DNA of 64,000 nt from Adhaeribacter rhizoryzae (GTDB lineage Bacteria > Bacteroidota > Bacteroidia > Cytophagales > Hymenobacteraceae), in contig NZ_VWSF01000006.1 in NCBI RefSeq assembly GCF_008629685.1, positions 62,001 through 126,000 on the forward strand, read 5' to 3'. Below the pieces are notes generated by a model that searched no databases, was not told the origin of the DNA, and was given only the letters and a program-made list of their open reading frames with translations. Shown in pieces: positions 1-64,000 of the stretch (its first letter is position 1; the number at the start of each line of letters is the position of its first letter). Made by a program: the position numbers and the translations under genes.

Positions 1-633
1 AGGTTCGTGCATTGGGAGCAATCATCCAAAGAATTTGAGGTACTTGAAACAGGCGCCACACCAGATAGTTGGTCGTCTTTGGAACAGGAGAGGAAGAAAC
101 AACAAAACAATAGGGTAAAGAGCGAATGTTTGAATAAATTTTTCATTTGTGTGGAGGTTTTGGGGTTTAGAATATGAATAAATAAATAGTTTGTTAAGTA
201 AACGGCACAGCAAAATAGCGCCAGCATGCTTACGCACTGGGTTTAAAAGCTTACTAAAACAATTTATTTGGTTAAGGGTAGTAATAGAGTCCCAAAGGGG
301 CTTCTAAAATATAGGGTAGGTTAAATTAGCAGTTTTATAGCTGCTACTTTATTGCTCAAGATAAATAATTAAGCAGAAAAAACAATAATATATAATTAAA
401 ATATTTTTGGTTATTATTTTATTGATAATATTTAAGCTAATTCATATATTAATATATTTTGATTTATAAAGCCAACATGCGCATTTATCTTTTTATCAAT
501 TTTTAAATAATATATTATAGATTGGATTTGTAGCCTTACTGAGTAGCCTTTTTGTTACTATTTTGGTTGAAAGTAACTTGCAGAAATATTAAAGACGAAA
601 TAGTAATTAATTAAGGCGAGTGTAGGTAAAAAA
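1..633. other. gene-free, AT-rich left end
   Basis: I see no convincing gene here. The only longer frame (minus strand, 22-237) has no family features and looks like noise. Positions about 350-560 are very AT-rich. A short GC-rich stretch around 290-303 (CCCAAAGGGGCTT) resembles part of the dispersed repeat near 22.06 kb. The region ends at the terminator of the minus-strand amidohydrolase gene. Confidence 0.5.
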
Positions 634-664
634 TAAACCCTGAAGATTCTAACTCCAGGGTTTA
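634..664 (-). terminator. rho-independent terminator of the amidohydrolase gene
   Basis: A 9-bp perfect stem (TAAACCCTG / CAGGGTTTA) with a 13-nt loop is followed, on the minus strand, by a T-rich run. It lies 45 nt past the stop codon of the minus-strand gene. Confidence 0.75.
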
Positions 665-708
665 CAGAAAATTATTGCTCTTAAAACAACTTAATCAATA
701 ACTATGTT

Positions 709-3700
709 TTAATGCCGACCGTGGCAACTGCATTGTTCGCCGGCAATGCCCAGCGAATGCACATCCATACCTTCGGTAAACGGAAAGGAGCCACTTACTT
801 TCGGGTTCTCCCAGTAAAACGGCGTTGGTTTTTTATTGTAATTGCCCGTTTCCTGCATGGTAGCCGCATCGTACAAGCGGCCGTTTACCATGGTATAAAC
901 CACGCCTTCGGAGTGCTGAATATTTTCCAGCGGATTTTTATCCAGTACAATCAGGTCGGCTAATTTGCCGGTTTCCAATGATCCAATTTCTTTCTCCATG
1001 CCTAAATATTGCGCGCCGTTCAGGGTAGCAGCACGTAAAGCTTCGTGGTTGCTTAGGCCGCCTTGTTGCAGCATCCACAACTCCCAATGCGCACCTAAAC
1101 CTTGTAACTGACCGTGCGCGCCCAAATTAATTTTTACGCCTTGGTCAGCTAATTTTTTACAAGCTTGTGAGGTTAACAAGTGGCCGTTGGCGTATTCTTC
1201 ATCGGGCACTAAGGTAACCCGACGCGAGCGGCTATCGATAAAAGAACGCGGCATAAACCGTTGTAGCCGGTCTTTATCCCAAACGTTGGTTTTCTGGTAC
1301 CAATAATATTCACCGGAGTTGGCGCCGTAATTTACAATCAGGGTAGGCGTGTAAGCCGTATTGCTGGCTTTCCAAAGCGAAACTACATCGTTGTAAAAAG
1401 GGGCAATGGGAATATTATGTTCAATGCCGGTGTGGCCATCCAGAATCATGGTCATGTTATGGAAAAAAGTAGAGCCGCCTTCCGGCACCACGGCCATGCC
1501 CAACTCCCGGGCAGCCTGAATAACCTGCTGGCGCTGTTCCCGCCGGGGCTGGTTATAGCTTTTCACCGAAAAGCCACCCATAGATTTAATGCGGCGTAGG
1601 TGTGAGCGGGCATCGTCCAGGCTGTTGATTACCGCTTTAAAATTACCATCAGCGCCGTACAGTACTGTACCCGTAGAGAAAATGCGGGGGCCAACCATAG
1701 TGCCGGCTTTTACCATTTCGGATTGGTTAAAAACCTGCTCGGTGCTCGAAGAGGGGTCGTGGGTAGTAGTAACGCCATAAGCCAGATTGGCATAATAAGA
1801 CCATTGCTTTTGCGGGCTCATACCGGTCCGGAAAGTACCCAGGTGCGCGTGCACATCTACAAAACCCGGCATAATGGTTTTGCCTTTCGCATCAATGGTT
1901 TTGGTACCGGCTGGTACCGTTACCTGGTCGGCTGGACCAACGGCTACAATCCGGTTCCCTTCTACTACCAACGTGCCGTTCTGAATTACTTCATCGCTTT
2001 TCATGGTAATAATTCGGGCATTGGTAAAGGCTATTTTACCTTGCGGTACATCGGTATTCAGTACCAGGTTAATTTTTAAACCGGTAGAATCGAGGGGAGG
2101 TATTTTAGTAACGGCACCCGGAATAAAGGTAAAGCGGTTTTTCAGGTCGTTCGTAAAATATTCCTCGCCCAATAACCAGTGCAGTTTTTGGCTGTCGCGG
2201 GACCAGTGCAGGCTGGTGCCGGCATCGCGGGTTACGCGGGTCATGGGAATAACTTTACTATCGGCACTAATTTCTAAACCCTTGCCCGTAGCTGTTAAGG
2301 GCACAATGTAAACGTTAAATAATTCGGTAAAAGCTACCCATTTATTATCGGGGCTCGGAACAAACTGGCTGGCGTATTTCGAAAATAAATGCGTAACAGG
2401 TTCCTGCCCATTCAGGTTTACACTTTTTAAGGTATAATTGCCGCCTTCGTATGCTGAGAAGTAAATGCGTTGACCGGTTTTGTCGAATATTGGGTTATTG
2501 CCGCTTTTCTGTAGCAGGGTTGGGTTACCGCCTTTAGCCGGCAGCCAATAAATACCGGTGTTTTTACCAAAAGCATAGCCCTGGTGATCGTTGCCACCCG
2601 TTTTGCTGAAAACAATTTTTTGGCCGTCCGGTGAAAAGGAGGGCGTTTCGTAAAAGCCTTTTTCGGGCGTTAACTTCTGGGGTTTGCTGCCGTTCAGGTC
2701 TGTTTTGTAGATGGCGCTTAAATTTTCGTCGTTCCAGGTAGCATACACAATGCTTTTACCATCGGGGCTAAAAGCGGGATAATATTCAAAATCGGTGCCT
2801 TTGGTTAGTCGGACGGGTTGGCCGTTGGGGAGTTGTTTTTTATACAGGTAACCGGCAGCGCTAAACACCAAATATTTGCTATCGGGCGAAGTTACGGCGT
2901 GCCGAATGGCTTTGGCCGTAAAGTTTTTCGGCGCTATGCCTTCGGAACCAAAGTTATATTTAACGGCATCGGTAATCTGGTGCTTCGATTGCACCCGGAA
3001 AGGTATTTCGGTAACTTTATTTGGCTGGTCTATTGCTACTTTCTGAATTTTACCTTTGGCCCAAATAATAATATTTTTGTTATCGGGTGTCCAGGCGTAA
3101 TTAGGATACACCCCAAATATTGCCCAGGCTTCCTGCTGGTCTTTATCCAGGTTATCGTAAACGGGCCATTCTTCGCCGGTGCTTAAGTTATGTATAAACA
3201 ACACCGATTTGGTACGCACCCGTCGCACAAAAGCTAATAATTTACCATCGCGCGAAATTTGCGGCCGCACCGCACCGCCTGTTCCGGTTACCACGTTTTC
3301 GATGTCGCCGGTATTGCGGTCTACCCGCCGGATCATGTAAATCAGGCCATTGGGATCTTTGTTGTACTCAAAAGTATTACCGCCGCTCATGTCCTCGCTG
3401 TAATATACGTAACGGCCATCCGGCGACACATTGGGCTCACCTGCATCCTGTTGGTCGTTTTTGCGCTTGGTTAACTGAATGCCAGAGCCGCCCGCAATGT
3501 GGTAAGCCCATATTTCGCCGGCGCCCAGCGAGCGGGTGGCGGTAAAATGCTTGCGGGCTATTAAATATTGCCCGTCCGGCGACCAGGAAGCATTATTCAA
3601 CAGCCGGAAATTTTCTTTGGAAACTGCACGCGCATTGGAGCCATCCCGGTTCATCACCCAGATATTATCGCCGCCATCCCGGTCGGAGGTAAACGAAATA

Positions 3701-4023
3701 AACTTGCCATCAGGGCTGTAGCGGGGTTGCACTTCGTAAGATCGGCCGCCAGTTAATAATTTAGCTTCGCCACCAGTAATCGGCAAGCTGTAAATATCGC
3801 CCAGCAAGTCAAATACAATTTCCTTCCCGTCCGGACTTACATCCAGGTTCATCCAGGTTCCTTCGGTGGTAGTAAAACTTACTTCTTTAGATGGGCCGTG
3901 GGCGGCTTCTACCTGCCATTTTTTAGGGTCGGGGGTAGTTGGTTTTTTATCCTGGGCAATGGCAGCAACAGAACCAGACAAGGCAAGCACACCAGCCAGG
4001 AAAGCGTAAAAAGATTTAGACAT
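709..4023 (-). CDS. secreted TolB-like beta-propeller / amidohydrolase fusion
   Basis: This is a 1104-residue exported protein. It starts with a signal peptide (MSKSFYAFLAGVLALSGSVA, cut near AIAQ). Residues of about 50-650 hold many TolB/PD40 repeats of the SPDGKxIxF type, which form a beta-propeller. The C-terminal third is an imidazolonepropionase-like amidohydrolase with the metal-binding HxH at H725/H727 (VDVHAHLG), a GHTGIEH segment and the family-typical end GKLADLIVLDKNPLENI. It ends in an odd Cys/His-rich tail (EQCSCHGRH). The family is common in Bacteroidota and Acidobacteria and is usually annotated as a periplasmic amidohydrolase or dipeptidase; the substrate is unknown. It stands alone between its own promoter and terminator. 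Confidence 0.9.
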   Translation of the reverse strand: MSKSFYAFLAGVLALSGSVAAIAQDKKPTTPDPKKWQVEAAHGPSKEVSFTTTEGTWMNLDVSPDGKEIVFDLLGDIYSLPITGGEAKLLTGGRSYEVQPRYSPDGKFISFTSDRDGGDNIWVMNRDGSNARAVSKENFRLLNNASWSPDGQYLIARKHFTATRSLGAGEIWAYHIAGGSGIQLTKRKNDQQDAGEPNVSPDGRYVYYSEDMSGGNTFEYNKDPNGLIYMIRRVDRNTGDIENVVTGTGGAVRPQISRDGKLLAFVRRVRTKSVLFIHNLSTGEEWPVYDNLDKDQQEAWAIFGVYPNYAWTPDNKNIIIWAKGKIQKVAIDQPNKVTEIPFRVQSKHQITDAVKYNFGSEGIAPKNFTAKAIRHAVTSPDSKYLVFSAAGYLYKKQLPNGQPVRLTKGTDFEYYPAFSPDGKSIVYATWNDENLSAIYKTDLNGSKPQKLTPEKGFYETPSFSPDGQKIVFSKTGGNDHQGYAFGKNTGIYWLPAKGGNPTLLQKSGNNPIFDKTGQRIYFSAYEGGNYTLKSVNLNGQEPVTHLFSKYASQFVPSPDNKWVAFTELFNVYIVPLTATGKGLEISADSKVIPMTRVTRDAGTSLHWSRDSQKLHWLLGEEYFTNDLKNRFTFIPGAVTKIPPLDSTGLKINLVLNTDVPQGKIAFTNARIITMKSDEVIQNGTLVVEGNRIVAVGPADQVTVPAGTKTIDAKGKTIMPGFVDVHAHLGTFRTGMSPQKQWSYYANLAYGVTTTHDPSSSTEQVFNQSEMVKAGTMVGPRIFSTGTVLYGADGNFKAVINSLDDARSHLRRIKSMGGFSVKSYNQPRREQRQQVIQAARELGMAVVPEGGSTFFHNMTMILDGHTGIEHNIPIAPFYNDVVSLWKASNTAYTPTLIVNYGANSGEYYWYQKTNVWDKDRLQRFMPRSFIDSRSRRVTLVPDEEYANGHLLTSQACKKLADQGVKINLGAHGQLQGLGAHWELWMLQQGGLSNHEALRAATLNGAQYLGMEKEIGSLETGKLADLIVLDKNPLENIQHSEGVVYTMVNGRLYDAATMQETGNYNKKPTPFYWENPKVSGSFPFTEGMDVHSLGIAGEQCSCHGRH

Positions 4024-4060
4024 TAAATATTTAAATAGAAGGTGGTTAAGAATGCAAAGC

Positions 4061-4068
4061 CAAAATTA
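4061..4068 (-). promoter_or_regulatory. -7 box of the amidohydrolase promoter
   Basis: The minus strand reads TAATTTTG, a perfect TAnnTTTG box, 38 nt upstream of the ATG at 4023. This gives a 5' leader of about 30 nt. Confidence 0.6.
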
Positions 4069-4126
4069 AGTAAATCTGAATTGATAAATAAACTCAGGTA
4101 TATTTTTAAACCTAAAGTGGCTAAAA

Positions 4127-5725
4127 CTAATTTTTATAACCAAAAACTGCCTTCTTTTCTTTAATCCGGTTATTTACAATATCTATAATTTGCTGGTCTG
4201 CGCCGGTTAAAACTATTACCGACGTTCCTTTTTCGCGGGCTAAAGAGTCGGATATTCTACCAATATTTTTTATGCTGCGGAAAAGCTTCTGGTGTTCCGG
4301 ATCTGGCGTGTCACCTACCAGAATTACGTTCCGAAAAGTTAAAGGCTGGGGAAGCCAAAGCAGATAACTGGCGTTTTCGGCGTGGGCCGGTGGTAAGTTA
4401 GCTTTTCGGCCGTAGTAGTTAATTGCCCCGGCCTGACCATAATTATCGCATAAAATAATGGTTTGTTGGCGTTGATTCGGCGGTATTTGGGCATAGGCTT
4501 TCGCCACGAGGTCGGTTAGTTCCTGCCAACCCAGCATATCGGCGTAATCCTGGGGGAGTTGGTGGTTCTGGCCATCTTCCCAGCGCAAGATGCCAAAATC
4601 TATAAATTTAGTAGCATAAGTTGCTGTGGCCAGTGGCGAAAGTACCGGTAAAACCAACGGAAATACTGGAAACAGGAAAAAAAATGGAAATGCCAATAGC
4701 ACCGGCCGCAGCCAATATTGCCAGCTTTGTTGGGTAATTTTCTCCCAACTCACACTGCCAATTGCAATTAATATGGGGTATAAACCCAGGGTATAATAAT
4801 TTTTCCCTTGCAAGCCAATCAGCAGCCCCATTACTACCAGAAATATTATTCCCAGAAGCACGTAGGGTTTTCCCCAACGGCTCAGGAAAAGTGCGCCTAA
4901 ACCCAACGGCCAAACAGGCAAAGCACCAATGCACATAATAATTTGGTCTTTCAGGAAATCGCCGAGGGCTACGTGTTGCAGTTGCCGTTCCTGCAATTCG
5001 CGCATGTGCGTAAAAAAAGGCAGGTCATGTTGCAATTGCCAGATTAAGTTGGGCAAAACGAGAACTGCCGTAAGCAGCGTGGTCCAGTAAAATACTTTCT
5101 GCCGGAATAATTGGCGGTAACGCGTCAGCAGAAAGCCTACTAAGGTGCCAATGATGAAAAAGCCAACGGTATACTTATTTAGCAGCCCAATGGCCAGGGC
5201 AAAACCTAAGGCATATAAATAATTATTTTTGTTTGTCTGAATAAACCGGATCAGTAAATAAAAATAAAGTGTCCAGAGCAGTATATCCAGTGAGTTAGGT
5301 TGAAACAATAAATTGAGCCGCAGGTACGCCGAAAATATAAAACAAACACCAGTTAAAAGAAGCGCGAAAGTACCGCCCCCGAGTTTCTGCACCGTTTTAC
5401 CCATCACGTATAAGGTAAGCGCGCCAAACAAAGCCGGCCAGAATTTAACCCAAAAAATATTATTGCCCATTAGTTGCGTAAACCAAGCCAGAACCGAAAT
5501 AACCGGCGGCACTTCCAAGAATCCCCAGGCCAAGTGCTTACCTTGATCCAGGTACAAATATTCGTCGCGGTGGAGCTGGTAAGCTGGGTTCAGGAATAAA
5601 TATTGGATGGTGAACTTGGCCAAGGTTAAGTACAGCAGTAATCTGGTGCTGAATACTCGTCCTGCGTTTTCTACAGTCGGATTACTTTCACGAGGCTTGG
5701 GTTGGGCGTTAACGGAGGGTTGCAT
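4127..5725 (-). CDS. GT39/ArnT-like membrane glycosyltransferase
   Basis: This is a 532-residue multi-pass membrane protein of the PMT_2/ArnT type, which transfers sugars from polyprenyl-phosphate donors on the outer face of the inner membrane. Near the N-terminus, after TM1, comes the loop YQLHRDEYLYLDQGKHLAWG, which carries the acidic pair typical of GT-C enzymes, and then VPPVISVLAWFTQLMG. About ten hydrophobic segments follow, with a soluble C-terminal part from about residue 370. It lies 18 nt downstream of the sugar O-acetyltransferase gene on the same strand, so the two probably form an operon. The acceptor cannot be told from sequence. Confidence 0.85.
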   Translation of the reverse strand: MQPSVNAQPKPRESNPTVENAGRVFSTRLLLYLTLAKFTIQYLFLNPAYQLHRDEYLYLDQGKHLAWGFLEVPPVISVLAWFTQLMGNNIFWVKFWPALFGALTLYVMGKTVQKLGGGTFALLLTGVCFIFSAYLRLNLLFQPNSLDILLWTLYFYLLIRFIQTNKNNYLYALGFALAIGLLNKYTVGFFIIGTLVGFLLTRYRQLFRQKVFYWTTLLTAVLVLPNLIWQLQHDLPFFTHMRELQERQLQHVALGDFLKDQIIMCIGALPVWPLGLGALFLSRWGKPYVLLGIIFLVVMGLLIGLQGKNYYTLGLYPILIAIGSVSWEKITQQSWQYWLRPVLLAFPFFFLFPVFPLVLPVLSPLATATYATKFIDFGILRWEDGQNHQLPQDYADMLGWQELTDLVAKAYAQIPPNQRQQTIILCDNYGQAGAINYYGRKANLPPAHAENASYLLWLPQPLTFRNVILVGDTPDPEHQKLFRSIKNIGRISDSLAREKGTSVIVLTGADQQIIDIVNNRIKEKKAVFGYKN

Positions 5726-5743
5726 AAAGGCTTATTCTTTAAC

Positions 5744-6292
5744 CTATAATTGTTTTATTACCCGGGCCGGGTTACCCGCCACCACTACCTTATCCGGAAT
5801 ATTTTTGGTAACTACGCTGCCGGCCCCAATAACCACATCGTTGCCAATGTTAACGCCGGGGCAAATAACCGAGTGGCCACCAATCCAGACATTATCGCCA
5901 ATGGTAATGGGTTTGCCAAACTCCCGGCCGGAAATTCGCTCCTGCGCATCCAGCGGGTGTGTGGCAGTATAAATTTGTACATTGGGTGCCAGAAAAGCGT
6001 TTTTGCCAAAACTAACCCGGCATACATCTAAAATAACACAATTAAAATTGGCGTAAAAATTTTCGCCGAAACTAATATTGTAGCCGTAATCGCACTGAAA
6101 AGCGGGTTCTATGTAGCAAGTAGTTTCGGAACGGAATAATTTGGCGAGGATTTGCCGGCGTTTTTCGGTTTCATCGGGATGGCTGTGGTTGTAATCGTAA
6201 AGTATTCTGCGGGCACTTAACCGGTCCGCTAATAATTCGGGGTCGTTGGGGTTGTACATACCACCCACCAGCATTATTTCTTTTTCACTCAT
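5744..6292 (-). CDS. sugar O-acetyltransferase (maltose acetyltransferase family)
   Basis: This is a 182-residue left-handed beta-helix acetyltransferase. The N-terminal Mac domain is visible (MLVGGMYNPNDPELLADRLS), followed by hexapeptide repeats (IGDNVWIGGHSVICPGVNIG) with the catalytic His in WIGGHSV. The frame stays open to 6325, but the ATG at 6292 (MSEKEIMLVGG) fits family starts; the extra 11 codons run toward the GMC terminator. It acetylates a hydroxyl of a sugar using acetyl-CoA. The GT39 gene follows 18 nt downstream, which suggests a joint role in glycan decoration. Confidence 0.85.
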   Translation of the reverse strand: MSEKEIMLVGGMYNPNDPELLADRLSARRILYDYNHSHPDETEKRRQILAKLFRSETTCYIEPAFQCDYGYNISFGENFYANFNCVILDVCRVSFGKNAFLAPNVQIYTATHPLDAQERISGREFGKPITIGDNVWIGGHSVICPGVNIGNDVVIGAGSVVTKNIPDKVVVAGNPARVIKQL

Positions 6293-6315
6293 AAGTTTTA
6301 TTTTGGGTTTAATAT

Positions 6316-6355
6316 AAAAAAGCAAAGCCGACTTATTAGCCGGCTTTGCTTTTTT
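6316..6355 (-). terminator. strong terminator after the GMC oxidoreductase gene
   Basis: A perfect 15-bp stem (AAAAAAGCAAAGCCG and its complement) with a 10-nt loop is flanked by A and T runs. It separates the GMC operon from the acetyltransferase/GT39 pair, which lies on the same strand. Confidence 0.9.
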
Positions 6356-6369
6356 ATAATGAATTAATA

Positions 6370-8067
6370 TTAAATATTATTCTTCTTTAACTCTTTTACG
6401 GCGTGGTCTACGGCGCGGGCGGTTAAAGCCATGTAAGTAAGCGATGGGTTTACGCAGGAAGCCGAAGTCATGCAGGCGCCATCGGTAACGAATACGTTGG
6501 GTGCTTCGTGTACCTGGTTAAAGGCGTTCAGCACCGAAGTTTTGGGGTCGCGGCCCATGCGGGCGGTACCCATCTCGTGAATAGCTAAACCAGGGTAAGA
6601 GCCGGCATCGTAGGTTTTTACGTTTTTCAGACCGGCCGCTTCCAGCATTTCGGCCGCATCGTTGGCCATATCTTTCCGCATCTTCATCTCGTTTTCCTTA
6701 AACTCGGCATCGAAGGTTAACGTTGGCTGCCCCCACTTGTCTTTTACGTCTTTGTTCAGGGTTATTTTATTTTCGTGGTAAGGCAAACATTCGCCGAAGC
6801 CACCCAGGCCCATTTTCCATTTGCCTGGTTTGGTCATTGCTTCTTTAAAGTCGGCACCAAAGCCCATCTCGGCTACGGCGCGCTGCCAACCATCGCGGCT
6901 GCCGCTGCCCTGGTAACCAAAGCCGCGAACATAATCGCGCTTATCGTTACCAATATTGCGGTAGCGGGGTACGTAAATACCATTAGCCCGGCGGCCAAAA
7001 TAATATTGGTCAGCAAAATCATCAGATTCGCCGGAAGCGCCGGTCCGGAAGTGGTGGTCCATTAAATTATGGCCCAACTGACCGCTGGCATTACCAAAGC
7101 CATTTGGGAACCGGTTAGAAGTAGAGTTCATCAGAATCCAGGTACTGCTCAGGGCCGAGGCGTTTACGAAAATAATCTTGGCGTAATATTCAGTCATCTG
7201 GCCAGTATTAGAATCGATTACCCGTACGCCGGTGGCTTTGTTTTTTTTCTCGTCGTAGATCAGTGAGTTTACAATCGAGTCGGGGCGCAACGTTAAATTA
7301 CCGGTTTTAACCGCTGCCGGCAAAGTAGACGATTGGGTACTGAAATAAGCACCGTAAGGGCAGCCCCGGCTACACAAGTTCCGGTACTGGCAGGAGGCCC
7401 GGCCATTTAAAGGCTTGGTTAAGTTAGCTACCCGGCCCATGGTAATTTTCCGGCCCGGAAATTTGCTTTCAACCACCTTTTTTACTGATTTTTCAATGCA
7501 GTTAAATTCCATGGGTGGCAAGAATTGCCCATCGGGTAATTGTGGCAGGTTTTCGACCTGGCCGCTGATACCCACGTATTTTTCAACGTAGTCGTACCAA
7601 GGGGCAATATCTTTGTAGCGAATCGGCCAATCAGTGGCAATACCTTCTTTCAGGTTGGCTTCAAAATCAATATCGCTGAGGCGGTACGATTGTCGGCCCC
7701 ACATAATAGATTTACCACCCACAATATTGCCCCGGAACCAGTCAAATCGCTTTTTCTCGGTATACGGCGAATCTTTATCGTTGATCCAGTAGCTTTCGTT
7801 GTGTTCGTTATAAGGGTAGTCGCGGCTGATATAAGGATGCGATTCGCGCTGCTTTTGGGTAATGCGGCCCCGGTATTTAAAATCCCAGGGATCTTTCATG
7901 GCGGTGGTATAATCTTTAACGTGCTCCAGCTTATGACCGCGTTCCAGCATTAAAGTTTTCAGGCCTTTTTCGGTAAGTTCTTTGGCGGCCCAGCCTCCGC
8001 TAACGCCGGAACCAATTACAATGGCATCGTATGTATTTTGAGCTTGTGCTCTTAAATTAAGGTTCAT
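6370..8067 (-). CDS. GMC-family FAD oxidoreductase
   Basis: This is a 565-residue glucose-methanol-choline oxidoreductase. It has an N-terminal FAD-binding fold (DAIVIGSGVSGGWAAKEL, about residues 14-31), the GGKSIMWGRQSYR segment that contacts flavin, a Cys cluster (CQYRNLCSRGCPYGA) typical of the gluconate/sorbitol-dehydrogenase-like branch, and a C-terminal GMC domain with GTARMG and the catalytic His/Asn region (DGACMTSASCVNPSLTYMAL). It has no signal peptide of its own. The gene upstream encodes a Tat-type small subunit, so the pair is probably exported as one folded complex. The substrate, perhaps a sugar or polyol, is unknown. Confidence 0.92.
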   Translation of the reverse strand: MNLNLRAQAQNTYDAIVIGSGVSGGWAAKELTEKGLKTLMLERGHKLEHVKDYTTAMKDPWDFKYRGRITQKQRESHPYISRDYPYNEHNESYWINDKDSPYTEKKRFDWFRGNIVGGKSIMWGRQSYRLSDIDFEANLKEGIATDWPIRYKDIAPWYDYVEKYVGISGQVENLPQLPDGQFLPPMEFNCIEKSVKKVVESKFPGRKITMGRVANLTKPLNGRASCQYRNLCSRGCPYGAYFSTQSSTLPAAVKTGNLTLRPDSIVNSLIYDEKKNKATGVRVIDSNTGQMTEYYAKIIFVNASALSSTWILMNSTSNRFPNGFGNASGQLGHNLMDHHFRTGASGESDDFADQYYFGRRANGIYVPRYRNIGNDKRDYVRGFGYQGSGSRDGWQRAVAEMGFGADFKEAMTKPGKWKMGLGGFGECLPYHENKITLNKDVKDKWGQPTLTFDAEFKENEMKMRKDMANDAAEMLEAAGLKNVKTYDAGSYPGLAIHEMGTARMGRDPKTSVLNAFNQVHEAPNVFVTDGACMTSASCVNPSLTYMALTARAVDHAVKELKKNNI

Positions 8068-8128
8068 GAATAAAATTTTAATTAACAGGGTGGATAAAAA
8101 GAGAAAAGCTGTTGGGCTGCCGGTTTAA

Positions 8129-8713
8129 TCAGGTTGCCCAGGTTTTCTGTCCCGGTTTCAAAGGTTCGCAGGGGCGGTAAGCACCCGGTACCGCTATGTA
8201 ATTAAGGGCTTTGGTAGCACCAATTTCAGAAGTAAAGTAGCCGGTTACCGTCATTTCTTTAATCATCTGGAAGAACGGGGCGGGGGCGGAGGGCTGGCTG
8301 GCTCTTAAAGCGCGGGCATCGGTCTCGGCTTTTTTCAACAACTCGGTTTGCTGCGCTTTGCTGATAGCTAAAAAGCCTTTGCTGTAAGCCTTTTTGGCAT
8401 CGTTGTCTAATTTATCTAAGCCGCTAAAAAATCTTTTTTGATCTTGCTCCGGATAACAATCGGTTATGAGTACATTAATAAATTCGGGTACTTTGGCGGC
8501 CTTGGCACCCGGGGTTTTGGTAGTAGGAATAATCAATTCTGCAATTTCGGCAATCATTTTTTGCTGGTTATCGTTGGCCAGCGGCGAAATATAGCCGTCC
8601 GGAATATTGAGCAGGGTGTTGCCCTGGCCGTAAACCAAACCGGAAATGAGCGGGGCCGACAAGGTTACGCCCATAAGGGTAGCAACTTTAAAAATGGCTT
8701 CTCTGCGATCCAT
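8129..8713 (-). CDS. gluconate 2-dehydrogenase subunit 3 family protein, Tat-type signal
   Basis: This is a 194-residue protein of the gluconate 2-dehydrogenase subunit 3 family, the small partner of GMC dehydrogenases. The N-terminus carries a twin-arginine-like signal (DRREAIFKVATLMGVTLSAP). Further family features are IAELIIPTTKTPGAKAAKVP and the C-terminal ATKALNYIAVPGAYRPCEPL. It is the first gene of a two-gene operon, 61 nt ahead of the GMC subunit. No cytochrome c subunit lies next to it, so the electron acceptor is not clear from the window. Confidence 0.88.
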   Translation of the reverse strand: MDRREAIFKVATLMGVTLSAPLISGLVYGQGNTLLNIPDGYISPLANDNQQKMIAEIAELIIPTTKTPGAKAAKVPEFINVLITDCYPEQDQKRFFSGLDKLDNDAKKAYSKGFLAISKAQQTELLKKAETDARALRASQPSAPAPFFQMIKEMTVTGYFTSEIGATKALNYIAVPGAYRPCEPLKPGQKTWAT

Positions 8714-9016
8714 TAGAGATTAATTTGGAAGTGAAACAATTAATTTGGTGGACAAATATTAAGTAACAATATAGCGGTAATTTTTCTTTTTTAATAGTTG
8801 CGCTGCAAGAAAAGCAGAAAGAAATTACTGGAAATAGAGAAACAGCAGGCAAGAAACTGTACGCACACTATTTGCGAACTGGCGTTATTATTCCTAATTC
8901 TAAAGTTACAGACAATTTAATTGTTGATACTTCTGCAGCAAGAGCAACAGGCTAATTTATTAAAAGGCTAATCGGCTTAGGTAATTAAAAGCTAACAAAC
9001 AGCTTTTGCGACAGGT
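8714..9016. other. intergenic region upstream of the GMC operon
   Basis: About 300 nt without a gene. It should contain the promoter for the minus-strand gene starting at 8713, but I find no perfect TAnnTTTG box. Nothing else is recognisable. Confidence 0.4.
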
Positions 9017-9069
9017 TATAAAAACACAAACCCGTTAAAAGCTAGTCTTAACGGGTTTGTGTTTTTATA
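9017..9069 (-). terminator. long terminator hairpin after mlaD
   Basis: A perfect 22-bp inverted repeat (9017-9038 with 9048-9069) with a 9-nt loop and a T-rich end. It lies just past the stop codon of the last gene of the Mla operon. Confidence 0.9.
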
Positions 9070-9077
9070 AAGAATAA

Positions 9078-10100
9078 TTATTTTACTTTATCTAGTTGTT
9101 TTTCATCGCGGTTTTGTTGCCTGTCTTGTTGTTTGGCTTCGCGGGTGGCTTTACGTTTAAAATAGCCTCTTAGTAAAAAGTTGGTTTTTAAAGCTTCCAA
9201 ATCTTCGTTCAGGTTTATCGAGCTTTTTTCGAGGTAAGTCATGGTATTTTTTAAACTGCCGGCAAACTCCGGGTCGTTTAACAAAACGCCAACGGCATTG
9301 TTGCTGTTTTCTAATTTGCGGGTGGTTTCGTTCAGCGTTTGGGTCATTTCGGCGGCAGCAGCCGATGTTTTTTCGAGTTGGGCCACCGAAGATCTAAGCT
9401 GGCTAAAAACTGTTGTATCGGTTAATAATTGGTTGGCTAAACCTTCGGGCGTATTTAACTTGGCGGTAAACCGCGATAAAGCCGTTGATGCTTGTAAAGT
9501 GGTAGCCGAGGTTTGCCGTAAATTACTAACTATCGAGCGGAAATTATCGGCCATGGTTGAATCGTTCAGGATAGCGCCCATGGTGCCTTGCCCTTGTACC
9601 AGGCGGTTGCTCAGGGTCTTAAAATCTTCGGTAATATTTACCAGGTTGGCATTGTTTTTTTGCAGCGTTTCCATCATTACGTCGGTGTCCAGGGCTTCTT
9701 CCGAGGCCAGCACGTCTTCGTTTTCGATGCTTGGAGTTTGGCGGGAGCCGCCGTAAATTTCAATAATTTTATTACCAATAAAACTTTCGGAACCCAGGCG
9801 GGCTTTGGCATCTTTCCGGATATACATTTGAGAAGCTTCCTCAATATTCATGGTAATGCGCACCTGCGATTCGCCGTGAAATTTTATTTCTTTTACCGTA
9901 CCAATTTTTACTCCCGAAAACCAGACATTATTACCGGTTTTTAAGCCGGCCACATCGTCGAAAATGGCATAAACCCGAATGGTATCGACAAATCTTTTCT
10001 GCTGGCCGCCCAGCGTTAAAATGCCGGCAATAAATATTACCAGGGCCAGAAATATAAAAATACCTACTATTGTTAAACGTTTACTTTCTGCAGCTTTCAT
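9078..10100 (-). CDS. mlaD: MCE/MlaD domain lipid-transfer protein
   Basis: This is a 340-residue inner-membrane-anchored MCE protein. TM helix 10-29 (IVGIFIFLALVIFIAGIL) is followed by one MCE domain at about 38-115 (VYAIFDDVAGLKTGNNVWFSGVKIG), then a long helical C-terminus ending in a Lys/Gln/Arg-rich tail. It is the periplasmic ring component of an Mla-type lipid transporter between inner and outer membrane. It follows the ATPase gene directly, with the ATPase stop codon abutting this start. It is longer than E. coli MlaD because of the C-terminal helical part, as is usual in Bacteroidota. Confidence 0.9.
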   Translation of the reverse strand: MKAAESKRLTIVGIFIFLALVIFIAGILTLGGQQKRFVDTIRVYAIFDDVAGLKTGNNVWFSGVKIGTVKEIKFHGESQVRITMNIEEASQMYIRKDAKARLGSESFIGNKIIEIYGGSRQTPSIENEDVLASEEALDTDVMMETLQKNNANLVNITEDFKTLSNRLVQGQGTMGAILNDSTMADNFRSIVSNLRQTSATTLQASTALSRFTAKLNTPEGLANQLLTDTTVFSQLRSSVAQLEKTSAAAAEMTQTLNETTRKLENSNNAVGVLLNDPEFAGSLKNTMTYLEKSSINLNEDLEALKTNFLLRGYFKRKATREAKQQDRQQNRDEKQLDKVK

Positions 10101-10874
10101 TTATTCTATAAAATTATAATCATAAAAGGCCTTTACCCGCTTATCGTCGGTGTTAAATACTTCTTCAAACGTACCCTGGCGTTGAAATTGTCCGTCCAGC
10201 AGCATTACTATCCGGTCGCCGGTGTCGCGGGCACAGGTAAGGTCGTGGGTAATAATAATAGAGGAAGTATTAAACCTTCGCTGTACTTCGTTAATTAAGT
10301 TGTTAATTTCAATACTGGTGATGGGGTCCAGGCCGGCGGTAGGCTCGTCGTAAAGCATAATTTCGGGCCGTAATATTAAGGTGCGGGCAATACCAATGCG
10401 CTTGCGTTGCCCACCCGACAATTCGGAAGGCATCTGGTTAATGGTTTGGGCCAAACCAACTGCATCCAGAACGGTCTCGATTAAATTATCAATTTCCTGC
10501 TGACTTAAATCGCGCGAGTGGCGCAAAAGCGGAAACTCCAGGTTTTCCCGTACGGTCATGCTGTCGTAAAGGGCACTGTTCTGGAAAGAAAACCCTATTT
10601 TTAACCGCAACTCGTCGAGCTCTTTGGATTTTAATTTGTTTACATCCTGGCCAAGCACATTTATCTGGCCTTTATCGGATTTTAACAGGCCGGCAATAAT
10701 TTTAATCAATACCGATTTACCCGTACCGGAACGCCCCAACACCACCAGGTTCTCGCCCTGGTACAGATCCAAGTCTACGCCCCGCAATACTTTGTAATCT
10801 TCAAAAGCTTTTTTGAGGCCCCGGATGGAGATTACTTTGTTTTCTTTATTTATGTTCGGATTTGTCTTTTTCAT
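10101..10874 (-). CDS. mlaF: MlaF-type ABC transporter ATPase
   Basis: This is a 257-residue ABC ATPase with Walker A GRSGTGKS at 47-54, signature LSGGQ at 152-156, Walker B IMLYDE at 172-177 followed by PTAGLDP, and an H-loop THD. It powers the MlaE permease. It is the middle gene of mlaE-mlaF-mlaD, 12 nt after mlaE and directly abutting mlaD. Confidence 0.93.
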   Translation of the reverse strand: MKKTNPNINKENKVISIRGLKKAFEDYKVLRGVDLDLYQGENLVVLGRSGTGKSVLIKIIAGLLKSDKGQINVLGQDVNKLKSKELDELRLKIGFSFQNSALYDSMTVRENLEFPLLRHSRDLSQQEIDNLIETVLDAVGLAQTINQMPSELSGGQRKRIGIARTLILRPEIMLYDEPTAGLDPITSIEINNLINEVQRRFNTSSIIITHDLTCARDTGDRIVMLLDGQFQRQGTFEEVFNTDDKRVKAFYDYNFIE

Positions 10875-10886
10875 TCCAATCGGATT

Positions 10887-11699
10887 TTAAAGAGCGCGGA
10901 GGGCATTAATGACCTGCATGGTTAGCAACTCTTCAATGAAAATAAGAACCATGGCCGTAACCACCGAGGAATTAGCTGCTTTGCCTACGCCTTCTGTGCC
11001 CTTAGAAGAATTGTAACCTTTGTAGCAACCTACCATACCAATAGTAAAACCAAAAAGAATGGATTTAAACAACGAGGCAAAAATATCCAGGAACGTAATC
11101 GCGTCAAAAACATCTACCATGAAGGTGGTAAAACTGGTTTGTTCGTTTTGGTGTATATTAATGTAGGCGCCCATGAGTGCTACAAAAACCGTATACATCA
11201 TTAAAATGGGTATCATGAGCGTAGTGGCCAGCACCCGCGAAACTACCAGAAATTTATAAGGATTGGTAGCCGATACTTCCATCGCATCTATTTGCTCAGT
11301 TACCTTCATCGAACCAATTTCGGCCCCAATGCTGGAACCTACCCGGCCCGCCGCAATAATGGCCGTAACCAACGGCCCAAGCGCCCGCACAATGGCAATA
11401 GAGATTAAAGCGGGCAGCCACGAGGTTGCTCCAAATTCGGTGAGGGAAGGCCGGGATTGGTTGGTAAATACAATACCAATAATAAAACCGGTAAGCGAAA
11501 TGAGCGGCAAAGAACGCAGACCAACCTCATAAAACTGTTTTATTATTTCTTTGAACTCATAAGGTGGTAGAAAAACCTCTTTAAAGAACCGTATAACAAA
11601 TTTATACACATCGTAGAGGTTCTGAAACACCCTGTCCACTTTTCTGGAAATGAGATAGCGGCGTTTGGGTTGTTTAACTACAGGTTCTTCTGTATCCAT
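10887..11699 (-). CDS. mlaE: MlaE-type ABC transporter permease
   Basis: This is a 270-residue MlaE/YrbE permease. The core helices contain the family motif AAGRVGSSIGAEIGSMKVTEQIDAMEV, split over two segments, and NPYKFLVVSRVLATTLMIP. An N-terminal amphipathic stretch of about 45 residues precedes the first TM. It is the first gene of the operon. No MlaB, MlaC or MlaA gene is present nearby, which is usual for this phylum. Confidence 0.93.
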   Translation of the reverse strand: MDTEEPVVKQPKRRYLISRKVDRVFQNLYDVYKFVIRFFKEVFLPPYEFKEIIKQFYEVGLRSLPLISLTGFIIGIVFTNQSRPSLTEFGATSWLPALISIAIVRALGPLVTAIIAAGRVGSSIGAEIGSMKVTEQIDAMEVSATNPYKFLVVSRVLATTLMIPILMMYTVFVALMGAYINIHQNEQTSFTTFMVDVFDAITFLDIFASLFKSILFGFTIGMVGCYKGYNSSKGTEGVGKAANSSVVTAMVLIFIEELLTMQVINALRAL

Positions 11700-12023
11700 C
11701 GGGTATTAGTAAGCCTAATGTTTGTTTAGGTAAATAAATATTGCTGGGTAGTCCGGACTAAAACTAAATAAAGTCTTACTTAAGCCACAATAATTATGTT
11801 TGAAATTGTAGTAAAAATCTTTTTTGCTGCTGCCAGCCAATGCCGCCGCGAATTTATAATATTATTGCGCGGCAACAAATTTTAAAACCGTTTCCGGATG
11901 TACGGAATAAATAGGTATAAGATAAGGTTAATTTTAGCCGAAATATATTAAATATTAGCCAGGCGAATTTTCTGCCGCAGCCTAAATGCTTACCCTAAAC
12001 ATTTCTTAGAACCAGGCAGAAAT
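11700..12023. other. intergenic region upstream of the Mla operon
   Basis: About 320 AT-rich nt between the mlaE start and the typA terminator. It must hold the mlaE promoter, but no perfect TAnnTTTG box is obvious. No gene seen. Confidence 0.4.
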
Positions 12024-12026
12024 AAA

Positions 12027-12052
12027 AAAGGTACTGCCGGAGCAGTACCTTT
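12027..12052 (-). terminator. typA terminator
   Basis: An 11-bp stem (AAAGGTACTGC / GCAGTACCTTT) with a 4-nt CGGA loop, 23 nt past the typA stop codon on the minus strand. Confidence 0.8.
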
Positions 12053-12074
12053 AAATATTTAATCTAATAAGAAA

Positions 12075-13886
12075 TTATTCTTCGTCGCGTTTCTCGTAAC
12101 GTTTGCGGTCGTTCTCGTCGAGGTAAATTTTACGCATCCGGATGCTCTTAGGTGTAACCTCTAATAATTCATCCTTCTGAATATATTCCATAGCTTCTTC
12201 TAAAGAGAATTGCTTTTTCGGAACAATCTTCACGTTGTTATCAGAACCGGAAGCCCGCATGTTAGTCAGCTGCTTGCCTTTCTGAATATTAATGGTAATA
12301 TCGTTGCCGCGGCTGTGCTCGCCAATTACCTGACCCGCATAAACTTCTTCACCCGGATCTACGAAGAATACGCCCCGATCCTGTAATTTATCGATAGAAT
12401 AAGCGGTACCCGGACCAGTTTCCAGCGAAATAAGTGAACCATTAATACGGCCCGGAATCGGACCTTTATGCGGTTCGTAGCTGATAAAACGGTGGTTCAT
12501 GATGGCTTCACCGGCGGTAGCGGTTAACACGTTGTTCCGCAAACCAATCAGGCCACGCGCCGGAATATTGAATTCCAGGTGCTGTAAGTCGCCTTTTGGC
12601 TCCATTATAGATAACTCACCTTTACGCTGCGTTACCAATTCTATTACTTTACCAGAGCTTTCTTCCGGCACATCTACTACCAGGTGCTCAATTGGCTCGT
12701 GGCGTTGGCCATCTATATCTTTAAATATTACCTGCGGCTGACCTACCTGAATTTCGTAGCCCTCGCGGCGCATGGTTTCTATTAACACCGACAAGTGCAG
12801 AATACCCCGGCCGTACACCAGGAAAGTATCTTCTTTATCGGTTTCTTCTACCCGTAAAGCCAGGTTTTTCTCAATTTCTTTGTATAAGCGGTCGCGCAGG
12901 TGGCGTGATGTAACAAATTTGCCTTCTTTACCAAAAAACGGAGAGTTGTTAATGGTAAACAACATGTTCATGGTCGGCTCATCGATGGAGATTCGGGCCA
13001 AAGCTTCGGGCATTTCGGCATCCGCAATGGTGTCGCCAATTTCAAAACCTTCTATACCGGTAAGCGCACAAATTTCGCCGGAAGAAACACTCGGAACTTT
13101 AACTTTTCCTAAGCCTTCGAATACGTGAATTTCTTTAATGCGCATTTTTTTAATAGTACCATCGCGCTTGCACAAGCTAATCGCTTCGCCTTCGGTTAAA
13201 GTACCGCGATGTACCCGGCCAATGGCAATCCGGCCCACAAAAGAAGAATAATCAAGCGAAGTAATTTGCATTTGCGGCGTACCATCTAAAGTAGGTGCAG
13301 CCGGAATTACATTTACAATAGCATCCAGCAAAGGCGTAATGTCTTCGGTTTTCTGCTGCCAGTCGGTGCTCATCCAGCCTTGCTTGCTGGAGCCGTACAG
13401 GGTTACAAAATCCAATTGATCTTCGGTAGCGCCCAGGTTAAACATCAGGTCAAAAACCTGTTCGTGTACTTCGTCGGGGCGACAGTTTTCTTTATCTACT
13501 TTATTTACCACCACAATTGGTTTTAATCCCAACGAAATGGCTTTGCTTAATACAAAACGGGTTTGTGGCATAGCGCCTTCAAAAGCATCTACCAGCAATA
13601 AAACGCCGTCGGCCATTTTTAAAACCCGTTCTACTTCCCCGCCAAAGTCGGCGTGACCAGGGGTATCAATAATATTGATTTTTACATCTTTATACCGAAC
13701 CGAAACGTTCTTAGATACAATGGTTATACCTCTTTCCCGTTCCAGATCGTTGTTATCCAGAATCAGATCATCGAAGTGTTGGTGTTCGGAAAAGATTTTA
13801 GAGGCGTGGATGATTTTATCAACCAGGGTAGTTTTGCCGTGGTCAACGTGCGCGATAATCGCAATGTTTCGAATATTCTGACTCAT
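12075..13886 (-). CDS. typA: ribosome-associated GTPase TypA/BipA
   Basis: This is a 603-residue translational GTPase of EF-G-like domain order. The G domain shows HVDHGKTT at 13-20, DTPGH at 74-78 and NKVD at 128-131. It is followed by a beta-barrel domain, the EF-G III/V-like domains, and the TypA-specific C-terminal domain (PIPGRINGSLISLETGPGTA). It binds the 70S ribosome and supports growth under stress or cold and 50S assembly. It has its own promoter and terminator, and its length is normal. Confidence 0.97.
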   Translation of the reverse strand: MSQNIRNIAIIAHVDHGKTTLVDKIIHASKIFSEHQHFDDLILDNNDLERERGITIVSKNVSVRYKDVKINIIDTPGHADFGGEVERVLKMADGVLLLVDAFEGAMPQTRFVLSKAISLGLKPIVVVNKVDKENCRPDEVHEQVFDLMFNLGATEDQLDFVTLYGSSKQGWMSTDWQQKTEDITPLLDAIVNVIPAAPTLDGTPQMQITSLDYSSFVGRIAIGRVHRGTLTEGEAISLCKRDGTIKKMRIKEIHVFEGLGKVKVPSVSSGEICALTGIEGFEIGDTIADAEMPEALARISIDEPTMNMLFTINNSPFFGKEGKFVTSRHLRDRLYKEIEKNLALRVEETDKEDTFLVYGRGILHLSVLIETMRREGYEIQVGQPQVIFKDIDGQRHEPIEHLVVDVPEESSGKVIELVTQRKGELSIMEPKGDLQHLEFNIPARGLIGLRNNVLTATAGEAIMNHRFISYEPHKGPIPGRINGSLISLETGPGTAYSIDKLQDRGVFFVDPGEEVYAGQVIGEHSRGNDITINIQKGKQLTNMRASGSDNNVKIVPKKQFSLEEAMEYIQKDELLEVTPKSIRMRKIYLDENDRKRYEKRDEE

Positions 13887-13905
13887 TATTTTTTATTTCA
13901 GGCCG

Positions 13906-13913
13906 CAAAGGTA
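13906..13913 (-). promoter_or_regulatory. -7 box of the typA promoter
   Basis: The minus strand reads TACCTTTG followed by CGGCC, a perfect TAnnTTTG box, 20 nt upstream of the typA ATG. The leader is therefore short. Confidence 0.7.
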
Positions 13914-14093
13914 CAAAAAAATAACTATACTAATAATAATTGGTTTTAAGCTTTGGGCTTTAGTTAAACTTAAAGGCTATTTTGGGCAAAAAAGTTCGTT
14001 GTTAGGCAAGGTTTGTGCATTTGAGCAAACTGAAATTGTTTAAACTGCCGTATGTTTTACCCGAAATATTAACTCTTAAAATATTTATATCTC

Positions 14094-14633
14094 ATGAAAA
14101 TAATACTGCAAATTTTACTGGGCTGCTTTTTAACCTTAACGGCCTGCGCCCAGCAACGCGAAAAAGAAAGCGGTACGGCTGCTTCGGGCGAAGCACCGTT
14201 GCCCAATAAAAAAGTAAAAGCTTTGAATCAGCAAAAAACAACTTATGCCGTAGTAAAAACCGAAGCCGAATGGCGGCAACAACTTACACCGGAGCAATTT
14301 GCGGTTAGCCGTGAAAAAGCAACCGAGCGGCCATTTGCGAATAAATACAATAACAACAAGCAAAAAGGTATTTATAAATGCATTGGCTGCGGACAGGAAT
14401 TATTTAGTTCATCCACTAAGTTCGATTCGGGTACCGGCTGGCCCAGTTTTTATAAACCCTTGAATAACCAGGTAGTAAAAGAACTGCAAGATCTGGAATT
14501 GGGTATGGTACGCACCGAAGTAGTTTGCAGCCGCTGTGGCGGGCATTTGGGTCACGTATTCGACGATGGACCTAAACCAACCGGCCTGCGTTACTGCCTT
14601 AATTCGGCGGCTTTAGACTTTCAAAAAAAATAA
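14094..14633 (+). CDS. msrB: peptide-methionine (R)-S-oxide reductase, lipoprotein
   Basis: This is a 179-residue protein that reduces methionine-R-sulfoxide in proteins. The N-terminus has a lipoprotein signal with lipobox LTAC (Cys18), so the enzyme is membrane-anchored outside the cytoplasm. The MsrB fold carries two zinc CxxC pairs (C96/C99 and C145/C148), the FDSGTGWPSF segment and catalytic Cys168 in RYCLNS. The resolving thiol is not obvious. It probably repairs oxidised envelope proteins. The start with MKIILQILLG gives a good signal peptide. Confidence 0.95.
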   Translation: MKIILQILLGCFLTLTACAQQREKESGTAASGEAPLPNKKVKALNQQKTTYAVVKTEAEWRQQLTPEQFAVSREKATERPFANKYNNNKQKGIYKCIGCGQELFSSSTKFDSGTGWPSFYKPLNNQVVKELQDLELGMVRTEVVCSRCGGHLGHVFDDGPKPTGLRYCLNSAALDFQKK

Positions 14634-14712
14634 TACAATTTTATATAAGCTTTATGTATAACCTTTTGGTAGGGCCGGGCCGTATTAATAGTACAAATTC
14701 TAGTTAAAAAAC

Positions 14713-14985
14713 ATGGACCTGAGTTCAACCACAAATTTAGTACAAAGCACAGCGCAACTAATAATGGAAGCGTTCCGGCATTTTAACACGCCGGCCAACG
14801 AAGTATTATCTTACGACCAGTTGCTGCCCTTTTTGGATGAGCGAAGTGAGCATCAGCATTATAAAGATGCTTTGGTAGAAGCAGAATATCACCTGAGCAA
14901 AGAAGCCTATGCTACCCCAGACCCCAGCGGTTTGCGGTTGACGGAAGTAGGCTACAAAGCTTTGCAGGAGGGAAAAGAAGCCTAA
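14713..14985 (+). CDS. small protein, winged-helix-like, unknown
   Basis: This 90-residue acidic soluble protein is not recognised. It is predicted mostly helical and ends with LTEVGYKALQEGKEA. The layout (helix, helix, AEYHL, short beta turn, LTxxGxxAL) resembles a winged-helix fold, but this is only an impression. It lies 79 nt after msrB and 47 nt before a small lipoprotein gene. Coding-like composition and an AAA-rich leader ahead of the ATG support it. Confidence 0.6.
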   Translation: MDLSSTTNLVQSTAQLIMEAFRHFNTPANEVLSYDQLLPFLDERSEHQHYKDALVEAEYHLSKEAYATPDPSGLRLTEVGYKALQEGKEA

Positions 14986-15032
14986 GAGCTTTGTGTAAAT
15001 GGTAAACTCGTTAGGTAAACAGAGAGGAGCAA

Positions 15033-15362
15033 ATGAGCAAGGTAGATGGGCGGATAGGAAAGGCAGGGCAAGCTTTAATGGCAGGAGTTGGTTTGATAAT
15101 GATGGCCTGTACTTCCGCCCGCGAAACTAACGAGTATAATGCGGCGGTCCCTAGCACCATCCAAAGTGATGCGGACCGTCGCGCCATTTATAATAATGCC
15201 GATACCAGACCTATAGCGCGGCCGCGTAGCATAAATAACCAGGCCAGCGAAATTAACCGGCAAAAAAATATTGAAGACCGCAGCGTTAATAACCCCAGTA
15301 ATAACCCAACCGAAGTCCGGACTATGGAATTAGGCCGCCCCACAACCGATACCCTTCCGTAG
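15033..15362 (+). CDS. small lipoprotein, unknown function
   Basis: This is a 109-residue protein with a lipoprotein-type N-terminus: a hydrophobic segment ALMAGVGLIMMAC whose Cys (about residue 26) sits in a plausible lipobox. The mature part is polar, rich in Asn, Arg, Ser and Pro, and probably disordered. No family recognised. It is likely co-transcribed with the gene 47 nt upstream. Confidence 0.55.
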   Translation: MSKVDGRIGKAGQALMAGVGLIMMACTSARETNEYNAAVPSTIQSDADRRAIYNNADTRPIARPRSINNQASEINRQKNIEDRSVNNPSNNPTEVRTMELGRPTTDTLP

Positions 15363-15528
15363 CTATTATTTATTTTGTTCAGGAAAATTAATTATTCCTG
15401 ATAAATGGTTATCCTCCTAATAGGCTAGGCTATTAAGATACAAAGCTAAATAGCTTGCCCGCATTAATCTTGGTTCTGCTTGCCGCATTTATTTTAAACA
15501 ATCCATAATCTTAATAAAAGCTATTGCT

Positions 15529-16062
15529 TTAAATATTGCCGTTTTCTGGCGTAGTGGCGTTTGGTATTTTAGCGCTAGCCGGTTTTTTTGCGCTGGCAGC
15601 TTTTGTGTTTTCTACGGCAACGGCTGGCGTAACTTTGCTATTTCGGGTGCGGGAACTGTTCTTTTTAGCGGAATTGGGTATTAAATCAATTTGGTTTTCC
15701 TCGGTATCTGGTGTTTTAGGTATTTCCAGCAGTGCGTTGTCTCCGGCTTTATTGGCTGTCTTAGGGTCGGGGCTTGGCTGTTCTGCTTCGGGTAATGTAA
15801 TTTCTTGTAGAGTAGGTTCCCCAGTTTTTAATACCTCCTGCAAAATTACTTCGGCACGCATTTTAATTTTTTGGCGGGCTTCTTTCATAATTTCTTTAAT
15901 GGCCTTTTTGGTATCTTTTTTTACTTCTTTTAATACCTGCTTCATTTTCTTCTTAAACTCCCGTTCCAGTTGCTCCGATAAAGCAGGCAATAAATCTTCT
16001 TTGGTCACAACCTTCTTCTTGACGGATTTTTTCTGATCTTCTTTTTTCTCAGGTTTTTTCAT
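15529..16062 (-). CDS. Lys-rich coiled-coil protein, unknown
   Basis: This is a 177-residue, very basic protein. Residues 1-80 are Lys/Glu-rich and predicted as one long amphipathic helix (KKMKQVLKEVKKDTKKAIKE). The rest is a low-complexity Pro/Ala/Thr/Lys tail. A nucleic-acid-binding role is possible from charge alone, but no family is recognised. It is divergent from metG. Confidence 0.55.
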   Translation of the reverse strand: MKKPEKKEDQKKSVKKKVVTKEDLLPALSEQLEREFKKKMKQVLKEVKKDTKKAIKEIMKEARQKIKMRAEVILQEVLKTGEPTLQEITLPEAEQPSPDPKTANKAGDNALLEIPKTPDTEENQIDLIPNSAKKNSSRTRNSKVTPAVAVENTKAASAKKPASAKIPNATTPENGNI

Positions 16063-16240
16063 TGCAGTAAGATAATATTTTAAATCTATCGGAGAATGCC
16101 CTTAAGATAAGTAAACCTAATGGGTTGAAGTATTGGGGTTAGCATTTATTAGCAGTTGCGTAGTTTACGATAGGGTAAAAAGTAATTTTTGTTAAAACCA
16201 CACTTTAAATATTGGTAAGCCAACACTTAAGCCATTTACG

Positions 16241-16248
16241 TATATTTG
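16241..16248 (+). promoter_or_regulatory. -7 box of the metG promoter
   Basis: TATATTTG is a perfect TAnnTTTG box 19 nt before the metG ATG. No good TTTG -33 element is seen. Confidence 0.6.
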
Positions 16249-16266
16249 CAACTTTAAACCTGCTTT

Positions 16267-18303
16267 ATGACGAAAAACTATAAACGCTATACTGTTACGG
16301 CAGCGCTGCCTTATGCCAACGGGCCGGTGCACATCGGGCACTTGGCGGGAGTTTACCTGCCGGCCGATATTTATGTACGTTATTTGCGTGCGCAAGGTCG
16401 CGATGTTAAATTTGTTTGCGGCTCCGACGAACACGGCGTTCCTATTACCATCCGGGCCCAAAAAGAAAATTCGACCCCCCAACAGGTAGTAGATAAGTAC
16501 CACCGGCTCATTAAAGATTCTTTTGCCGAATTTAATATTTCTTTTGATATTTATTCGCGTACCTCTAACCAAACGCACCATGAAACCGCCGCCGGCTTTT
16601 TCACCAACCTTTACGAGAAAGGCATTTTCGAAGAAAAAACTTCACAACAATATTTCGACGAAAAAAATCAACAATTCCTGGCCGACCGCTACATTGTGGG
16701 CACCTGCCCCAAGTGCGGCAACGAAAATGCGTACGGCGACCAATGCGAAAATTGTGGTTCCAGCTTAAACGCCACCGACCTGATAAATCCTAAAAGCATG
16801 CTCAGCGGCGAAAAGCCCGTGATGAAGGAAACCAAACACTGGTATTTGCCGCTGGATAAATACGAAGATTGGCTGCGCGAATGGATTGTGGAAGGGCATC
16901 AGGAATGGAAAGCCAACGTATACGGGCAGTGCAAAAGCTGGATAGACGGCGGCTTGCAACCCCGCGCCGTAACCCGCGATTTAGATTGGGGCGTACCCGT
17001 ACCACTGGAAGAAGCCAAAGGTAAAGTGTTGTACGTGTGGTTTGATGCGCCCATTGGGTATATTTCGGCTACGAAAGATTTAACCCCCGACTGGCAAATC
17101 TACTGGCAAGACGAAGACACCAAATTGGTGCATTTTATTGGCAAAGATAATATTGTGTTCCATTGCATTATTTTCCCGGTAATGTTAAAGGCGCACGGCG
17201 ATTATATTTTGCCCGACAATGTACCGGCCAACGAGTTTTTAAACCTGGAAGGCGATAAAATATCTACTTCGCGTAATTGGGCGGTTTGGCTGCACGAATA
17301 TTTAGCCGATTTTCCGGGCAAAGCCGATGTGCTGCGTTACGTGCTTTGCGCCAATGCCCCCGAGAACAAAGACAACGATTTTACCTGGAAAGATTTTCAG
17401 GCCCGCAACAACAACGAGTTACTCGCCATTTTTGGTAATTTTATTAACCGGGCGGTAGTGCTCACGCATAAATATTTTAGTGGTAAAGTGCCGGCCAAAG
17501 CCGAGTTGCAAACCGCCGATGTAATGGTGCTGGATGAGTTAAAAGCTTTCCCCCAAACCATTGCAGATTTAATTGAAAGGTACCGGTTCCGGGAAGCACT
17601 TAGTGAATTAATGAACCTGGCGCGCTTAGGCAATAAATATTTAGCCGATACTGAGCCCTGGAAAATTATTAAAACCGACGAAGAACGGGTTAAAACCATT
17701 TTAAATATTGCCCTGCAAATTGCCGCGAGCTTAACCATTGTGGCCGAACCATTTTTGCCCGAAACTGCCCGTAAACTGGCCGCTATGTTGGGTATGAAAC
17801 AAGACGAATGGGCCGCCGCCGGTGCTGCCGATTATTTAATAGCTGATCATCAGTTAGGAGAAGCGGCTTTGTTGTTCCAGAAAATTGAGGACGATACTGT
17901 GCAGGCGCAGGTGCAAAAACTTCTGGATACCAAAAAGGCCAATCAGCTAGCCAATGCTGTAGTGAGTCCGGCGAAGGAAAATATTTCTTTTGAAGATTTT
18001 TCGAAAATGGATATTCGTGTAGGCATTATTCTGGAAGCCGAGAAAGTGGCTAAAACCAAAAAGCTTCTGAAATTAAAAATTGACACGGGCCTTGACCAGC
18101 GCACCATTGTGAGCGGAATTGCCGAATATTTTGTACCCGAAGCCATTATTGGTCAGCAGGTATCGGTATTGGTAAATTTAGCGCCGCGCGAAATAAAAGG
18201 TATTCAGAGCCAGGGCATGATTTTAATGGCCGAAAATGCCGATGGTAGTCTGGCTTTTGTGCAACCTTCTACCGCAGTAAAACCGGGCAGCGGTATTTCG
18301 TAA
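16267..18303 (+). CDS. metG: methionyl-tRNA synthetase
   Basis: This is a 678-residue class I synthetase charging tRNA-Met. It has HIGH at 22-25, a zinc knuckle with C147, C150, C160 and C163, and the KMSKS-equivalent KISTS at 331-335. An anticodon-binding helical domain follows, then a C-terminal tRNA-binding (EMAP-like) domain at about 575-678 ([20 protein letters not shown]) that mediates dimerisation. Full length for the MetG type 1 family. The start sits 19 nt after a -7 box. Confidence 0.98.
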
Positions 18304-18320
18304 AATAGATATTTCTGTAA

Positions 18321-18360
18321 AAAAAAGCTGCTTTTGGTTTAGGCCGAAAGCAGCTTTTTT
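18321..18360. terminator. bidirectional terminator between metG and the MFS gene
   Basis: A 17-bp stem with one G-T pair (18321-18337 with 18344-18360), flanked by A and T runs. It serves the convergent metG and MFS genes. Confidence 0.85.
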
Positions 18361-18424
18361 ATTGTACAAAATGGTAAATAGGTTCAGCTGTCAGAAAATA
18401 ACGTTTGGAACGCGAATAAATCTG

Positions 18425-19630
18425 TTAGCGGGTAATTAATTTAGGCGTTACTACCCAAAAACCAATTGCCGTAAGCACCGAAAATATTCCGGCCAGCCAC
18501 CACAACGTAGTAAAGCCGTAATTAGCCACAATGCTGGTGCCCAGGTAAGGTGCCAATATATGCGCCGCCGAGTAAGAAAGCGAATATAAACCCATGTAAG
18601 CGCCCCGGTTGTAGTCGTTAGAGCGATTAACGGTAATGGTGGCCATAAAAGGCATGGCAAAAATTTCGGCCATACTTAATAAAACCATGGCAACAAATAA
18701 AATTAATTGCCCGAAAGCCAGGTTAAGCAAAATAAAAGAGAATCCGTTTAGTAAAATGCCGGTTACAATTAAACGGGTATAAGAAATGCGCTGGCCAATC
18801 AGGTAAACCAATATCATCTCGAACAGGAAAACAATAAAACCATTTAGACCCAGCAAAGTGCCAATATGCGCCTCCGACAGTACATAAACCTGCCGGTAAT
18901 AGAGGGGCAGGGTAGTAAAAAACTGAAAAAATACGACGGCAAAACAGGTACACAAAAAAGCGAAAATCAAATAAGGCCAATCCTGGTAAGGCGATAAAGT
19001 GCTTTTTTTCGCGGTTTTTTTCGGATGAGATTTGGGCTGAAAACCTTTGCGCGCATTAAAGTAAACGTAGAAAAACAAGCCGGCCAGAATACAGGTAATA
19101 CCATCGGCCATAAATAACAACCGGTACGATACGGTAGCCAGCAAACCCCCAATAGCCGGACCAATTGAAAAGCCCAGGTTTATGGCCATTCGGTTAAGGG
19201 AAAAAGCCCGGGTAAGGTTTTCGGGTTTGGCGTAGAAAGCAACCGATGAGGAATTGGCCGGCCGCAAACACTCCGTAACCAGGCTGAGAATAAACAATCC
19301 GCCTACAAAAGGTAAAAAGCTTTTTAATTGCAGTAACACAAAAAATAAGCTGCCGCCTACTATTAAACTGAAAAACTGCACCCGGAAATGCCCCACCCGG
19401 TCGGTAAGCCAGCCGCCTAAAAAAGAACCGCACATAGAACCCAAGCCGAAAGCGCTCAAAGCCAGCCCCACTTGTTTTAAAGAAAAGCCCAACGCCTCGG
19501 TTAAGTAAACGCTCAGGAAAGGCACCACCATGGCCCCGCTTCGGTTTATAAACATAACCAACGCCAGCATCCAGGCCGGCCGCGACAAACCACCATAAGC
19601 GTTGCGGTATAAGGTTAAAACACGATTCAT
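18425..19630 (-). CDS. MFS transporter (DHA1-like)
   Basis: This is a 401-residue major facilitator with about 12 TM helices. The loop 2-3 signature is present as GGWLTDRVGHFRVQ, and there is a central cytoplasmic Lys-rich loop (KPKSHPKKTAKKS). It is probably a proton-driven efflux or uptake carrier; the substrate is unknown. It is monocistronic and convergent with metG. Confidence 0.88.
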   Translation of the reverse strand: MNRVLTLYRNAYGGLSRPAWMLALVMFINRSGAMVVPFLSVYLTEALGFSLKQVGLALSAFGLGSMCGSFLGGWLTDRVGHFRVQFFSLIVGGSLFFVLLQLKSFLPFVGGLFILSLVTECLRPANSSSVAFYAKPENLTRAFSLNRMAINLGFSIGPAIGGLLATVSYRLLFMADGITCILAGLFFYVYFNARKGFQPKSHPKKTAKKSTLSPYQDWPYLIFAFLCTCFAVVFFQFFTTLPLYYRQVYVLSEAHIGTLLGLNGFIVFLFEMILVYLIGQRISYTRLIVTGILLNGFSFILLNLAFGQLILFVAMVLLSMAEIFAMPFMATITVNRSNDYNRGAYMGLYSLSYSAAHILAPYLGTSIVANYGFTTLWWLAGIFSVLTAIGFWVVTPKLITR

Positions 19631-19730
19631 AAAACAGGCGTATTTAGGCGGTAAATTTAAAAATTTGGCATAAACACAGCAGTATATTATTCTGGTTGCC
19701 GAGAGCCTGAATAATAATAGTGTATTTAAT

Positions 19731-19790
19731 AGTAAAATATTTAATACTTAATGTAAAAAATACTTGACTTTTGTAAAAAATACTTTACAT
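19731..19790. repeat. 20-bp tandem repeats, candidate operator
   Basis: Two adjacent 20-bp units (19751-19770 and 19771-19790) match at 17 of 20 positions, and a weaker third unit lies upstream. Each good unit contains GTAAAAAATAC, a small dyad (GTA/TAC). They overlap the promoter of the membrane-protein/XRE pair, so autoregulation by the XRE protein is the obvious reading. Confidence 0.65.
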
Positions 19791-19793
19791 TTG
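19763..19793 (+). promoter_or_regulatory. promoter of the membrane-protein/XRE operon
   Basis: TTG at 19764-19766, a 19-nt spacer and TACATTTG at 19786-19793 form a -33/-7 promoter inside the tandem repeats. The predicted start of transcription, near 19800, lies after the ATG at 19796. This favours the ATG at 19817. Confidence 0.6.
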
Positions 19794-19816
19794 TAATGAA
19801 CTTAAAACTAATCTCT

Positions 19817-20302
19817 ATGAAAACATCATTTTTATTTCCCAACTCCTTTAAGAAAGTGGGTTGGGTATTATTAGTTCCCGGTACTATTTTGGGTTTGCTG
19901 GTCCTTTTTCAGGGTTATGAAATAGCTTTCTTAAATGCCAAAGTATTTACCTTGTTTAAGGAAACGCAATTCCTTAATAGCCAAAATCCTGGTGGGCATC
20001 TGGTAAACAATAATCTTACAAATGAGTTAGCCAGCGTGATTTTTATGGTTGGGGCAATTCTGGTTGGATTCTCAAAAGAGAAGCAAGAAGACGAGTACAT
20101 TTCCAAAATCAGGTTAGAATCTTTAGTATGGGCTACTTACCTGAATTATGGATTTTTACTCATTGGTTTATTATTCGTGTATGATACCCAATTTTTAACC
20201 TTTATGGCTCTTAACATGTTTACTTTGCTTATTTTCTTTATTATCCGATTCCACCTGGTATTAAGTCAAAACCAGTTTTCAGTTAAGGCTCATGCAGAAT
20301 AA
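19817..20302 (+). CDS. four-TM membrane protein, partner of an XRE regulator
   Basis: This is a 161-residue integral membrane protein with four hydrophobic segments (about VGWVLLVPGTILGLLVLF, a segment near VIFMVGAILVGF, then YGFLLIGLLFVYD and MFTLLIFFIIRFHLVL). No enzyme motif. Such proteins are often found just ahead of a small XRE regulator in Bacteroidota; their role is unknown. The start at 19817 is preferred over 19796 because the latter lies before the predicted transcription start. The 3' end overlaps the regulator gene by 11 nt. Confidence 0.8.
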   Translation: MKTSFLFPNSFKKVGWVLLVPGTILGLLVLFQGYEIAFLNAKVFTLFKETQFLNSQNPGGHLVNNNLTNELASVIFMVGAILVGFSKEKQEDEYISKIRLESLVWATYLNYGFLLIGLLFVYDTQFLTFMALNMFTLLIFFIIRFHLVLSQNQFSVKAHAE

Positions 20303-20492
20303 ATTAAGAATAGAAAGGGCCATTAAAAATATTACCCAGGAAGAACTGGCCCGTTTAATTGGGGTAAGCCGCCAAACCATTAACGCCATGGAGTTAAATA
20401 AATACGTGCCGTCGACGGTGTTATCGCTTAAAATTGCCCGGGTGTTCGAGAAGAAAGTAGAAGATATTTTTATTCTGGAGGATAACGATTGA
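20292..20492 (+). CDS. small XRE/Cro-type transcriptional regulator
   Basis: This 66-residue protein is essentially one HTH_3 domain: ITQEELARLIGVSRQTINAME spans helices 2 and 3, and the end (KVEDIF) is typical of YozG/Xre-like mini-repressors. Its start overlaps the stop of the membrane protein gene, indicating translational coupling. It probably binds the 20-bp repeats upstream of the operon and represses it. Confidence 0.9.
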   Translation: MQNKLRIERAIKNITQEELARLIGVSRQTINAMELNKYVPSTVLSLKIARVFEKKVEDIFILEDND

Positions 20493-20560
20493 ATGAGAAA
20501 GCCCGCTGCATAAACGGTAAACCTTATTATCAGAAATAAACCTGAATTTAGTTTTTAAAC

Positions 20561-20593
20561 AAAAAAGGCGTTGCCCGAGACAACGCCTTTTTT
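20561..20593. terminator. bidirectional terminator after the XRE gene
   Basis: A perfect 13-bp stem (AAAAAAGGCGTTG and complement) with a 7-nt loop, between the convergent XRE and lactonase genes. Confidence 0.9.
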
Positions 20594-20621
20594 GTTTTAT
20601 ATGAGTTTAATGGTAAGCAAA

Positions 20622-21818
20622 TCAGGCTGGGAAAGCCGGTATTACCTGCACACAAACCGGAGAAGGCACCTCAACGGAATGGCCGGTAGCGGTTAGTTTA
20701 CCGGTTTGGCTATCGGCTTTAAAGGTTACAATATTATTGGTGTTCTGGTTGGCTACAAGTAAAATATTCCCGCTCGGGTCGAAACCAAAGTTGCGCGGCC
20801 ATTTACCCTGGGTTCTTACGTGTTCTACCAAAGTTAAATTACCGGTTTCAGCATTAATTGCATAAACCACCAAACTATCATGGCCCCGGTTAGAGCCGTA
20901 CAAAAATTTACCGTTCGGCGACACGTGTATATCGGCGCAAAAACTTTCCTGAGTAACACCGGCCGGTAACGTAGAAACAGATTGGGTTTGGGTAAATGAG
21001 CCGTTGGTGCTGTTATAAGCCAGCACCGAAATGGTATTATCTAATTCGTGAATTAAAAAAGCAAATTTGCCATTTGGGTGAAAAGTTAAATGGCGCGGAC
21101 CAGCGCCGGCTTTGGTGGTAAAATCGCCTTCGGGGTTAGGTATTAAACCGCCTTGTTTTGTATCTAAACGGTAGCTTTTTACTTTATCAATGCCTAAATC
21201 AATGGCAAATACAAATTTATTATCGGGTGCCGGCACAATGCAGTGCGCGTGGGGTGCTTCCTGGCGTTTAACATTTGGTCCTTTGCCCTGGTGCTGTTGC
21301 TTGGTTCTTAAATTACCTAAATGGCCATTGGGCTGTAACGGGAAAATGGCTACATTGCCGCCCACGTAATTAGCCACCAAAGCAAATTTATTAGATTTAT
21401 CGAGGCTTATATAACAAGGCGCGCCGCCCCCGGTAGCCTGCTGGTTAAGTAAAGTTAAACGGCCGGTTTTTTTATCAATGGCAAAAGCGCTAACGGCCCC
21501 GGTGTTGCTGCCGTTAAATTCGGTTACTTCGTTTACCGCGTATAAATATTGGTGGTCTGGGGCCAGGGTAAGAAAAGAAGGATTAGCGCCGCCTTTGTAA
21601 CCGCTTACTTTGGTGAGTTGGCCTGTAGTGCCGTTCAGCCGGAATTGATATAAACCTAAGTCGCCGGCTTTGGCGTAGGTGCCTACATATACTGCGTAAA
21701 ACTTCTCTTTCGATTTTTTATCTTTTTGGGCCAAAGCCGAAAAGGCAAACGGAAGCCCAGCCAAGCTGAGCCCGGCTACTTTCATAAAAAATCGACGTGT
21801 TTGTTTTTCTTTCTTCAT
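20622..21818 (-). CDS. Tat-exported lactonase / 6-phosphogluconolactonase-like beta-propeller
   Basis: This is a 398-residue protein of the lactonase (YbhE/Pgl) family, a seven-bladed propeller. A Tat signal is clear (TRRFFMKVAGLSLAGLPFA), so the protein is exported folded. Typical repeats include GPRHLTFHPNGKFAFLIHEL and ESFCADIHVSPNGKFLYGSN. Family members hydrolyse sugar lactones. Export argues against a pentose-phosphate role here and for periplasmic lactone processing, perhaps together with the sugar dehydrogenase at 6.4-8.7 kb (inference). Confidence 0.9.
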   Translation of the reverse strand: MKKEKQTRRFFMKVAGLSLAGLPFAFSALAQKDKKSKEKFYAVYVGTYAKAGDLGLYQFRLNGTTGQLTKVSGYKGGANPSFLTLAPDHQYLYAVNEVTEFNGSNTGAVSAFAIDKKTGRLTLLNQQATGGGAPCYISLDKSNKFALVANYVGGNVAIFPLQPNGHLGNLRTKQQHQGKGPNVKRQEAPHAHCIVPAPDNKFVFAIDLGIDKVKSYRLDTKQGGLIPNPEGDFTTKAGAGPRHLTFHPNGKFAFLIHELDNTISVLAYNSTNGSFTQTQSVSTLPAGVTQESFCADIHVSPNGKFLYGSNRGHDSLVVYAINAETGNLTLVEHVRTQGKWPRNFGFDPSGNILLVANQNTNNIVTFKADSQTGKLTATGHSVEVPSPVCVQVIPAFPA

Positions 21819-22196
21819 AAAAATTTAATGACTTATGCTACCGCTCGGGTAGCAAGATAAGCAGAATAGCTGAAACGAATAAAGGTATACTAATGCGGTT
21901 AAATATTAGTTCTTCGGAAACGAATGGAGACTGTTCAAACAACTGCTAATATAATTGTAGTCATTTATTTAAGCATATTATTAAATATTCCTCCGCAATA
22001 AATATTCTATAAAAGATAGTTTCCCAAACTTCGGTAAAATGCTTTAAACCAAAATATATGAAAGCCCCAAAGGGGCGCAATATCCCAGCGATGAGTGCAG
22101 CCCATCGGTAAAAGCCCGATAATTTTGTTTCCCAGGGCTGCATCCTGGGCTAGCACGCCCTTTCAGGGCTAGAACAATTTAGAAGGACTTAAAAAA
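21819..22196. other. intergenic region containing a dispersed repeat
   Basis: Between the lactonase start and the helicase terminator. It contains the GC-rich palindromic repeat annotated at 22060-22175. A minus-strand frame at 21961-22143 is produced by that repeat and is not taken as a gene. Confidence 0.5.
22060..22175. repeat. GC-rich composite palindromic intergenic repeat
   Basis: This element is built of several short inverted repeats: AGCCCCAAAGGGGC, CGATG...CATCG, CCCAGGGCTGCATCCTGGG and AGCCCTGAAAGGGCGT-like ends on the other strand. It contrasts with the AT-rich surroundings. It resembles the many-copy REP-like intergenic elements of Bacteroidota and some other phyla. No coding function seen. 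Confidence 0.65.
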
Positions 22197-22230
22197 ATAA
22201 AACCAGGTGTTTGTTTACACCTGGTTTTAT
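22197..22230 (-). terminator. terminator of the DEAD-box helicase gene
   Basis: A 14-bp perfect stem (ATAAAACCAGGTGT and complement) with a 6-nt loop, about 50 nt past the helicase stop codon. Confidence 0.85.
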
Positions 22231-22278
22231 AGAATAAGAATATAAAATATCCTTCGTAAAAAGATTTACTTTATAAGC

Positions 22279-23511
22279 TTAGCTTCTGGAACGGCCAAAC
22301 CACTTCTTTTTCTTTTTCACTTCTGTCCGGTTTTTCTCGGCGCTGGAAGCAACAATTTCGGCTTGCCCGATAGAAGTAAAGTGGTAAGGATGATCTTCTA
22401 CGACCGGAATATTTTTCGAAATTAATTTATGAATATCGCGGAGGTAAGGCTTTTCTTCGGCATCGCAGAAAGAAAGCGCAATACCACTGGCGCCGGCCCT
22501 GCCCGTACGACCAATGCGGTGCACGTAGGTTTCGGGTACGTTCGGTAATTCAAAATTAATCACGTGGGTTAGTTCTTCTACGTCTATGCCGCGGGCCGCA
22601 ATATCGGTAGCAACCAACACGCGGGTAGTACGGCTTTTAAAATTGGTAAGTGCGCGTTGCCGGGCATTCTGCGATTTATTCCCGTGTATGGCTTCGGCCT
22701 GAATACCGGCATTATTTAAATCTTTCGCTACGCGGTCGGCACCGTGTTTGGTGCGTGTAAAAACCAGAGCCGTTTCTATTTTGCGGTCTTCCAGTACGTG
22801 GTTCAGCAGTTTGCGCTTGTTGTTTTTCTCTACAAAATATACTGCTTGCTTAATGGTTTCGGCAGTAGAAGAAACCGGCGTAACTTCAACTTTGGCCGGA
22901 TTTACCAAAATGGTATTAGCCAAATCTGTGATTTCGGGCGGCATGGTAGCCGAGAAAAACAGCGTTTGTCGCTTAACCGGTAGTTTTGCAATCACCTTTT
23001 TTACATCGTGCACAAAACCCATGTCTAGCATCCGGTCGGCCTCGTCGAGTACAAATAATTTAATGCTGTTCAGGTTTATAAAGCCCTGGTTCATCAGGTC
23101 GAGCAGGCGGCCCGGGGTAGCTACCAAAATATCGACGCCGCGCTGCAAAGCGGCGGTTTGGGCGTGTTGCGATACGCCACCAAATATTACCAGGTGCCGC
23201 AAACCGGTAAACCGGCCGTAAGCCGTAAAGCTTTCTTCAATCTGGATAGCCAGTTCGCGGGTTGGAGTTAATATTAGTGCTTTTATGCCTTTCGGGCCGC
23301 GTTCGGTAGTTTGTTCGTTTCTTAATAGTTGCAGAATCGGGATAGCAAAAGCGGCCGTTTTCCCGGTTCCGGTCTGGGCGCAGCCCAGCAAATCTTTGCG
23401 TTGCAAAATCAACGGAATAGACTGTTCCTGAATAGGAGTTGGTTGGGTATAACCTTCTTTTTCTAGCGCCTTCAGGATGGGCTCTATTAAATTTAATTGA
23501 TTAAATGTCAT
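22279..23511 (-). CDS. DEAD-box RNA helicase (RhlE-like)
   Basis: This is a 410-residue ATP-dependent RNA helicase. It has the Q motif at about 21-28, motif I AQTGTGKT at 45-52, PTRELA, motif II DEAD at 156-159, SAT at 187-189, and motif [10 protein letters not shown] at 331-338. It ends in a short basic tail ([12 protein letters not shown]) that fits RNA binding. Likely functions are ribosome assembly or mRNA turnover, often cold-induced. The gene has a long upstream gene-free region. Confidence 0.95.
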
Positions 23512-24230
23512 TCTTGGTTTTTATAAGCCGGTTTTTGTAAGCTGATTTCCGCTGTGATGCGGCGAAATGGTTTCGGATAGTTTTATAATTTTTTAACCGG
23601 CTGGTTCTGTTGTATAACTCTATTTCGGGCGTAACAATTCAATTACGGCATTATTTAATATTAATAAGCACAATGTAAAACCCAAAGTCTTACCCGAAGG
23701 GCGAAGGTACGGTTTTATTATGAACAACAGGGTTTTCTTTTTAACTGCCAGGCAAGCAGCTTAACAAAGCCAAAGAATATTTTTAGAATAAGATTAAACT
23801 TACCTTTGTGGCCAATTGGTACTTTGCTACAAATGGTTAAGCGTTTACATTTCGGTGGTATAAATTAAGTGCAAATAGCGCGAATTAGTTTAGTACGCAC
23901 CTAGAAAATCAAATAAAAATGCAGCTATAAGAATGTTTGCACAATATTTGTACAAACACAAATGTAAACCTGGCTGTGGTTGTTAAGTGAACTAATGATA
24001 TGGATGAATATTCCAAAGCAAGCTTAATTTATTTAATAAACTTCTAGCTAAGGTATTAGGTAGCTTTGGGCTTTGCCAGAATGGCAGGAGTGGTGCTCTT
24101 TAGGGCAGTTAAAATATTTATCTAAGTAAAATATTATGCTGTAGATAGGCGGCTACCTAATGTAAGTTTTAATATTTACCGGAACGCTTTTTAGGGTTGT
24201 TCGGGTTTAATGAGTTACAATATAAATTAA
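23512..24230. other. 720-nt gene-free region between divergent genes
   Basis: AT-rich, with no open frame worth calling on either strand. It separates the divergent helicase and metallophosphoesterase genes and must hold both promoters. A long 5' leader for the helicase is possible but I cannot show it. Confidence 0.4.
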
Positions 24231-25487
24231 ATGCATCAAACAAGATTTTTTATCGGGGTTTTCCTGGTTGTTCTGTTATCGTTTTTATTAGATAGATATG
24301 TTTTTGCCGGTATCCGGACCATTACGGCTAACTGGAAATCAACCAGGTTAAAGAAAGCAATGCGCTGGGGATACTGGGCTATTTCCTGGGGCGTAACCAC
24401 TTCTATGCTGGTTTACCCCCTTTTTGGTATGCGCAATGCTTTTACTTATTGGCTGCTCAGCATCTTTTTTACTTTGTTTGTAACCAAGCTGGTTTTTACC
24501 CTGGTTTTATTTAGCGAAGATATTATCAGGTTGCTAACGGGTGTGGTAAAATTTATTTTTAAAACTAACAACAGCGGCGTAAAACCTTTAAAGCCGGGCC
24601 GTCGCAAGTTTGTGAGCCAATTAGGCTTGGTGCTAGCTTCTATTCCGTTTGCTTCTTTTGTTTACGGTATGATTAAGGGCAAGTACGATTACAAAGTACA
24701 CCGGCATACCTTATTTTTCGATGATTTACCCGAGGCATTCGATGGCTTTACCATTACCCAAATTTCGGATGTACACACCGGTACTTTTGATAATGCCGAA
24801 GCCGTGCAACGGGGCATTAACATGATAAAAGATCAGAAATCGGATTTGTTTGTTTTTACCGGCGATTTGGTGAATAACGTAGCCGAAGAAGTGGAGCCCT
24901 GGATGAACCTTTTTGGCCAGTTACGCGCGCCTTACGGGCAATTCTCGATATTAGGTAACCACGACTACGGCGATTATATGGAGTGGGAGAGCGAAGCAGC
25001 CAAAGTTGCCAACCTGGATAAACTTAAAAAACACCACGCCGACATGGGTTACCGGTTATTGCTGGACGAAAATATTACCCTGGAGAAAAACGGTCAGAAA
25101 ATTTCGTTGCTGGGTGTAGAAAACTGGGGCGATGGTTTTATTCAGAAAGGCGATTTAGAAAAAGCTTTAACCGGCGTTGATAAAGATGCTTTTAAAATAT
25201 TGCTGTCGCACGATCCTTCGCACTGGCAAAATATTGTAAAACATCATCCTACGCATATTCACTTAACCCTGGCGGGCCATACCCACGGCATGCAAATGGG
25301 CATCGAAACCCCAACAGTTAAATGGAGCCCATCGGAATTGCGTTATGCGCATTGGGCTGGCCTGGCCGAGGAAAATTTGCGTTATTTGTATATAAACCGG
25401 GGCTTTGGCTTTTTAGGCTTTACTGGCCGCGTAGGCATCTGGCCCGAAATTACCGTATTGGAGCTACGTAAGAAAGCAGTAGCTTAA
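24231..25487 (+). CDS. membrane-anchored metallophosphoesterase (YaeI-like)
   Basis: This is a 418-residue protein. The N-terminus holds three TM helices (about 5-25, 45-65, 70-100), then a Tat-like GRRKF segment with a fourth hydrophobic stretch (about 128-146). The calcineurin-like phosphoesterase domain follows, with D180xH182, GDLVNN, GNHD at 242-245, and GHTHG with H350 and H352. The dinuclear metal site is complete. The catalytic domain probably faces the periplasm. The substrate is unknown; YaeI-type relatives act on nucleotide-lipids. Confidence 0.9.
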   Translation: MHQTRFFIGVFLVVLLSFLLDRYVFAGIRTITANWKSTRLKKAMRWGYWAISWGVTTSMLVYPLFGMRNAFTYWLLSIFFTLFVTKLVFTLVLFSEDIIRLLTGVVKFIFKTNNSGVKPLKPGRRKFVSQLGLVLASIPFASFVYGMIKGKYDYKVHRHTLFFDDLPEAFDGFTITQISDVHTGTFDNAEAVQRGINMIKDQKSDLFVFTGDLVNNVAEEVEPWMNLFGQLRAPYGQFSILGNHDYGDYMEWESEAAKVANLDKLKKHHADMGYRLLLDENITLEKNGQKISLLGVENWGDGFIQKGDLEKALTGVDKDAFKILLSHDPSHWQNIVKHHPTHIHLTLAGHTHGMQMGIETPTVKWSPSELRYAHWAGLAEENLRYLYINRGFGFLGFTGRVGIWPEITVLELRKKAVA

Positions 25488-25507
25488 TTCAAAATCATAA
25501 TATTCAT

Positions 25508-25546
25508 AAAAAGGCCGGCTGATAAATATTATCGGCCAGCCTTTTT
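25508..25546. terminator. bidirectional terminator
   Basis: An 18-bp stem with two G-T pairs and a 3-nt loop, flanked by A and T runs, between the convergent metallophosphoesterase and GH16 genes. Confidence 0.85.
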
Positions 25547-25563
25547 ATTTGCCTGCGTAAGTA

Positions 25564-26361
25564 TTATTGGTATACCCGCACGTAATCGATGTAATATTTT
25601 TGTGGTAAAGCCTGCAAATCTACGCCGCGCTGACCGCCCCAGGCGCCACCGATGGCCAGATTCAGAATTAGGTAAAAGGGTCGGTTAAAAGGCCAGGTAC
25701 TGCTACCGGTGCCTTCGTTTTTAAACGTAAACACCACTTTGTTATCCAGTAAAAAATCTATTTTGTCTTCTGTCCAGTCTACGGCGTACAGGTGGAAATC
25801 AGCGTAAGGCTTGGTTAAACCTACTTTCCGGCCTTTGTTCGTGTTTTTTGTGTGGTTGTAAGCTTGGGTATGCACGTTAAAATGAACGGTGTCGGGGTCG
25901 AACCCAACATTTTCCATCATGTCAATTTCGCCGCAGGCCGGCCAGCCCACTTGTTTTATGTTTTTGCCCAACATCCAAATGGCCGGCCACGTACCCCGCG
26001 CCGAAGGTATTTTAGCCCGCACTTCGATGCGGCCGTATTGCCATTCGCCGGTACCCTGCGTAGTTAAGCTGGCGGAAGTTACCGGTACTTTTTTGCCTTT
26101 TACCAACAAAGAATCTTGCCGGGCCTCAATAACTAAATTGCCGTTTTCGACGCGGGCATTTTCTAAGCGGCCTTTGGTGTAATATTGCTCTTCTTTGTTC
26201 CGGATGTAGCCTTCTTCTTCTACCCACTTTTTAGGGTTGGGCTGGCCTTTGTAGTTAAATTCATCGGCCCAAACCAATTTTAATTTTTGGGGTTGCGGAT
26301 TGGGCGTTGGCCGCGAAAATAAAGTATAGCAAAAAACTACAAGTAAACTGAAGTACGCCAT
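25564..26361 (-). CDS. glycoside hydrolase family 16 beta-glucanase
   Basis: This is a 265-residue exported GH16 enzyme (laminarinase/lichenase type) that cleaves beta-1,3 or beta-1,3-1,4 glucans. The catalytic motif EIDMMEN gives nucleophile E145, D147 and acid/base E150 in the numbering from this start. Other family features are WADEFNY, GTWPAIWML and FYLILNLAIGG. The frame is open to 26418, but the ATG at 26361 (MAYFSLLVVFCYTLF) places a signal peptide at the N-terminus and is preferred. There is no carbohydrate-binding module. Confidence 0.92.
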   Translation of the reverse strand: MAYFSLLVVFCYTLFSRPTPNPQPQKLKLVWADEFNYKGQPNPKKWVEEEGYIRNKEEQYYTKGRLENARVENGNLVIEARQDSLLVKGKKVPVTSASLTTQGTGEWQYGRIEVRAKIPSARGTWPAIWMLGKNIKQVGWPACGEIDMMENVGFDPDTVHFNVHTQAYNHTKNTNKGRKVGLTKPYADFHLYAVDWTEDKIDFLLDNKVVFTFKNEGTGSSTWPFNRPFYLILNLAIGGAWGGQRGVDLQALPQKYYIDYVRVYQ

Positions 26362-26433
26362 GAGGGTGAAATCTGGAAATATTAAACAGGAAATTGCCGG
26401 AGAAGCTAACCAGCGCAAAAATATAATATTGCT

Positions 26434-26841
26434 TTATTTTTTCTGTTCGCAGTTAAACATCCAGTTAATGCCAAATTTATCGGTGAGCATACCAAATTGG
26501 GCACCCCAAAAAGTATCTTGCAAGGGCATGGTTACCTGGCCGCCAGCCGAAAGGTTGGTAAACGCTGTTTCGAGTTGGGCAATATTTTCGAAGTTTAACG
26601 ATAAGGTAACATTATTGCCAATGGTAACTGGGTGATCAGGTAAACTATCGGAAGCCATAATAATAGCTTGGCCCAGTTTTAATATTGCATGCAGTATTTT
26701 CTTTTTGTACGCTTCGGGCACGTCCATTGGGGCACTTTCGAAATAGCTCAGCATCGGAATTTCACCGGACAGGGCTTCTTTGTAAAAGTTAAAGGCTTCT
26801 TCGCAATTGCCTCTAAAGGTTAAATACGGTTGTACTTCCAT
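26434..26841 (-). CDS. VOC-family protein (PhnB-like)
   Basis: This is a 135-residue vicinal-oxygen-chelate fold protein of the PhnB/3-demethylubiquinone-methyltransferase-like group. It starts with VQPYLTFRGNCEEAFNFYKEA and ends with FGINWMFNCEQKK. Two beta-alpha-beta-beta-beta units are apparent. The function of this group is not settled. Confidence 0.85.
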   Translation of the reverse strand: MEVQPYLTFRGNCEEAFNFYKEALSGEIPMLSYFESAPMDVPEAYKKKILHAILKLGQAIIMASDSLPDHPVTIGNNVTLSLNFENIAQLETAFTNLSAGGQVTMPLQDTFWGAQFGMLTDKFGINWMFNCEQKK

Positions 26842-26944
26842 GTTATAGTTAGGATTAAAATATTTGCTTAAGCGTAATAAAATCTGAAAAATAAACGGCT
26901 AACAACGCAGTAGCCCAAAGCAGGTAAGAACCTAAGATTAAATA

Positions 26945-27601
26945 TTAAGGCATTAAGTGGCTCGTAAATCCTTTTTGGGTTAACTGTTCAAAGGCGTTCC
27001 AAACAGCATCCGGAATATCCTGGTGAATCTGAAAGCCTTTGGGCGGGTAGGTCCGGATGCGTTGTAAATCGCCCAGCATAATATTTATTACCTCTTCCTG
27101 CGAAATTTCGTGGTTGGGATAATCAGTAAAACTAATTTGGGGCGAGGTAACCATTATTGCTACCGGTTCGCCGGGCCATTGCTTCATAAACGTGGCATAA
27201 GCCCGGCGTTCCATATAAGGTTTCTGCACCAAAATCATGCGTTTTATTTTAATATTATTCTTCTGGAGTAAAGCATAAGTTAGGGCAATATTTTCGCCGG
27301 TGTTGGTCGAGCGGTTTTCAATCAAAATTTTATCGGCGGGTACGCCCATGTCGCGGGCAATTTGGGCAAATTTATCGGCTTCGGGCTCATTCCACAGGCC
27401 ATCGGTAAGCCGCCCCAAACCCCCAGAAAATATTAACAGCGGCGCGTAGCCCTGCAAAAACAACTCGGCACCGCGTTCGGCTACCCGGGTATCGTGGCTG
27501 CCCAAAACCAAAATACAATCGGCCGGAGCGAGCAAATGATTAACATGATGATAATCCCAAATTAATTGGCTTAAGCGTAAAGTTTCGGAGTCGAGGAACA
27601 T
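26945..27601 (-). CDS. YdcF/DUF218 family protein
   Basis: This is a 218-residue DUF218 (ElyC/SanA/YdcF) protein. It has the family motifs CILVLGSHDTRVAERGAELF, IFSGGLG, a conserved acidic helix (EADKFAQIARDMGVPADKI) and ENRSTNTGENI. It lacks an N-terminal TM, so it resembles soluble E. coli YdcF, which binds SAM, more than ElyC. Its function is unknown. Confidence 0.88.
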   Translation of the reverse strand: MFLDSETLRLSQLIWDYHHVNHLLAPADCILVLGSHDTRVAERGAELFLQGYAPLLIFSGGLGRLTDGLWNEPEADKFAQIARDMGVPADKILIENRSTNTGENIALTYALLQKNNIKIKRMILVQKPYMERRAYATFMKQWPGEPVAIMVTSPQISFTDYPNHEISQEEVINIMLGDLQRIRTYPPKGFQIHQDIPDAVWNAFEQLTQKGFTSHLMP

Positions 27602-27728
27602 AAATAATAGTTTTGTCCGGAATATCTTAAAAGAACCTGTAATACAAAAGTACTTTATCTTAAAATCTACCCGTTAAACTAAAACCAGCAAAGGATACGT
27701 AGCGTTTAAAAAGTATAATACCCGTGCA

Positions 27729-27759
27729 TTGCACTTAAAATATATTTTTTATTAATTTG
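27729..27759 (+). promoter_or_regulatory. promoter of the hydrolase/PAS-kinase operon
   Basis: TTG at 27729-27731, a 20-nt spacer and TTAATTTG at 27752-27759 (one mismatch to TAnnTTTG). The same -7 sequence is seen before acpP. It overlaps the longest possible start (TTG at 27757), so the ATG at 27799 is the likely start. Confidence 0.5.
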
Positions 27760-27798
27760 TTTTTACAGCATTGCGCAACTTTATTTTATAGCAGCTAC

Positions 27799-28590
27799 AT
27801 GAAAGATATTCTGCATAGAAATAATGTACACGTAAGCGGCAGCGGAACAACCCCGATGTTATTTGCGCACGGCTTTGGCTGCGACCAAAGTATGTGGCGC
27901 TTTATTACGCCAGCTTTTCAGCAGGATTATAAAATTGTGCTGTTCGACCACGTGGGTTTTGGCAATTCGGATGTACAGGCTTTTGTACCGGGTAAGTATA
28001 ATGCGCTGCAAGCTTACGCCAACGATATGCTGGAAATCTGCGAGGAGCTAAATTTATCCCAAATAATATTTGTTGGGCACTCGGTAAGCGCCATGATTGG
28101 TATATTGGCCGCCCTGCAAGAGCCGGACCGTTTTCAGAAACTAATTTTAATAGGGCCATCGCCCCGGTACATCAACGACGAAGATTACGTAGGTGGCTTT
28201 AACGCCAAAGATATTGATGGCTTGCTCGACTTTTTAGACAGTAATTATTTAGGTTGGTCGAGTACCATGGCGCCGGTTATTATGGCCAATCCCGAGCGCC
28301 CCGAACTAAGCCAGGAGTTAACCAATAGTTTTTGCCGCGCCAATCCGGAAATTGCCAAAAATTTTGCCCGGCTTACATTTCTTTCTGATAACCGGGCCGA
28401 TTTACCGAAGGTGAAAATGCCGGCCTTGATATTACAGTGTTCCGAAGATGTAATAGCACCCAATTCGGTAGGCGAATATGTGTATAGTCAATTGCCAAAT
28501 AGCCGGTTGGTTGTAATGAAAGCAACCGGCCATTGCCCTAATTTAAGCCATCCGGAAGAAACAATTGCGGCAATAAAAGGTTTTCTGTAA
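27799..28590 (+). CDS. RsbQ-type alpha/beta hydrolase (signal receptor/activator)
   Basis: This is a 263-residue alpha/beta hydrolase of the RsbQ/D14/KAI2 clade. The nucleophile elbow VGHSVSAM with Ser95 is that clade's signature. Asp217 (CSEDVIAP) and His245 (TGHCPNLS) complete the triad at spacing almost the same as in B. subtilis RsbQ. The oxyanion strand is FAHGFGCDQSMW. RsbQ acts with the PAS domain of RsbP in energy-stress sensing. Here the next gene, 22 nt on, encodes a PAS-containing hybrid kinase, so the pair is probably one sensing unit with the hydrolase producing or presenting a small hydrophobic signal. Confidence 0.9.
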   Translation: MKDILHRNNVHVSGSGTTPMLFAHGFGCDQSMWRFITPAFQQDYKIVLFDHVGFGNSDVQAFVPGKYNALQAYANDMLEICEELNLSQIIFVGHSVSAMIGILAALQEPDRFQKLILIGPSPRYINDEDYVGGFNAKDIDGLLDFLDSNYLGWSSTMAPVIMANPERPELSQELTNSFCRANPEIAKNFARLTFLSDNRADLPKVKMPALILQCSEDVIAPNSVGEYVYSQLPNSRLVVMKATGHCPNLSHPEETIAAIKGFL

Positions 28591-28612
28591 TACTGAGTAA
28601 GGGGCAAGCGCG

Positions 28613-30184
28613 ATGAGTAGGGTAGATTACAAAGAATATATACTGGAAAGTGCCGACGATTTATACGAAAATGCGCCGTGCGGTTATTTGTCTTTTTTAC
28701 CCGATGGCACTATTGTAAAAATAAATAAAACGCTGCTTAACTGGCTGGGCTATAAACGCAAAGAAGTTCTTTTTAAAAAGAAATTTATTGATTTTTTGGC
28801 GATTGGCGGTAAAATATTCTACGAAACCCATTTTGCTCCGCTGCTTAAACTACAGGGATTTGCCAACGAAATAAATTTTGACCTGTTGCCGAAAGCCGAT
28901 AAGCCCGTGCCGGTATTAGCCAATACTATACAACTACGCAACGAAAACGCGGAGCCCCAAATGAACCGGGCAACCCTGTTTAATATTACCGATCGGAAAA
29001 AATACGAACAAGAATTATTGCTGGCCAAGAAGAAGGCCGAGGCAGCTACCAAAGTAAAAGCCGATTTTATTTCTACCTTTAGCCACGAGATAAGAACCCC
29101 CATGAATGCCATTATTGGCATTACTGATATTTTATTAAAAACTAATCCTACCCCGCCGCAGCTGGAGTACTTAAATATTTTAAAGTACTCGGCAGATAGT
29201 TTGCTGAACCTAATTAACGATGTGCTGGATTTAAGCAAAATTGAAGCGGGCCAGGCTACCCTAAACCCGCGAACTTTTAATTTACGTGAACTGGTAAACA
29301 GCCTTGTATATAGCTTTAATGTTAAGGCCGAAGAAAAAAATATTGACCTGGAGGTTCACCTTGGTGCGCTAGTACCCACGTTTGTAATTGCCGATGAAGT
29401 AAAAATCAGACAAATCCTAAATAACCTGCTCGGAAACGCCGTAAAATTTACCGACACTGGTTGGGTGAAACTAGAAGTAGCTGTTTTGGAAACAGAAAAA
29501 GACGCTGCACTTTTAAACTTTAAGGTTATTGATACCGGCATTGGCATTCCGGAAGATAAGTTGACGGTAATATTTGAAGAGTTTGCCCAAGCTACTACCG
29601 ATACCGAACAACAATTTGGGGGTACCGGTTTAGGGCTTACCATTACCAAACGCATTCTAAATTTATTTAACAGTAAAATAGATGTTCAGAGTGAGCCCGG
29701 TAGAGGTACTATTTTTAGCTTTGATTTAAAGTTAAAAACTACTAAGCCAGTAGCAAAACCAAGTGCCGCCCAGGTAGCTGAAAGTACTGCCGGGAGTTTA
29801 AAAGGCATTAAATTGCTTTTGGTAGAAGATAATAATATTAATATTCTGGTAACAGAGCAATATTTAAAAAATTGGGGTGTAGATTATGAAATAGTGCGGG
29901 ATGGCTTGCAGGCAATTTCTAAAATTAACCAAACCGATTTTGATTTAATTTTAATGGATTTGCAAATGCCCGTTATGAACGGCTACGAAGCAGCCAAATG
30001 GATACGGAATTTACCTGAAGCCAAGTACCGGCAGTTGCCCATTATTGCACTCTCGGCCTCGGCCAAATCTGACCTGGACCAGCAAATAAAAGAATGCGGC
30101 TTTACCAATTTTGTGAACAAGCCTTTTAAACCCGAAGAATTATACAACAAAATAGCCTTGTACACTAAAAAAACAGAAGGTTAA
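28613..30184 (+). CDS. PAS hybrid histidine kinase with C-terminal receiver
   Basis: This is a 523-residue cytoplasmic hybrid kinase. It has a PAS domain at about 12-130 (YENAPCGYLSFLPDGTIVKI), a HisKA domain with phospho-accepting His158 (FSHEIRTP), a HATPase with N box around Asn275 and G boxes DTGIGIP at 307-313 and GGTGLGL, and a receiver at about 399-520 with Asp449 (LILMDLQMP) and a Lys in NKPFKP. No TM helix and no output domain are present, so phosphate must pass to another protein. It is in an operon with the RsbQ-type hydrolase, whose partner domain is usually a PAS of this kind. Confidence 0.95.
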   Translation: MSRVDYKEYILESADDLYENAPCGYLSFLPDGTIVKINKTLLNWLGYKRKEVLFKKKFIDFLAIGGKIFYETHFAPLLKLQGFANEINFDLLPKADKPVPVLANTIQLRNENAEPQMNRATLFNITDRKKYEQELLLAKKKAEAATKVKADFISTFSHEIRTPMNAIIGITDILLKTNPTPPQLEYLNILKYSADSLLNLINDVLDLSKIEAGQATLNPRTFNLRELVNSLVYSFNVKAEEKNIDLEVHLGALVPTFVIADEVKIRQILNNLLGNAVKFTDTGWVKLEVAVLETEKDAALLNFKVIDTGIGIPEDKLTVIFEEFAQATTDTEQQFGGTGLGLTITKRILNLFNSKIDVQSEPGRGTIFSFDLKLKTTKPVAKPSAAQVAESTAGSLKGIKLLLVEDNNINILVTEQYLKNWGVDYEIVRDGLQAISKINQTDFDLILMDLQMPVMNGYEAAKWIRNLPEAKYRQLPIIALSASAKSDLDQQIKECGFTNFVNKPFKPEELYNKIALYTKKTEG

Positions 30185-30221
30185 AAACTCAACTCCAGCA
30201 CGAACCCTTTAATTAAACAAA

Positions 30222-31091
30222 ATGCAAGCAGCCCCCATGTTAAGAGCCGATGCCCTGCAAGGCAAAACTATTTTGGTAACCGGCGGTGGCACGGGTTTAG
30301 GCAAATCTATGGTAACCTGCTTTCAGCAATTAGGGGCGCAGGTGGTTATTTGTAGCCGGAAATTAGAAGTGCTGGAGCTAACCGCCCGGAAATTACGGGA
30401 AGAAACCGGGGGCGAAGTATTGCCGCTGGGCTGCGATATCCGGTACTATAATGAGGTAGAAGATATGCTGCAGGCAGCCTTAAAGCATTTTGGTAAAATA
30501 GATGTACTGGTAAATAACGCGGCCGCAAATTTTGTGAGCCCCACCGAACGCCTGAGCCACAAAGCATTTGATGTTGTAACCGATATTGTTTTAAAAGGCA
30601 GTTATAACTGTACTTTAGCCTTGGGCAAGCACTGGATTAGCCAAAAGCAACCGGCTACTATCTTAAATATTATTACAACTTACGCTTCTACCGGTTCTGG
30701 TTACGTGGTGCCTTCGGCTTGTGCTAAGGCCGGGGTGCTGGCACTTACCCGTTCGTTGGCCGCCGAGTGGGCTAAATATAATATTCGGTCTAATGCTATA
30801 GCACCCGGCCCTTTCCCCACCGAAGGCGCCATGAGCCGGCTTTTTCCACCCCAATTAGCCCAACAACTTGATCCAGTAAAACGCATTCCGCTGAAACGTT
30901 TTGGCGAGCACCACGAACTGGCCAATTTGGCAACTTACCTGGTATCGGATTATGCGGCCTTTGTAAACGGCGAAGTTATTACCATTGATGGCGGCGAGTG
31001 GCTTTACGGGGCCGGCGAATTTAATTATTTCGACCAGATTCCGGATGAACTTTGGGACGCCCTGGAGCAGCAGCGAAAAAGTAAAGAATAA
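30222..31091 (+). CDS. SDR oxidoreductase, 2,4-dienoyl-CoA reductase-like
   Basis: This is a 289-residue short-chain dehydrogenase. It has the NADP motif GGGTGLGKS (21-29), NNAAANF, and the active-site stretch SGYVVPSACAKAG. In place of the usual YxxxK spacing it shows the arrangement of mitochondrial DECR1, where Tyr lies further upstream and Ser/Lys sit in SAxAKAG. PGPFPTEGAMSRL and GEFN near the C-terminus also match that subfamily. It would reduce 2,4-dienoyl-CoA during breakdown of unsaturated fatty acids. It lies 37 nt after the kinase gene. Confidence 0.87.
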   Translation: MQAAPMLRADALQGKTILVTGGGTGLGKSMVTCFQQLGAQVVICSRKLEVLELTARKLREETGGEVLPLGCDIRYYNEVEDMLQAALKHFGKIDVLVNNAAANFVSPTERLSHKAFDVVTDIVLKGSYNCTLALGKHWISQKQPATILNIITTYASTGSGYVVPSACAKAGVLALTRSLAAEWAKYNIRSNAIAPGPFPTEGAMSRLFPPQLAQQLDPVKRIPLKRFGEHHELANLATYLVSDYAAFVNGEVITIDGGEWLYGAGEFNYFDQIPDELWDALEQQRKSKE

Positions 31092-31122
31092 TATTTCATA
31101 AATTCAACGCCTAATCAGCAGA

Positions 31123-31773
31123 TTATTTATTAAAAAAATTCATCGTTCGCTCTAAACCAATGGTACCGAAAGATAAACTCATTTCAGCCGCGCGCTGAAT
31201 TAGTTCGGGTAGTTGTACTTGTTCTTCTTTAAAGAATGGGCTGAGTACGTAATCTACCTGGCGGCCTTTAGAATAATTATCGCCAACACCAAAGCGCAAA
31301 CGGGCGTATTCATTGGAGCCCAGCGTTTCTTCTATGTGCTTTAAGCCATTGTGGCCCCCAGCCGATCCTTTCGACCGCATCCGTAATTTACCAAAGGGCA
31401 ATGCCAGATCATCGGTTATTACCAGCATATTAGTTACCGGTATTTTAAGCGAAGTTAAATAATGCGTTACGGCTTTCCCGCTCAAATTCATGTAAGTGGT
31501 AGGTTTAACTAAGGTATAGCTTTTGCCTTTGTGTTTTATTTCGGTTACAAAAGCGTGGCGGCTAATTTCAAACCGGGCCTCGTGTTGCTGCGCCAGGTAA
31601 TCTACCACCATAAAGCCAATATTGTGGCGGCTCTCGGCGTATTCAGGTCCAATATTGCCTAATCCAACTAAAAGATATTTCATGTCCGGAGTAATGTTTT
31701 CAGTAGCATTGGCTGGGCGGGTGGTGGCACCAAAACCAAAAGCTGCTTTAATTCTATTTATAATATTGCCCAA
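31123..31773 (-). CDS. pth: peptidyl-tRNA hydrolase
   Basis: This 216-residue enzyme frees tRNA from prematurely released peptidyl-tRNA. The Pth core starts at Met31 (MKYLLVGLGNIGPEY) with the catalytic His in ESRHNIGFM, then KPTTYMNLSGKAV and GSAGGHNGLKHIEE. The 30-residue N-terminal extension begins at a TTG codon (31773). The -7 box at 31791-31798 places transcription start just before that TTG, so both this start and the ATG at 31683 are possible. It is convergent with the SDR gene. Confidence 0.95.
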   Translation of the reverse strand: MGNIINRIKAAFGFGATTRPANATENITPDMKYLLVGLGNIGPEYAESRHNIGFMVVDYLAQQHEARFEISRHAFVTEIKHKGKSYTLVKPTTYMNLSGKAVTHYLTSLKIPVTNMLVITDDLALPFGKLRMRSKGSAGGHNGLKHIEETLGSNEYARLRFGVGDNYSKGRQVDYVLSPFFKEEQVQLPELIQRAAEMSLSFGTIGLERTMNFFNK

Positions 31774-31790
31774 GCGTTTTTATTAAGCGG

Positions 31791-31798
31791 CAAAATTA
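31791..31798 (-). promoter_or_regulatory. -7 box of the pth promoter
   Basis: The minus strand reads TAATTTTG (perfect TAnnTTTG), 18 nt ahead of the TTG at 31773 and 108 nt ahead of the ATG at 31683. Confidence 0.6.
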
Positions 31799-31833
31799 CA
31801 GGAATAAACCAAAAGGGCAGTTATTAAAACAAA

Positions 31834-31865
31834 AATCCTGCCCGGCAGCAAGGCCAGGCAGGATT
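31834..31865 (-). terminator. terminator after rplY
   Basis: A 9-bp stem (AATCCTGCC / GGCAGGATT) with a 14-nt loop, followed by T-rich sequence on the minus strand, 25 nt past the rplY stop codon. Confidence 0.7.
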
Positions 31866-31889
31866 CTAAAAACAGAAATATTATAAAAA

Positions 31890-32459
31890 TTATTTCTCGT
31901 TCTGCTGTTGTTTCAGCGCCCGTGGAATAGTTACGGTAGCTACCGGTGCAGTAGGGTTAGTTAAAATGGTAAAGTTTTCGGCTTTGATTCTGCCAACTTT
32001 AACCGAACGTCCTAACTCCAAATCAGAAATATCAACATCGATAAAATCAGGCAGGTTAGCCGGCAAAGCTTTTACTTTAAGCTTCCGCAGTTTGGCTACT
32101 AATTTACCACCAGATAATACGCCCGGCGATACACCTACAAAGCGAACCGGAATTTCCATTTTCACTTCTTTGTCATCGCTCAGTTGTAAAAAGTCGGCGT
32201 GCAACAATACTTCGTTTACCGGGTGAAACTGGGCATCCTGCAAAATAGCTTTGTAAATAGTACCTTCTATATTTAATTCAACGGTAGCAACCTCCGGTGA
32301 ATAAATTAAGTCGCGGAACATAATCATAGGCACACGGAAGTGAACCTGCTCGCTGCCCCCGTACAATACGCAGGGTACATACGATTCTTCGCGAAGCTGC
32401 TTGGCTTCGGTTTTACCGAGATTTGCTCTTTTAAACCCTATAATCTCTAAAGTTTTCAT
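31890..32459 (-). CDS. rplY: 50S ribosomal protein L25/general stress protein Ctc
   Basis: This is a 189-residue long-form L25 (TL5/Ctc): an N-terminal 5S rRNA-binding L25 domain (about 1-90, with CVLYGGSEQVHF) and a C-terminal beta domain (about 95-180). It stabilises the 5S rRNA region of the large subunit. It lies downstream of prs, the common bacterial prs-ctc-pth order, which continues here into pth. A near-consensus -7 box (TAATTTCG, 32532-32539 minus) suggests it also has its own promoter. Confidence 0.95.
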   Translation of the reverse strand: MKTLEIIGFKRANLGKTEAKQLREESYVPCVLYGGSEQVHFRVPMIMFRDLIYSPEVATVELNIEGTIYKAILQDAQFHPVNEVLLHADFLQLSDDKEVKMEIPVRFVGVSPGVLSGGKLVAKLRKLKVKALPANLPDFIDVDISDLELGRSVKVGRIKAENFTILTNPTAPVATVTIPRALKQQQNEK

Positions 32460-32579
32460 TATTAAATGGTTTTTAGTGTTTAGCCTCTGGCTTTTCAGCG
32501 ATCAGCTTAATTATTTTTTATTTTGAGGGTGCGAAATTAGGTATAATAACAGACTAAAACAAATGCTTTAGACTAATCG

Positions 32580-33506
32580 CTATAAAAACAAGGAACTGAT
32601 AGATTCGTGGGTTACTACGTTGCTGATAGCCCGGGCAAATAACTGCGAAAAGCTTAAAACTTTGATTTTGGGCGATGCATAACGCAACGGAATGGTATCC
32701 GATACAACTAATTCTTCCAACATCGAATTTTCGATGCGCTCGTAAGCCGGGCCGGATAAAATAGGATGGGTAATAATGGCCCGTACACTGCGCGCGCCTC
32801 TATCCCGAAGCAATTCAGCTGCTTTGCAAATAGTACCGGCCGTATCCACAATATCATCTACCATTACTACGTCCTGGCCTTCCACATCGCCGATTACCTG
32901 CATCGAGGCTATTTCGTTGGCACGCGCACGTTGTTTATCGCAAACTACCATTTCGGCGCCAAATTTAGAAGCAAAAGCGCGGGTCCTTACCACCCCACCT
33001 ACGTCTGGCGAAGCAAATAACAACCGGTCTAAATTCAGGCTTTTAATGTAAGGCACAAATATGGCCGAGCCATCGAGGTGATCTACCGGAATATCGAAGA
33101 AGCCCTGAATCTGGCCGGCGTGTAAATCGCAGGTCATTAACCGGTCGGCGCCCACACTTTGTAAGGCATTAGCTACTACCTTAGATCCAATAGCCACCCG
33201 GGGTTTATCTTTGCGGTCCTGGCGGGCATAACCGTAATACGGCACTACCACACAAACTTTATGCGCGGAAGCCCGTTTGGCAGCGTCTACCATCAGCATT
33301 AATTCCATCAGGTTATCGGCCGGCGGAAAAGTAGATTGAATCAGGAAAACTTCACAACCTCGCACCGATTCATTAAAGCTGGCAGAAAGTTCACCATCGC
33401 TAAACCGTTGGATAGAAACATCACCCAACACGATGCCATAGGCGGCGGCAATTTTTTCGGCGAGGTACCGGGATTGAGATCCGGAAAAGATTTTAACTTG
33501 AGGCAT
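32580..33506 (-). CDS. prs: ribose-phosphate pyrophosphokinase
   Basis: This is a 308-residue PRPP synthase that makes PRPP from ribose-5-phosphate and ATP for purine, pyrimidine, His, Trp and NAD synthesis. Clear motifs are the flexible-loop region YYGYARQDRK, the divalent cation/His loop DLHAGQIQGFFDIPVDHL, and the PRPP loop VDDIVDTAGT. Family length is normal. It is followed 120 nt later by rplY on the same strand. Confidence 0.97.
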   Translation of the reverse strand: MPQVKIFSGSQSRYLAEKIAAAYGIVLGDVSIQRFSDGELSASFNESVRGCEVFLIQSTFPPADNLMELMLMVDAAKRASAHKVCVVVPYYGYARQDRKDKPRVAIGSKVVANALQSVGADRLMTCDLHAGQIQGFFDIPVDHLDGSAIFVPYIKSLNLDRLLFASPDVGGVVRTRAFASKFGAEMVVCDKQRARANEIASMQVIGDVEGQDVVMVDDIVDTAGTICKAAELLRDRGARSVRAIITHPILSGPAYERIENSMLEELVVSDTIPLRYASPKIKVLSFSQLFARAISNVVTHESISSLFL

Positions 33507-33676
33507 TTTGCGTATGTTTTTTGAAAGCGGAACGCGAATTTATAAAATAATAAATCTTGTTACTATAAATTTAAAGTAATCGCTCTTTAAGCTTTCAAAA
33601 AGCCTATTAACAAAATTAACAATGTGCTATTTCCGGGTTTAACCCATTTGGAAATCGCACATTGTTAATTTATTTG

Positions 33677-33749
33677 TTGTCCGACCAGGTTTCGAACCTG
33701 GACTCTTCTGAACCAAAATCAGACGTGTTGCCAGTTACACCATCGGACA
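33677..33749 (-). tRNA. tRNA-Gln (anticodon UUG)
   Basis: 73 nt on the minus strand fold as a cloverleaf. The acceptor is TGTCCGA/TCGGACA with discriminator A, the anticodon stem is TCTGA/TCAGA with loop TTTTGGT (anticodon TTG), and the T arm is CCAGG-TTCGAAA-CCTGG. CCA is not encoded. It sits alone between prs and purL. Confidence 0.95.
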
Positions 33750-33832
33750 ATTTCCCATTCGCTTACTGTTTGGTGGCACAAATATACGGCGAACTTTTCT
33801 TTTTCAAAATCTAAAATTAATTTTTTTGAAAA

Positions 33833-36058
33833 TTAATTCATCAATTTTTCTAAAGCGGTGTCGTACAGCTTCTTAATTTCTACAGTATTTTGGAAGGCTT
33901 CGTTGTCGATGCGGCATTCGCCGGTTGTAACGGTACCTAATAAGGTAAAAGCGGTATTCTGGCCTTTTAACGCAGATTCGAAAGCTGCTTGTTGCGCCGG
34001 CGCTACCGAAATAACAATGCGGCTCTGGCTCTCGCCGAACAAATAAGCATCTTTCCGGAAAGTTGAATCGGTTTGAATATCAAAGCCTAAATTCTGCGGC
34101 ATCGCCGATTCCAGCAGAGCAATATACAAGCCGCCGTCCGAAATATCGTGTACTGATTGCACCAGTTTTTCCCGAATCAGATGCTTGGTAGCATCCTGCA
34201 CCTGGTACTCGGTTTCCAAATCAAAAGCTGGCGACGGTGATAATTTTACGCCGTGGTACGAGTATAAATATTCCGAAGAATTAATATCGTTCTGCGCCGC
34301 GCCTACTAAATATATTAAGTCGCCAGCGTTCTGGAAGGCCAGGGTAGTAGCCAGTTCTTTGTTTTCCAATATCCCTAGCATACCAATAGTTGGCGTCGGG
34401 AATACCGGACCTTCGTCGGAAGATTGGTTGTAGAAACTCACGTTACCGCCGGTTACCGGGGTCTCGAATTTCTCGCAGGCTTTTTTCATGCCTTTAATGG
34501 CGCCCACAAATTGCCAGTAAACTTCCGGCACGTAGGGGTTACCAAAGTTCAGGCAGTTGGTAATAGCTACGGGTTCGCCGCCGGAGCACACAATATTACG
34601 GGCGGCTTCGGCCACCGCAATGGCGCAACCTTCTTCGGGGTTGGCGTTTACGTAGCGGCTGTTGCAATCTACCGTAATCGAAATGGCTTTGTCGGAGCCT
34701 TTTACTTTAACAATGGCGGCATCGCTGGGGCGGTTGGTCGTCATGGTAGCAGTTCCTACCATGGAGTCGTACTGGTGATAAACCCAGCGGCGGGAGCAAA
34801 TATTCGGGTGGCTGGCTAAGAATTCAGCTATTTTCCGGTATTCTTCTAAACCTTTTGGTTCTGTTACCTGGTCGATGCTGAACTGCTGAGCTTCTTTAAA
34901 ATAAGCCGGCTCGCGGTATTCGCGGTGGTAAACCGGGGCGCCGCCGCCTAGCACTAAATCTTCGGCGGGCACATCGGCTACCAATTCGCCGTGCATGTAA
35001 TATTTTAAGCGTTTGGTATCGGTTACTTCGCCAATCTGGGCGCAGTACAAATCCCACTTATCGCAAATAGCTTTTATTTTATCTTCCTGGCCTTTGTGCA
35101 CCACAATCAGCATGCGCTCCTGGCTTTCCGATAGTAATATTTCGAAAGGCACCATGTCTTTCTGGCGGGTAGGTACTTTATCGAGCCAAACTTCCATGCC
35201 GCTTTCGCCTTTGGCACTCATTTCGGAAGTAGAGCAGGTAATACCAGCGGCACCCATATCCTGCATGCCTACCACACAACCCGATTCCAGTACTTCCAGC
35301 GTAGCTTCGAGCAATAATTTTTCCTGGAACGGGTCGCCTACCTGCACCGAAGGTAATTTTTCGGCGGAAGCTTCGGTGATATCTTCGGAGGCAAAAGTAG
35401 CACCGTGAATACCATCTTTTCCGGTGGCGGAACCCACAATAAATACCGGGTTGCCCACGCCTTCAGCAATAGCAGAAGCAGTTTTACCTACTTCCACAAT
35501 ACCAGCCGAGAAAGCATTTACCAATGGGTTTACGTTGTAGCATTCGTCGAAATACAATTCGCCGCCTACCGTAGGAATACCAAAGGCATTGCCATAATCG
35601 CCTATACCTTTTACCACGCCTTTTAACAAGCGTTTGGTTTTATCGTTTTGAATATTGCCGAAACGCAGCGAGTTTAACTGCGCAATCGGGCGGGCACCCA
35701 TCGTAAAAATATCGCGGTTAATACCACCTACGCCGGTAGCGGCGCCTTGGTAAGGTTCAATAGCCGACGGGTGATTATGCGATTCGATTTTAAAGCTGCA
35801 GGCCAAGCCGCCGCCAATATCTACCAAACCGGCATTTTCTTCGCCGGCCTCGGCTAGCATCCTTGCCGATTTCTTAGGCAATGTTTTCAGCCAGACAATG
35901 GAGTTCTTGTAGGAGCAGTGTTCCGACCACATAACCGAGAAAATACTCAGCTCGGTAAAGTTGGGCGTACGGCCTAATATATTTTTAATTTTCTCGAATT
36001 CTTCGGGAAGAAGTCCTAATTTCTTAGCAGTTTCTACGGTAGTTAGCTGTTGTTCCAC
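33833..36058 (-). CDS. purL: phosphoribosylformylglycinamidine synthase subunit PurL
   Basis: This enzyme of step four of purine synthesis converts FGAR to FGAM, with ammonia from the PurQ glutaminase. It is the small PurL type: [13 protein letters not shown] near the N-terminus, [31 protein letters not shown], and two PurM-like halves. The frame extends to an ATG at 36085 (750 residues), but a perfect -7 box (TAATTTTG) lies at 36083-36090, covering that ATG. The GTG at 36058 gives [20 protein letters not shown], a start resembling relatives, and 741 residues. PurQ and PurS are not in the window. Confidence 0.95.
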
Positions 36059-36082
36059 GCCGGTAGCTTTTTTATTGAAGCG

Positions 36083-36090
36083 CAAAATTA
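36083..36090 (-). promoter_or_regulatory. -7 box of the purL promoter
   Basis: The minus strand reads TAATTTTG (perfect TAnnTTTG) and overlaps the upstream ATG of the purL frame. This argues for translation from the GTG at 36058, with a leader of about 18 nt. Confidence 0.65.
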
Positions 36091-36189
36091 GGAATTTCTA
36101 TTTTATACCCTCTAAATAATACAGAAATAAAAACCAATTTCCCTTTTGCCAGGAATTCAGTGTTAATTAATTGTCCGGTGGTACGAATA

Positions 36190-37290
36190 TTATTGCTCAT
36201 AAACATAATAATTGCGGTAGTAGAGCAGATAAGCCAACAGAAAAAGCAAGATAGTTAGTAGGTAAAGTGGTGGATGCAGCAATAAAAACAAGAGCAGACC
36301 TATATAAATAAAGAATACCCACTTTAAATAAGTCTCCCGGTTTAGCTTTAAATATAATAAGGTATACAGGAGTAAAATAACGCTGATACCGAATGTAACC
36401 AGGAATATTAAGGAAATAATTGCCGCCGGATTAAAGTTGAGTCGGAAAAGCAATATTATTTCGGGTGCCAATAACAGCGTGAAAAGTATAACTTGGTAAG
36501 TAAATCGTTGCCAATGGGCATAGGGCAAATATCGCCAAAAGCTTAAAGCTGTTTCCTGAAATTGCTGTACCTGCTGCACCAGCATGGCCTGGGTAATCAC
36601 AGCCGTCAGGAATCCAATGTAAGTAGGGCGTAAATCGTATTGCGGGTAGGGATAGAGCGTCATAAAGGCGTACAGCACGCCCAAGGATAATATTTTGGTA
36701 AGGCCCAGCATTACTTTTTCCTGCCGCAGCAAATACCGCAGCGGCCATAAAACCGGGGGGGCTAATATTCTTTTTTCACTGCTGGTAAATATATTCTTTA
36801 TTGCCTTTTCCGGAATGGTTTGGGCTAATTGGTGGTGGAAATAAAGAATGGTAAAAAATATTAATAGCAGGTTGTAGGTGGTAGTCACCCATATTACCCA
36901 AAAGTGGGCAGTTAGCAGGCCGTAATAACTGATTAATAATGTATAAACCAGCGCCGGTAAAAATAACTGTAAATGGGTTAATCCTAAACTAAGCCACAAA
37001 ATCCGGCGGGGAAATAGACTAGTGATAAATAAATATTCGTTTTCGGGTGCCCGGATAGTTTTCAGCAGAAAATTAAAGCACTTGAGATAATACAACAAGA
37101 ACACTCCCAGCACCGAAAAGATAAAAATTGAAGACGTTACCGCTCCCGTTAGAAAATACGGACTTACCAGCATGGTTGGCGGCTGCTGAATACCAAAAGC
37201 CAGGAAAAACACTACCAGAAAAAAGCCGGCATTAAGCTGGTAAAATTGCTGCACCACTACTTTGTTAAATATTCTGAGTAGCGCAAACAT
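36190..37290 (-). CDS. ABC exporter membrane protein (unnamed family)
   Basis: This is a 366-residue, very hydrophobic protein with about nine or ten TM segments, several rich in Leu and Phe. No named permease motif is recognised. Its start overlaps the stop of the ABC ATPase gene by one base (TGATG), so the two are translationally coupled and very likely form one transporter. The substrate is unknown. Confidence 0.75.
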   Translation of the reverse strand: MFALLRIFNKVVVQQFYQLNAGFFLVVFFLAFGIQQPPTMLVSPYFLTGAVTSSIFIFSVLGVFLLYYLKCFNFLLKTIRAPENEYLFITSLFPRRILWLSLGLTHLQLFLPALVYTLLISYYGLLTAHFWVIWVTTTYNLLLIFFTILYFHHQLAQTIPEKAIKNIFTSSEKRILAPPVLWPLRYLLRQEKVMLGLTKILSLGVLYAFMTLYPYPQYDLRPTYIGFLTAVITQAMLVQQVQQFQETALSFWRYLPYAHWQRFTYQVILFTLLLAPEIILLFRLNFNPAAIISLIFLVTFGISVILLLYTLLYLKLNRETYLKWVFFIYIGLLLFLLLHPPLYLLTILLFLLAYLLYYRNYYVYEQ

Positions 37291-37928
37291 CAGGAATCTG
37301 AAAGCTGGGTTAAGGTTTGATTTTGCACCAGCCAGGTAGCCGTTAAGGGTAATTGGGTCATCTGCGAGTCCTGGTGCGAGGTTACTAGAAAACTGGTTTG
37401 GTGCTTACTATTGTACTCCTGCATTAAATTATAAACCAGTTCTACCGTAGCTGTATCCAGGGTGGCCAATGGTTCGTCCAGCAATATTAAACTAGGCTGA
37501 CCAATAAAAGCCAGCATGAGCGACAGCTTTTTGAGCATACCCGAGGAATAAGCACGCACAGGTTGGTGCAAATAATCTGCGTTGAAATATTTAATTAAGG
37601 TAGCTGCTTGGTCGGCCGGTGCTTTATGCGCCTGAGAGAATAAATTTACCAACTCAGTACCGGTTAAGAAACCAGGGTAAAGCGGCGCGGCTTCACCTAA
37701 ATTAATATGGCGGCGGTGTAAAAGCGGTTGCGCCTGTAAGTTTATGCTTTGGTTTAAGAGAATATCGCCCTGGTACGGAATTAAGCCGCCCAACACCCGG
37801 AATAAAGTGGTTTTGCCCGAACCGTTTTGACCTTTTATCCAATGAATACCTGCTGGTACCGTTAATTCCGGAATAGCTAGGATAAGGTTATCACCAAAAT
37901 ATTTTCTGAATCCCCGGAAAGTTAGCAT
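37290..37928 (-). CDS. ABC transporter ATPase
   Basis: This is a 212-residue short ABC ATPase of the exporter type (CcmA/GldA-like). It has Walker A GQNGSGKT at 33-40, a degenerate signature (YSSGMLKKLSL in place of LSGGQ) and Walker B LILLDEP followed by LATLD. It is the first gene of a two-gene operon with the membrane subunit. The SSGM signature is usual among ABC-2-type exporters. Confidence 0.9.
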   Translation of the reverse strand: MLTFRGFRKYFGDNLILAIPELTVPAGIHWIKGQNGSGKTTLFRVLGGLIPYQGDILLNQSINLQAQPLLHRRHINLGEAAPLYPGFLTGTELVNLFSQAHKAPADQAATLIKYFNADYLHQPVRAYSSGMLKKLSLMLAFIGQPSLILLDEPLATLDTATVELVYNLMQEYNSKHQTSFLVTSHQDSQMTQLPLTATWLVQNQTLTQLSDS

Positions 37929-38472
37929 GGAACCGAGCTTGCTTTAATATAAGTTTAAATATGGTTAATATTATCTATTCTTGTTGCAGCACAAAAGTTA
38001 ATTAATATTCACGTATTTATATAAATAATAGCGCGTATTCGCTGTTATTCCGGCTAAGGTGTTTTTAATGCCAACTTCATTAATATTTTTCGCCCCGACT
38101 GCTTTCTGCAGGGGAGTTAAAAACTTAAAATTAGAAATGAATTGAAGATAATCTCCAAGCATTCAATACCCTTTCATTTACAAAGGTTTAAAAACAATCT
38201 ATGGCAACTATAAGTTTTATAGATGTATGGAACCAACTATTCTCCGGTTAGGAATATTTCTTATCTGAAAGCCCAGGCGGTGCTAAAGATAAGGCTGGTG
38301 GCAGATGCTGATAACAGGCTCTACATAAAAATACTAACCTATTAATTTATTTAGCTGCACCAAGAAATATGCCTGACAAGCAGTTTACCTGTAAGCTTAA
38401 AGTAGCCGGCTAACCAATATCTTAATTCATAAAGATTTACCTTAAACAGAACAGTTATAAAAATTAATTAAG
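37929..38472. other. gene-free region before the DUF427 operon
   Basis: 540 AT-rich nt between divergent genes. I find no open frame, repeat or perfect TAnnTTTG box. Promoters of both flanking operons should lie here. Confidence 0.4.
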
Positions 38473-38754
38473 ATGAAAGCTATTTGGAATAATCAGGTAA
38501 TTGCCGAAAGCAATGATACTGTTGTAGTAGAAGGTAATCATTACTTTCCGCTGGAAGCCGTAAACCAGGACTTCTTGAAACCATCTGATACGCATACTAC
38601 TTGTCCCTGGAAAGGACTGGCCTCTTATTACACCCTGGAAGTTAATGGGGAAACTAATAAAGATGCAGCCTGGTATTACCCCGAACCAAAGGAAGCCGCC
38701 AAGCAAATCAGCGGCCGGGTGGCTTTCTGGAAAGGGGTAGCGATACAACCATAA
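38473..38754 (+). CDS. DUF427 family protein
   Basis: This is a 93-residue DUF427 protein. The family core is complete: VIAESNDTVVVEGNHYFP, then TTCPWKGLASYYTLEVNG, AWYYPEP and VAFWKGVAI. DUF427 proteins are small beta-rich proteins of unknown role, often near redox or detoxification genes. It is the first gene of a four-gene operon, 9 nt before the flavoprotein. Confidence 0.92.
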   Translation: MKAIWNNQVIAESNDTVVVEGNHYFPLEAVNQDFLKPSDTHTTCPWKGLASYYTLEVNGETNKDAAWYYPEPKEAAKQISGRVAFWKGVAIQP

Positions 38755-38763
38755 ACAGCAGGC

Positions 38764-40152
38764 ATGAAACAATTTGATGCGATAATTATAGGTTCTGGTC
38801 AGGGCGGCACGCCTTTGGCTAAAAAACTGGCTTCTGAGGGGTGGAAAACCGCTTTGATTGAAAAGCAGTATGCCGGCGGTACCTGCGTAAATATTGGCTG
38901 CACACCCACCAAAACCATGATTGCTTCTGCCAAAGTTGCCTATACCGTTGCCCACGCCGGTAAATGGGGAGTTGAAGTAGGTGAGGGCAGCTTGAATCTG
39001 TCGGCGGTACTGGCGCGCAAAAGAAAAGTAGTGGAAAGTTTTCGTAGCAGCTCGCAGGAAGGATTAGAAAAAAAAGAAAATCTAACCTTAATATGGGGGG
39101 AGGCATCTTTCACCGATAAAAAAACAATTAATGTTGTTTTAAACAGCGGCGAAGAAGAAACAATTACATCAGAGAAAATATTTATTGACGTAGGAACCCG
39201 GGCTACTATACCCGAAATAGAAGGTTTAAAGGAAGTAAATTATCTTACCGCCACTACCCTGATGGAGCTCGAAGAAGTTCCGGCGCATTTATTAATTTTA
39301 GGTGGTGGCTACATTGGATTGGAATTTGGCCAGATGTACCGCCGATTCGGCAGCCGGGTAACTATATTAGAACACCATGAAAGGTTTTTACCTAAAGAAG
39401 ATGAAGATATAGCCGCCGAAGTTTTAAGTTTTTTAGGGGCAGAAGAAATTGAAGTAATCACCCACGCCGAAGCAACACGGTTTGTTAGGAAAGAAAAAGA
39501 TATTATTGCTACAATTAAAGTTAAAGAAAAAGAAAGAATAATAAATTGTTCCCATATTCTGGTTTCGGCTGGCCGAACGCCTAATACAGATACATTGAAT
39601 TTAAAAGCCGCCGGGGTGAAGGTAGACAAACGCGGCTTCATTAAAGTAAATGAAAAATTGGAAACATCGGCTGCCGGTATATTTGCCATTGGCGATGTGA
39701 AGGGCGGACCGGCTTTCACCCATATTTCTTACAACGATTATATTATCTTGTATGAAAACCTAGTTAAAGGCGGAAATAGAACCGTTAAAAACCGGCTAGT
39801 TCCATATACCGTGTTTTCTGATCCCCAATTGGGCAGAGTAGGCATAACCGAACAGGATGCTATCAAAAATAAATTAAATATAAAAGTGGCAACCCTACCC
39901 ATGACCCACGTAGCCCGCGCCATAGAAACCGGTGATACACGAGGCTTGATGAAAGCGGTGGTAGAGGCCGATACCGGTAAAATTTTAGGAGTAGCCATTG
40001 TAGGTCAGGAAGGCGGTGAAATCATGTCGGTGCTACAGATGGCTATGGCAGGAAATATTACCTGGATCGAAATAAAAGATATGATCTTTGCGCATCCGCT
40101 TTACGCCGAGGCGCTGAATAATCTTTTTAAGCAACTGGAAACTGATAAATGA
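38764..40152 (+). CDS. FAD/NAD(P) disulfide oxidoreductase (class I, MerA/Lpd-like)
   Basis: This is a 462-residue flavoprotein disulfide reductase. It has FAD motif IIGSGQGGTPLAK (9-20), redox-active pair C41-x4-C46 (TCVNIGCTPTK), NAD(P) motif ILGGGYIGLEFG, a second FAD motif IFAIGDVKGGPAFTH, and the C-terminal dimer-interface His444 and Glu449 (AHPLYAEAL) that serve as base in glutathione/lipoamide reductases. It is often annotated as mercuric reductase, but it lacks both the N-terminal heavy-metal domain and the C-terminal Cys pair. It overlaps the transporter ATPase gene by 4 nt (ATGA). It probably reduces a small disulfide. Confidence 0.9.
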   Translation: MKQFDAIIIGSGQGGTPLAKKLASEGWKTALIEKQYAGGTCVNIGCTPTKTMIASAKVAYTVAHAGKWGVEVGEGSLNLSAVLARKRKVVESFRSSSQEGLEKKENLTLIWGEASFTDKKTINVVLNSGEEETITSEKIFIDVGTRATIPEIEGLKEVNYLTATTLMELEEVPAHLLILGGGYIGLEFGQMYRRFGSRVTILEHHERFLPKEDEDIAAEVLSFLGAEEIEVITHAEATRFVRKEKDIIATIKVKEKERIINCSHILVSAGRTPNTDTLNLKAAGVKVDKRGFIKVNEKLETSAAGIFAIGDVKGGPAFTHISYNDYIILYENLVKGGNRTVKNRLVPYTVFSDPQLGRVGITEQDAIKNKLNIKVATLPMTHVARAIETGDTRGLMKAVVEADTGKILGVAIVGQEGGEIMSVLQMAMAGNITWIEIKDMIFAHPLYAEALNNLFKQLETDK

Positions 40153-41099
40153 TTGCCGTAGAAAATGTTTCTAAAAGCTTTGGTAATACCCTTGCCGTAG
40201 ATCGGGTTTCTTTTGAAGTAAAAGCAGGCGAAACGCTGGTGCTGCTGGGTACCAGTGGCTCTGGTAAAACAACTATGCTGCGCATGATAAACCGCCTGTT
40301 GGAACCAACCTCGGGCAATATTAGCCTGAACCACAAAAGCATACTGGCCGAGCCACCGGAAATTTTACGCCGGAATATAGGCTATGTTTTACAAGGCTAC
40401 GGCTTGTTTCCGCATTACACCGTTGCCGAAAATATAGCCATAGTACCCAGTTTGTTAAATTGGGGAAAAGATAAAATTTATAAAAGAGTAAATGAATTAT
40501 TACAGAAACTCCGGCTGCCGCCGGAAAAATATGCTGATGCTTACCCCCACGAGTTAAGTGGTGGCCAGAAGCAACGGGTGGGATTAGCCCGGGCCTTAGC
40601 GGCCAATCCGCCGGTGCTGTTAATGGATGAGCCTTTTGGCGCTTTAGATCCGCTTACCAGGGAATCGGTACGGAAGGAATTTAAAGAACTGGATGAATTG
40701 AAAGCCAAAACAATTATTCTGGTTACGCACGATGTGCAGGAAGCCTTTGAATTAGGAGATAAAATTTGTTTAATGGATAAAGGTGCCGTCGTACAATCAG
40801 GTACCCCGGCCGACCTGATTTTTCATCCGGTAAACGAATTTGTGAAAAGCTTTTTTAGCCGGCACGAACTGCAACTACGATTACAGGCGCTAAGGCTAAA
40901 AGATATCTGGCGTGATTTACTTACCGTAGACCCAAGTGCAACTAGCACCTTTACCAGCAATAAAAATATTTGGGAAGCAACCGAAGCCTTAACAAACAAA
41001 GGACCCATAATTGCCTATGACCCTGAAACAGGAACTACCAAAAAGTTTGAATATGCAGATTTGCAAATTGCCCTCAAACAGATAAAAAATAATTCCTGA
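40149..41099 (+). CDS. betaine-type ABC importer ATPase (OpuCA/EgtV-like)
   Basis: This is a 316-residue ABC ATPase of the osmoprotectant/glycine-betaine family, with Walker A GTSGSGKT at 34-41, signature LSGGQ at 136-140 and Walker B LLMDEP followed by FGALDP. The C-terminal about 75 residues are divergent and do not form a clear CBS pair. It starts inside the flavoprotein stop codon and ends one base before the permease start, so the transporter and the reductase share one tight operon. Confidence 0.92.
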   Translation: MIAVENVSKSFGNTLAVDRVSFEVKAGETLVLLGTSGSGKTTMLRMINRLLEPTSGNISLNHKSILAEPPEILRRNIGYVLQGYGLFPHYTVAENIAIVPSLLNWGKDKIYKRVNELLQKLRLPPEKYADAYPHELSGGQKQRVGLARALAANPPVLLMDEPFGALDPLTRESVRKEFKELDELKAKTIILVTHDVQEAFELGDKICLMDKGAVVQSGTPADLIFHPVNEFVKSFFSRHELQLRLQALRLKDIWRDLLTVDPSATSTFTSNKNIWEATEALTNKGPIIAYDPETGTTKKFEYADLQIALKQIKNNS

Positions 41100-41100
41100 T

Positions 41101-42666
41101 ATGGAAGATCAGCAGAGCCTCTGGTTTTTTATGGCGCAGCAATCAGGTAAATTAGGGGAGCAAACCATCGCCCATATTGGATTAACCTTTATCTCCCTGC
41201 TGCTGGCGGTATTAATTGGTATGCCGCTGGGTATTTTAATCTCCCGGAAAAGAAATTTTTCGGGTGCGGTGCTTGGCTTGGCCGGTATATTGCAAACCAT
41301 TCCGTCCATTGCCCTTTTAGGTTTTATGATTCCGCTTTTAGGCATTGGCGCTTTACCAGCCATTACCGCCTTATTTCTGTACTCCTTGTTGCCCATCATC
41401 CGGAATACTTTCACCGGTATTAATGGCGTGGATGCTGCGGTGGTAGACGCCGCCAAAGGAATGGGAATGAACAGCAGCCAGATATTATTAAAAGTACAAC
41501 TGCCTTTAGCTATGCCGGTTATTCTGGCCGGTATTCGCACGGCTACTGTAATAAATGTTGGGGTGGCTACGCTGGCGGCTTATATAGCGGCGGGTGGTTT
41601 AGGCGAATTTATTTTTGGCGGAATTGCTTTAAACAACACCAATATGATTCTGGCGGGAGCTATTCCTGCCGCTTTATTAGCCATTCTCTTCGATTTTTTA
41701 TTATCAATATTACAAAAACAGCAAGTAAGAAAGCAGCATCTGGCGGTTTGGGCTTTGCTAGCTGGAATGCTGCTGTTTTCTTCTTTTTACCTCATTCCGG
41801 CATCTACTAAAAAAATATTAGCTGGTTTTACCCCGGAATTTATGGGAAGGGAAGATGGCTATCTGGGACTCAAATCTAAATACGGTTTAGATATTCGGAA
41901 TGTAGTAATTAGTGATGCCGTCATGTATAAAGCAGTTTATGAAAAAGAATTAGATGTAATTAGTGGTTATAGCACCGATGGGCGCCTTAAAGCCTTTGAC
42001 CTGGTTACATTGGAAGATGACAAAGGTATTTTTCCGCCTTATTACGCTGCGCCGGTAGTACGAAACGAGGTGTTATTAAAATATCCTGAATTAGAAGTTG
42101 TTTTGGGCGTTTTATCCGGACAAATTAACGACAGCATAATGACCGCCTTAAATTACAGAGTAGATTATTTAAAAGAACTACCTGAAAAAGTTGCCCTGGA
42201 TTTTTTAATTGAAAAAGGCTTATACAAAAAGCCGCAAAATGGCAACAAAGGAACCATCCGGTTAGGCTCCAAAATATTTGCCGAGCAGTATATCCTGATT
42301 AATATGTATAGCATGCTCATTAAAGGCTATACCAATCTTAATACCGAAACCAAAACAGGATTAGGGGGGACCAAAATCTGTTTTGAGGCCTTACTCAATA
42401 ATCAAATTGATTTATATCCTGAATATACCGGCACTGGTTTGCTGGTATTATTACATCCAACCAAGCAAAAACTGAAAGAATTAAATGGTAACCGGGATTC
42501 GGTTTATCAATACGTACAGAAGCAATTTTTAAAAGAATACAACCTAAAATGGCTGCAGCCGGTTGGCTTTAACAATGCCTATGCGTTAATGATGCGGCGG
42601 CAACAAGCAGATGAGTTAAACATTAAATTAATATCGGATTTAAAACGGTACGTAGCCCAAGAGTAA
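41101..42666 (+). CDS. fused permease and substrate-binding protein (OpuC/EgtU-like), permuted binding domain
   Basis: This 521-residue protein joins a betaine-type permease to its own binding domain. Residues 1-205 are the permease, with an EAA-like loop VDAAKGMGMNSSQILLKVQL and AAYIAAGGLGEFIFGG. A further TM at about 214-232 tethers the extracytoplasmic domain 240-521. Its blocks are in changed order: FTPEFMGREDGYLGL (243-257), STDGRL and EDDKGIFPPYYAAPVV (305-320) come before GSKIFAEQYIL (389-399), TGLGGT (419-424), DLYPEYTGT (437-445) and GFNNAYAL (489-496). In OpuCC/OsmF proteins the second set comes first, so this looks like a circular permutation. The ligand is probably a quaternary amine; ergothioneine is possible. 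Confidence 0.9.
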   Translation: MEDQQSLWFFMAQQSGKLGEQTIAHIGLTFISLLLAVLIGMPLGILISRKRNFSGAVLGLAGILQTIPSIALLGFMIPLLGIGALPAITALFLYSLLPIIRNTFTGINGVDAAVVDAAKGMGMNSSQILLKVQLPLAMPVILAGIRTATVINVGVATLAAYIAAGGLGEFIFGGIALNNTNMILAGAIPAALLAILFDFLLSILQKQQVRKQHLAVWALLAGMLLFSSFYLIPASTKKILAGFTPEFMGREDGYLGLKSKYGLDIRNVVISDAVMYKAVYEKELDVISGYSTDGRLKAFDLVTLEDDKGIFPPYYAAPVVRNEVLLKYPELEVVLGVLSGQINDSIMTALNYRVDYLKELPEKVALDFLIEKGLYKKPQNGNKGTIRLGSKIFAEQYILINMYSMLIKGYTNLNTETKTGLGGTKICFEALLNNQIDLYPEYTGTGLLVLLHPTKQKLKELNGNRDSVYQYVQKQFLKEYNLKWLQPVGFNNAYALMMRRQQADELNIKLISDLKRYVAQE

Positions 42667-44508
<1,842 letters not shown>

Positions 44509-44521
44509 TTTAATTAGTTAA

Positions 44522-44586
44522 GAGTTAAAAGTTAAAAGTTATGAGAAGCTAATTCTTAACAACCTTTAACTTTTAACTTTAAACTC
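44522..44586. repeat. intercistronic inverted repeat between atpD and atpC
   Basis: Arms 44522-44545 and 44564-44586 pair over about 20 bp with one mismatch. They are built of repeated GTTAAAA units. No T run follows, so in mRNA it would form an AT-rich hairpin 13 nt before the atpC start. Confidence 0.7.
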
Positions 44587-44599
44587 ATAACTCAAAAAC

Positions 44600-44845
44600 A
44601 TGTACTTAGAAATAATTACCCCGGATAAAAGTGTATTTGAAGGCGAAGTAAGCTCGGCGCAGTTTCCGGGTACGCAAGGTTCTTTTGAAGTGCTGAATAA
44701 CCATGCGCCTTTGATTAGTACCTTAGAAAACGGCCAAGTCCGGGTTACCACGGCCACGGGTAATCAATATTTTAATGTAAATGGCGGGGTGGTTGAAGTT
44801 CTAAAAAACAGAATTATTCTTTTGGCGGAAGCTGTTACAGAATAA
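44600..44845 (+). CDS. atpC: F1 ATP synthase subunit epsilon, short form
   Basis: This is an 81-residue epsilon subunit of the central stalk. Only the N-terminal beta-sandwich domain is present (LEIITPDKSVFEGEVSSAQFPG ... VNGGVVEVLKNRIILLAE). The C-terminal helical hairpin that inhibits the enzyme in E. coli is missing. The short form is usual in this phylum. It is the second gene after atpD, with a hairpin between. Confidence 0.95.
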   Translation: MYLEIITPDKSVFEGEVSSAQFPGTQGSFEVLNNHAPLISTLENGQVRVTTATGNQYFNVNGGVVEVLKNRIILLAEAVTE

Positions 44846-44865
44846 TCTTTCCTGCCTTATAAAAC

Positions 44866-44900
44866 TAAAAAGCCTTTCTTTGTCCGGGAAAGGCTTTTTA
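44866..44900 (+). terminator. terminator of atpD-atpC
   Basis: A 13-bp perfect stem (TAAAAAGCCTTTC and complement) with a 9-nt loop ending in a T run, 20 nt past atpC. Confidence 0.9.
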
Positions 44901-44984
44901 ATTTTATAAGGATGTTGGGTAGTGAGGAGTATACAATATAGCCAAGGCTTCGCTTTTAACTTTTCATTTAAGTAAGGTATTCTC

Positions 44985-44992
44985 TACCTTTG
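44985..44992 (+). promoter_or_regulatory. -7 box of the trans-sulfuration gene promoter
   Basis: TACCTTTG (perfect TAnnTTTG), 22 nt before the ATG at 45014. Confidence 0.65.
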
Positions 44993-45013
44993 CGCTTCGT
45001 ACGTTTTTTATAG

Positions 45014-46162
45014 ATGCAGATGGCCCAGCATAACCCGCCCATTAAACCCAAAGTAACCCCCATTTACCAAACTTCGGTTTTTACTTTCGATGACCTTACC
45101 GAACTGGAGGCATATTTTGATCAGCCTTCGCAACGGTATATGTACGCGCGGTACGGTAATCCCAACGCCAACGAACTAGCCGAAGAAGTAAATAAACTGG
45201 AGCAGGGCGATGGCGCAGTGGTTACCTCTTCGGGCATGTCGGCCATTTTTACGGCTGTTCTGCTTTTTTGCCAGGCCGGCGACCACGTGTTGTGCGCCGA
45301 AGAAATTTACGGGGGCTCGTCGGTGCTGTTAAACCAGGAGCTAAGCCGGATGGGTATAACGGTAACTTATGTGCCGGTTGAAAATTTATACGACCTAAGC
45401 AGCTTTACAAAACCTAATACCACACTGCTGCTCGCCGAAACCATGAGTAATCCTTTGCTGCGGGTACTGGATGTGACACGTTTAGCCGCAGCTTGCCAAA
45501 AAGAAAGTATTAAGTTAATTATTGATAATACGTTTGCTTCGCCGGTAATTACGCGGCCTTTAACCTTAGGTGCCGATGCGGTAATACACAGCGTAACCAA
45601 ATATTTAGCCGGGCACAGCGATGTAACGGCGGGCATCGTGGTTACCAAAGGCGAAGAACAGGTAAAGCGCATCCGGCAAATTATGATGCATTATGGCTTA
45701 AACCTCAGTCCGTTTGAAAGCTGGCTTGCCGTTAGGGGGCTTAAGACCCTGCGGCTCCGGATAAAACAACACAGCAGCAATGCCTTAACGATTGCTCAAT
45801 ATTTAGCCGCGCACCCCAAAGTAAACCGCGTTTATTATCCAGGTTTAGCGGCACACCCGGACCACGAATTAGCTAAAACCCAAGGCCAGAATTTATTTGG
45901 CGGTATGCTGTCGTTTGCCATTGCCGACGACGAAGCGGTGGTAAATAAATTTATGCAAAGCCTGCCAACTATACCGTTTGCCCCTTCATTAGCCGGCGTA
46001 AGTACTTCTATTTCGCATCCGGTTCGTACATCGCACCGCTCTTTAAATCCCGCTAAACGCGATGCATTGGGTATTACTATGGGGGTTATCCGGTTATCAG
46101 TGGGCGTAGAAGAGCCGGAAGAAATATTAGTTGAACTGGAGGAAGCTTTAAAAGCAATTTAG
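45014..46162 (+). CDS. Cys/Met metabolism PLP enzyme (cystathionine gamma-synthase/lyase or methionine gamma-lyase)
   Basis: This is a 382-residue fold-type I PLP enzyme. The PLP Lys is K196 in SVTKYLAGHSDVTAG, with YARYGNPN, TSSGMSAI and the Asp in IIDNTFASP. The motifs fit the gamma-family of Met/Cys metabolism, but substrate choice between cystathionine synthase, lyase and methionine lyase cannot be fixed from sequence alone. It has its own promoter. Met3 (MAQHN) is an alternative start. Confidence 0.88.
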   Translation: MQMAQHNPPIKPKVTPIYQTSVFTFDDLTELEAYFDQPSQRYMYARYGNPNANELAEEVNKLEQGDGAVVTSSGMSAIFTAVLLFCQAGDHVLCAEEIYGGSSVLLNQELSRMGITVTYVPVENLYDLSSFTKPNTTLLLAETMSNPLLRVLDVTRLAAACQKESIKLIIDNTFASPVITRPLTLGADAVIHSVTKYLAGHSDVTAGIVVTKGEEQVKRIRQIMMHYGLNLSPFESWLAVRGLKTLRLRIKQHSSNALTIAQYLAAHPKVNRVYYPGLAAHPDHELAKTQGQNLFGGMLSFAIADDEAVVNKFMQSLPTIPFAPSLAGVSTSISHPVRTSHRSLNPAKRDALGITMGVIRLSVGVEEPEEILVELEEALKAI

Positions 46163-46220
46163 AAAAGGCAGCAAATAATTTTTCTTAATTTTGAGCAAAA
46201 TGCTTTTACTTAAGCTAATT

Positions 46221-46289
46221 CATAACTGTCATTCAGGAGGTACCTATGTAGCAAGTTGCCAAATAGGTACCTCCTGAATGACAGTTATG
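46221..46289. repeat. perfect 27-bp inverted repeat
   Basis: The arms at 46221-46247 and 46263-46289 are perfect complements (CATAACTGTCATTCAGGAGG... and reverse) with a 15-nt loop. It lies between convergent genes, without a T tail. It looks like a REP/MITE-like element more than a plain terminator. Confidence 0.85.
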
Positions 46290-46355
46290 GATTTGTTGTC
46301 CTTAGCTATTTTTTCAACAGAATATTAATTACCAGTACTTTAACAGCTTTCAATA

Positions 46356-46937
46356 TTAATTAATAAACGTGATTTTGGCGTGAATAGGGGTGTTCCGACG
46401 TCCGGTCAAGGTTTTATCGGAATAGCCCAGGTAAATAATTCCCAGCACCAAATCTTCTGCCTGCAGTTTCAGAAAAGTTTTCATAGCCGGATGGTAAGCC
46501 ATGCCGCCGGAACCCCAGTAAGAAGAAATATCCAGCGCCGTAGCCCCCAATAAAATATTCTGAACCGCACAGGCGGCAGCGGCAATTTCTTCGAGTACCG
46601 GAATATTAGGTAAATTCCCCCGCTGCATAATGGCAATAATTACATGCGAAGCCATATCGCCCATGTGCAAAAGCTTTTCGTATTTATCCGCGGTGAATTT
46701 CTCGGCCGGAATATGCTGCTGGTATAAATCGGCGTGTTGCCGGCAAAATTCTTTTACCTTTTCTTCGGCATAAACCACAAAATGCCAAGGTTCGGTTAAA
46801 CCGTGGGTGGGTGCCCAATTGGCTAGGTGCAGCAATTCTTTTACTTGGTCCTCAGGAATTTGCTTCCCGTTAATCAGGTGGGGTTTGGTAGTGCGGCGGG
46901 TTTGTATAATATGCTGGATGGCAGAAAAGTCGTTCAT
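46356..46937 (-). CDS. nitroreductase family protein
   Basis: This is a 193-residue FMN-dependent nitroreductase of the YdjA-like group (IIQTRRTTKPHLINGKQIP, ANWAPTHGLTEPWHFVVY, LGIIYLGY). The frame runs to 47018, but the ATG at 46937 overlaps the stop of the upstream aminotransferase gene by one base (TGATG), giving the natural start MNDFSAIQ. It would reduce nitro or quinone compounds with NAD(P)H. It is the last gene of the glycan-sugar operon; whether it belongs to the pathway is unclear. Confidence 0.9.
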   Translation of the reverse strand: MNDFSAIQHIIQTRRTTKPHLINGKQIPEDQVKELLHLANWAPTHGLTEPWHFVVYAEEKVKEFCRQHADLYQQHIPAEKFTADKYEKLLHMGDMASHVIIAIMQRGNLPNIPVLEEIAAAACAVQNILLGATALDISSYWGSGGMAYHPAMKTFLKLQAEDLVLGIIYLGYSDKTLTGRRNTPIHAKITFIN

Positions 46938-48070
46938 CAGGATTGGAATTGTTTTGTAATAACAGTGGTGATTTTTTCTAATTGCTCCGGTGTTAGGGCA
47001 GAGCCGGATGGCAGGCAAAGGCCTTGGTTAAACAAAGTTTCGGCTATTGTACCGCCATAGTAAGGGGTTTCGGCAAAAAGCGGTTGTAAGTGCAGCGGTT
47101 TCCAGAGCGGACGGGCTTCAATATTTTCTTTTTCCAGGGCTAAGCGTAATTGTTCCGGTGTTATGGGTTGGTCTGGCGCTAAAGTAATACAGGAAAGCCA
47201 GCGGTTAGAGAAAGCACCCGCTGGTTCGGGTAAAAACCGGATTGCCTTTATTGGGGCAAGCGCTTGTTGGTAATATTCGTAAATCTTACGCCGTTGTTGT
47301 ACCCGCTCTTGCAGCACTTCTAACTGGCCCAAGCCAATTCCTGCCGAAATATTGCTTAGCCGGTAATTATACCCTACTTCGGAATGCTGGTAATGCGGGG
47401 CAGGGTCTTTGGCTTGCGAAGCCAGGAATAAGGATTTTTGTGCCAGGCTGGCATTATCGGTAACCAATGCGCCGCCGCCGGAAGTAGTAATAATTTTATT
47501 GCCGTTAAAAGAATAAATGCCTATTGCCCCGAAAGTACCTAAAGCTTTATTCTGATAAGTAGAACCCAGTGCTTCGGCCGCATCTTCTATAACGGGTATA
47601 TTGTAGCGGTTCGCAATATTCATTACCTCGTTTAACTTAGCCGCCATACCGTATAAATGCACCAGCAAAATTGCTTTGGGCTTTTTACCTATTTGCAACC
47701 GCTCCTGAATAGCCTTTTCTAGCGTTACCGGACACATATTCCAGGTATCCGGTTCGCTATCAATAAATACGGGTGTAGCATCTTGGTATAAAATGGGATT
47801 GGCGGTGGCTACAAACGTAAAAGTAGAACAAAGCACTTCGTCGCCGGTGCCAATACCTAAAACCTGCAAAGCCAGGTGAATGGCAGCCGTACCGGAATTT
47901 AGTCCAACTGCCTGGTTTGCACCGGTTCTTTGGCAAAGTTCTTTTTCAAAATCCAGGATATTTTGTCCGGCCGTGGTAATGTAATTCTCGTCGAAAGCTT
48001 TTTGAATATATGCTTGCTCCGTACCGCTCATGTGTGGCGGCGATAAAAATATCCGCGACGAATCAGCCAT
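46937..48070 (-). CDS. DegT/DnrJ/EryC1/StrS aminotransferase (PglE-like)
   Basis: This is a 377-residue PLP sugar aminotransferase. The PLP Lys is K192 in SFNGNKIITTSGGG, with GLNSGTAAIHLAL, IEDAAEALGS and HLYGMAAKL. It fits the PglE/LegC type, which makes UDP-4-amino-4,6-dideoxy sugars from 4-keto intermediates. It overlaps the acetyltransferase gene by 8 nt upstream and nitroreductase downstream. No dehydratase of the PglF type is in this window. Confidence 0.92.
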   Translation of the reverse strand: MADSSRIFLSPPHMSGTEQAYIQKAFDENYITTAGQNILDFEKELCQRTGANQAVGLNSGTAAIHLALQVLGIGTGDEVLCSTFTFVATANPILYQDATPVFIDSEPDTWNMCPVTLEKAIQERLQIGKKPKAILLVHLYGMAAKLNEVMNIANRYNIPVIEDAAEALGSTYQNKALGTFGAIGIYSFNGNKIITTSGGGALVTDNASLAQKSLFLASQAKDPAPHYQHSEVGYNYRLSNISAGIGLGQLEVLQERVQQRRKIYEYYQQALAPIKAIRFLPEPAGAFSNRWLSCITLAPDQPITPEQLRLALEKENIEARPLWKPLHLQPLFAETPYYGGTIAETLFNQGLCLPSGSALTPEQLEKITTVITKQFQS

Positions 48071-48740
48071 GGTGTCGTTTAATAATTTTAGCCGGTACGC
48101 CCACCGCCGTTACCGCCGCTGGTAAATCGCGGTGCACCACGGCTCCGGCGCCAATAATCGCTTTATCGCCCACTTTCAGAAACTGGATAACCGTAGCGTT
48201 GGTGCCCACATATACGCCTTTGCCTAATTCAGAATTCCCGGCAATATTTACATGGGGCATTAGCGAAGTATAATCGCCCAGTTTTACATCGTGGCCCAGG
48301 GTACAGCCTAAATTTAAGAGCACGTGTTGCCCCAAGGTAATATTTGTTGTAATTACACAGCCTTGCGTAATAATGGTGCCCTCACCAATCTGGTTAAACT
48401 GGTAAGCTTCGTTGGGTACAGCCGGGTGAATTAAGGTCGCGAACTGAATATTTTCGTTCGTGATTTTCTCCGCAACCTGGGCTTTAATGCCGGGGTTACC
48501 AATGGCAATGGCTACATAAAGCGGTTCCTTAACGGCCTGTAATTTATCCCGATTTCCCAGGTACGGGTATTTATTAATGGTTTTGGGCGTTTCGGGGTTG
48601 TCATCGTAAAAACCAATCATGTTCCAGGTAGGAATAAACTGGTTTATCTGGTGAATCAGCATGAGCACTTCCCGGCCAAGGCCGCTGGCGCCAAAGATGG
48701 CAATATTTTTCAGGTACGAGTGGGTTCCTTTATGAGGCAT
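48063..48740 (-). CDS. sugar N/O-acetyltransferase (PglD/NeuD family)
   Basis: This is a 225-residue NeuD/PglD-family acetyltransferase. The N-terminal nucleotide-sugar-binding fold (IAIFGASGLGREVLMLIHQI) is followed by a left-handed beta-helix with the catalytic His in LGHDVKLGDYTSLMPHVNIAG, quoted in part. The ATG at 48740 (MPHKGTH) gives the family-like start; the frame is open to 48776. It acetylates the amino group placed by the neighbouring aminotransferase. It overlaps both neighbours. Confidence 0.9.
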   Translation of the reverse strand: MPHKGTHSYLKNIAIFGASGLGREVLMLIHQINQFIPTWNMIGFYDDNPETPKTINKYPYLGNRDKLQAVKEPLYVAIAIGNPGIKAQVAEKITNENIQFATLIHPAVPNEAYQFNQIGEGTIITQGCVITTNITLGQHVLLNLGCTLGHDVKLGDYTSLMPHVNIAGNSELGKGVYVGTNATVIQFLKVGDKAIIGAGAVVHRDLPAAVTAVGVPAKIIKRHHG

Positions 48741-49347
48741 GAGGTACAGTTCCAGTGAATCGTTCGGCAGTAGCACTGCCCGGAGCCTGAATATCGGTTG
48801 GCTTCCATAACTTCACAAAGGTGCGGGCTAATATTTTCAGGTCCAAAAAGAAACTTTGGTTTTCGGCGTACCACACATCATAATTAAATTTCTGTTCCCA
48901 AGTTATCGCATTGCGGCCATTTATTTGCGCCCAGCCCGTAATACCCGGCTTAACCTGATGCCGCTTGGCTTGTTCCGGCGAGTACAAAGGCAAATATTCG
49001 GGCAGCAAAGGGCGGGGACCTACCAAACTTAAATCACCTTTTAGTACGTTCCAGAGTTGGGGCAACTCGTCTAAGGAATAACGGCGCACCAGTTGGCCAA
49101 TTTGGGTTAAACGCTCGGCATCCGGCAGCAACGTGCCATCGGGCGCACAAGCATCGTGCATGGTTTTAAATTTATAGATGGTAAATAATTTGCCGTATTG
49201 ACCGGGACGGACCTGTTTAAATAAAATATTCTGTCCTTGCAAAATTAGCAGCAACAAAGCTGTTAAAAGCACCACCGGTAAAGTTACCGGCAGACTCAGG
49301 ATTATAAATCCTAAATCTAAAGCTCTTTTAAAATATTGCTGGTACAT
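48730..49347 (-). CDS. initiating sugar-phosphate transferase (PglC-like)
   Basis: This 205-residue monotopic phosphoglycosyl transferase places a sugar-1-phosphate on undecaprenyl phosphate to start a glycan. It has a single membrane helix (FIILSLPVTLPVVLLTALLLL), FKTMHDA, the catalytic Asp-Glu in YSLDELPQLWNVLKGDLSLV, VGPRPLLPEYL and ITGWAQINGRN. The start at 49347 (MYQQYFKRALDLG) matches the family and lies 22 nt after a perfect -7 box at 49369-49376. The longer frame to 49458 starts before that box and is rejected. Confidence 0.92.
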   Translation of the reverse strand: MYQQYFKRALDLGFIILSLPVTLPVVLLTALLLLILQGQNILFKQVRPGQYGKLFTIYKFKTMHDACAPDGTLLPDAERLTQIGQLVRRYSLDELPQLWNVLKGDLSLVGPRPLLPEYLPLYSPEQAKRHQVKPGITGWAQINGRNAITWEQKFNYDVWYAENQSFFLDLKILARTFVKLWKPTDIQAPGSATAERFTGTVPHAS

Positions 49348-49368
49348 ACTTTGTTTTGGGAAGAACTT

Positions 49369-49376
49369 CAAAATTA
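49369..49376 (-). promoter_or_regulatory. -7 box of the pglC-like operon promoter
   Basis: The minus strand reads TAATTTTG (perfect TAnnTTTG), 22 nt upstream of the ATG at 49347. It should drive the four overlapping genes down to the nitroreductase. Confidence 0.65.
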
Positions 49377-49542
49377 AGCTTAAGTTTTCGTTTTTCGAAA
49401 TATTACGCTGGTTTTCAGCCTTTCTATTTCGGAATAGATATTTTCTGCACGTGATCAACCTGATATTTTACGATAAAATTCACCTGACAAAACAGGAGCG
49501 GATGGTTTTTTTGTCTGCACGCGGTTCTATAACTTCGCAGCT

Positions 49543-50352
49543 ATGATTTTATTCCCGAATGCAAAAATAAATATTGGGTTAAATATTGTTTCGAAGCGGC
49601 CCGATGGTTTCCGCAACCTGGAGTCGTGCTTTTACCCGGTGCAGTGGTGCGATGCCCTGGAAATATTGCCGGCCGAAACCATGCAATTTTCTTTATCCGG
49701 CATTCCGGTGCCGGGTGCCGCCGAAACCAATTTATGCCTGAAAGCTTACGAATTGTTAAAGGCCGATTATGATTTGCCGCCGGTTTTTATGCACCTGCAC
49801 AAAAATATTCCGATTGGCGCCGGTATGGGCGGCGGCTCGGCCGATTCGGCTTTTGCCTTAAAGCTGCTGAACGATTTATTTAAATTGAATATTAGTACCG
49901 AACAGCTAGAAGATTACGCGCGCCGCCTGGGGAGCGATTGTGCCTTTTTTATCCGGAACAAACCGGTATTTGCCATTGAAAAAGGTGATATTTTTCAGGA
50001 TATAAAGCTGGATTTAACAGGTTACGGCTGCACAGTGGTTTACCCCGATTTACATATTACCACGGCCGAAGCTTACAGCCAGGTAGTGCCACAAGCACCA
50101 GCAGAACCCTTGCTAACAGCTTTGCAAGAAAATATTAGCACCTGGCAAGAAACCGTAAAAAATGATTTTGAAGCTGCTTTGTTTCCGCGCTACCCCGTAA
50201 TTGGTGAAGTTAAAGCACAACTTTACCAGGCCGGAGCCTTGTACGCAGCGATGACCGGTTCGGGCTCGGCGGTTTTTGGTATCTTCCCGAAAGAACAGGC
50301 TATGGAACTAACGTTCCCGGCTGCGTATCGGGTGTGGCGGGGGCTGCTTTAA
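49543..50352 (+). CDS. ispE: 4-diphosphocytidyl-2-C-methyl-D-erythritol kinase
   Basis: This 269-residue GHMP kinase of the MEP isoprenoid pathway phosphorylates CDP-ME. It has an N-terminal NAKINIGLNI, the ATP loop IPIGAGMGGGSADSAF, and the C-terminal MTGSGSAVFGIF. Full length. The 3' end overlaps the convergent DMT carrier gene by 53 nt. A near-consensus -7 box (TAACTTCG at 49530-49537) lies close upstream. Confidence 0.96.
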   Translation: MILFPNAKINIGLNIVSKRPDGFRNLESCFYPVQWCDALEILPAETMQFSLSGIPVPGAAETNLCLKAYELLKADYDLPPVFMHLHKNIPIGAGMGGGSADSAFALKLLNDLFKLNISTEQLEDYARRLGSDCAFFIRNKPVFAIEKGDIFQDIKLDLTGYGCTVVYPDLHITTAEAYSQVVPQAPAEPLLTALQENISTWQETVKNDFEAALFPRYPVIGEVKAQLYQAGALYAAMTGSGSAVFGIFPKEQAMELTFPAAYRVWRGLL

Positions 50353-51253
50353 GCTTATATCGCCGGTTCAGGTATCGCTCGATTAAGGAATGCGAAAAAA
50401 CGCTGAATAAAATAATAACTGCCCCCAGGTAAAAGCCACCCGACATTTTTTCGGAATCTTTAAAAATAAAATAAGCGAACAAAATGCCGTAAACCGGCTC
50501 AAGGTTAATGCTTAGGTTTACCGTAAAGGCCGATATTTTTTTCATGAGCCGAACCGAAGCGGTGAATGGGTAAACGGTACATACAATTGCCAGAATCAGC
50601 AACCAAAGTACATCCAGCCAGGTGAGCGCTAAATTTATTGTACCGGTATCGGTAAACCAGCGGGCATATACCGGAAAAAATAAGGCAGTAGCCAGACAAG
50701 CACCTACCATTTCGTAGCAGCTAATAATGGCGGGCCGGTAGGTTTTAACCAAACGAACGTTTAAGATAGAGAAAACAGCGCTCAGCAATGCCGATACCAC
50801 GGCCATTACAATGCCTAGTACGTGATCGAACTCGAACCGGAAAATCAGGTATAAACCCAAAATTATTAACAAAGCCATGAATATTTCGTGTGCCTGTATT
50901 TTCTTTTGGGTAAAAATTGGCTCCAGAATGGCGGTCCATAAACTAATAGTAGACATGCCCGCCAGGCAAATAGCCACAGAAGAAACCCGCGCCGAAGCAA
51001 AAAACAATATCCAGTGGGCCGAAATAATAAAGCCTACCCCTAGCATCCGGATGAATGCTTTGCGACCGACATTAAAGGAAATTTTCCGGAAGTAAATAAT
51101 CAGGGCCAGGGCAGAAGCGGCCAGCAGCGTACGCACAAAAACTAACTCTACGGCCGGAACGGAAATTAATTTACCCAAAATAGCGGTAAAACCCCACAGA
51201 AAAACAATAAAGTGGAGTTCCAGGTAATTTTTAAAACTGACAGATTCTTTCAA
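50300..51253 (-). CDS. DMT-superfamily transporter (EamA)
   Basis: This is a 317-residue membrane protein with ten TM helices in two EamA repeats (FLWGFTAILGKL in the first, VVSALLSAVFSILNVRLVK in the second). Probably a metabolite exporter; the substrate is unknown. It is downstream of the LptF/G-like gene on the same strand. Its last 53 nt overlap ispE on the opposite strand. Confidence 0.88.
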   Translation of the reverse strand: MKESVSFKNYLELHFIVFLWGFTAILGKLISVPAVELVFVRTLLAASALALIIYFRKISFNVGRKAFIRMLGVGFIISAHWILFFASARVSSVAICLAGMSTISLWTAILEPIFTQKKIQAHEIFMALLIILGLYLIFRFEFDHVLGIVMAVVSALLSAVFSILNVRLVKTYRPAIISCYEMVGACLATALFFPVYARWFTDTGTINLALTWLDVLWLLILAIVCTVYPFTASVRLMKKISAFTVNLSINLEPVYGILFAYFIFKDSEKMSGGFYLGAVIILFSVFSHSLIERYLNRRYKLKAAPATPDTQPGTLVP

Positions 51254-51368
51254 AACAAGAATAATTAACTAGCCTTACCCGATGTTTAAATGGGCAAAAC
51301 GAATAGCGTGAACACAAATATAAACAGGTTGGTGGTGGTTTAGGCTTAAGTTACTGCGTTGGATAAAT

Positions 51369-52448
51369 TTACCTGGGTACGGTTTTATAAAGCACAATTC
51401 CGATAAGAGTAAAGACAATAGACGGTATCCAGGAAGCTAACATAGGTGGTACATCGCCTACCTGGGCCAGGCTGCGGCTCATAATTACAAATATTATAAA
51501 AATAAAGGCCAGCACAAACCCTAAGGCAATCTGGAAACCAACGCCGCCCCGGGCTTTGCGCGAACTCAGAATTACCCCAATTACCGTTAAAATAATAATG
51601 GCAAAAGGGTAACTGAACCGTTCGTATTTTTCAATTAAATATATTTCTACGTCATCGGCGCCCCGCATCTGGCGTTCGTCAATATAGCGGTTTAGTTCGG
51701 GTAAGGTAAAAGTTTCGGCCAGGCGGTACGTACTCGCAAAGTCTTTGGGTAATAAATTTAAGGTAGTATCTACGGGGGTGTTATGTACGATTATTTCTTC
51801 TTTGTCGCCGTTAATTACCCGCAGCACGTAGCGATCCAGGCGCCATTTCTTTTTTTCGTCGTTCCAGCTAATGGCATCAGAAGTTAATTTGCTTTTCAGG
51901 GTGCCGTCTTCAATGGTTTCCATGGTAAAGCGGTAGCCAATATTGGCTGTGTTGTTGTAGCTTTCCATGTAAGCATATTGCGTAGGCGATAGCTTAAAGT
52001 GAATATTCCGCTGATCGAACGTGTACGGGTTTTTAATATATTTTACCTCAAACGCTACCCGGGTTTTGTTGGCGTTCGGAATTATCCAACCGATTAAGGC
52101 AAAGGTAACGCCGCCAATAATGGCCGCACCCCATACGTAAGGCACAATAAACCGCTTAAAACTCACGCCGCTGCTTAAAATGGCTACTACTTCGGTGTGC
52201 GAAGCCAGCTTGGCCGTAACAAAAACAGTAGCAATAAATACCGTTATGGGGCTGAGCATATTGGCGTAAAACGGAATCAGGTTAATGTAATAATCAAACA
52301 AGATTTCTTTTATCGATACATTATGCTGAATAAAATCGTCGTTTTTTTCGGTGAAGTCGATTACGCAAATAATGGCAATCAGAATTAAAACCACAAACAC
52401 GAACGTGGTCAGGAATTTTTTAAGAATATATTTATCGAGGAGTTTCAT
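51369..52448 (-). CDS. LptF/LptG family permease
   Basis: This 359-residue subunit belongs to the lipopolysaccharide export ABC transporter. It has the N-terminal MKLLDKYILKKFLTTFVFVV, five to six TM helices, a periplasmic beta-jellyroll between TM3 and TM4 (about 100-270), and a C-terminal TM bundle (ARGGVGFQIALGFVLAF). It follows tgt, as commonly seen in Bacteroidota. LptF versus LptG cannot be separated here with confidence. Confidence 0.9.
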   Translation of the reverse strand: MKLLDKYILKKFLTTFVFVVLILIAIICVIDFTEKNDDFIQHNVSIKEILFDYYINLIPFYANMLSPITVFIATVFVTAKLASHTEVVAILSSGVSFKRFIVPYVWGAAIIGGVTFALIGWIIPNANKTRVAFEVKYIKNPYTFDQRNIHFKLSPTQYAYMESYNNTANIGYRFTMETIEDGTLKSKLTSDAISWNDEKKKWRLDRYVLRVINGDKEEIIVHNTPVDTTLNLLPKDFASTYRLAETFTLPELNRYIDERQMRGADDVEIYLIEKYERFSYPFAIIILTVIGVILSSRKARGGVGFQIALGFVLAFIFIIFVIMSRSLAQVGDVPPMLASWIPSIVFTLIGIVLYKTVPR

Positions 52449-52464
52449 TCGTGTAAATAACTTG

Positions 52465-52660
52465 TTTCGTTATTTGTTAGTCGTTAATCGTTGTTCGAAA
52501 GCTATTGTTTTTTAATTTTTTAGGGTAAGTTGTTAAGGTAGTTTAATTGTTTAGCAAATAACGCTGTAAGTCTTATAAATTACATGATGTAACAGGTTTG
52601 CAAACTTTTAATCCGTAAAATATTAATCCGAACAACGAATAACGATTAACGAACAACGAA
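52465..52660. repeat. paired AACGA/TTAATCG-type short repeats around the tgt-lptF/G gap
   Basis: 52465-52500 (TTTCGTTATTTGTTAGTCGT...) and 52629-52661 (CGAACAACGAATAACGATTA...) are built from the same short units in opposite orientation, about 130 nt apart. Arms pair imperfectly over about 30 nt. Confidence 0.55.
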
Positions 52661-52663
52661 ATC

Positions 52664-53794
52664 CTACAACCGCTGCATTACCTGTTTTACTATTTTGTCT
52701 TTCCAGGCCAGGTAGTCGCCGGCAATAATGTGCTCGCGGGCTTGTTTTACCAGCCACAAATAAAAAGTAAGGTTATGCACGCTCGATATTTGGGAGCCCA
52801 GCATTTCGCCGCTGTGTACCAAATGCCGCAAATAAGCTTTAGAATAAAAAGTGCTGGCGTAACCCCCTATGGTTTCATCTATCGGCGAAAAATCGTTTTT
52901 CCAGCGTTCGTTACGGATGTTAATAATGCCTTGCGAGGTAAAAAGCATACCGTTGCGGGCGTTGCGGGTAGGCAATACGCAATCGAACATATCTACGCCC
53001 AAAGCAATATTCTCGAGAATATTGGCCGGGGTACCAACGCCCATTAAATAACGGGGTTTATTGGCGGGTAAAATATCGCATACCAATTCGGTAAACTCGT
53101 ACATCATCTCGGCCGGTTCACCCACCGATAAACCGCCTATGGCATTGCCCTCCCGGTTAAAAGAAGCAATTGTTTCGGCGGATTGGATGCGCAAATCTTT
53201 GTAGGTACTGCCCTGCACAATCGGAAATAAAGTCTGGTCGTAGCCGTATTTGCCTTCAGTACTGTCAAAACGGTCGCAGCAGCGTTGCAACCAGCGGTGC
53301 GTCATGTCCAGTGACTTTTTGGCATAATTATATTCGCAAGGGTACGGCGTACATTCGTCAAAAGCCATCATAATATCGGCCCCAATAGTGCGCTGAATAT
53401 CCATGACGCCTTCCGGTGAGAAAAAATGCGTAGAGCCGTCGATATGCGATTTAAATTTTACGCCTTCTTCCACAATTTTGCGGGTACCCGAAAGCGAATA
53501 AACCTGGTAGCCACCGCTATCGGTTAATATGGGTTTGTCCCAGCCATTAAATTTATGCAGGCCACCGGCTTGTTCCAGCACTTCCAGGCCCGGCCGCAAA
53601 TACAAATGGTACGTATTTCCCAATATTATTTGCGCCTGAATATCGTTGGTTAGTTCGCGCTGGTGCACGGCTTTTACGGTGCCAGCGGTACCAACGGGCA
53701 TAAAAATAGGCGTTTGGATGTTGCCGTGCGCGGTGGTTATTTCGCCGGCGCGGGCTTTGGAATGAGTATCTTTAGCGGTAAGTTCGAATGTCAT
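52664..53794 (-). CDS. tgt: queuine tRNA-ribosyltransferase
   Basis: This 376-residue enzyme exchanges guanine 34 for the queuosine precursor in tRNAs with GUN anticodons. Conserved parts are ILTDSGGYQVYSL (catalytic region), GGLSVGEP, RYLMGVGTP and FDCVLPTRNARNGMLFT. The zinc ligands CxCxxC expected before SRAYLHHL are missing: the stretch reads PIDETIGGYASTFYSKAYLRHL, split here from SVHNL, so only the His remains. Similar loss occurs in other Bacteroidota as I know the family. Confidence 0.95.
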   Translation of the reverse strand: MTFELTAKDTHSKARAGEITTAHGNIQTPIFMPVGTAGTVKAVHQRELTNDIQAQIILGNTYHLYLRPGLEVLEQAGGLHKFNGWDKPILTDSGGYQVYSLSGTRKIVEEGVKFKSHIDGSTHFFSPEGVMDIQRTIGADIMMAFDECTPYPCEYNYAKKSLDMTHRWLQRCCDRFDSTEGKYGYDQTLFPIVQGSTYKDLRIQSAETIASFNREGNAIGGLSVGEPAEMMYEFTELVCDILPANKPRYLMGVGTPANILENIALGVDMFDCVLPTRNARNGMLFTSQGIINIRNERWKNDFSPIDETIGGYASTFYSKAYLRHLVHSGEMLGSQISSVHNLTFYLWLVKQAREHIIAGDYLAWKDKIVKQVMQRL

Positions 53795-53874
53795 GGTTGG
53801 TGCTGCCGGAATGTCTGTTTTGGCGCAAGGCTTTCTTAAAAAAACAGACCGGTTGTTGGTATTAAAATAACAGG

Positions 53875-53882
53875 CAAAATTA
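53875..53882 (-). promoter_or_regulatory. -7 box of the tgt promoter
   Basis: The minus strand reads TAATTTTG (perfect TAnnTTTG), 81 nt upstream of the tgt ATG. Confidence 0.5.
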
Positions 53883-53986
53883 CGGCTAAATATTTAATTT
53901 GCCGAACCGGTACCCGTTTATTCCTGCAACCAGCCTATAATCGGCGAAAAATAAGCTAATATTACGCGCTTATTCCGGAATATCGT

Positions 53987-55099
53987 TTGGCTATTGATTT
54001 TTTATATATTCTGCTTATTATTTGTGTGCTCATTCAGTGGGGGTACATGTTTTATTATTTTCTGCCATTTTATTTTTACACCCCGCCGGTAGCAAATTCG
54101 GGCCAATCGCCTAAGCCGGTTTCGGTAATAATTGCCGCCCACAACGAACTTAATAATTTACAGCGCCTGTTGCCTGCCGTTCTTTCCCAGCAATACCCTG
54201 ACTTTGAAGTTATTGTGGTGGACGATCGATCTTCGGACAATACCGCCGAATATTTACAACAATTACAAAGTAAATATAAAAACTTTCGGTATATTAAAAT
54301 TGAAAATACAGGCCGGCCGGAAAATCAGAAGAAATATGCACTTACCCAAGGCGTGGATTTTGCGCGGTTTGAATATTTATTACTGACCGATGCGGATTGT
54401 ATGCCATTGAGCAACAACTGGATAGGTGAAATAATGGCGGGTTTTACCAATGGTGCAGCAATGGTGCTGGGGTACTCGCCGTATAGTAAAAAACCAGGTT
54501 TTTTAAATCATTTAATCCGATTTGAAACCTTGTTATCTGCAATTCAGTATTTGTCTTTTAGTGTAAAAGGCAGGGCTTATATGGGGGTAGGCCGGAACCT
54601 CTCTTATACTAAAAAATGTTTCTATGAAAGTAATGGGTTTACCGCACACATAAATATCTTGGGAGGAGACGATGATTTATTTGTACAAACCGCTGCTCCG
54701 CGGCACAAAGTAAATATAGCTATCAGCAGAGAATGCCAGACCGAAAGTATTCCGAAACAAACGTATTCGGAATGGGTTATTCAGAAAAGGCGACACCTAA
54801 ATGTGGGCCGTTATTATAAACTGGCCGATAAATTGCTGATAGGAATCTTTATGTTATCTAATATTTTCTTTTATTTAACCGCTATTTTTCTTTTGTTTGT
54901 GCCGGATAATTTAATCTTCCTTGGCATACTTTTTACCCTACGCAGTATCGTTGTATACTTTGTGTATGTTTTATTAGCCCGAAAAATTAAAGAGCCTTTA
55001 TCGGTTTTTCTCTTGCCCGTGCTCGATTTGGTTTACTTTTTGAACTACCTGATGCTGGGGGCCTCTGTATTAATTCTTAACAAAGTAAGATGGAAATAA
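53987..55099 (+). CDS. family 2 glycosyltransferase, membrane-anchored
   Basis: This is a 370-residue GT2. An N-terminal TM (DFLYILLIICVLIQW) precedes the GT-A domain with VSVIIAAHNELNNL, VVDDRSSDN, TDADCMP and the QKRRHL motif, and two to three TM helices end the protein. The start is a TTG; the first ATG (54047) would cut away the first TM helix, so TTG is preferred. The last 10 nt overlap the sigma factor gene. It resembles processive or lipid-linked GT2 enzymes; the product is unknown. Confidence 0.87.
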   Translation: MAIDFLYILLIICVLIQWGYMFYYFLPFYFYTPPVANSGQSPKPVSVIIAAHNELNNLQRLLPAVLSQQYPDFEVIVVDDRSSDNTAEYLQQLQSKYKNFRYIKIENTGRPENQKKYALTQGVDFARFEYLLLTDADCMPLSNNWIGEIMAGFTNGAAMVLGYSPYSKKPGFLNHLIRFETLLSAIQYLSFSVKGRAYMGVGRNLSYTKKCFYESNGFTAHINILGGDDDLFVQTAAPRHKVNIAISRECQTESIPKQTYSEWVIQKRRHLNVGRYYKLADKLLIGIFMLSNIFFYLTAIFLLFVPDNLIFLGILFTLRSIVVYFVYVLLARKIKEPLSVFLLPVLDLVYFLNYLMLGASVLILNKVRWK

Positions 55100-55701
55100 A
55101 CAATAAACAATTTTCTGCTAAAGCGAAACACGATTTTAAACTTATTCAGGCGGCCGTAGAGGAGGGCGACGAAAAAGCCTACGCGGAGCTGATGAACATA
55201 TATAAAAAGCCCGTTTACCACGTGGTGCTTAAAATGGTGCGCAACCCCGACGATGCCGAAGATTTAACCATTGAGGCTTTTGCCAAGGCTTTCCGGAACC
55301 TGCATAAGTTTAACCCGGAATATGCATTTAGTACCTGGCTTTTCCGGATTGCCACGAACAACTGTATCGACTTTATCCGGAAAAATAAAATCAAAACTAT
55401 GAGCATCGACTCGGCCATTAAAATAGATAATGGCGATGAGATAAACATTGATTTTAAAGACCTGAACCTGAATCCGCAGGAAAGCGCTATTAAGAACCAG
55501 AAAATCCAGATTATGCAGTTTATCGTAAGCAAACTGCCCGATAAATACCAGCGCCTGGTTACGTTGCGGTATTTCGATGAATTATCGTACGAAGAAATAG
55601 CTACTGAACTGAACGCCCCACTGGGTACTGTAAAAGCCCAGCTGCACCGCGCCCGCGAGTTGCTTTACGACATGGTTAAAAACAAGAAGCACTTAATTTA
55701 A
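55090..55701 (+). CDS. sigma-70 family (ECF-like) RNA polymerase sigma factor
   Basis: This is a 203-residue sigma factor with region 2 (YHVVLKMVRNPDDAEDLTIEAF, quoted in part; then FSTWLFRIATNNCIDFIRK) and region 4 (LPDKYQRLVTLRYFDELSYEEIA, quoted in part; then GTVKAQLHRARELL). No anti-sigma gene is adjacent. The start overlaps the GT2 gene by 10 nt, so the two are coupled in translation. It has its own terminator downstream. Confidence 0.92.
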   Translation: MEINNKQFSAKAKHDFKLIQAAVEEGDEKAYAELMNIYKKPVYHVVLKMVRNPDDAEDLTIEAFAKAFRNLHKFNPEYAFSTWLFRIATNNCIDFIRKNKIKTMSIDSAIKIDNGDEINIDFKDLNLNPQESAIKNQKIQIMQFIVSKLPDKYQRLVTLRYFDELSYEEIATELNAPLGTVKAQLHRARELLYDMVKNKKHLI

Positions 55702-56051
55702 ATTTTAGTTATTAGTGCTTAGTTGTTAGTTCTTTCTTTAGATAAAAAGAATTTTAATAAAATATTAAATGTAAGCCCCGGTGCTGTTCAGGTATCGGGG
55801 CTTATTTTTTACTTTCGCCGGTAAATTGCGGCTGTAACCTAATATTTATTTCTGCGGGCAGGTCTTTTTAAACGATGTAATCGCAAAAAACTATTTCATC
55901 CAGCTTTAACTTAGCATCAGGAAGCGAGGAAATTAATTTCGGGTGCATAAATTTACAAAATATTAATCTCAATGAAATTCCAGCATTAATTACCCAATTA
56001 GCACATTAGCATATTACCACATTAAATAACTAGCACAATAATCAATATAAC
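55702..56051. other. intergenic region with terminator and AT-rich short repeats
   Basis: Holds the sigma factor terminator (55772-55810), a run of TTAGTTATTAGTGCTTAG-type units at about 55705-55730, and ATTAGCACATTAGCATATTA-type units at about 55983-56035. No gene seen. Confidence 0.5.
55772..55810 (+). terminator. terminator of the sigma factor gene
   Basis: A 9-bp perfect stem (TAAGCCCCG / CGGGGCTTA) with a 15-nt loop followed by TTTTTT. Confidence 0.85.
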
Positions 56052-56690
56052 ATGACTGTTCAGGCCGCTACTCTTGTTACTAAATATTTCCCGAAAATTA
56101 CGCCCCGCCAGCAAAACCAGTTTAACCATTTAGAACAATTGTTGCGCGACTGGAACCTGAAAATAAACGTTATTTCGCGGAAAGACATGGACCAGATTAG
56201 CCTGCACCATATTTTGCATTCGCTGGGTATTGCTAAAGTAGTAGAGTTTCCGGCGGGTAGTGCGGTAATGGATGTGGGTACGGGCGGCGGCTTACCCGGT
56301 TTGCCCCTGGCTATTCTGTTTCCGGAAGTAAAATTTCATTTGGTGGATTCAATTGGTAAAAAAATAACCGTGGTGCGCGAAATAGCCCAGGCCTTGCACC
56401 TGCACAATGTTAGAGCCACCCAAGCCCGGGCCGAGCAGGTTACCGAAAAATACGATTTTGTAGTTAGCCGGGCCGTAGCCCAATTAGGCGAGTTCTACAC
56501 CTGGATTCACAACAGCTTTAAACAACCCACCGATAATTTACACGGCCTTTATTATTTGAAAGGGGGCGATTTAACTGCAGAAATAGCAGAATCGGGATTA
56601 ATTACCCAGGTGCACGAATTAAAACAATATTTTGAAGAAGAATTTTTCGAAACCAAGAAAGTAGTTTTTGTGCCGGTTACCCATTTTTAA
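56052..56690 (+). CDS. rsmG: 16S rRNA (guanine527-N7)-methyltransferase
   Basis: This is a 212-residue SAM methyltransferase of the RsmG/GidB family, modifying G527 of 16S rRNA. The SAM motif is MDVGTGGGLPGLPLAILFP, with NLKINVISRKDMDQI upstream and FVVSRAVAQLGEF downstream. Full length, apparently monocistronic. Confidence 0.96.
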   Translation: MTVQAATLVTKYFPKITPRQQNQFNHLEQLLRDWNLKINVISRKDMDQISLHHILHSLGIAKVVEFPAGSAVMDVGTGGGLPGLPLAILFPEVKFHLVDSIGKKITVVREIAQALHLHNVRATQARAEQVTEKYDFVVSRAVAQLGEFYTWIHNSFKQPTDNLHGLYYLKGGDLTAEIAESGLITQVHELKQYFEEEFFETKKVVFVPVTHF

Positions 56691-56897
56691 CGCAACAACA
56701 TTTATTTTTGCTGTTTTTATAGTTTAAGAAACAAGCAAACTGCTATTAAATACAAGTTTTCTATATAATATCTTGAATAAGATAAAGTCAGATGAATAAT
56801 TTGTAAAATATTGATTATTAATAATTTAAATTTAATATTTTAGATAAATAAAGTCTGTTTTTGTTAGAATAAATATTTTTTCTCTGTTGCCATAGAT

Positions 56898-56905
56898 TAC
56901 TTTTG
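56898..56905 (+). promoter_or_regulatory. -7 box before a small gene
   Basis: TACTTTTG (perfect TAnnTTTG), 27 nt before the ATG at 56932. It is the main support for the small gene that follows. Confidence 0.5.
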
Positions 56906-56931
56906 AATCACTAATCTAATTAATAGTAACT

Positions 56932-57114
56932 ATGGAAAAAGAAATATTTTTTCTCTTTAATCCGGATGCTCCGGAAATTATTTTAGATAAAAAAGAAAAA
57001 TATCGTTCAGTATTACCCCAGGCAGCACCGGCAAAGCGGCCTGAAAAAAAAGCATCTTCTTTAAAATTACATGCAACCCTTCGCAAAGTATTTTGCTCTA
57101 CTTGGTGGAACTAA
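56932..57114 (+). CDS. 60-residue basic protein, unknown
   Basis: A small protein, MEKEIFFLFNPDAPEIILDK at the start and a basic middle (AKRPEKKASSLKLHATLRKV). No family recognised. The AT-rich leader with a perfect -7 box at the right distance, and the reasonable residue mix, support translation. No homology evidence is available. Confidence 0.45.
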   Translation: MEKEIFFLFNPDAPEIILDKKEKYRSVLPQAAPAKRPEKKASSLKLHATLRKVFCSTWWN

Positions 57115-57272
57115 TACCCGCTTTGAGTTAAACAATAATTTTATACCCCGGCATACCACCTGTGCAATTATTTTATTTTCAGTGTTATAAACAGTTATTT
57201 CTAAAATTAACGACTGTTTTAGTGAAAATTTGTATTTTTTTAAAGATATTTGCACTTCTATTAGAACAACAT

Positions 57273-59759
57273 ATGAGAAGCCTGCTGATTATCCTGCTAT
57301 CCTTTACGGTAGTATCTGCGCTGGCACAAAACCGGATTTCCGGCAAAGTAACCGATGCCCGCACCGGCGAAGCTTTACCTTTTGTGAGTGTATATATCAA
57401 AAATACAACTACTGGTACTACTACCGATGAAAATGGTGCTTACAATATAAAATTATCTAACTTACCCGACTCGCTTACGGCCTCGTTTGTGGGGTACCAA
57501 AACCAAACAAAAGCGGTTAAAAAAGGCGCTGCCGCGCAAGTAATTAATTTTGATTTGGGTTTAACCAGCGTTAGCCTGAACGAAATATTAATCCGGCCCG
57601 AAGAAAATCCGGCCTTCCGGATTATGCGGCAGGTTATGGCTCACAAAAAGAAAAACGATAAACGTAAACTAACGGCTTACCAGTACGAAGCTTACACCCG
57701 CATGCAGTTGCAAGCCGATAATCTGCTGCAGAAAAAAGGCCGGATTGGCTTGCGCTCCGCCGTAACCTCTTTGGTAGACACCCAATTATTTGTAACCGGC
57801 CAGAATGGTAAAAAACTGATGCCTTTCTTTATTTCCGAAAGTTTATCGGATTATTTTTATAACCGCGACCCAAGAAAAACAAAAGAATTGGTGAAAGCTA
57901 CTAAGGTTACCGGTATTGGTATTCAGGATGGCACCCTGGTTTCGCAGGTAATTGGTAATATTTACCAGGATTACAACTTTTATCAGAACTGGGTAAGTGT
58001 ACTGCGGAAAGATTTTATCAGCCCCATTGCCGACGGCTGGAAAGGTTCTTACGAGTACGAATTAGAAGATAGCCTGCTGGTGGGCGAGAACTGGTGCTAC
58101 CAGATTAAGTTTAATCAGAAACGGGCCCAGGATTTGGCTTTTAACGGTTACCTCTGGATAGACGACGAAACATTTGCCATCCGGAAAATTGATGCTACCA
58201 TCAGCAAATCGGCCAATATTAATTTTGTGGAAGGAATACACCTGGTACAGGAAGAATTGCCCACCGAGGCGGGTGCCTGGCTGCCGGTGAAAACCCGTAT
58301 TAATATGAAAATATCGCCTTTGAGCGAAACCCGACCCGGTATTTGGGTTGACATTAATACATCGGCAAAAAAAATTAAAGTAAACAATCCGCAAAAATCC
58401 AGCTTTTTTGACGAAGCTATTCAAATAGTGCAGAAGGCGGGTACCAGCACCGATACGTTTTGGGTTGCTAACCGCCACGATACCTTAACTGCCGCCGATC
58501 AGCGTTTGTATACCGTAGTAGATTCTATTAAGCATTCGCCGCGCATGGCCCGGTTTGCCACTATTGCCAATGTGCTGGCTACCGGCTACTTTAAGGTAGT
58601 TAAAATTAGCCTGGGGCCTTACCCGTATTTGTACGCCAACAATAATATTGAAGGGCATCGTTTTCAGGGAGGCTTTAAAACCAATATTGATTTTAGTAAA
58701 AAATGGGAATTTAGCGGCTATACGGCTTACGGTACCCTCGACCAAAGATTAAAATATGGTGCCAACGTACGGTATATTATTACCCGTAAACACTGGAGCG
58801 AAGTAGGTTTTTCGCGGCGCGAAGATTTGCAGCGGGTAGGCTTTATGTCGGAGAAGCTGGCAGCCAGTCCGTTTCTGATGGGTTTTTCCCGGTTCGGCGA
58901 TTTAAGACGGCCGGTATTTACAAAAGAAACCAGCGCTTACTTGCAGCGGGATATTTCGCGGGGCGTAACGCAACGGATTAGCATTGCCAACCGGGTATTT
59001 CAGCCGCAGTACAATTTCGCGTTTTATAACAAAGGTGCCGATAACCAGCCCGTACCTACCAAAGATTTTACGACAACAGAGTTAAGCTTTTTAACCCGGT
59101 ATGCCAATAACGAAGTAAAAGTTATTAACGATAACGACCGCATTAGCTTAGGTAACGGCAAGTGGCCGGTGGTGTCGTTTAAATATACTTTGGGCCTGAA
59201 TAATTTCCTGGGTTCTACCGTAGATTACCAGCGCGTAGATGCCGGTATTACGCAATCTTTTGTAATGGGCCGGTTGGGTAAAGCCAATTATCGCCTGGAG
59301 GCTGGCAAAGTATTTTCGCCCGTTCCGTATCCGTTGCTGGAAGTACACTTGGGTAACCAAACGCCTTTCTACTACGTGCAAACTTTTAACCTGATGAATA
59401 ATTTTGAGTTTGCCAGCGATACCTACGCCTCGCTGCACTACGAACAATATTTTGAAGGTTTACTGTTGAATAGCTTACCCCTGATAAAAAAACTAAAATG
59501 GCGCTTACTGGCTACTTCTAATGTGTTGTACGGCCACCTGAGTAAAGAAAATTTAAACCTGATTGTTCCCCAAAACCCGGATAATCTGGCCCAGGATTCT
59601 TTTAAATCTTTAAATAACGGCCCTTATGCAGAGGTAGGTTATGGCATCGAAAATATATTCCGGGTAGTACGGGTAGATGCCATTCACCGGTTAACTTATT
59701 TAAATGATCCGGCGGTAAAGAAATTTGGTTTACGGGTTTCGTTCCAGTTTAAACTTTAG
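57273..59759 (+). CDS. DUF5686/carboxypeptidase-regulatory-like outer-membrane protein
   Basis: This is an 828-residue exported protein. The signal peptide MRSLLIILLSFTVVSALAQ is followed by a carboxypeptidase-regulatory-like Ig fold (NRISGKVTDARTGEALPFVS, about 20-110), then the DUF5686 region that should end as a beta-barrel, closing with KKFGLRVSFQFKL. The frame is open 37 codons further upstream, but the ATG at 57273 starts the signal peptide. Family function is unknown; members are outer-membrane proteins of Bacteroidota. Confidence 0.92.
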   Translation: MRSLLIILLSFTVVSALAQNRISGKVTDARTGEALPFVSVYIKNTTTGTTTDENGAYNIKLSNLPDSLTASFVGYQNQTKAVKKGAAAQVINFDLGLTSVSLNEILIRPEENPAFRIMRQVMAHKKKNDKRKLTAYQYEAYTRMQLQADNLLQKKGRIGLRSAVTSLVDTQLFVTGQNGKKLMPFFISESLSDYFYNRDPRKTKELVKATKVTGIGIQDGTLVSQVIGNIYQDYNFYQNWVSVLRKDFISPIADGWKGSYEYELEDSLLVGENWCYQIKFNQKRAQDLAFNGYLWIDDETFAIRKIDATISKSANINFVEGIHLVQEELPTEAGAWLPVKTRINMKISPLSETRPGIWVDINTSAKKIKVNNPQKSSFFDEAIQIVQKAGTSTDTFWVANRHDTLTAADQRLYTVVDSIKHSPRMARFATIANVLATGYFKVVKISLGPYPYLYANNNIEGHRFQGGFKTNIDFSKKWEFSGYTAYGTLDQRLKYGANVRYIITRKHWSEVGFSRREDLQRVGFMSEKLAASPFLMGFSRFGDLRRPVFTKETSAYLQRDISRGVTQRISIANRVFQPQYNFAFYNKGADNQPVPTKDFTTTELSFLTRYANNEVKVINDNDRISLGNGKWPVVSFKYTLGLNNFLGSTVDYQRVDAGITQSFVMGRLGKANYRLEAGKVFSPVPYPLLEVHLGNQTPFYYVQTFNLMNNFEFASDTYASLHYEQYFEGLLLNSLPLIKKLKWRLLATSNVLYGHLSKENLNLIVPQNPDNLAQDSFKSLNNGPYAEVGYGIENIFRVVRVDAIHRLTYLNDPAVKKFGLRVSFQFKL

Positions 59760-59808
59760 GTATTTTCTAAAGCAAAAGCGTTCTGATATTTAAAATCAGA
59801 AATCATTA

Positions 59809-60780
59809 TTATTTGATAATAGAAGAAAAGAATTCGGCTGTTCTTCTGTCGGAGTAATAAATATTTTGCCAGAAGTCTTCGGTAAACCCCACGTGTCCTC
59901 CGTGCCGCGGCGTTTCCAGAAATAGATTAGGATTTTGTTCGGCTTCAGCTACCGGAAAACACTCCGGCGATAAAAACGGATCGTTTAGCGCATTAACCAA
60001 AAGCGTTGGAATGCGAATGGCCGGTAAATATTGCCGGGAACTGCATTGGTTATAATAATCTTCGGCATTTTTAAAACCGTGAATAGGGGCGGTAAAACGG
60101 TCATCGAACTGCGGAAAAGTTTTTAATTTTTCGTAGCCATCCAGGGTTATGCCTTCGGGTAATAAGGCCATTTTATCGGTTAATTTACGGTGGAGGGTTT
60201 TGAGGAAGCGCTGCATGTAAACGCGGTTTTCCAATTTGGCCATTTGGGCTGAAGCAGTTAAAATATGACAGGGCACCGAAAAAGTGGCGGCTGCTTTTAC
60301 TTGCTGCGGTACCAATTCGGGCTGCTGGCCTAAGTAATTAAGCGTAATATTGCCGCCCATACTAAAGCCTACTAAAAATATTTCGTTGTAACGGCCGGTC
60401 TTTAAGGCGTATTCTACTACGGTGTGCAGGTCATCGGTGGCGCCCATGTGGTAGGAGCGGAGCAGTTTATTGGGTTCGCCGCTGCAACTTCTAAAATTCC
60501 AGGCCAAAACATCCATCTGTATTTTATGCATTTGCTTGGCCATACCTTTTACATAAGGGCGGTCGGTGCTACCTTCCAAGCCATGCGAAATAATAGTTAA
60601 ACGTCGGTGTCCTTTTATTGCCCAATCCAGGTCCAGAAAATCATGGTCAGGTGTTTCGATGCGTTCCCGGTGGTACAAGATGCTTTTCTCCTTTCGGAAT
60701 AAAGCCGGAATAATGGTTTCTACGTGCCGGTTAAAAAAGTAAAATGGGCCGCCCCGGTAAGCGGAATTTAAAACTGGCAT
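59809..60780 (-). CDS. YheT-like alpha/beta hydrolase
   Basis: This is a 323-residue hydrolase of the YheT family. It has the N-terminal LTIISHGLEGSTDRPYVKGM, NFRSCSGEPN, nucleophile Ser140 in VGFSMGGN, acid in NALNDPFLSP and His in RHGGHVGF. Substrates are probably short-chain esters. A perfect -7 box (TACCTTTG, minus, 60799-60806) lies 19 nt ahead of the ATG. Confidence 0.93.
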   Translation of the reverse strand: MPVLNSAYRGGPFYFFNRHVETIIPALFRKEKSILYHRERIETPDHDFLDLDWAIKGHRRLTIISHGLEGSTDRPYVKGMAKQMHKIQMDVLAWNFRSCSGEPNKLLRSYHMGATDDLHTVVEYALKTGRYNEIFLVGFSMGGNITLNYLGQQPELVPQQVKAAATFSVPCHILTASAQMAKLENRVYMQRFLKTLHRKLTDKMALLPEGITLDGYEKLKTFPQFDDRFTAPIHGFKNAEDYYNQCSSRQYLPAIRIPTLLVNALNDPFLSPECFPVAEAEQNPNLFLETPRHGGHVGFTEDFWQNIYYSDRRTAEFFSSIIK

Positions 60781-60798
60781 ACTAAACTAATTTGAACA

Positions 60799-60806
60799 CA
60801 AAGGTA
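60799..60806 (-). promoter_or_regulatory. -7 box of the yheT-like gene
   Basis: The minus strand reads TACCTTTG (perfect TAnnTTTG). Confidence 0.65.
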
Positions 60807-60956
60807 TTCTCTTTTTTAAGCAGGTTAAAGATTAATCTGAACCTAGGTAAACTTTGTTAATTACCTTTACACCAAAAATAAGGCCGGTTTGTTAAAATAT
60901 ATGCAACCTAATTGCCAGTGCTGAATCATAAATACCAGAGATTTTTTTTTATTAAG

Positions 60957-60988
60957 TTTGGAAAGCAACAGGAAAAGCTATAAATTTG
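60957..60988 (+). promoter_or_regulatory. rpsT promoter
   Basis: TTTG at 60957-60960, a 20-nt spacer and TAAATTTG at 60981-60988, 43 nt before the ATG. This is a textbook Bacteroidota -33/-7 pair. Confidence 0.8.
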
Positions 60989-61031
60989 CACCTCATTCAG
61001 AAAAGAATAAAAAATATTTATAATATAAACC

Positions 61032-61295
61032 ATGGCTAATCACAAGTCGGCATTAAAAAGAATCAGAGCTAACGACGCTAAGCGGGTATTAAACAGATAC
61101 CAGGCTAAAACTACCCGTACATTCATCAAAAAATTAAAAGGTACTACTGATAAGGCCGAAGCTCAGGAGCTTTTCAAAAAAGTTTCTTCTATGCTGGATC
61201 GTTTAGCAAAACGCAACATTATTCATAAGAATAAAGCTGCCAATAATAAATCTAAACTGGCCAAACACATTAATACCCTGGCAACTGCTGCTTAA
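61032..61295 (+). CDS. rpsT: 30S ribosomal protein S20
   Basis: This 87-residue basic helical protein binds 16S rRNA. MANHKSALKRIRANDAKRVL and AKRNIIHKNKAANNKSKLAK are diagnostic. Monocistronic with its own strong promoter and terminator. Confidence 0.97.
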   Translation: MANHKSALKRIRANDAKRVLNRYQAKTTRTFIKKLKGTTDKAEAQELFKKVSSMLDRLAKRNIIHKNKAANNKSKLAKHINTLATAA

Positions 61296-61366
61296 TATTT
61301 CGCAGCTTTAATTTCAGAATCTGGCTTAGCCAATTTAAAAAGATTTTCCTGTTTTTTATAATCAGT

Positions 61367-61394
61367 AGCCTTGCCTTTGGGTAAGGCTTTTTTT
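61367..61394 (+). terminator. rpsT terminator
   Basis: A 9-bp stem (AGCCTTGCC / GGTAAGGCT, one G-T pair), TTTG loop and a T run. Confidence 0.9.
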
Positions 61395-61478
61395 ATGCCT
61401 ACAGCTCAGGCGAACTGCACCAATTCGCAGGCCCTTTAAAAACCAGCAGTAGTATATTTTAATTTTGTCCAGCGAAGA

Positions 61479-61520
61479 GCAATAAAAAAGCCGGCAAATA
61501 TTTACCGGCTTTTTTATTGC
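61479..61520 (-). terminator. pyk terminator
   Basis: A perfect 16-bp stem (GCAATAAAAAAGCCGG and complement) with a 10-nt loop, T run on either strand, 48 nt past the pyk stop codon. Confidence 0.9.
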
Positions 61521-61568
61521 TAAAATATGAAATCAGTGCAATCTATTTAATCATTAAAATCAGCGGTC

Positions 61569-62999
61569 TTATTTGCGGCTTAGCTTAATGGTATTGGCAC
61601 TGGTGCGATCAGTGGCCGGCATGCTGGTAATATTTACAACTACGTTGCCATCCATTACATGTCCGTCATGGGTTAAAATAGACCGGAAATCTGCAATCAG
61701 GTTATCTGTTGAAGATATTTCTTTATCGTAATAATACGTGCGAACTCCCCAAACCATATTAAGTTGGTTAACCAAACGGGCGTTATCTGTGAATACAAAA
61801 ATATGCGATTTAGGGCGGTGCTTGGCGGTGTGGAAAGCAGTATAACCCGAGCGGGTCATGCAAACCACGGCAGCAGCTTCGGTATCGCGGGCCAGGGCGC
61901 ACGCATTAGAGATAACAGTTTTACTGAAGAACGACTCAACACCAGGCTTTGGTTTTACTATTTTATGGTAAACCTCGCCGTTAGCTTCTACCGAAGCAAT
62001 GGTGCGGCTCATGCTCCGGATGGTTTCCAGCGGGTAAGAACCAGCGGCAGTTTCGGCACTTAACATTACAGCGTCGGCTCCATCAAATACGGCATTGGCT
62101 ACGTCGTTGGTTTCGGCGCGGGTAGGGCGGGCATTGGTAATCATGCTTTCCATCATTTGGGTAGCAATAATTACGGGCTTGCCGGCTTTGTTACATTTCT
62201 CTACCATCATTTTCTGCAGCATCGGCACGTCTTCGGCTTTAATTTCAACGCCCAAATCGCCGCGGGCTACCATTATAGCATCGGTAGCGGCAATAATTTC
62301 GTCGATGTTACGGATGGCTTCCGGCTTTTCTATTTTAGCAACTACCAGCGTGTTTTTACCCCGTTCTTTTATGATGCGTTTAATATCGGCAATGTCCTGG
62401 GCCTTGCGCACAAAAGATAAGGCAACCCATTCTACATCGTTATCTAAGCCAAAATGGAGGTCTTGCACGTCTTTTTCGGTAAGCGAAGGTGCTGAAACCG
62501 ACGTGTCGGGTAAGTTAATGCCTTTACGCGGCTTAACCGGACCGCCATAAATAACCACTACTTCTACTTCTTTGTCTTTATCGGTAGCTAAAACCCGCAA
62601 TTCAATTTTACCGTCATCAATCAGGATGGCATCGCCTACGTTTACATCCCGGGCCAAATCCATGTAAATAGTAGATAAGCGGGTAGCGGTACTTACCGAA
62701 TTATCGCAGACCAATTTTATTTTATCGCCGGCTTTAATTTCTACCTGGCCGTTTTCTACATCGCCCAACCTAATTTTAGGGCCCTGTAAATCCTGCATGA
62801 GGCAAATGTGGGTACCCATTTCTTGGTTAAGCTGGCGTACCGTTTGCACTACATGGCGGTGGTCTTCGTGTTTGCCATGCGAAAAATTGAGCCGGAATAC
62901 ATCAACGCCTTCTTTAATCAGGGCCGAAAGCATCTCATAATTATTGCTGGCCGGGCCAACCGTGGCTATAATTTTGGTCTTGTTAAATTTCACTTCCAT
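61569..62999 (-). CDS. pyk: pyruvate kinase
   Basis: This is a 476-residue glycolytic enzyme making ATP and pyruvate from PEP. It has the N-terminal TKIIATVGPAS, DVFRLNFSHG, LQDLQGPKIRLG, the active-site VVAKIEKPEAIRNIDEI and MVARGDLGVE, plus a C-terminal regulatory domain. Full length. The IPExxxVDY gene lies 6 nt upstream on the same strand. Confidence 0.98.
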   Translation of the reverse strand: MEVKFNKTKIIATVGPASNNYEMLSALIKEGVDVFRLNFSHGKHEDHRHVVQTVRQLNQEMGTHICLMQDLQGPKIRLGDVENGQVEIKAGDKIKLVCDNSVSTATRLSTIYMDLARDVNVGDAILIDDGKIELRVLATDKDKEVEVVVIYGGPVKPRKGINLPDTSVSAPSLTEKDVQDLHFGLDNDVEWVALSFVRKAQDIADIKRIIKERGKNTLVVAKIEKPEAIRNIDEIIAATDAIMVARGDLGVEIKAEDVPMLQKMMVEKCNKAGKPVIIATQMMESMITNARPTRAETNDVANAVFDGADAVMLSAETAAGSYPLETIRSMSRTIASVEANGEVYHKIVKPKPGVESFFSKTVISNACALARDTEAAAVVCMTRSGYTAFHTAKHRPKSHIFVFTDNARLVNQLNMVWGVRTYYYDKEISSTDNLIADFRSILTHDGHVMDGNVVVNITSMPATDRTSANTIKLSRK

Positions 63000-63005
63000 A
63001 AAATA

Positions 63006-63431
63006 TTAAAACATCAGGTTTTCCTTAAACCGAAAGGAATTAGGGTCAAATTTTTTAACGTATTGAACTAATGGTACAAGCTTAAAGCTATTCAGAAGTT
63101 CCTGCTGGCAGTTGCTGAGCACGCCGGAAATCTGGATAATGTAATCGAACTCTTTAATATCGGGTACCAGAAAAGGTTTTTTTAAAGTGCTTAAGTCTAC
63201 GGATTTGTTGCGGATAAGTCTGAAAGTACTATGGTCGGTGGCATGCAGGTAGTTAGATATCACGAGGCGCCCTTTGTTAAAAAAGTCGTACTTTAAGTCT
63301 TGTTGCTTGATAAGCCTTATTTTAAAGCATTTATTCAATGCCCATGCAAGTTTATGTTCTTTACTGGAAGAAACCAAACCAAAAATATCAAAATCATAAT
63401 CGTATGCTACTTCCAGCTTAAATGTTTTCAT
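63006..63431 (-). CDS. IPExxxVDY family protein
   Basis: This is a 141-residue protein of the Bacteroidota-only IPExxxVDY family; the name motif appears here as VPDIKEFDY. Its function is unknown. It is the first gene of a two-gene operon with pyk and divergent from acpP, the genomic setting usual for this family. Confidence 0.88.
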   Translation of the reverse strand: MKTFKLEVAYDYDFDIFGLVSSSKEHKLAWALNKCFKIRLIKQQDLKYDFFNKGRLVISNYLHATDHSTFRLIRNKSVDLSTLKKPFLVPDIKEFDYIIQISGVLSNCQQELLNSFKLVPLVQYVKKFDPNSFRFKENLMF

Positions 63432-63556
63432 AGAGCGTATGGGTTTAAAGGTGAAAGTTGATGATAGGAATGAACGCTAAAAGTAAGCAGCCTTTGAATT
63501 AATTGCTTCACCAAAGGGAGAAAACATTTATCCACAAGGGTATCTGAATAATTTTT

Positions 63557-63588
63557 TTTGACATTGTGTTTTTAAATCTCTTAATTTG
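63557..63588 (+). promoter_or_regulatory. acpP promoter
   Basis: TTTG at 63557-63560, 20-nt spacer, TTAATTTG at 63581-63588 (one mismatch to TAnnTTTG), 26 nt before the ATG. Confidence 0.65.
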
Positions 63589-63614
63589 CACAGTATTTCA
63601 AAAAACTAAAGAAA

Positions 63615-63851
63615 ATGTCAGAAATCGCAGAAAAAGTTAAAGCTATTATCATCGATAAATTGGGTGTAGAAGAATCTGAAGTGACGCCGGAGGCCAGCTT
63701 TACCAATGACTTAGGTGCCGATTCTTTGGATACCGTAGAACTTATCATGGAATTTGAAAAAGAATTTAACGTTTCTATTCCGGATGATCAGGCTGAAAAC
63801 ATTGGCACCGTTGGTCAGGCCATCAGCTACCTGGAAGAGCACGCTAAATAG
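63615..63851 (+). CDS. acpP: acyl carrier protein
   Basis: This 78-residue acidic carrier holds growing fatty acyl chains. The phosphopantetheine site is Ser37 in [10 protein letters not shown]. fabF follows 62 nt downstream, the standard arrangement. Confidence 0.98.
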
Positions 63852-63913
63852 TTCTTCCTGATTATTTTTTCTGTTCAACACATTTCCCAAATTTCCACCC
63901 TCTGTGCTAGCCT

Positions 63914-64000
63914 ATGGAGCTTAAGAGAGTTGTAGTTACTGGCCTTGGCGCACTCACGCCGCTTGGTAATACTGTTTCAGAATACTGGAATGGTTTAATC
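63914..64000 (+). CDS. fabF: beta-ketoacyl-ACP synthase II, N-terminal part (cut by window end)
   Basis: The first 29 codons, MELKRVVVTGLGALTPLGNT and on to EYWNGLI, match the N-terminus of FabF. This condensing enzyme elongates acyl-ACP. The gene runs off the right end of the window. Its place after acpP supports the call. Confidence 0.95.
   Translation, partial: MELKRVVVTGLGALTPLGNTVSEYWNGLI

Follow-up and report, generated by a model that had tools for sequence, protein, structure and literature searches.

A conserved importer and flavoprotein reductase gene set probably connected with ergothioneine in Bacteroidota

Gene content of the locus

The window (the whole 64,000-nucleotide stretch of Adhaeribacter rhizoryzae DNA analyzed here) contains four consecutive genes on one strand, which code for a DUF427 protein, a flavoprotein reductase, an ABC-transporter ATPase and a permease with a fused binding domain (Table 1). 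The first two are 9 nt apart, the second and third overlap by 4 nt, and the third and fourth are separated by 1 nt. The ORF list and Pfam agreed with a preliminary description of this DNA in the positions, strand, families and spacings of these genes. After the permease fusion follows atpD at 43003 (named from its sequence, not by family search). Ergothioneine is synthesized by EgtB and EgtD. Neither egtB nor egtD occurs in the same run as the four window genes, which, by this test, are not part of a Bacteroidota egt operon; the egtB-egtD pair of this genome is located on a different contig (C27). A Bacteroidota promoter pattern had no match in positions 37851-38500.

Table 1. Genes and domains of the four-gene run (window positions)
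Feature	Position	Strand	Basis
DUF427 (PF04248) protein, 93 aa	38473..38754	+	ORF + Pfam
Class I pyridine nucleotide-disulfide oxidoreductase, 462 aa	38764..40152	+	ORF, Pyr_redox_2 + Pyr_redox_dim
ABC ATPase, 316 aa	40149..41099	+	ORF, ABC_tran
Permease + circularly permuted (by sequence comparison) OpuAC-type binding domain fusion, 521 aa	41101..42666	+	BPD_transp_1 + OpuAC
Permease part, residues 1-235 (BPD_transp_1 at 40-211)	41101..41805	+	Pfam + half-by-half comparison
Binding-domain piece 1, residues 236-380, C-terminal half of EgtUC/ProX; E246, R250, Y290, Y314	41806..42240	+	
Binding-domain piece 2, residues 381-521, N-terminal half of EgtUC/ProX; K391, F393, T424, Y442, T445, F490, N492, Y494	42241..42663	+	

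Linkage to ergothioneine synthesis genes

Transporter loci related to that of the window numbered at least 575, and the best 80 by identity, an uneven sample, were used for neighborhood analysis. Genes were counted if they were on the same strand and within reach of the permease gene (2.2 kb for the reductase, 2.6 kb for egtB, 2.8 kb for egtD and 4 kb for DUF427). Among these 80 loci, egtB was detected in 78, egtD in 76, the reductase in 62 and DUF427 in 37. Thirteen loci with short flanks were excluded; in all of the remaining 67, egtB and egtD were close to the transporter and on its strand, the reductase together with egtB and egtD was found in 56, and all six genes in 35. The excluded loci include L145 (reductase and transporter, but no egtB or egtD in 5.6 kb downstream), L078 (neither egtB nor egtD within about 2.5 kb) and L090 (egtB and egtD on the opposite strand). 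The operon in its full form runs DUF427 - reductase - ATPase - permease fusion - egtB - egtD, and the gene order of the window recurred in Sphingobacteriaceae, Chitinophagaceae and Spirosomataceae. At a representative locus, both synthesis proteins exceeded their family cut-offs (EgtB, 544.1 bits versus 360; EgtD, 302.8 versus 290.9). For the same EgtB protein, a role as selenoneine synthase was rejected, as it scored 365.7 against SenA, below the cut-off of 420.

A different picture was obtained with the nearest kin of the window. Of their 18 transporter loci, one (L048, on a 3.3-kb contig) was left out; the reductase was beside the transporter in none of the other 17, and egt genes flanked the transporter in one. 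An initial conclusion that the pairing is not conserved was overturned by the wider Bacteroidota loci. The neighborhood check proposed in the preliminary description, which counted an unconserved pairing against its reading, thus had a mixed outcome, negative for the closest kin (0/17) and positive for other Bacteroidota (56/67).

These data bear on the possibility that the window adjacency is accidental, with two gene pairs that have nothing to do with each other lying side by side. Same-genus and same-family kin keep reductase and transporter apart, and in quick trees (no bootstrap) the window transporter clusters with Dyadobacter and Parafilimonas proteins, whereas the window reductase groups with proteins of its own family. 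Even so, an accident is very improbable, since the order recurs in three families (56/67 loci), and reductase and transporter co-occur even where they are unlinked: in 59 genomes, 16 had both, 3 and 4 had one alone, and 36 had neither (p = 3e-8). In that set the reductase E-value limit was 1e-100, and the transporter, searched at 0.001, matched 23 genomes, of which four (G004, G044, G050 and G055) with weak permease-level matches only were set aside. A quick reductase tree (no bootstrap; 82 sequences, comprising the window, 59 operon proteins, 19 of 20 relatives and three paralogs from the window genome) placed the window reductase among the operon reductases. The gene adjacency is not due to chance, because the identical gene order was found again in dozens of genomes of three families. 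We propose that the four window genes are a detached piece of a Bacteroidota ergothioneine operon.

Co-occurrence with egtD and the DUF427 family

We also examined 198 genomes sampled across the phylum (E-value limits of 1e-110 for the reductase and 1e-60 for the transporter). At 1e-60, egtD was found in 62 genomes, in 51 of them above the curated cut-off; the 11 below it include G194 (with reductase, transporter and DUF427), G046 (transporter) and G165, G179 and G214 (DUF427). All 15 reductase genomes, all 10 transporter genomes and all 37 genomes with close DUF427 homologs contained egtD (p = 7e-9, 5e-6 and 8e-24, respectively). At the level of genera, to which alone kinship and lifestyle were handled, the values were 3e-5, 6e-4 and 4e-12. 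Seven of the 15 reductase genomes had egtD and no transporter.

The window DUF427 protein matched PF04248 with 121.8 bits (gathering threshold 22.1), and C44 and W46-K47-G48 were invariant in all 48 aligned sequences, the window included. Of the 42 phylum-sample genomes with PF04248, two lacked egtD. The close homologs (37/37) associate this family of unknown function with a named pathway, but there is an exception in another phylum: the control genome of Deinobacterium chartae has DUF427 and no egtD match. We infer that DUF427 has a role in the ergothioneine pathway, and it might be an accessory protein.

Since reductase, egtB and egtD share a run in 56 of 67 loci, the link of the gene set to ergothioneine is well supported, and it is very likely that the four genes serve ergothioneine physiology. 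As the set adjoins ergothioneine synthesis genes in many relatives, it is predicted that the four genes probably import ergothioneine and hold it in working form.

The flavoprotein reductase

The redox pair C41/C46 and the H444/E449 base, noted in the preliminary description as features of a class I reductase, were conserved without exception in the 60 aligned reductases, that of the window included. Its statement that MerA domains are missing also held, as Pfam detected no mercury-binding domain. Mercuric reductases have C-terminal vicinal cysteines; no Cys pair is present at the C-terminus of the window reductase, and the protein scored 380.3 against mercuric reductase (TIGR02053, cut-off 454.45), which excluded mercury resistance.

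Against the 25 NCBIfam families listed, the reductase never reached the cut-off. The top family, FAD-containing oxidoreductase PRK06370 (NF004992; 512 versus 629), has no stated function, and was followed by RclA (NF040477; 411.9 versus 740). Other scores were 387.3 for dihydrolipoyl dehydrogenase (TIGR01350, cut-off 408.8), 384.8 for hypothiocyanous acid reductase (NF041853, cut-off 650), 301.8 for glutathione reductase (cut-off 480) and 268.9 for mycothione reductase (cut-off 635.65). RclA, hypothiocyanous acid and mercuric reductases have in common with the window protein the class I fold, the CxxxxC pair and the His/Glu base, but the latter is below their cut-offs and linked to egt genes. 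Functional analogs would be the mycothione and glutathione reductases, flavoproteins that recycle the cell's own small thiol beside thiol synthesis; however, these family scores are low, and oxidized ergothioneine is a candidate substrate here. An acidic residue that ends the second nucleotide-binding strand, present in 60 of 60 aligned reductases, fits NADH as the cofactor. The nearest solved structure is 6kgy, named there by domain alone, which we take to be E. coli RclA. The window genome codes for three further Pyr_redox_dim proteins. When the neighbors of ten unlinked reductases were inspected by eye, no common theme emerged except for one neighbor common to two genomes of one family.

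Additional information came from plasmids. DUF427, reductase and egtB were found together on nine Pseudomonadota plasmid records, four of which were inspected. In these proteobacterial plasmids, DUF427, reductase, egtB and egtD are located within an oxidant-defense island: on the inspected plasmids the reductase occurs with msrA, selO, msrB, an OsmC fusion, and MsrP-like or sulfite-oxidase-like genes by egtB-egtD, and on one of them a gene annotated rclR is near the reductase. On a Phaeobacter plasmid, an msrB-msrA-redoxin-SelO run includes a relative that shares 53% identity with the plasmid reductase; the 11 kb around it has no annotated egt gene (plasmid annotation is incomplete, so absence here means none annotated). 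Deinococcus and Nostoc relatives of the reductase were likewise without egt genes. The permease/binding-domain fusion is nearly absent from plasmids, with one Bacillota record at 1e-40 that matched in the permease part only.

It may be asked whether the set serves oxidant defense alongside ergothioneine, with an RclA-like reductase whose direct substrates are reactive chlorine or thiocyanate oxidants, and an importer that brings in ergothioneine or its precursor hercynine. The structural match to 6kgy, the high sub-threshold scores for RclA and hypothiocyanous acid reductase, the plasmid neighborhoods (one with rclR, one similar run without egt), a hydrolase/OsmC-DUF427-reductase order in one genome (G012) and the acidic residue are all consistent with such a role. 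We consider it unlikely nonetheless, as every reductase genome of the phylum sample has egtD, seven of them without the transporter, and the protein does not reach either family cut-off. The proposal in the preliminary description that the reductase recycles an imported thiol gained from the egtB/egtD linkage and lost from the sub-cut-off family scores and from the relative in an oxidant-defense run without egt. We tentatively suggest, with somewhat less than even confidence, that the reductase acts on an oxidized form of ergothioneine, with NADH as its likely cofactor.

The importer and its binding pocket

Among NCBIfam subfamilies, the ATPase scored best with betaine/proline/choline proV (293.8 bits, cut-off 326.6). 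The OpuC-type permease/binding fusion recognized in the preliminary description is present (BPD_transp_1 plus OpuAC), but a feature of it had been missed: the OpuAC match is split and its halves are swapped, so that residues 239-377 correspond to the C-terminal half of EgtUC and residues 385-518 to the N-terminal half. By sequence comparison, this reversal indicates a circularly permuted version of the EgtU/ProX binding domain, which is a new observation. Proteins of three other loci (L069, L158 and L161) were also checked half by half; a Niallia (Bacillota) control protein has the conventional N-half-then-C-half order. Permutation as such may be already known in the wider superfamily, because the lobe order differs between OpuAC/ChoX and E. 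coli ProX. In the portions of the literature searched, including PMC2861598, we found nothing on natural permutation of betaine-binding domains.

Two known proteins are most useful for comparison. EgtU of Streptococcus pneumoniae (EgtUA + EgtUBC) likewise pairs a separate ATPase, encoded next door, with a fusion of permease and F-III type quaternary-amine binding domain, and provides the top solved-structure match of the window fusion (9egi, E = 1.3e-55). It differs in its conventional domain order, and whereas the window-type importer adjoins egtB/egtD, EgtU is described in PMC9732360 as nearly confined to Firmicutes; the text of that paper has no words starting with "bacteroid" or "egtb". 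The second, A. fulgidus ProX, was matched through 1sw1 (E = 2.6e-42, titled osmoprotection protein proX). Its order is conventional too, and the match falls in two stretches, the best of which pairs window residues 238-376 with chain residues 137-275. This ProX is free-standing and is not known to be linked to egt genes.

We aligned 100 proteins including that of the window; 98 of them (window included) gave a single unsplit match of more than 450 residues to the window protein, and L158 and L161 were hand-picked, so that their shared domain order is partly built in by the one-piece requirement. Equivalents of SpEgtU K242, T275, T296, N339, Y341, E375 and Y443 were present in 100 of 100 proteins, R379 in 99 and Y419 in 90, and the window protein has all of the aromatic cage and carboxylate residues (N339, Y341, Y419, Y443, K242, T296, E375 and R379). 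The EgtU specificity determinants G244, F293 and Y337, however, are absent from it, being replaced by F393 (99/100 in the family, with one Q), Y442 (100/100) and F490 (100/100). A G244F change lowered the affinity of SpEgtU about 100-fold (PMC9732360, Table 1). The glycine betaine-binding A. fulgidus ProX has the same F, Tyr and Phe at the three positions, as quoted in PMC9732360, ProX itself being outside our alignment. This glycine-betaine ProX pattern, kept in 99 to 100 of 100 proteins, is evidence against ergothioneine uptake.

The pocket, all three discriminating positions of which are of ProX type, and the proV score of the ATPase fit uptake of glycine betaine or proline betaine as compatible solutes; egtB and egtD would then share the run through common stress regulation, or betaine would be a methyl donor for the SAM-dependent methylations of EgtD. 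That the importer is such a system appears quite unlikely, since the egtB/egtD flanks in 67 of 67 flank-complete loci and egtD in 10 of 10 transporter genomes exceed what general stress grouping would lead one to expect. In addition, PMC9732360 reports a lower-affinity contribution to ergothioneine uptake by a Helicobacter transporter of the wider group, and states that other subclusters are without the EgtU determinants. The earlier idea that a betaine-like thiol such as ergothioneine is imported and recycled was strengthened by the shared egtB/egtD run (56/67) and weakened by the F/Y/F pocket. On balance, ergothioneine is a somewhat favored candidate for the ligand.

Proposed function

The best explanation, which we hold with about even confidence, is a module for ergothioneine uptake and redox maintenance, the ligand and the reductase substrate both being predictions. 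The ABC importer would take in or recapture ergothioneine through a permuted, membrane-tethered domain with a quaternary-amine aromatic cage, and the flavoprotein would use NAD(P)H, probably NADH, to turn oxidized ergothioneine back to the thione. Uptake, synthesis (by egtB-egtD, on another contig here) and recycling might then keep one antioxidant pool. A stronger version, in which a complete ergothioneine redox cycle is encoded as one unit, with an NADH-dependent disulfide or sulfenate reductase, a lobe-switched permuted importer and DUF427 as a pathway family, is possible but doubtful. Titles and abstract openings of the open-access literature searched mentioned no ergothioneine reductase. 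The gene set offers a candidate enzyme for regenerating oxidized ergothioneine, as well as a candidate importer distinct from the EgtU type of Firmicutes. An order egtD-DUF427-ATPase-permease/binding domain was also observed in a genome of another class (G137).

The four-gene unit and related operons in Bacteroidota

The preliminary description had placed four closely spaced reading frames on one strand, and this was borne out exactly: Pfam supported all four families, and successive frames are separated by 9, -4 and 1 nt (see table).

Features of the window and its genome (window positions, except for egtD and egtB)
Feature	Position	Strand	Remarks
DUF427	38473-38754	+	ORF, Pfam family confirmed
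PNDR (reductase)	38764-40152	+	ORF, Pfam family confirmed
ABC ATPase	40149-41099	+	ORF, Pfam family confirmed
Permease/binding-domain fusion	41101-42666	+	ORF, Pfam family confirmed
Binding domain within the fusion	41806-42663		type II binding domain fused to a permease and, by sequence, naturally circularly permuted (see also stretch L184)
ABC ATPase and 366-aa protein	36190-37928	-	one base shared
Cys/Met-metabolism PLP enzyme	45014-46162		few genes downstream of the unit
egtD	21604-22515	-	contig C27
egtB	22598-23827	-	contig C27, beside egtD

Among the window genome and 58 near relatives, the transporter gave strong matches in 19 of 59 genomes and the reductase in 20 (1e-100). Within about 7 kb on each side of 17 transporter loci, neither the reductase nor DUF427 was found (0/17 each), and egtB and egtD, for ergothioneine synthesis, were nearby in one (L035). 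DUF427 adjoined the reductase at 1 of 20 reductase loci (L049, in genome G012, which lacks the transporter), with a hydrolase/OsmC fusion directly ahead. Taken alone, these neighbourhoods would speak decisively against a conserved pairing of importer and reductase, as proposed earlier. In the wider Bacteroidota, however, the pairing held.

A genome scan there gave at least 575 confirmed loci, and neighbourhoods were taken from the best 80. Their gene order was DUF427, PNDR, ATPase and permease/binding fusion, then egtB and egtD. At the 67 loci with complete flanks, egtB and egtD were always present, the reductase in 56 and all six genes in 35. The reductase occurred in 33/34 of these loci in Sphingobacteriaceae, 9/9 in Spirosomataceae, 12/17 in Chitinophagaceae, 2/2 in unranked genomes and 0/5 in Weeksellaceae, where egtD-egtB lie ahead of the ATPase. 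The 13 loci left out for short flanks include L145, with reductase and transporter and no egt genes in 5.6 kb downstream, and L078, with none in about 2.5 kb; in all 80, egtB was found in 78 and egtD in 76. Median gaps by match ends were ~11 nt for DUF427-PNDR (35 loci) and ~14 nt for permease-egtB (67 loci). At a representative locus (L069), EgtB scored 544.1 bits (TIGR03440, cut-off 360) and EgtD 302.8 bits (TIGR03438, cut-off 290.9; both NCBIfam).

The window unit thus resembles a fragment of an operon of this kind, and its origin may be mixed, since its reductase and transporter group differently in quick trees. The transporter clusters with Dyadobacter and Parafilimonas operon proteins, apart from its own genus (17-row set, support 98). 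The reductase, together with unlinked reductases of its genus, falls inside the operon reductases, adjoining a Chitinophaga clade (SH-aLRT 93, joining branch). The egtD and egtB genes of this genome are distant from the contig of the unit (C50).

Co-occurrence with ergothioneine synthesis

Among the 59 genomes, reductase and transporter occurred together in 16, transporter alone in 3, reductase alone in 4 and neither in 36 (Fisher p 3e-8; p 5e-6 when restricted to genomes with egtD). egtD was detected in 45 (40 above cut-off), which include all 19 transporter, 20 reductase and 34 DUF427 genomes.

We also analyzed 198 genomes drawn evenly across the phylum (limits: egtD 1e-60, reductase 1e-110, transporter 1e-60, DUF427 1e-15), 62 of which had egtD (51 above the curated cut-off). 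Every genome with reductase (15; hypergeometric p 7e-9), transporter (10; p 5e-6) or a close DUF427 homologue (37; p 8e-24) had egtD; counted per genus, egtD accompanied them in 11/11 (3e-5), 8/8 (6e-4) and 24/24 (4e-12), respectively, against a background of 43/103, all these p values ignoring deeper phylogeny and lifestyle. Seven genomes (G126, G186, G196, G203, G207, G208 and G249) lacked the transporter and had both reductase and egtD; thus, the reductase tracks egtD independently.

Any PF04248 protein was present in 42 genomes, 40 of them with egtD (hypergeometric p 2e-23); the other two have longer frames (184-192 aa). DUF427 also adjoins egtB/egtD without reductase or transporter (L150, L151, L159 and L160), and G137, from another class, has egtD-DUF427-ATPase-permease/binding fusion. 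C44, W46, K47, G48, Y52, W67 and Y69 are invariant in 48/48 aligned DUF427 sequences. This family may belong to the ergothioneine pathway in its own right. Outside the phylum the link is not strict: one of 14 control genomes, that of Deinobacterium chartae, contains DUF427 and gave zero egtD matches.

Plasmids and other phyla

DUF427, reductase and egtB occurred together in nine plasmid records (Comamonas 4, Achromobacter 2, Comamonadaceae OS-4, P. aeruginosa and Aquincola; the first seven nearly identical). Four inspected regions read msrA-(redoxin)-selO-msrB-hydrolase/OsmC-DUF427, followed by 'mercuric reductase' or RclA, a sulfite-oxidase-like/MsrP protein, an FAD oxidoreductase, egtB and egtD (hydrolase/OsmC and DUF427 each unnamed in one); an AraC or rclR regulator precedes two. 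This oxidant-defence island (L174, L175, L178 and L179) was probably recently mobile, since Comamonas and Achromobacter copies are near-identical.

A Sinorhizobium plasmid carries msrB-msrA-TlpA family-egtB-(DUF2171)-DUF427, then AraC and egtD on the opposite strand, with no reductase annotated in the region. Other cases speak against the link: a Phaeobacter plasmid has an msrB/msrA/redoxin/SelO/reductase run and no egt genes across 11 kb, and none lie near Deinococcus and Nostoc reductases. No reductase or transporter was annotated within ~6 kb of the egtB-egtD pairs on one Hymenobacter and one Persicobacter plasmid. Overall, 279 plasmid records had the reductase (1e-100), 245 of them from Rhizobium, Sinorhizobium, Agrobacterium or Ensifer (~46% identity among matches listed), with egtB in nine among the 60 matches listed; DUF427 was in 266 and egtB (1e-60) in 33.

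Given linkage across families and phyla and strict co-occurrence inside the phylum, the four-gene set very likely has a role in ergothioneine physiology.

Reductase

The redox and catalytic residues described earlier (C41/C46, H444/E449) are present and invariant in 60/60 aligned reductases (the window protein and 59 from operon loci). Position 44, between the cysteines, is Asp in 56/60 and Ile in the window. An acidic residue ending the second nucleotide-binding strand points to NADH in this fold; it is found in 60/60 (57 Glu, 3 Asp), which suggests NADH as cofactor. The reductase matched 52 NCBIfam families and scored under the cut-off for each of the 25 shown. The closest solved structure is 6kgy, which we take to be E. 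coli RclA.

Return of oxidised ergothioneine to its reduced form would be the simplest role for a disulfide reductase within an egtB/egtD operon, and we tentatively favour it, at somewhat less than even chances. The main rival is that the enzyme detoxifies chlorine or thiocyanate oxidants directly, to which family neighbours of the reductase and the oxidant-defence islands holding it point.

Binding domain and ligand

Residues 239-377 of the fusion align to chain 139-277 of ergothioneine-binding EgtUC, and residues 385-518 to chain 7-136. Because these matches are in reversed order, the domain is circularly permuted in sequence, its C-terminal half standing first. The order permease, C-half, N-half was also found in three more loci from Bacteroidota when the two halves were matched separately (L069, L158 and L161); the remaining Bacteroidota proteins compared match the window protein collinearly over >450 residues. 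A Niallia (Bacillota) plasmid homologue has the conventional permease, N-half, C-half order and EgtU-like residues at all three specificity positions. Judged from sequence and the EgtUC lobe boundaries in PMC9732360 (D1 233-331 and 445-506; D2 341-432), the new termini lie within D2, and the tether to the membrane would therefore enter D2 rather than D1.

The cage and carboxylate positions of EgtU are kept in 100/100 aligned proteins (K391, T424, T445, N492, Y494, E246 and Y314), R250 in 99/100 and Y290 in 90/100. In contrast, G244, F293 and Y337 of SpEgtU correspond to F393 (99/100), Y442 (100/100) and F490 (100/100), and F/Y/F is the pattern of glycine-betaine ProX, according to PMC9732360. 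Judged from these residues, ergothioneine becomes a less probable ligand. It is still a plausible one, because PMC9732360 describes these determinants as absent from other subclusters of the network and reports that a Helicobacter transporter of the group, although of lower affinity, helps to take up ergothioneine. As this is the simplest role for a quaternary-amine importer within an egtB/egtD operon, we lean slightly towards ergothioneine import; hercynine and glycine betaine remain rival ligands.

The synthesis of ergothioneine and its uptake through EgtU have been described before. In titles and abstract starts of open-access literature (most subscription journals fall outside), we found no report of this operon, an ergothioneine reductase or a DUF427-ergothioneine link.

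Other observations

The 366-aa protein upstream had zero Pfam and NCBIfam matches at 0.001. EgtB of Bacteroidota, including stretches L149-L153, falls into length classes of ~385-400 aa (operons and some relatives) versus ~420-520 aa open frames (most of the window's family); the short EgtB occurs in G004, of the window's genus, in which the transporter gave no strong match. No C-S lyase (EgtE) was obvious in egt operons, and therefore generic PLP enzymes, such as that downstream of the unit, are candidates.
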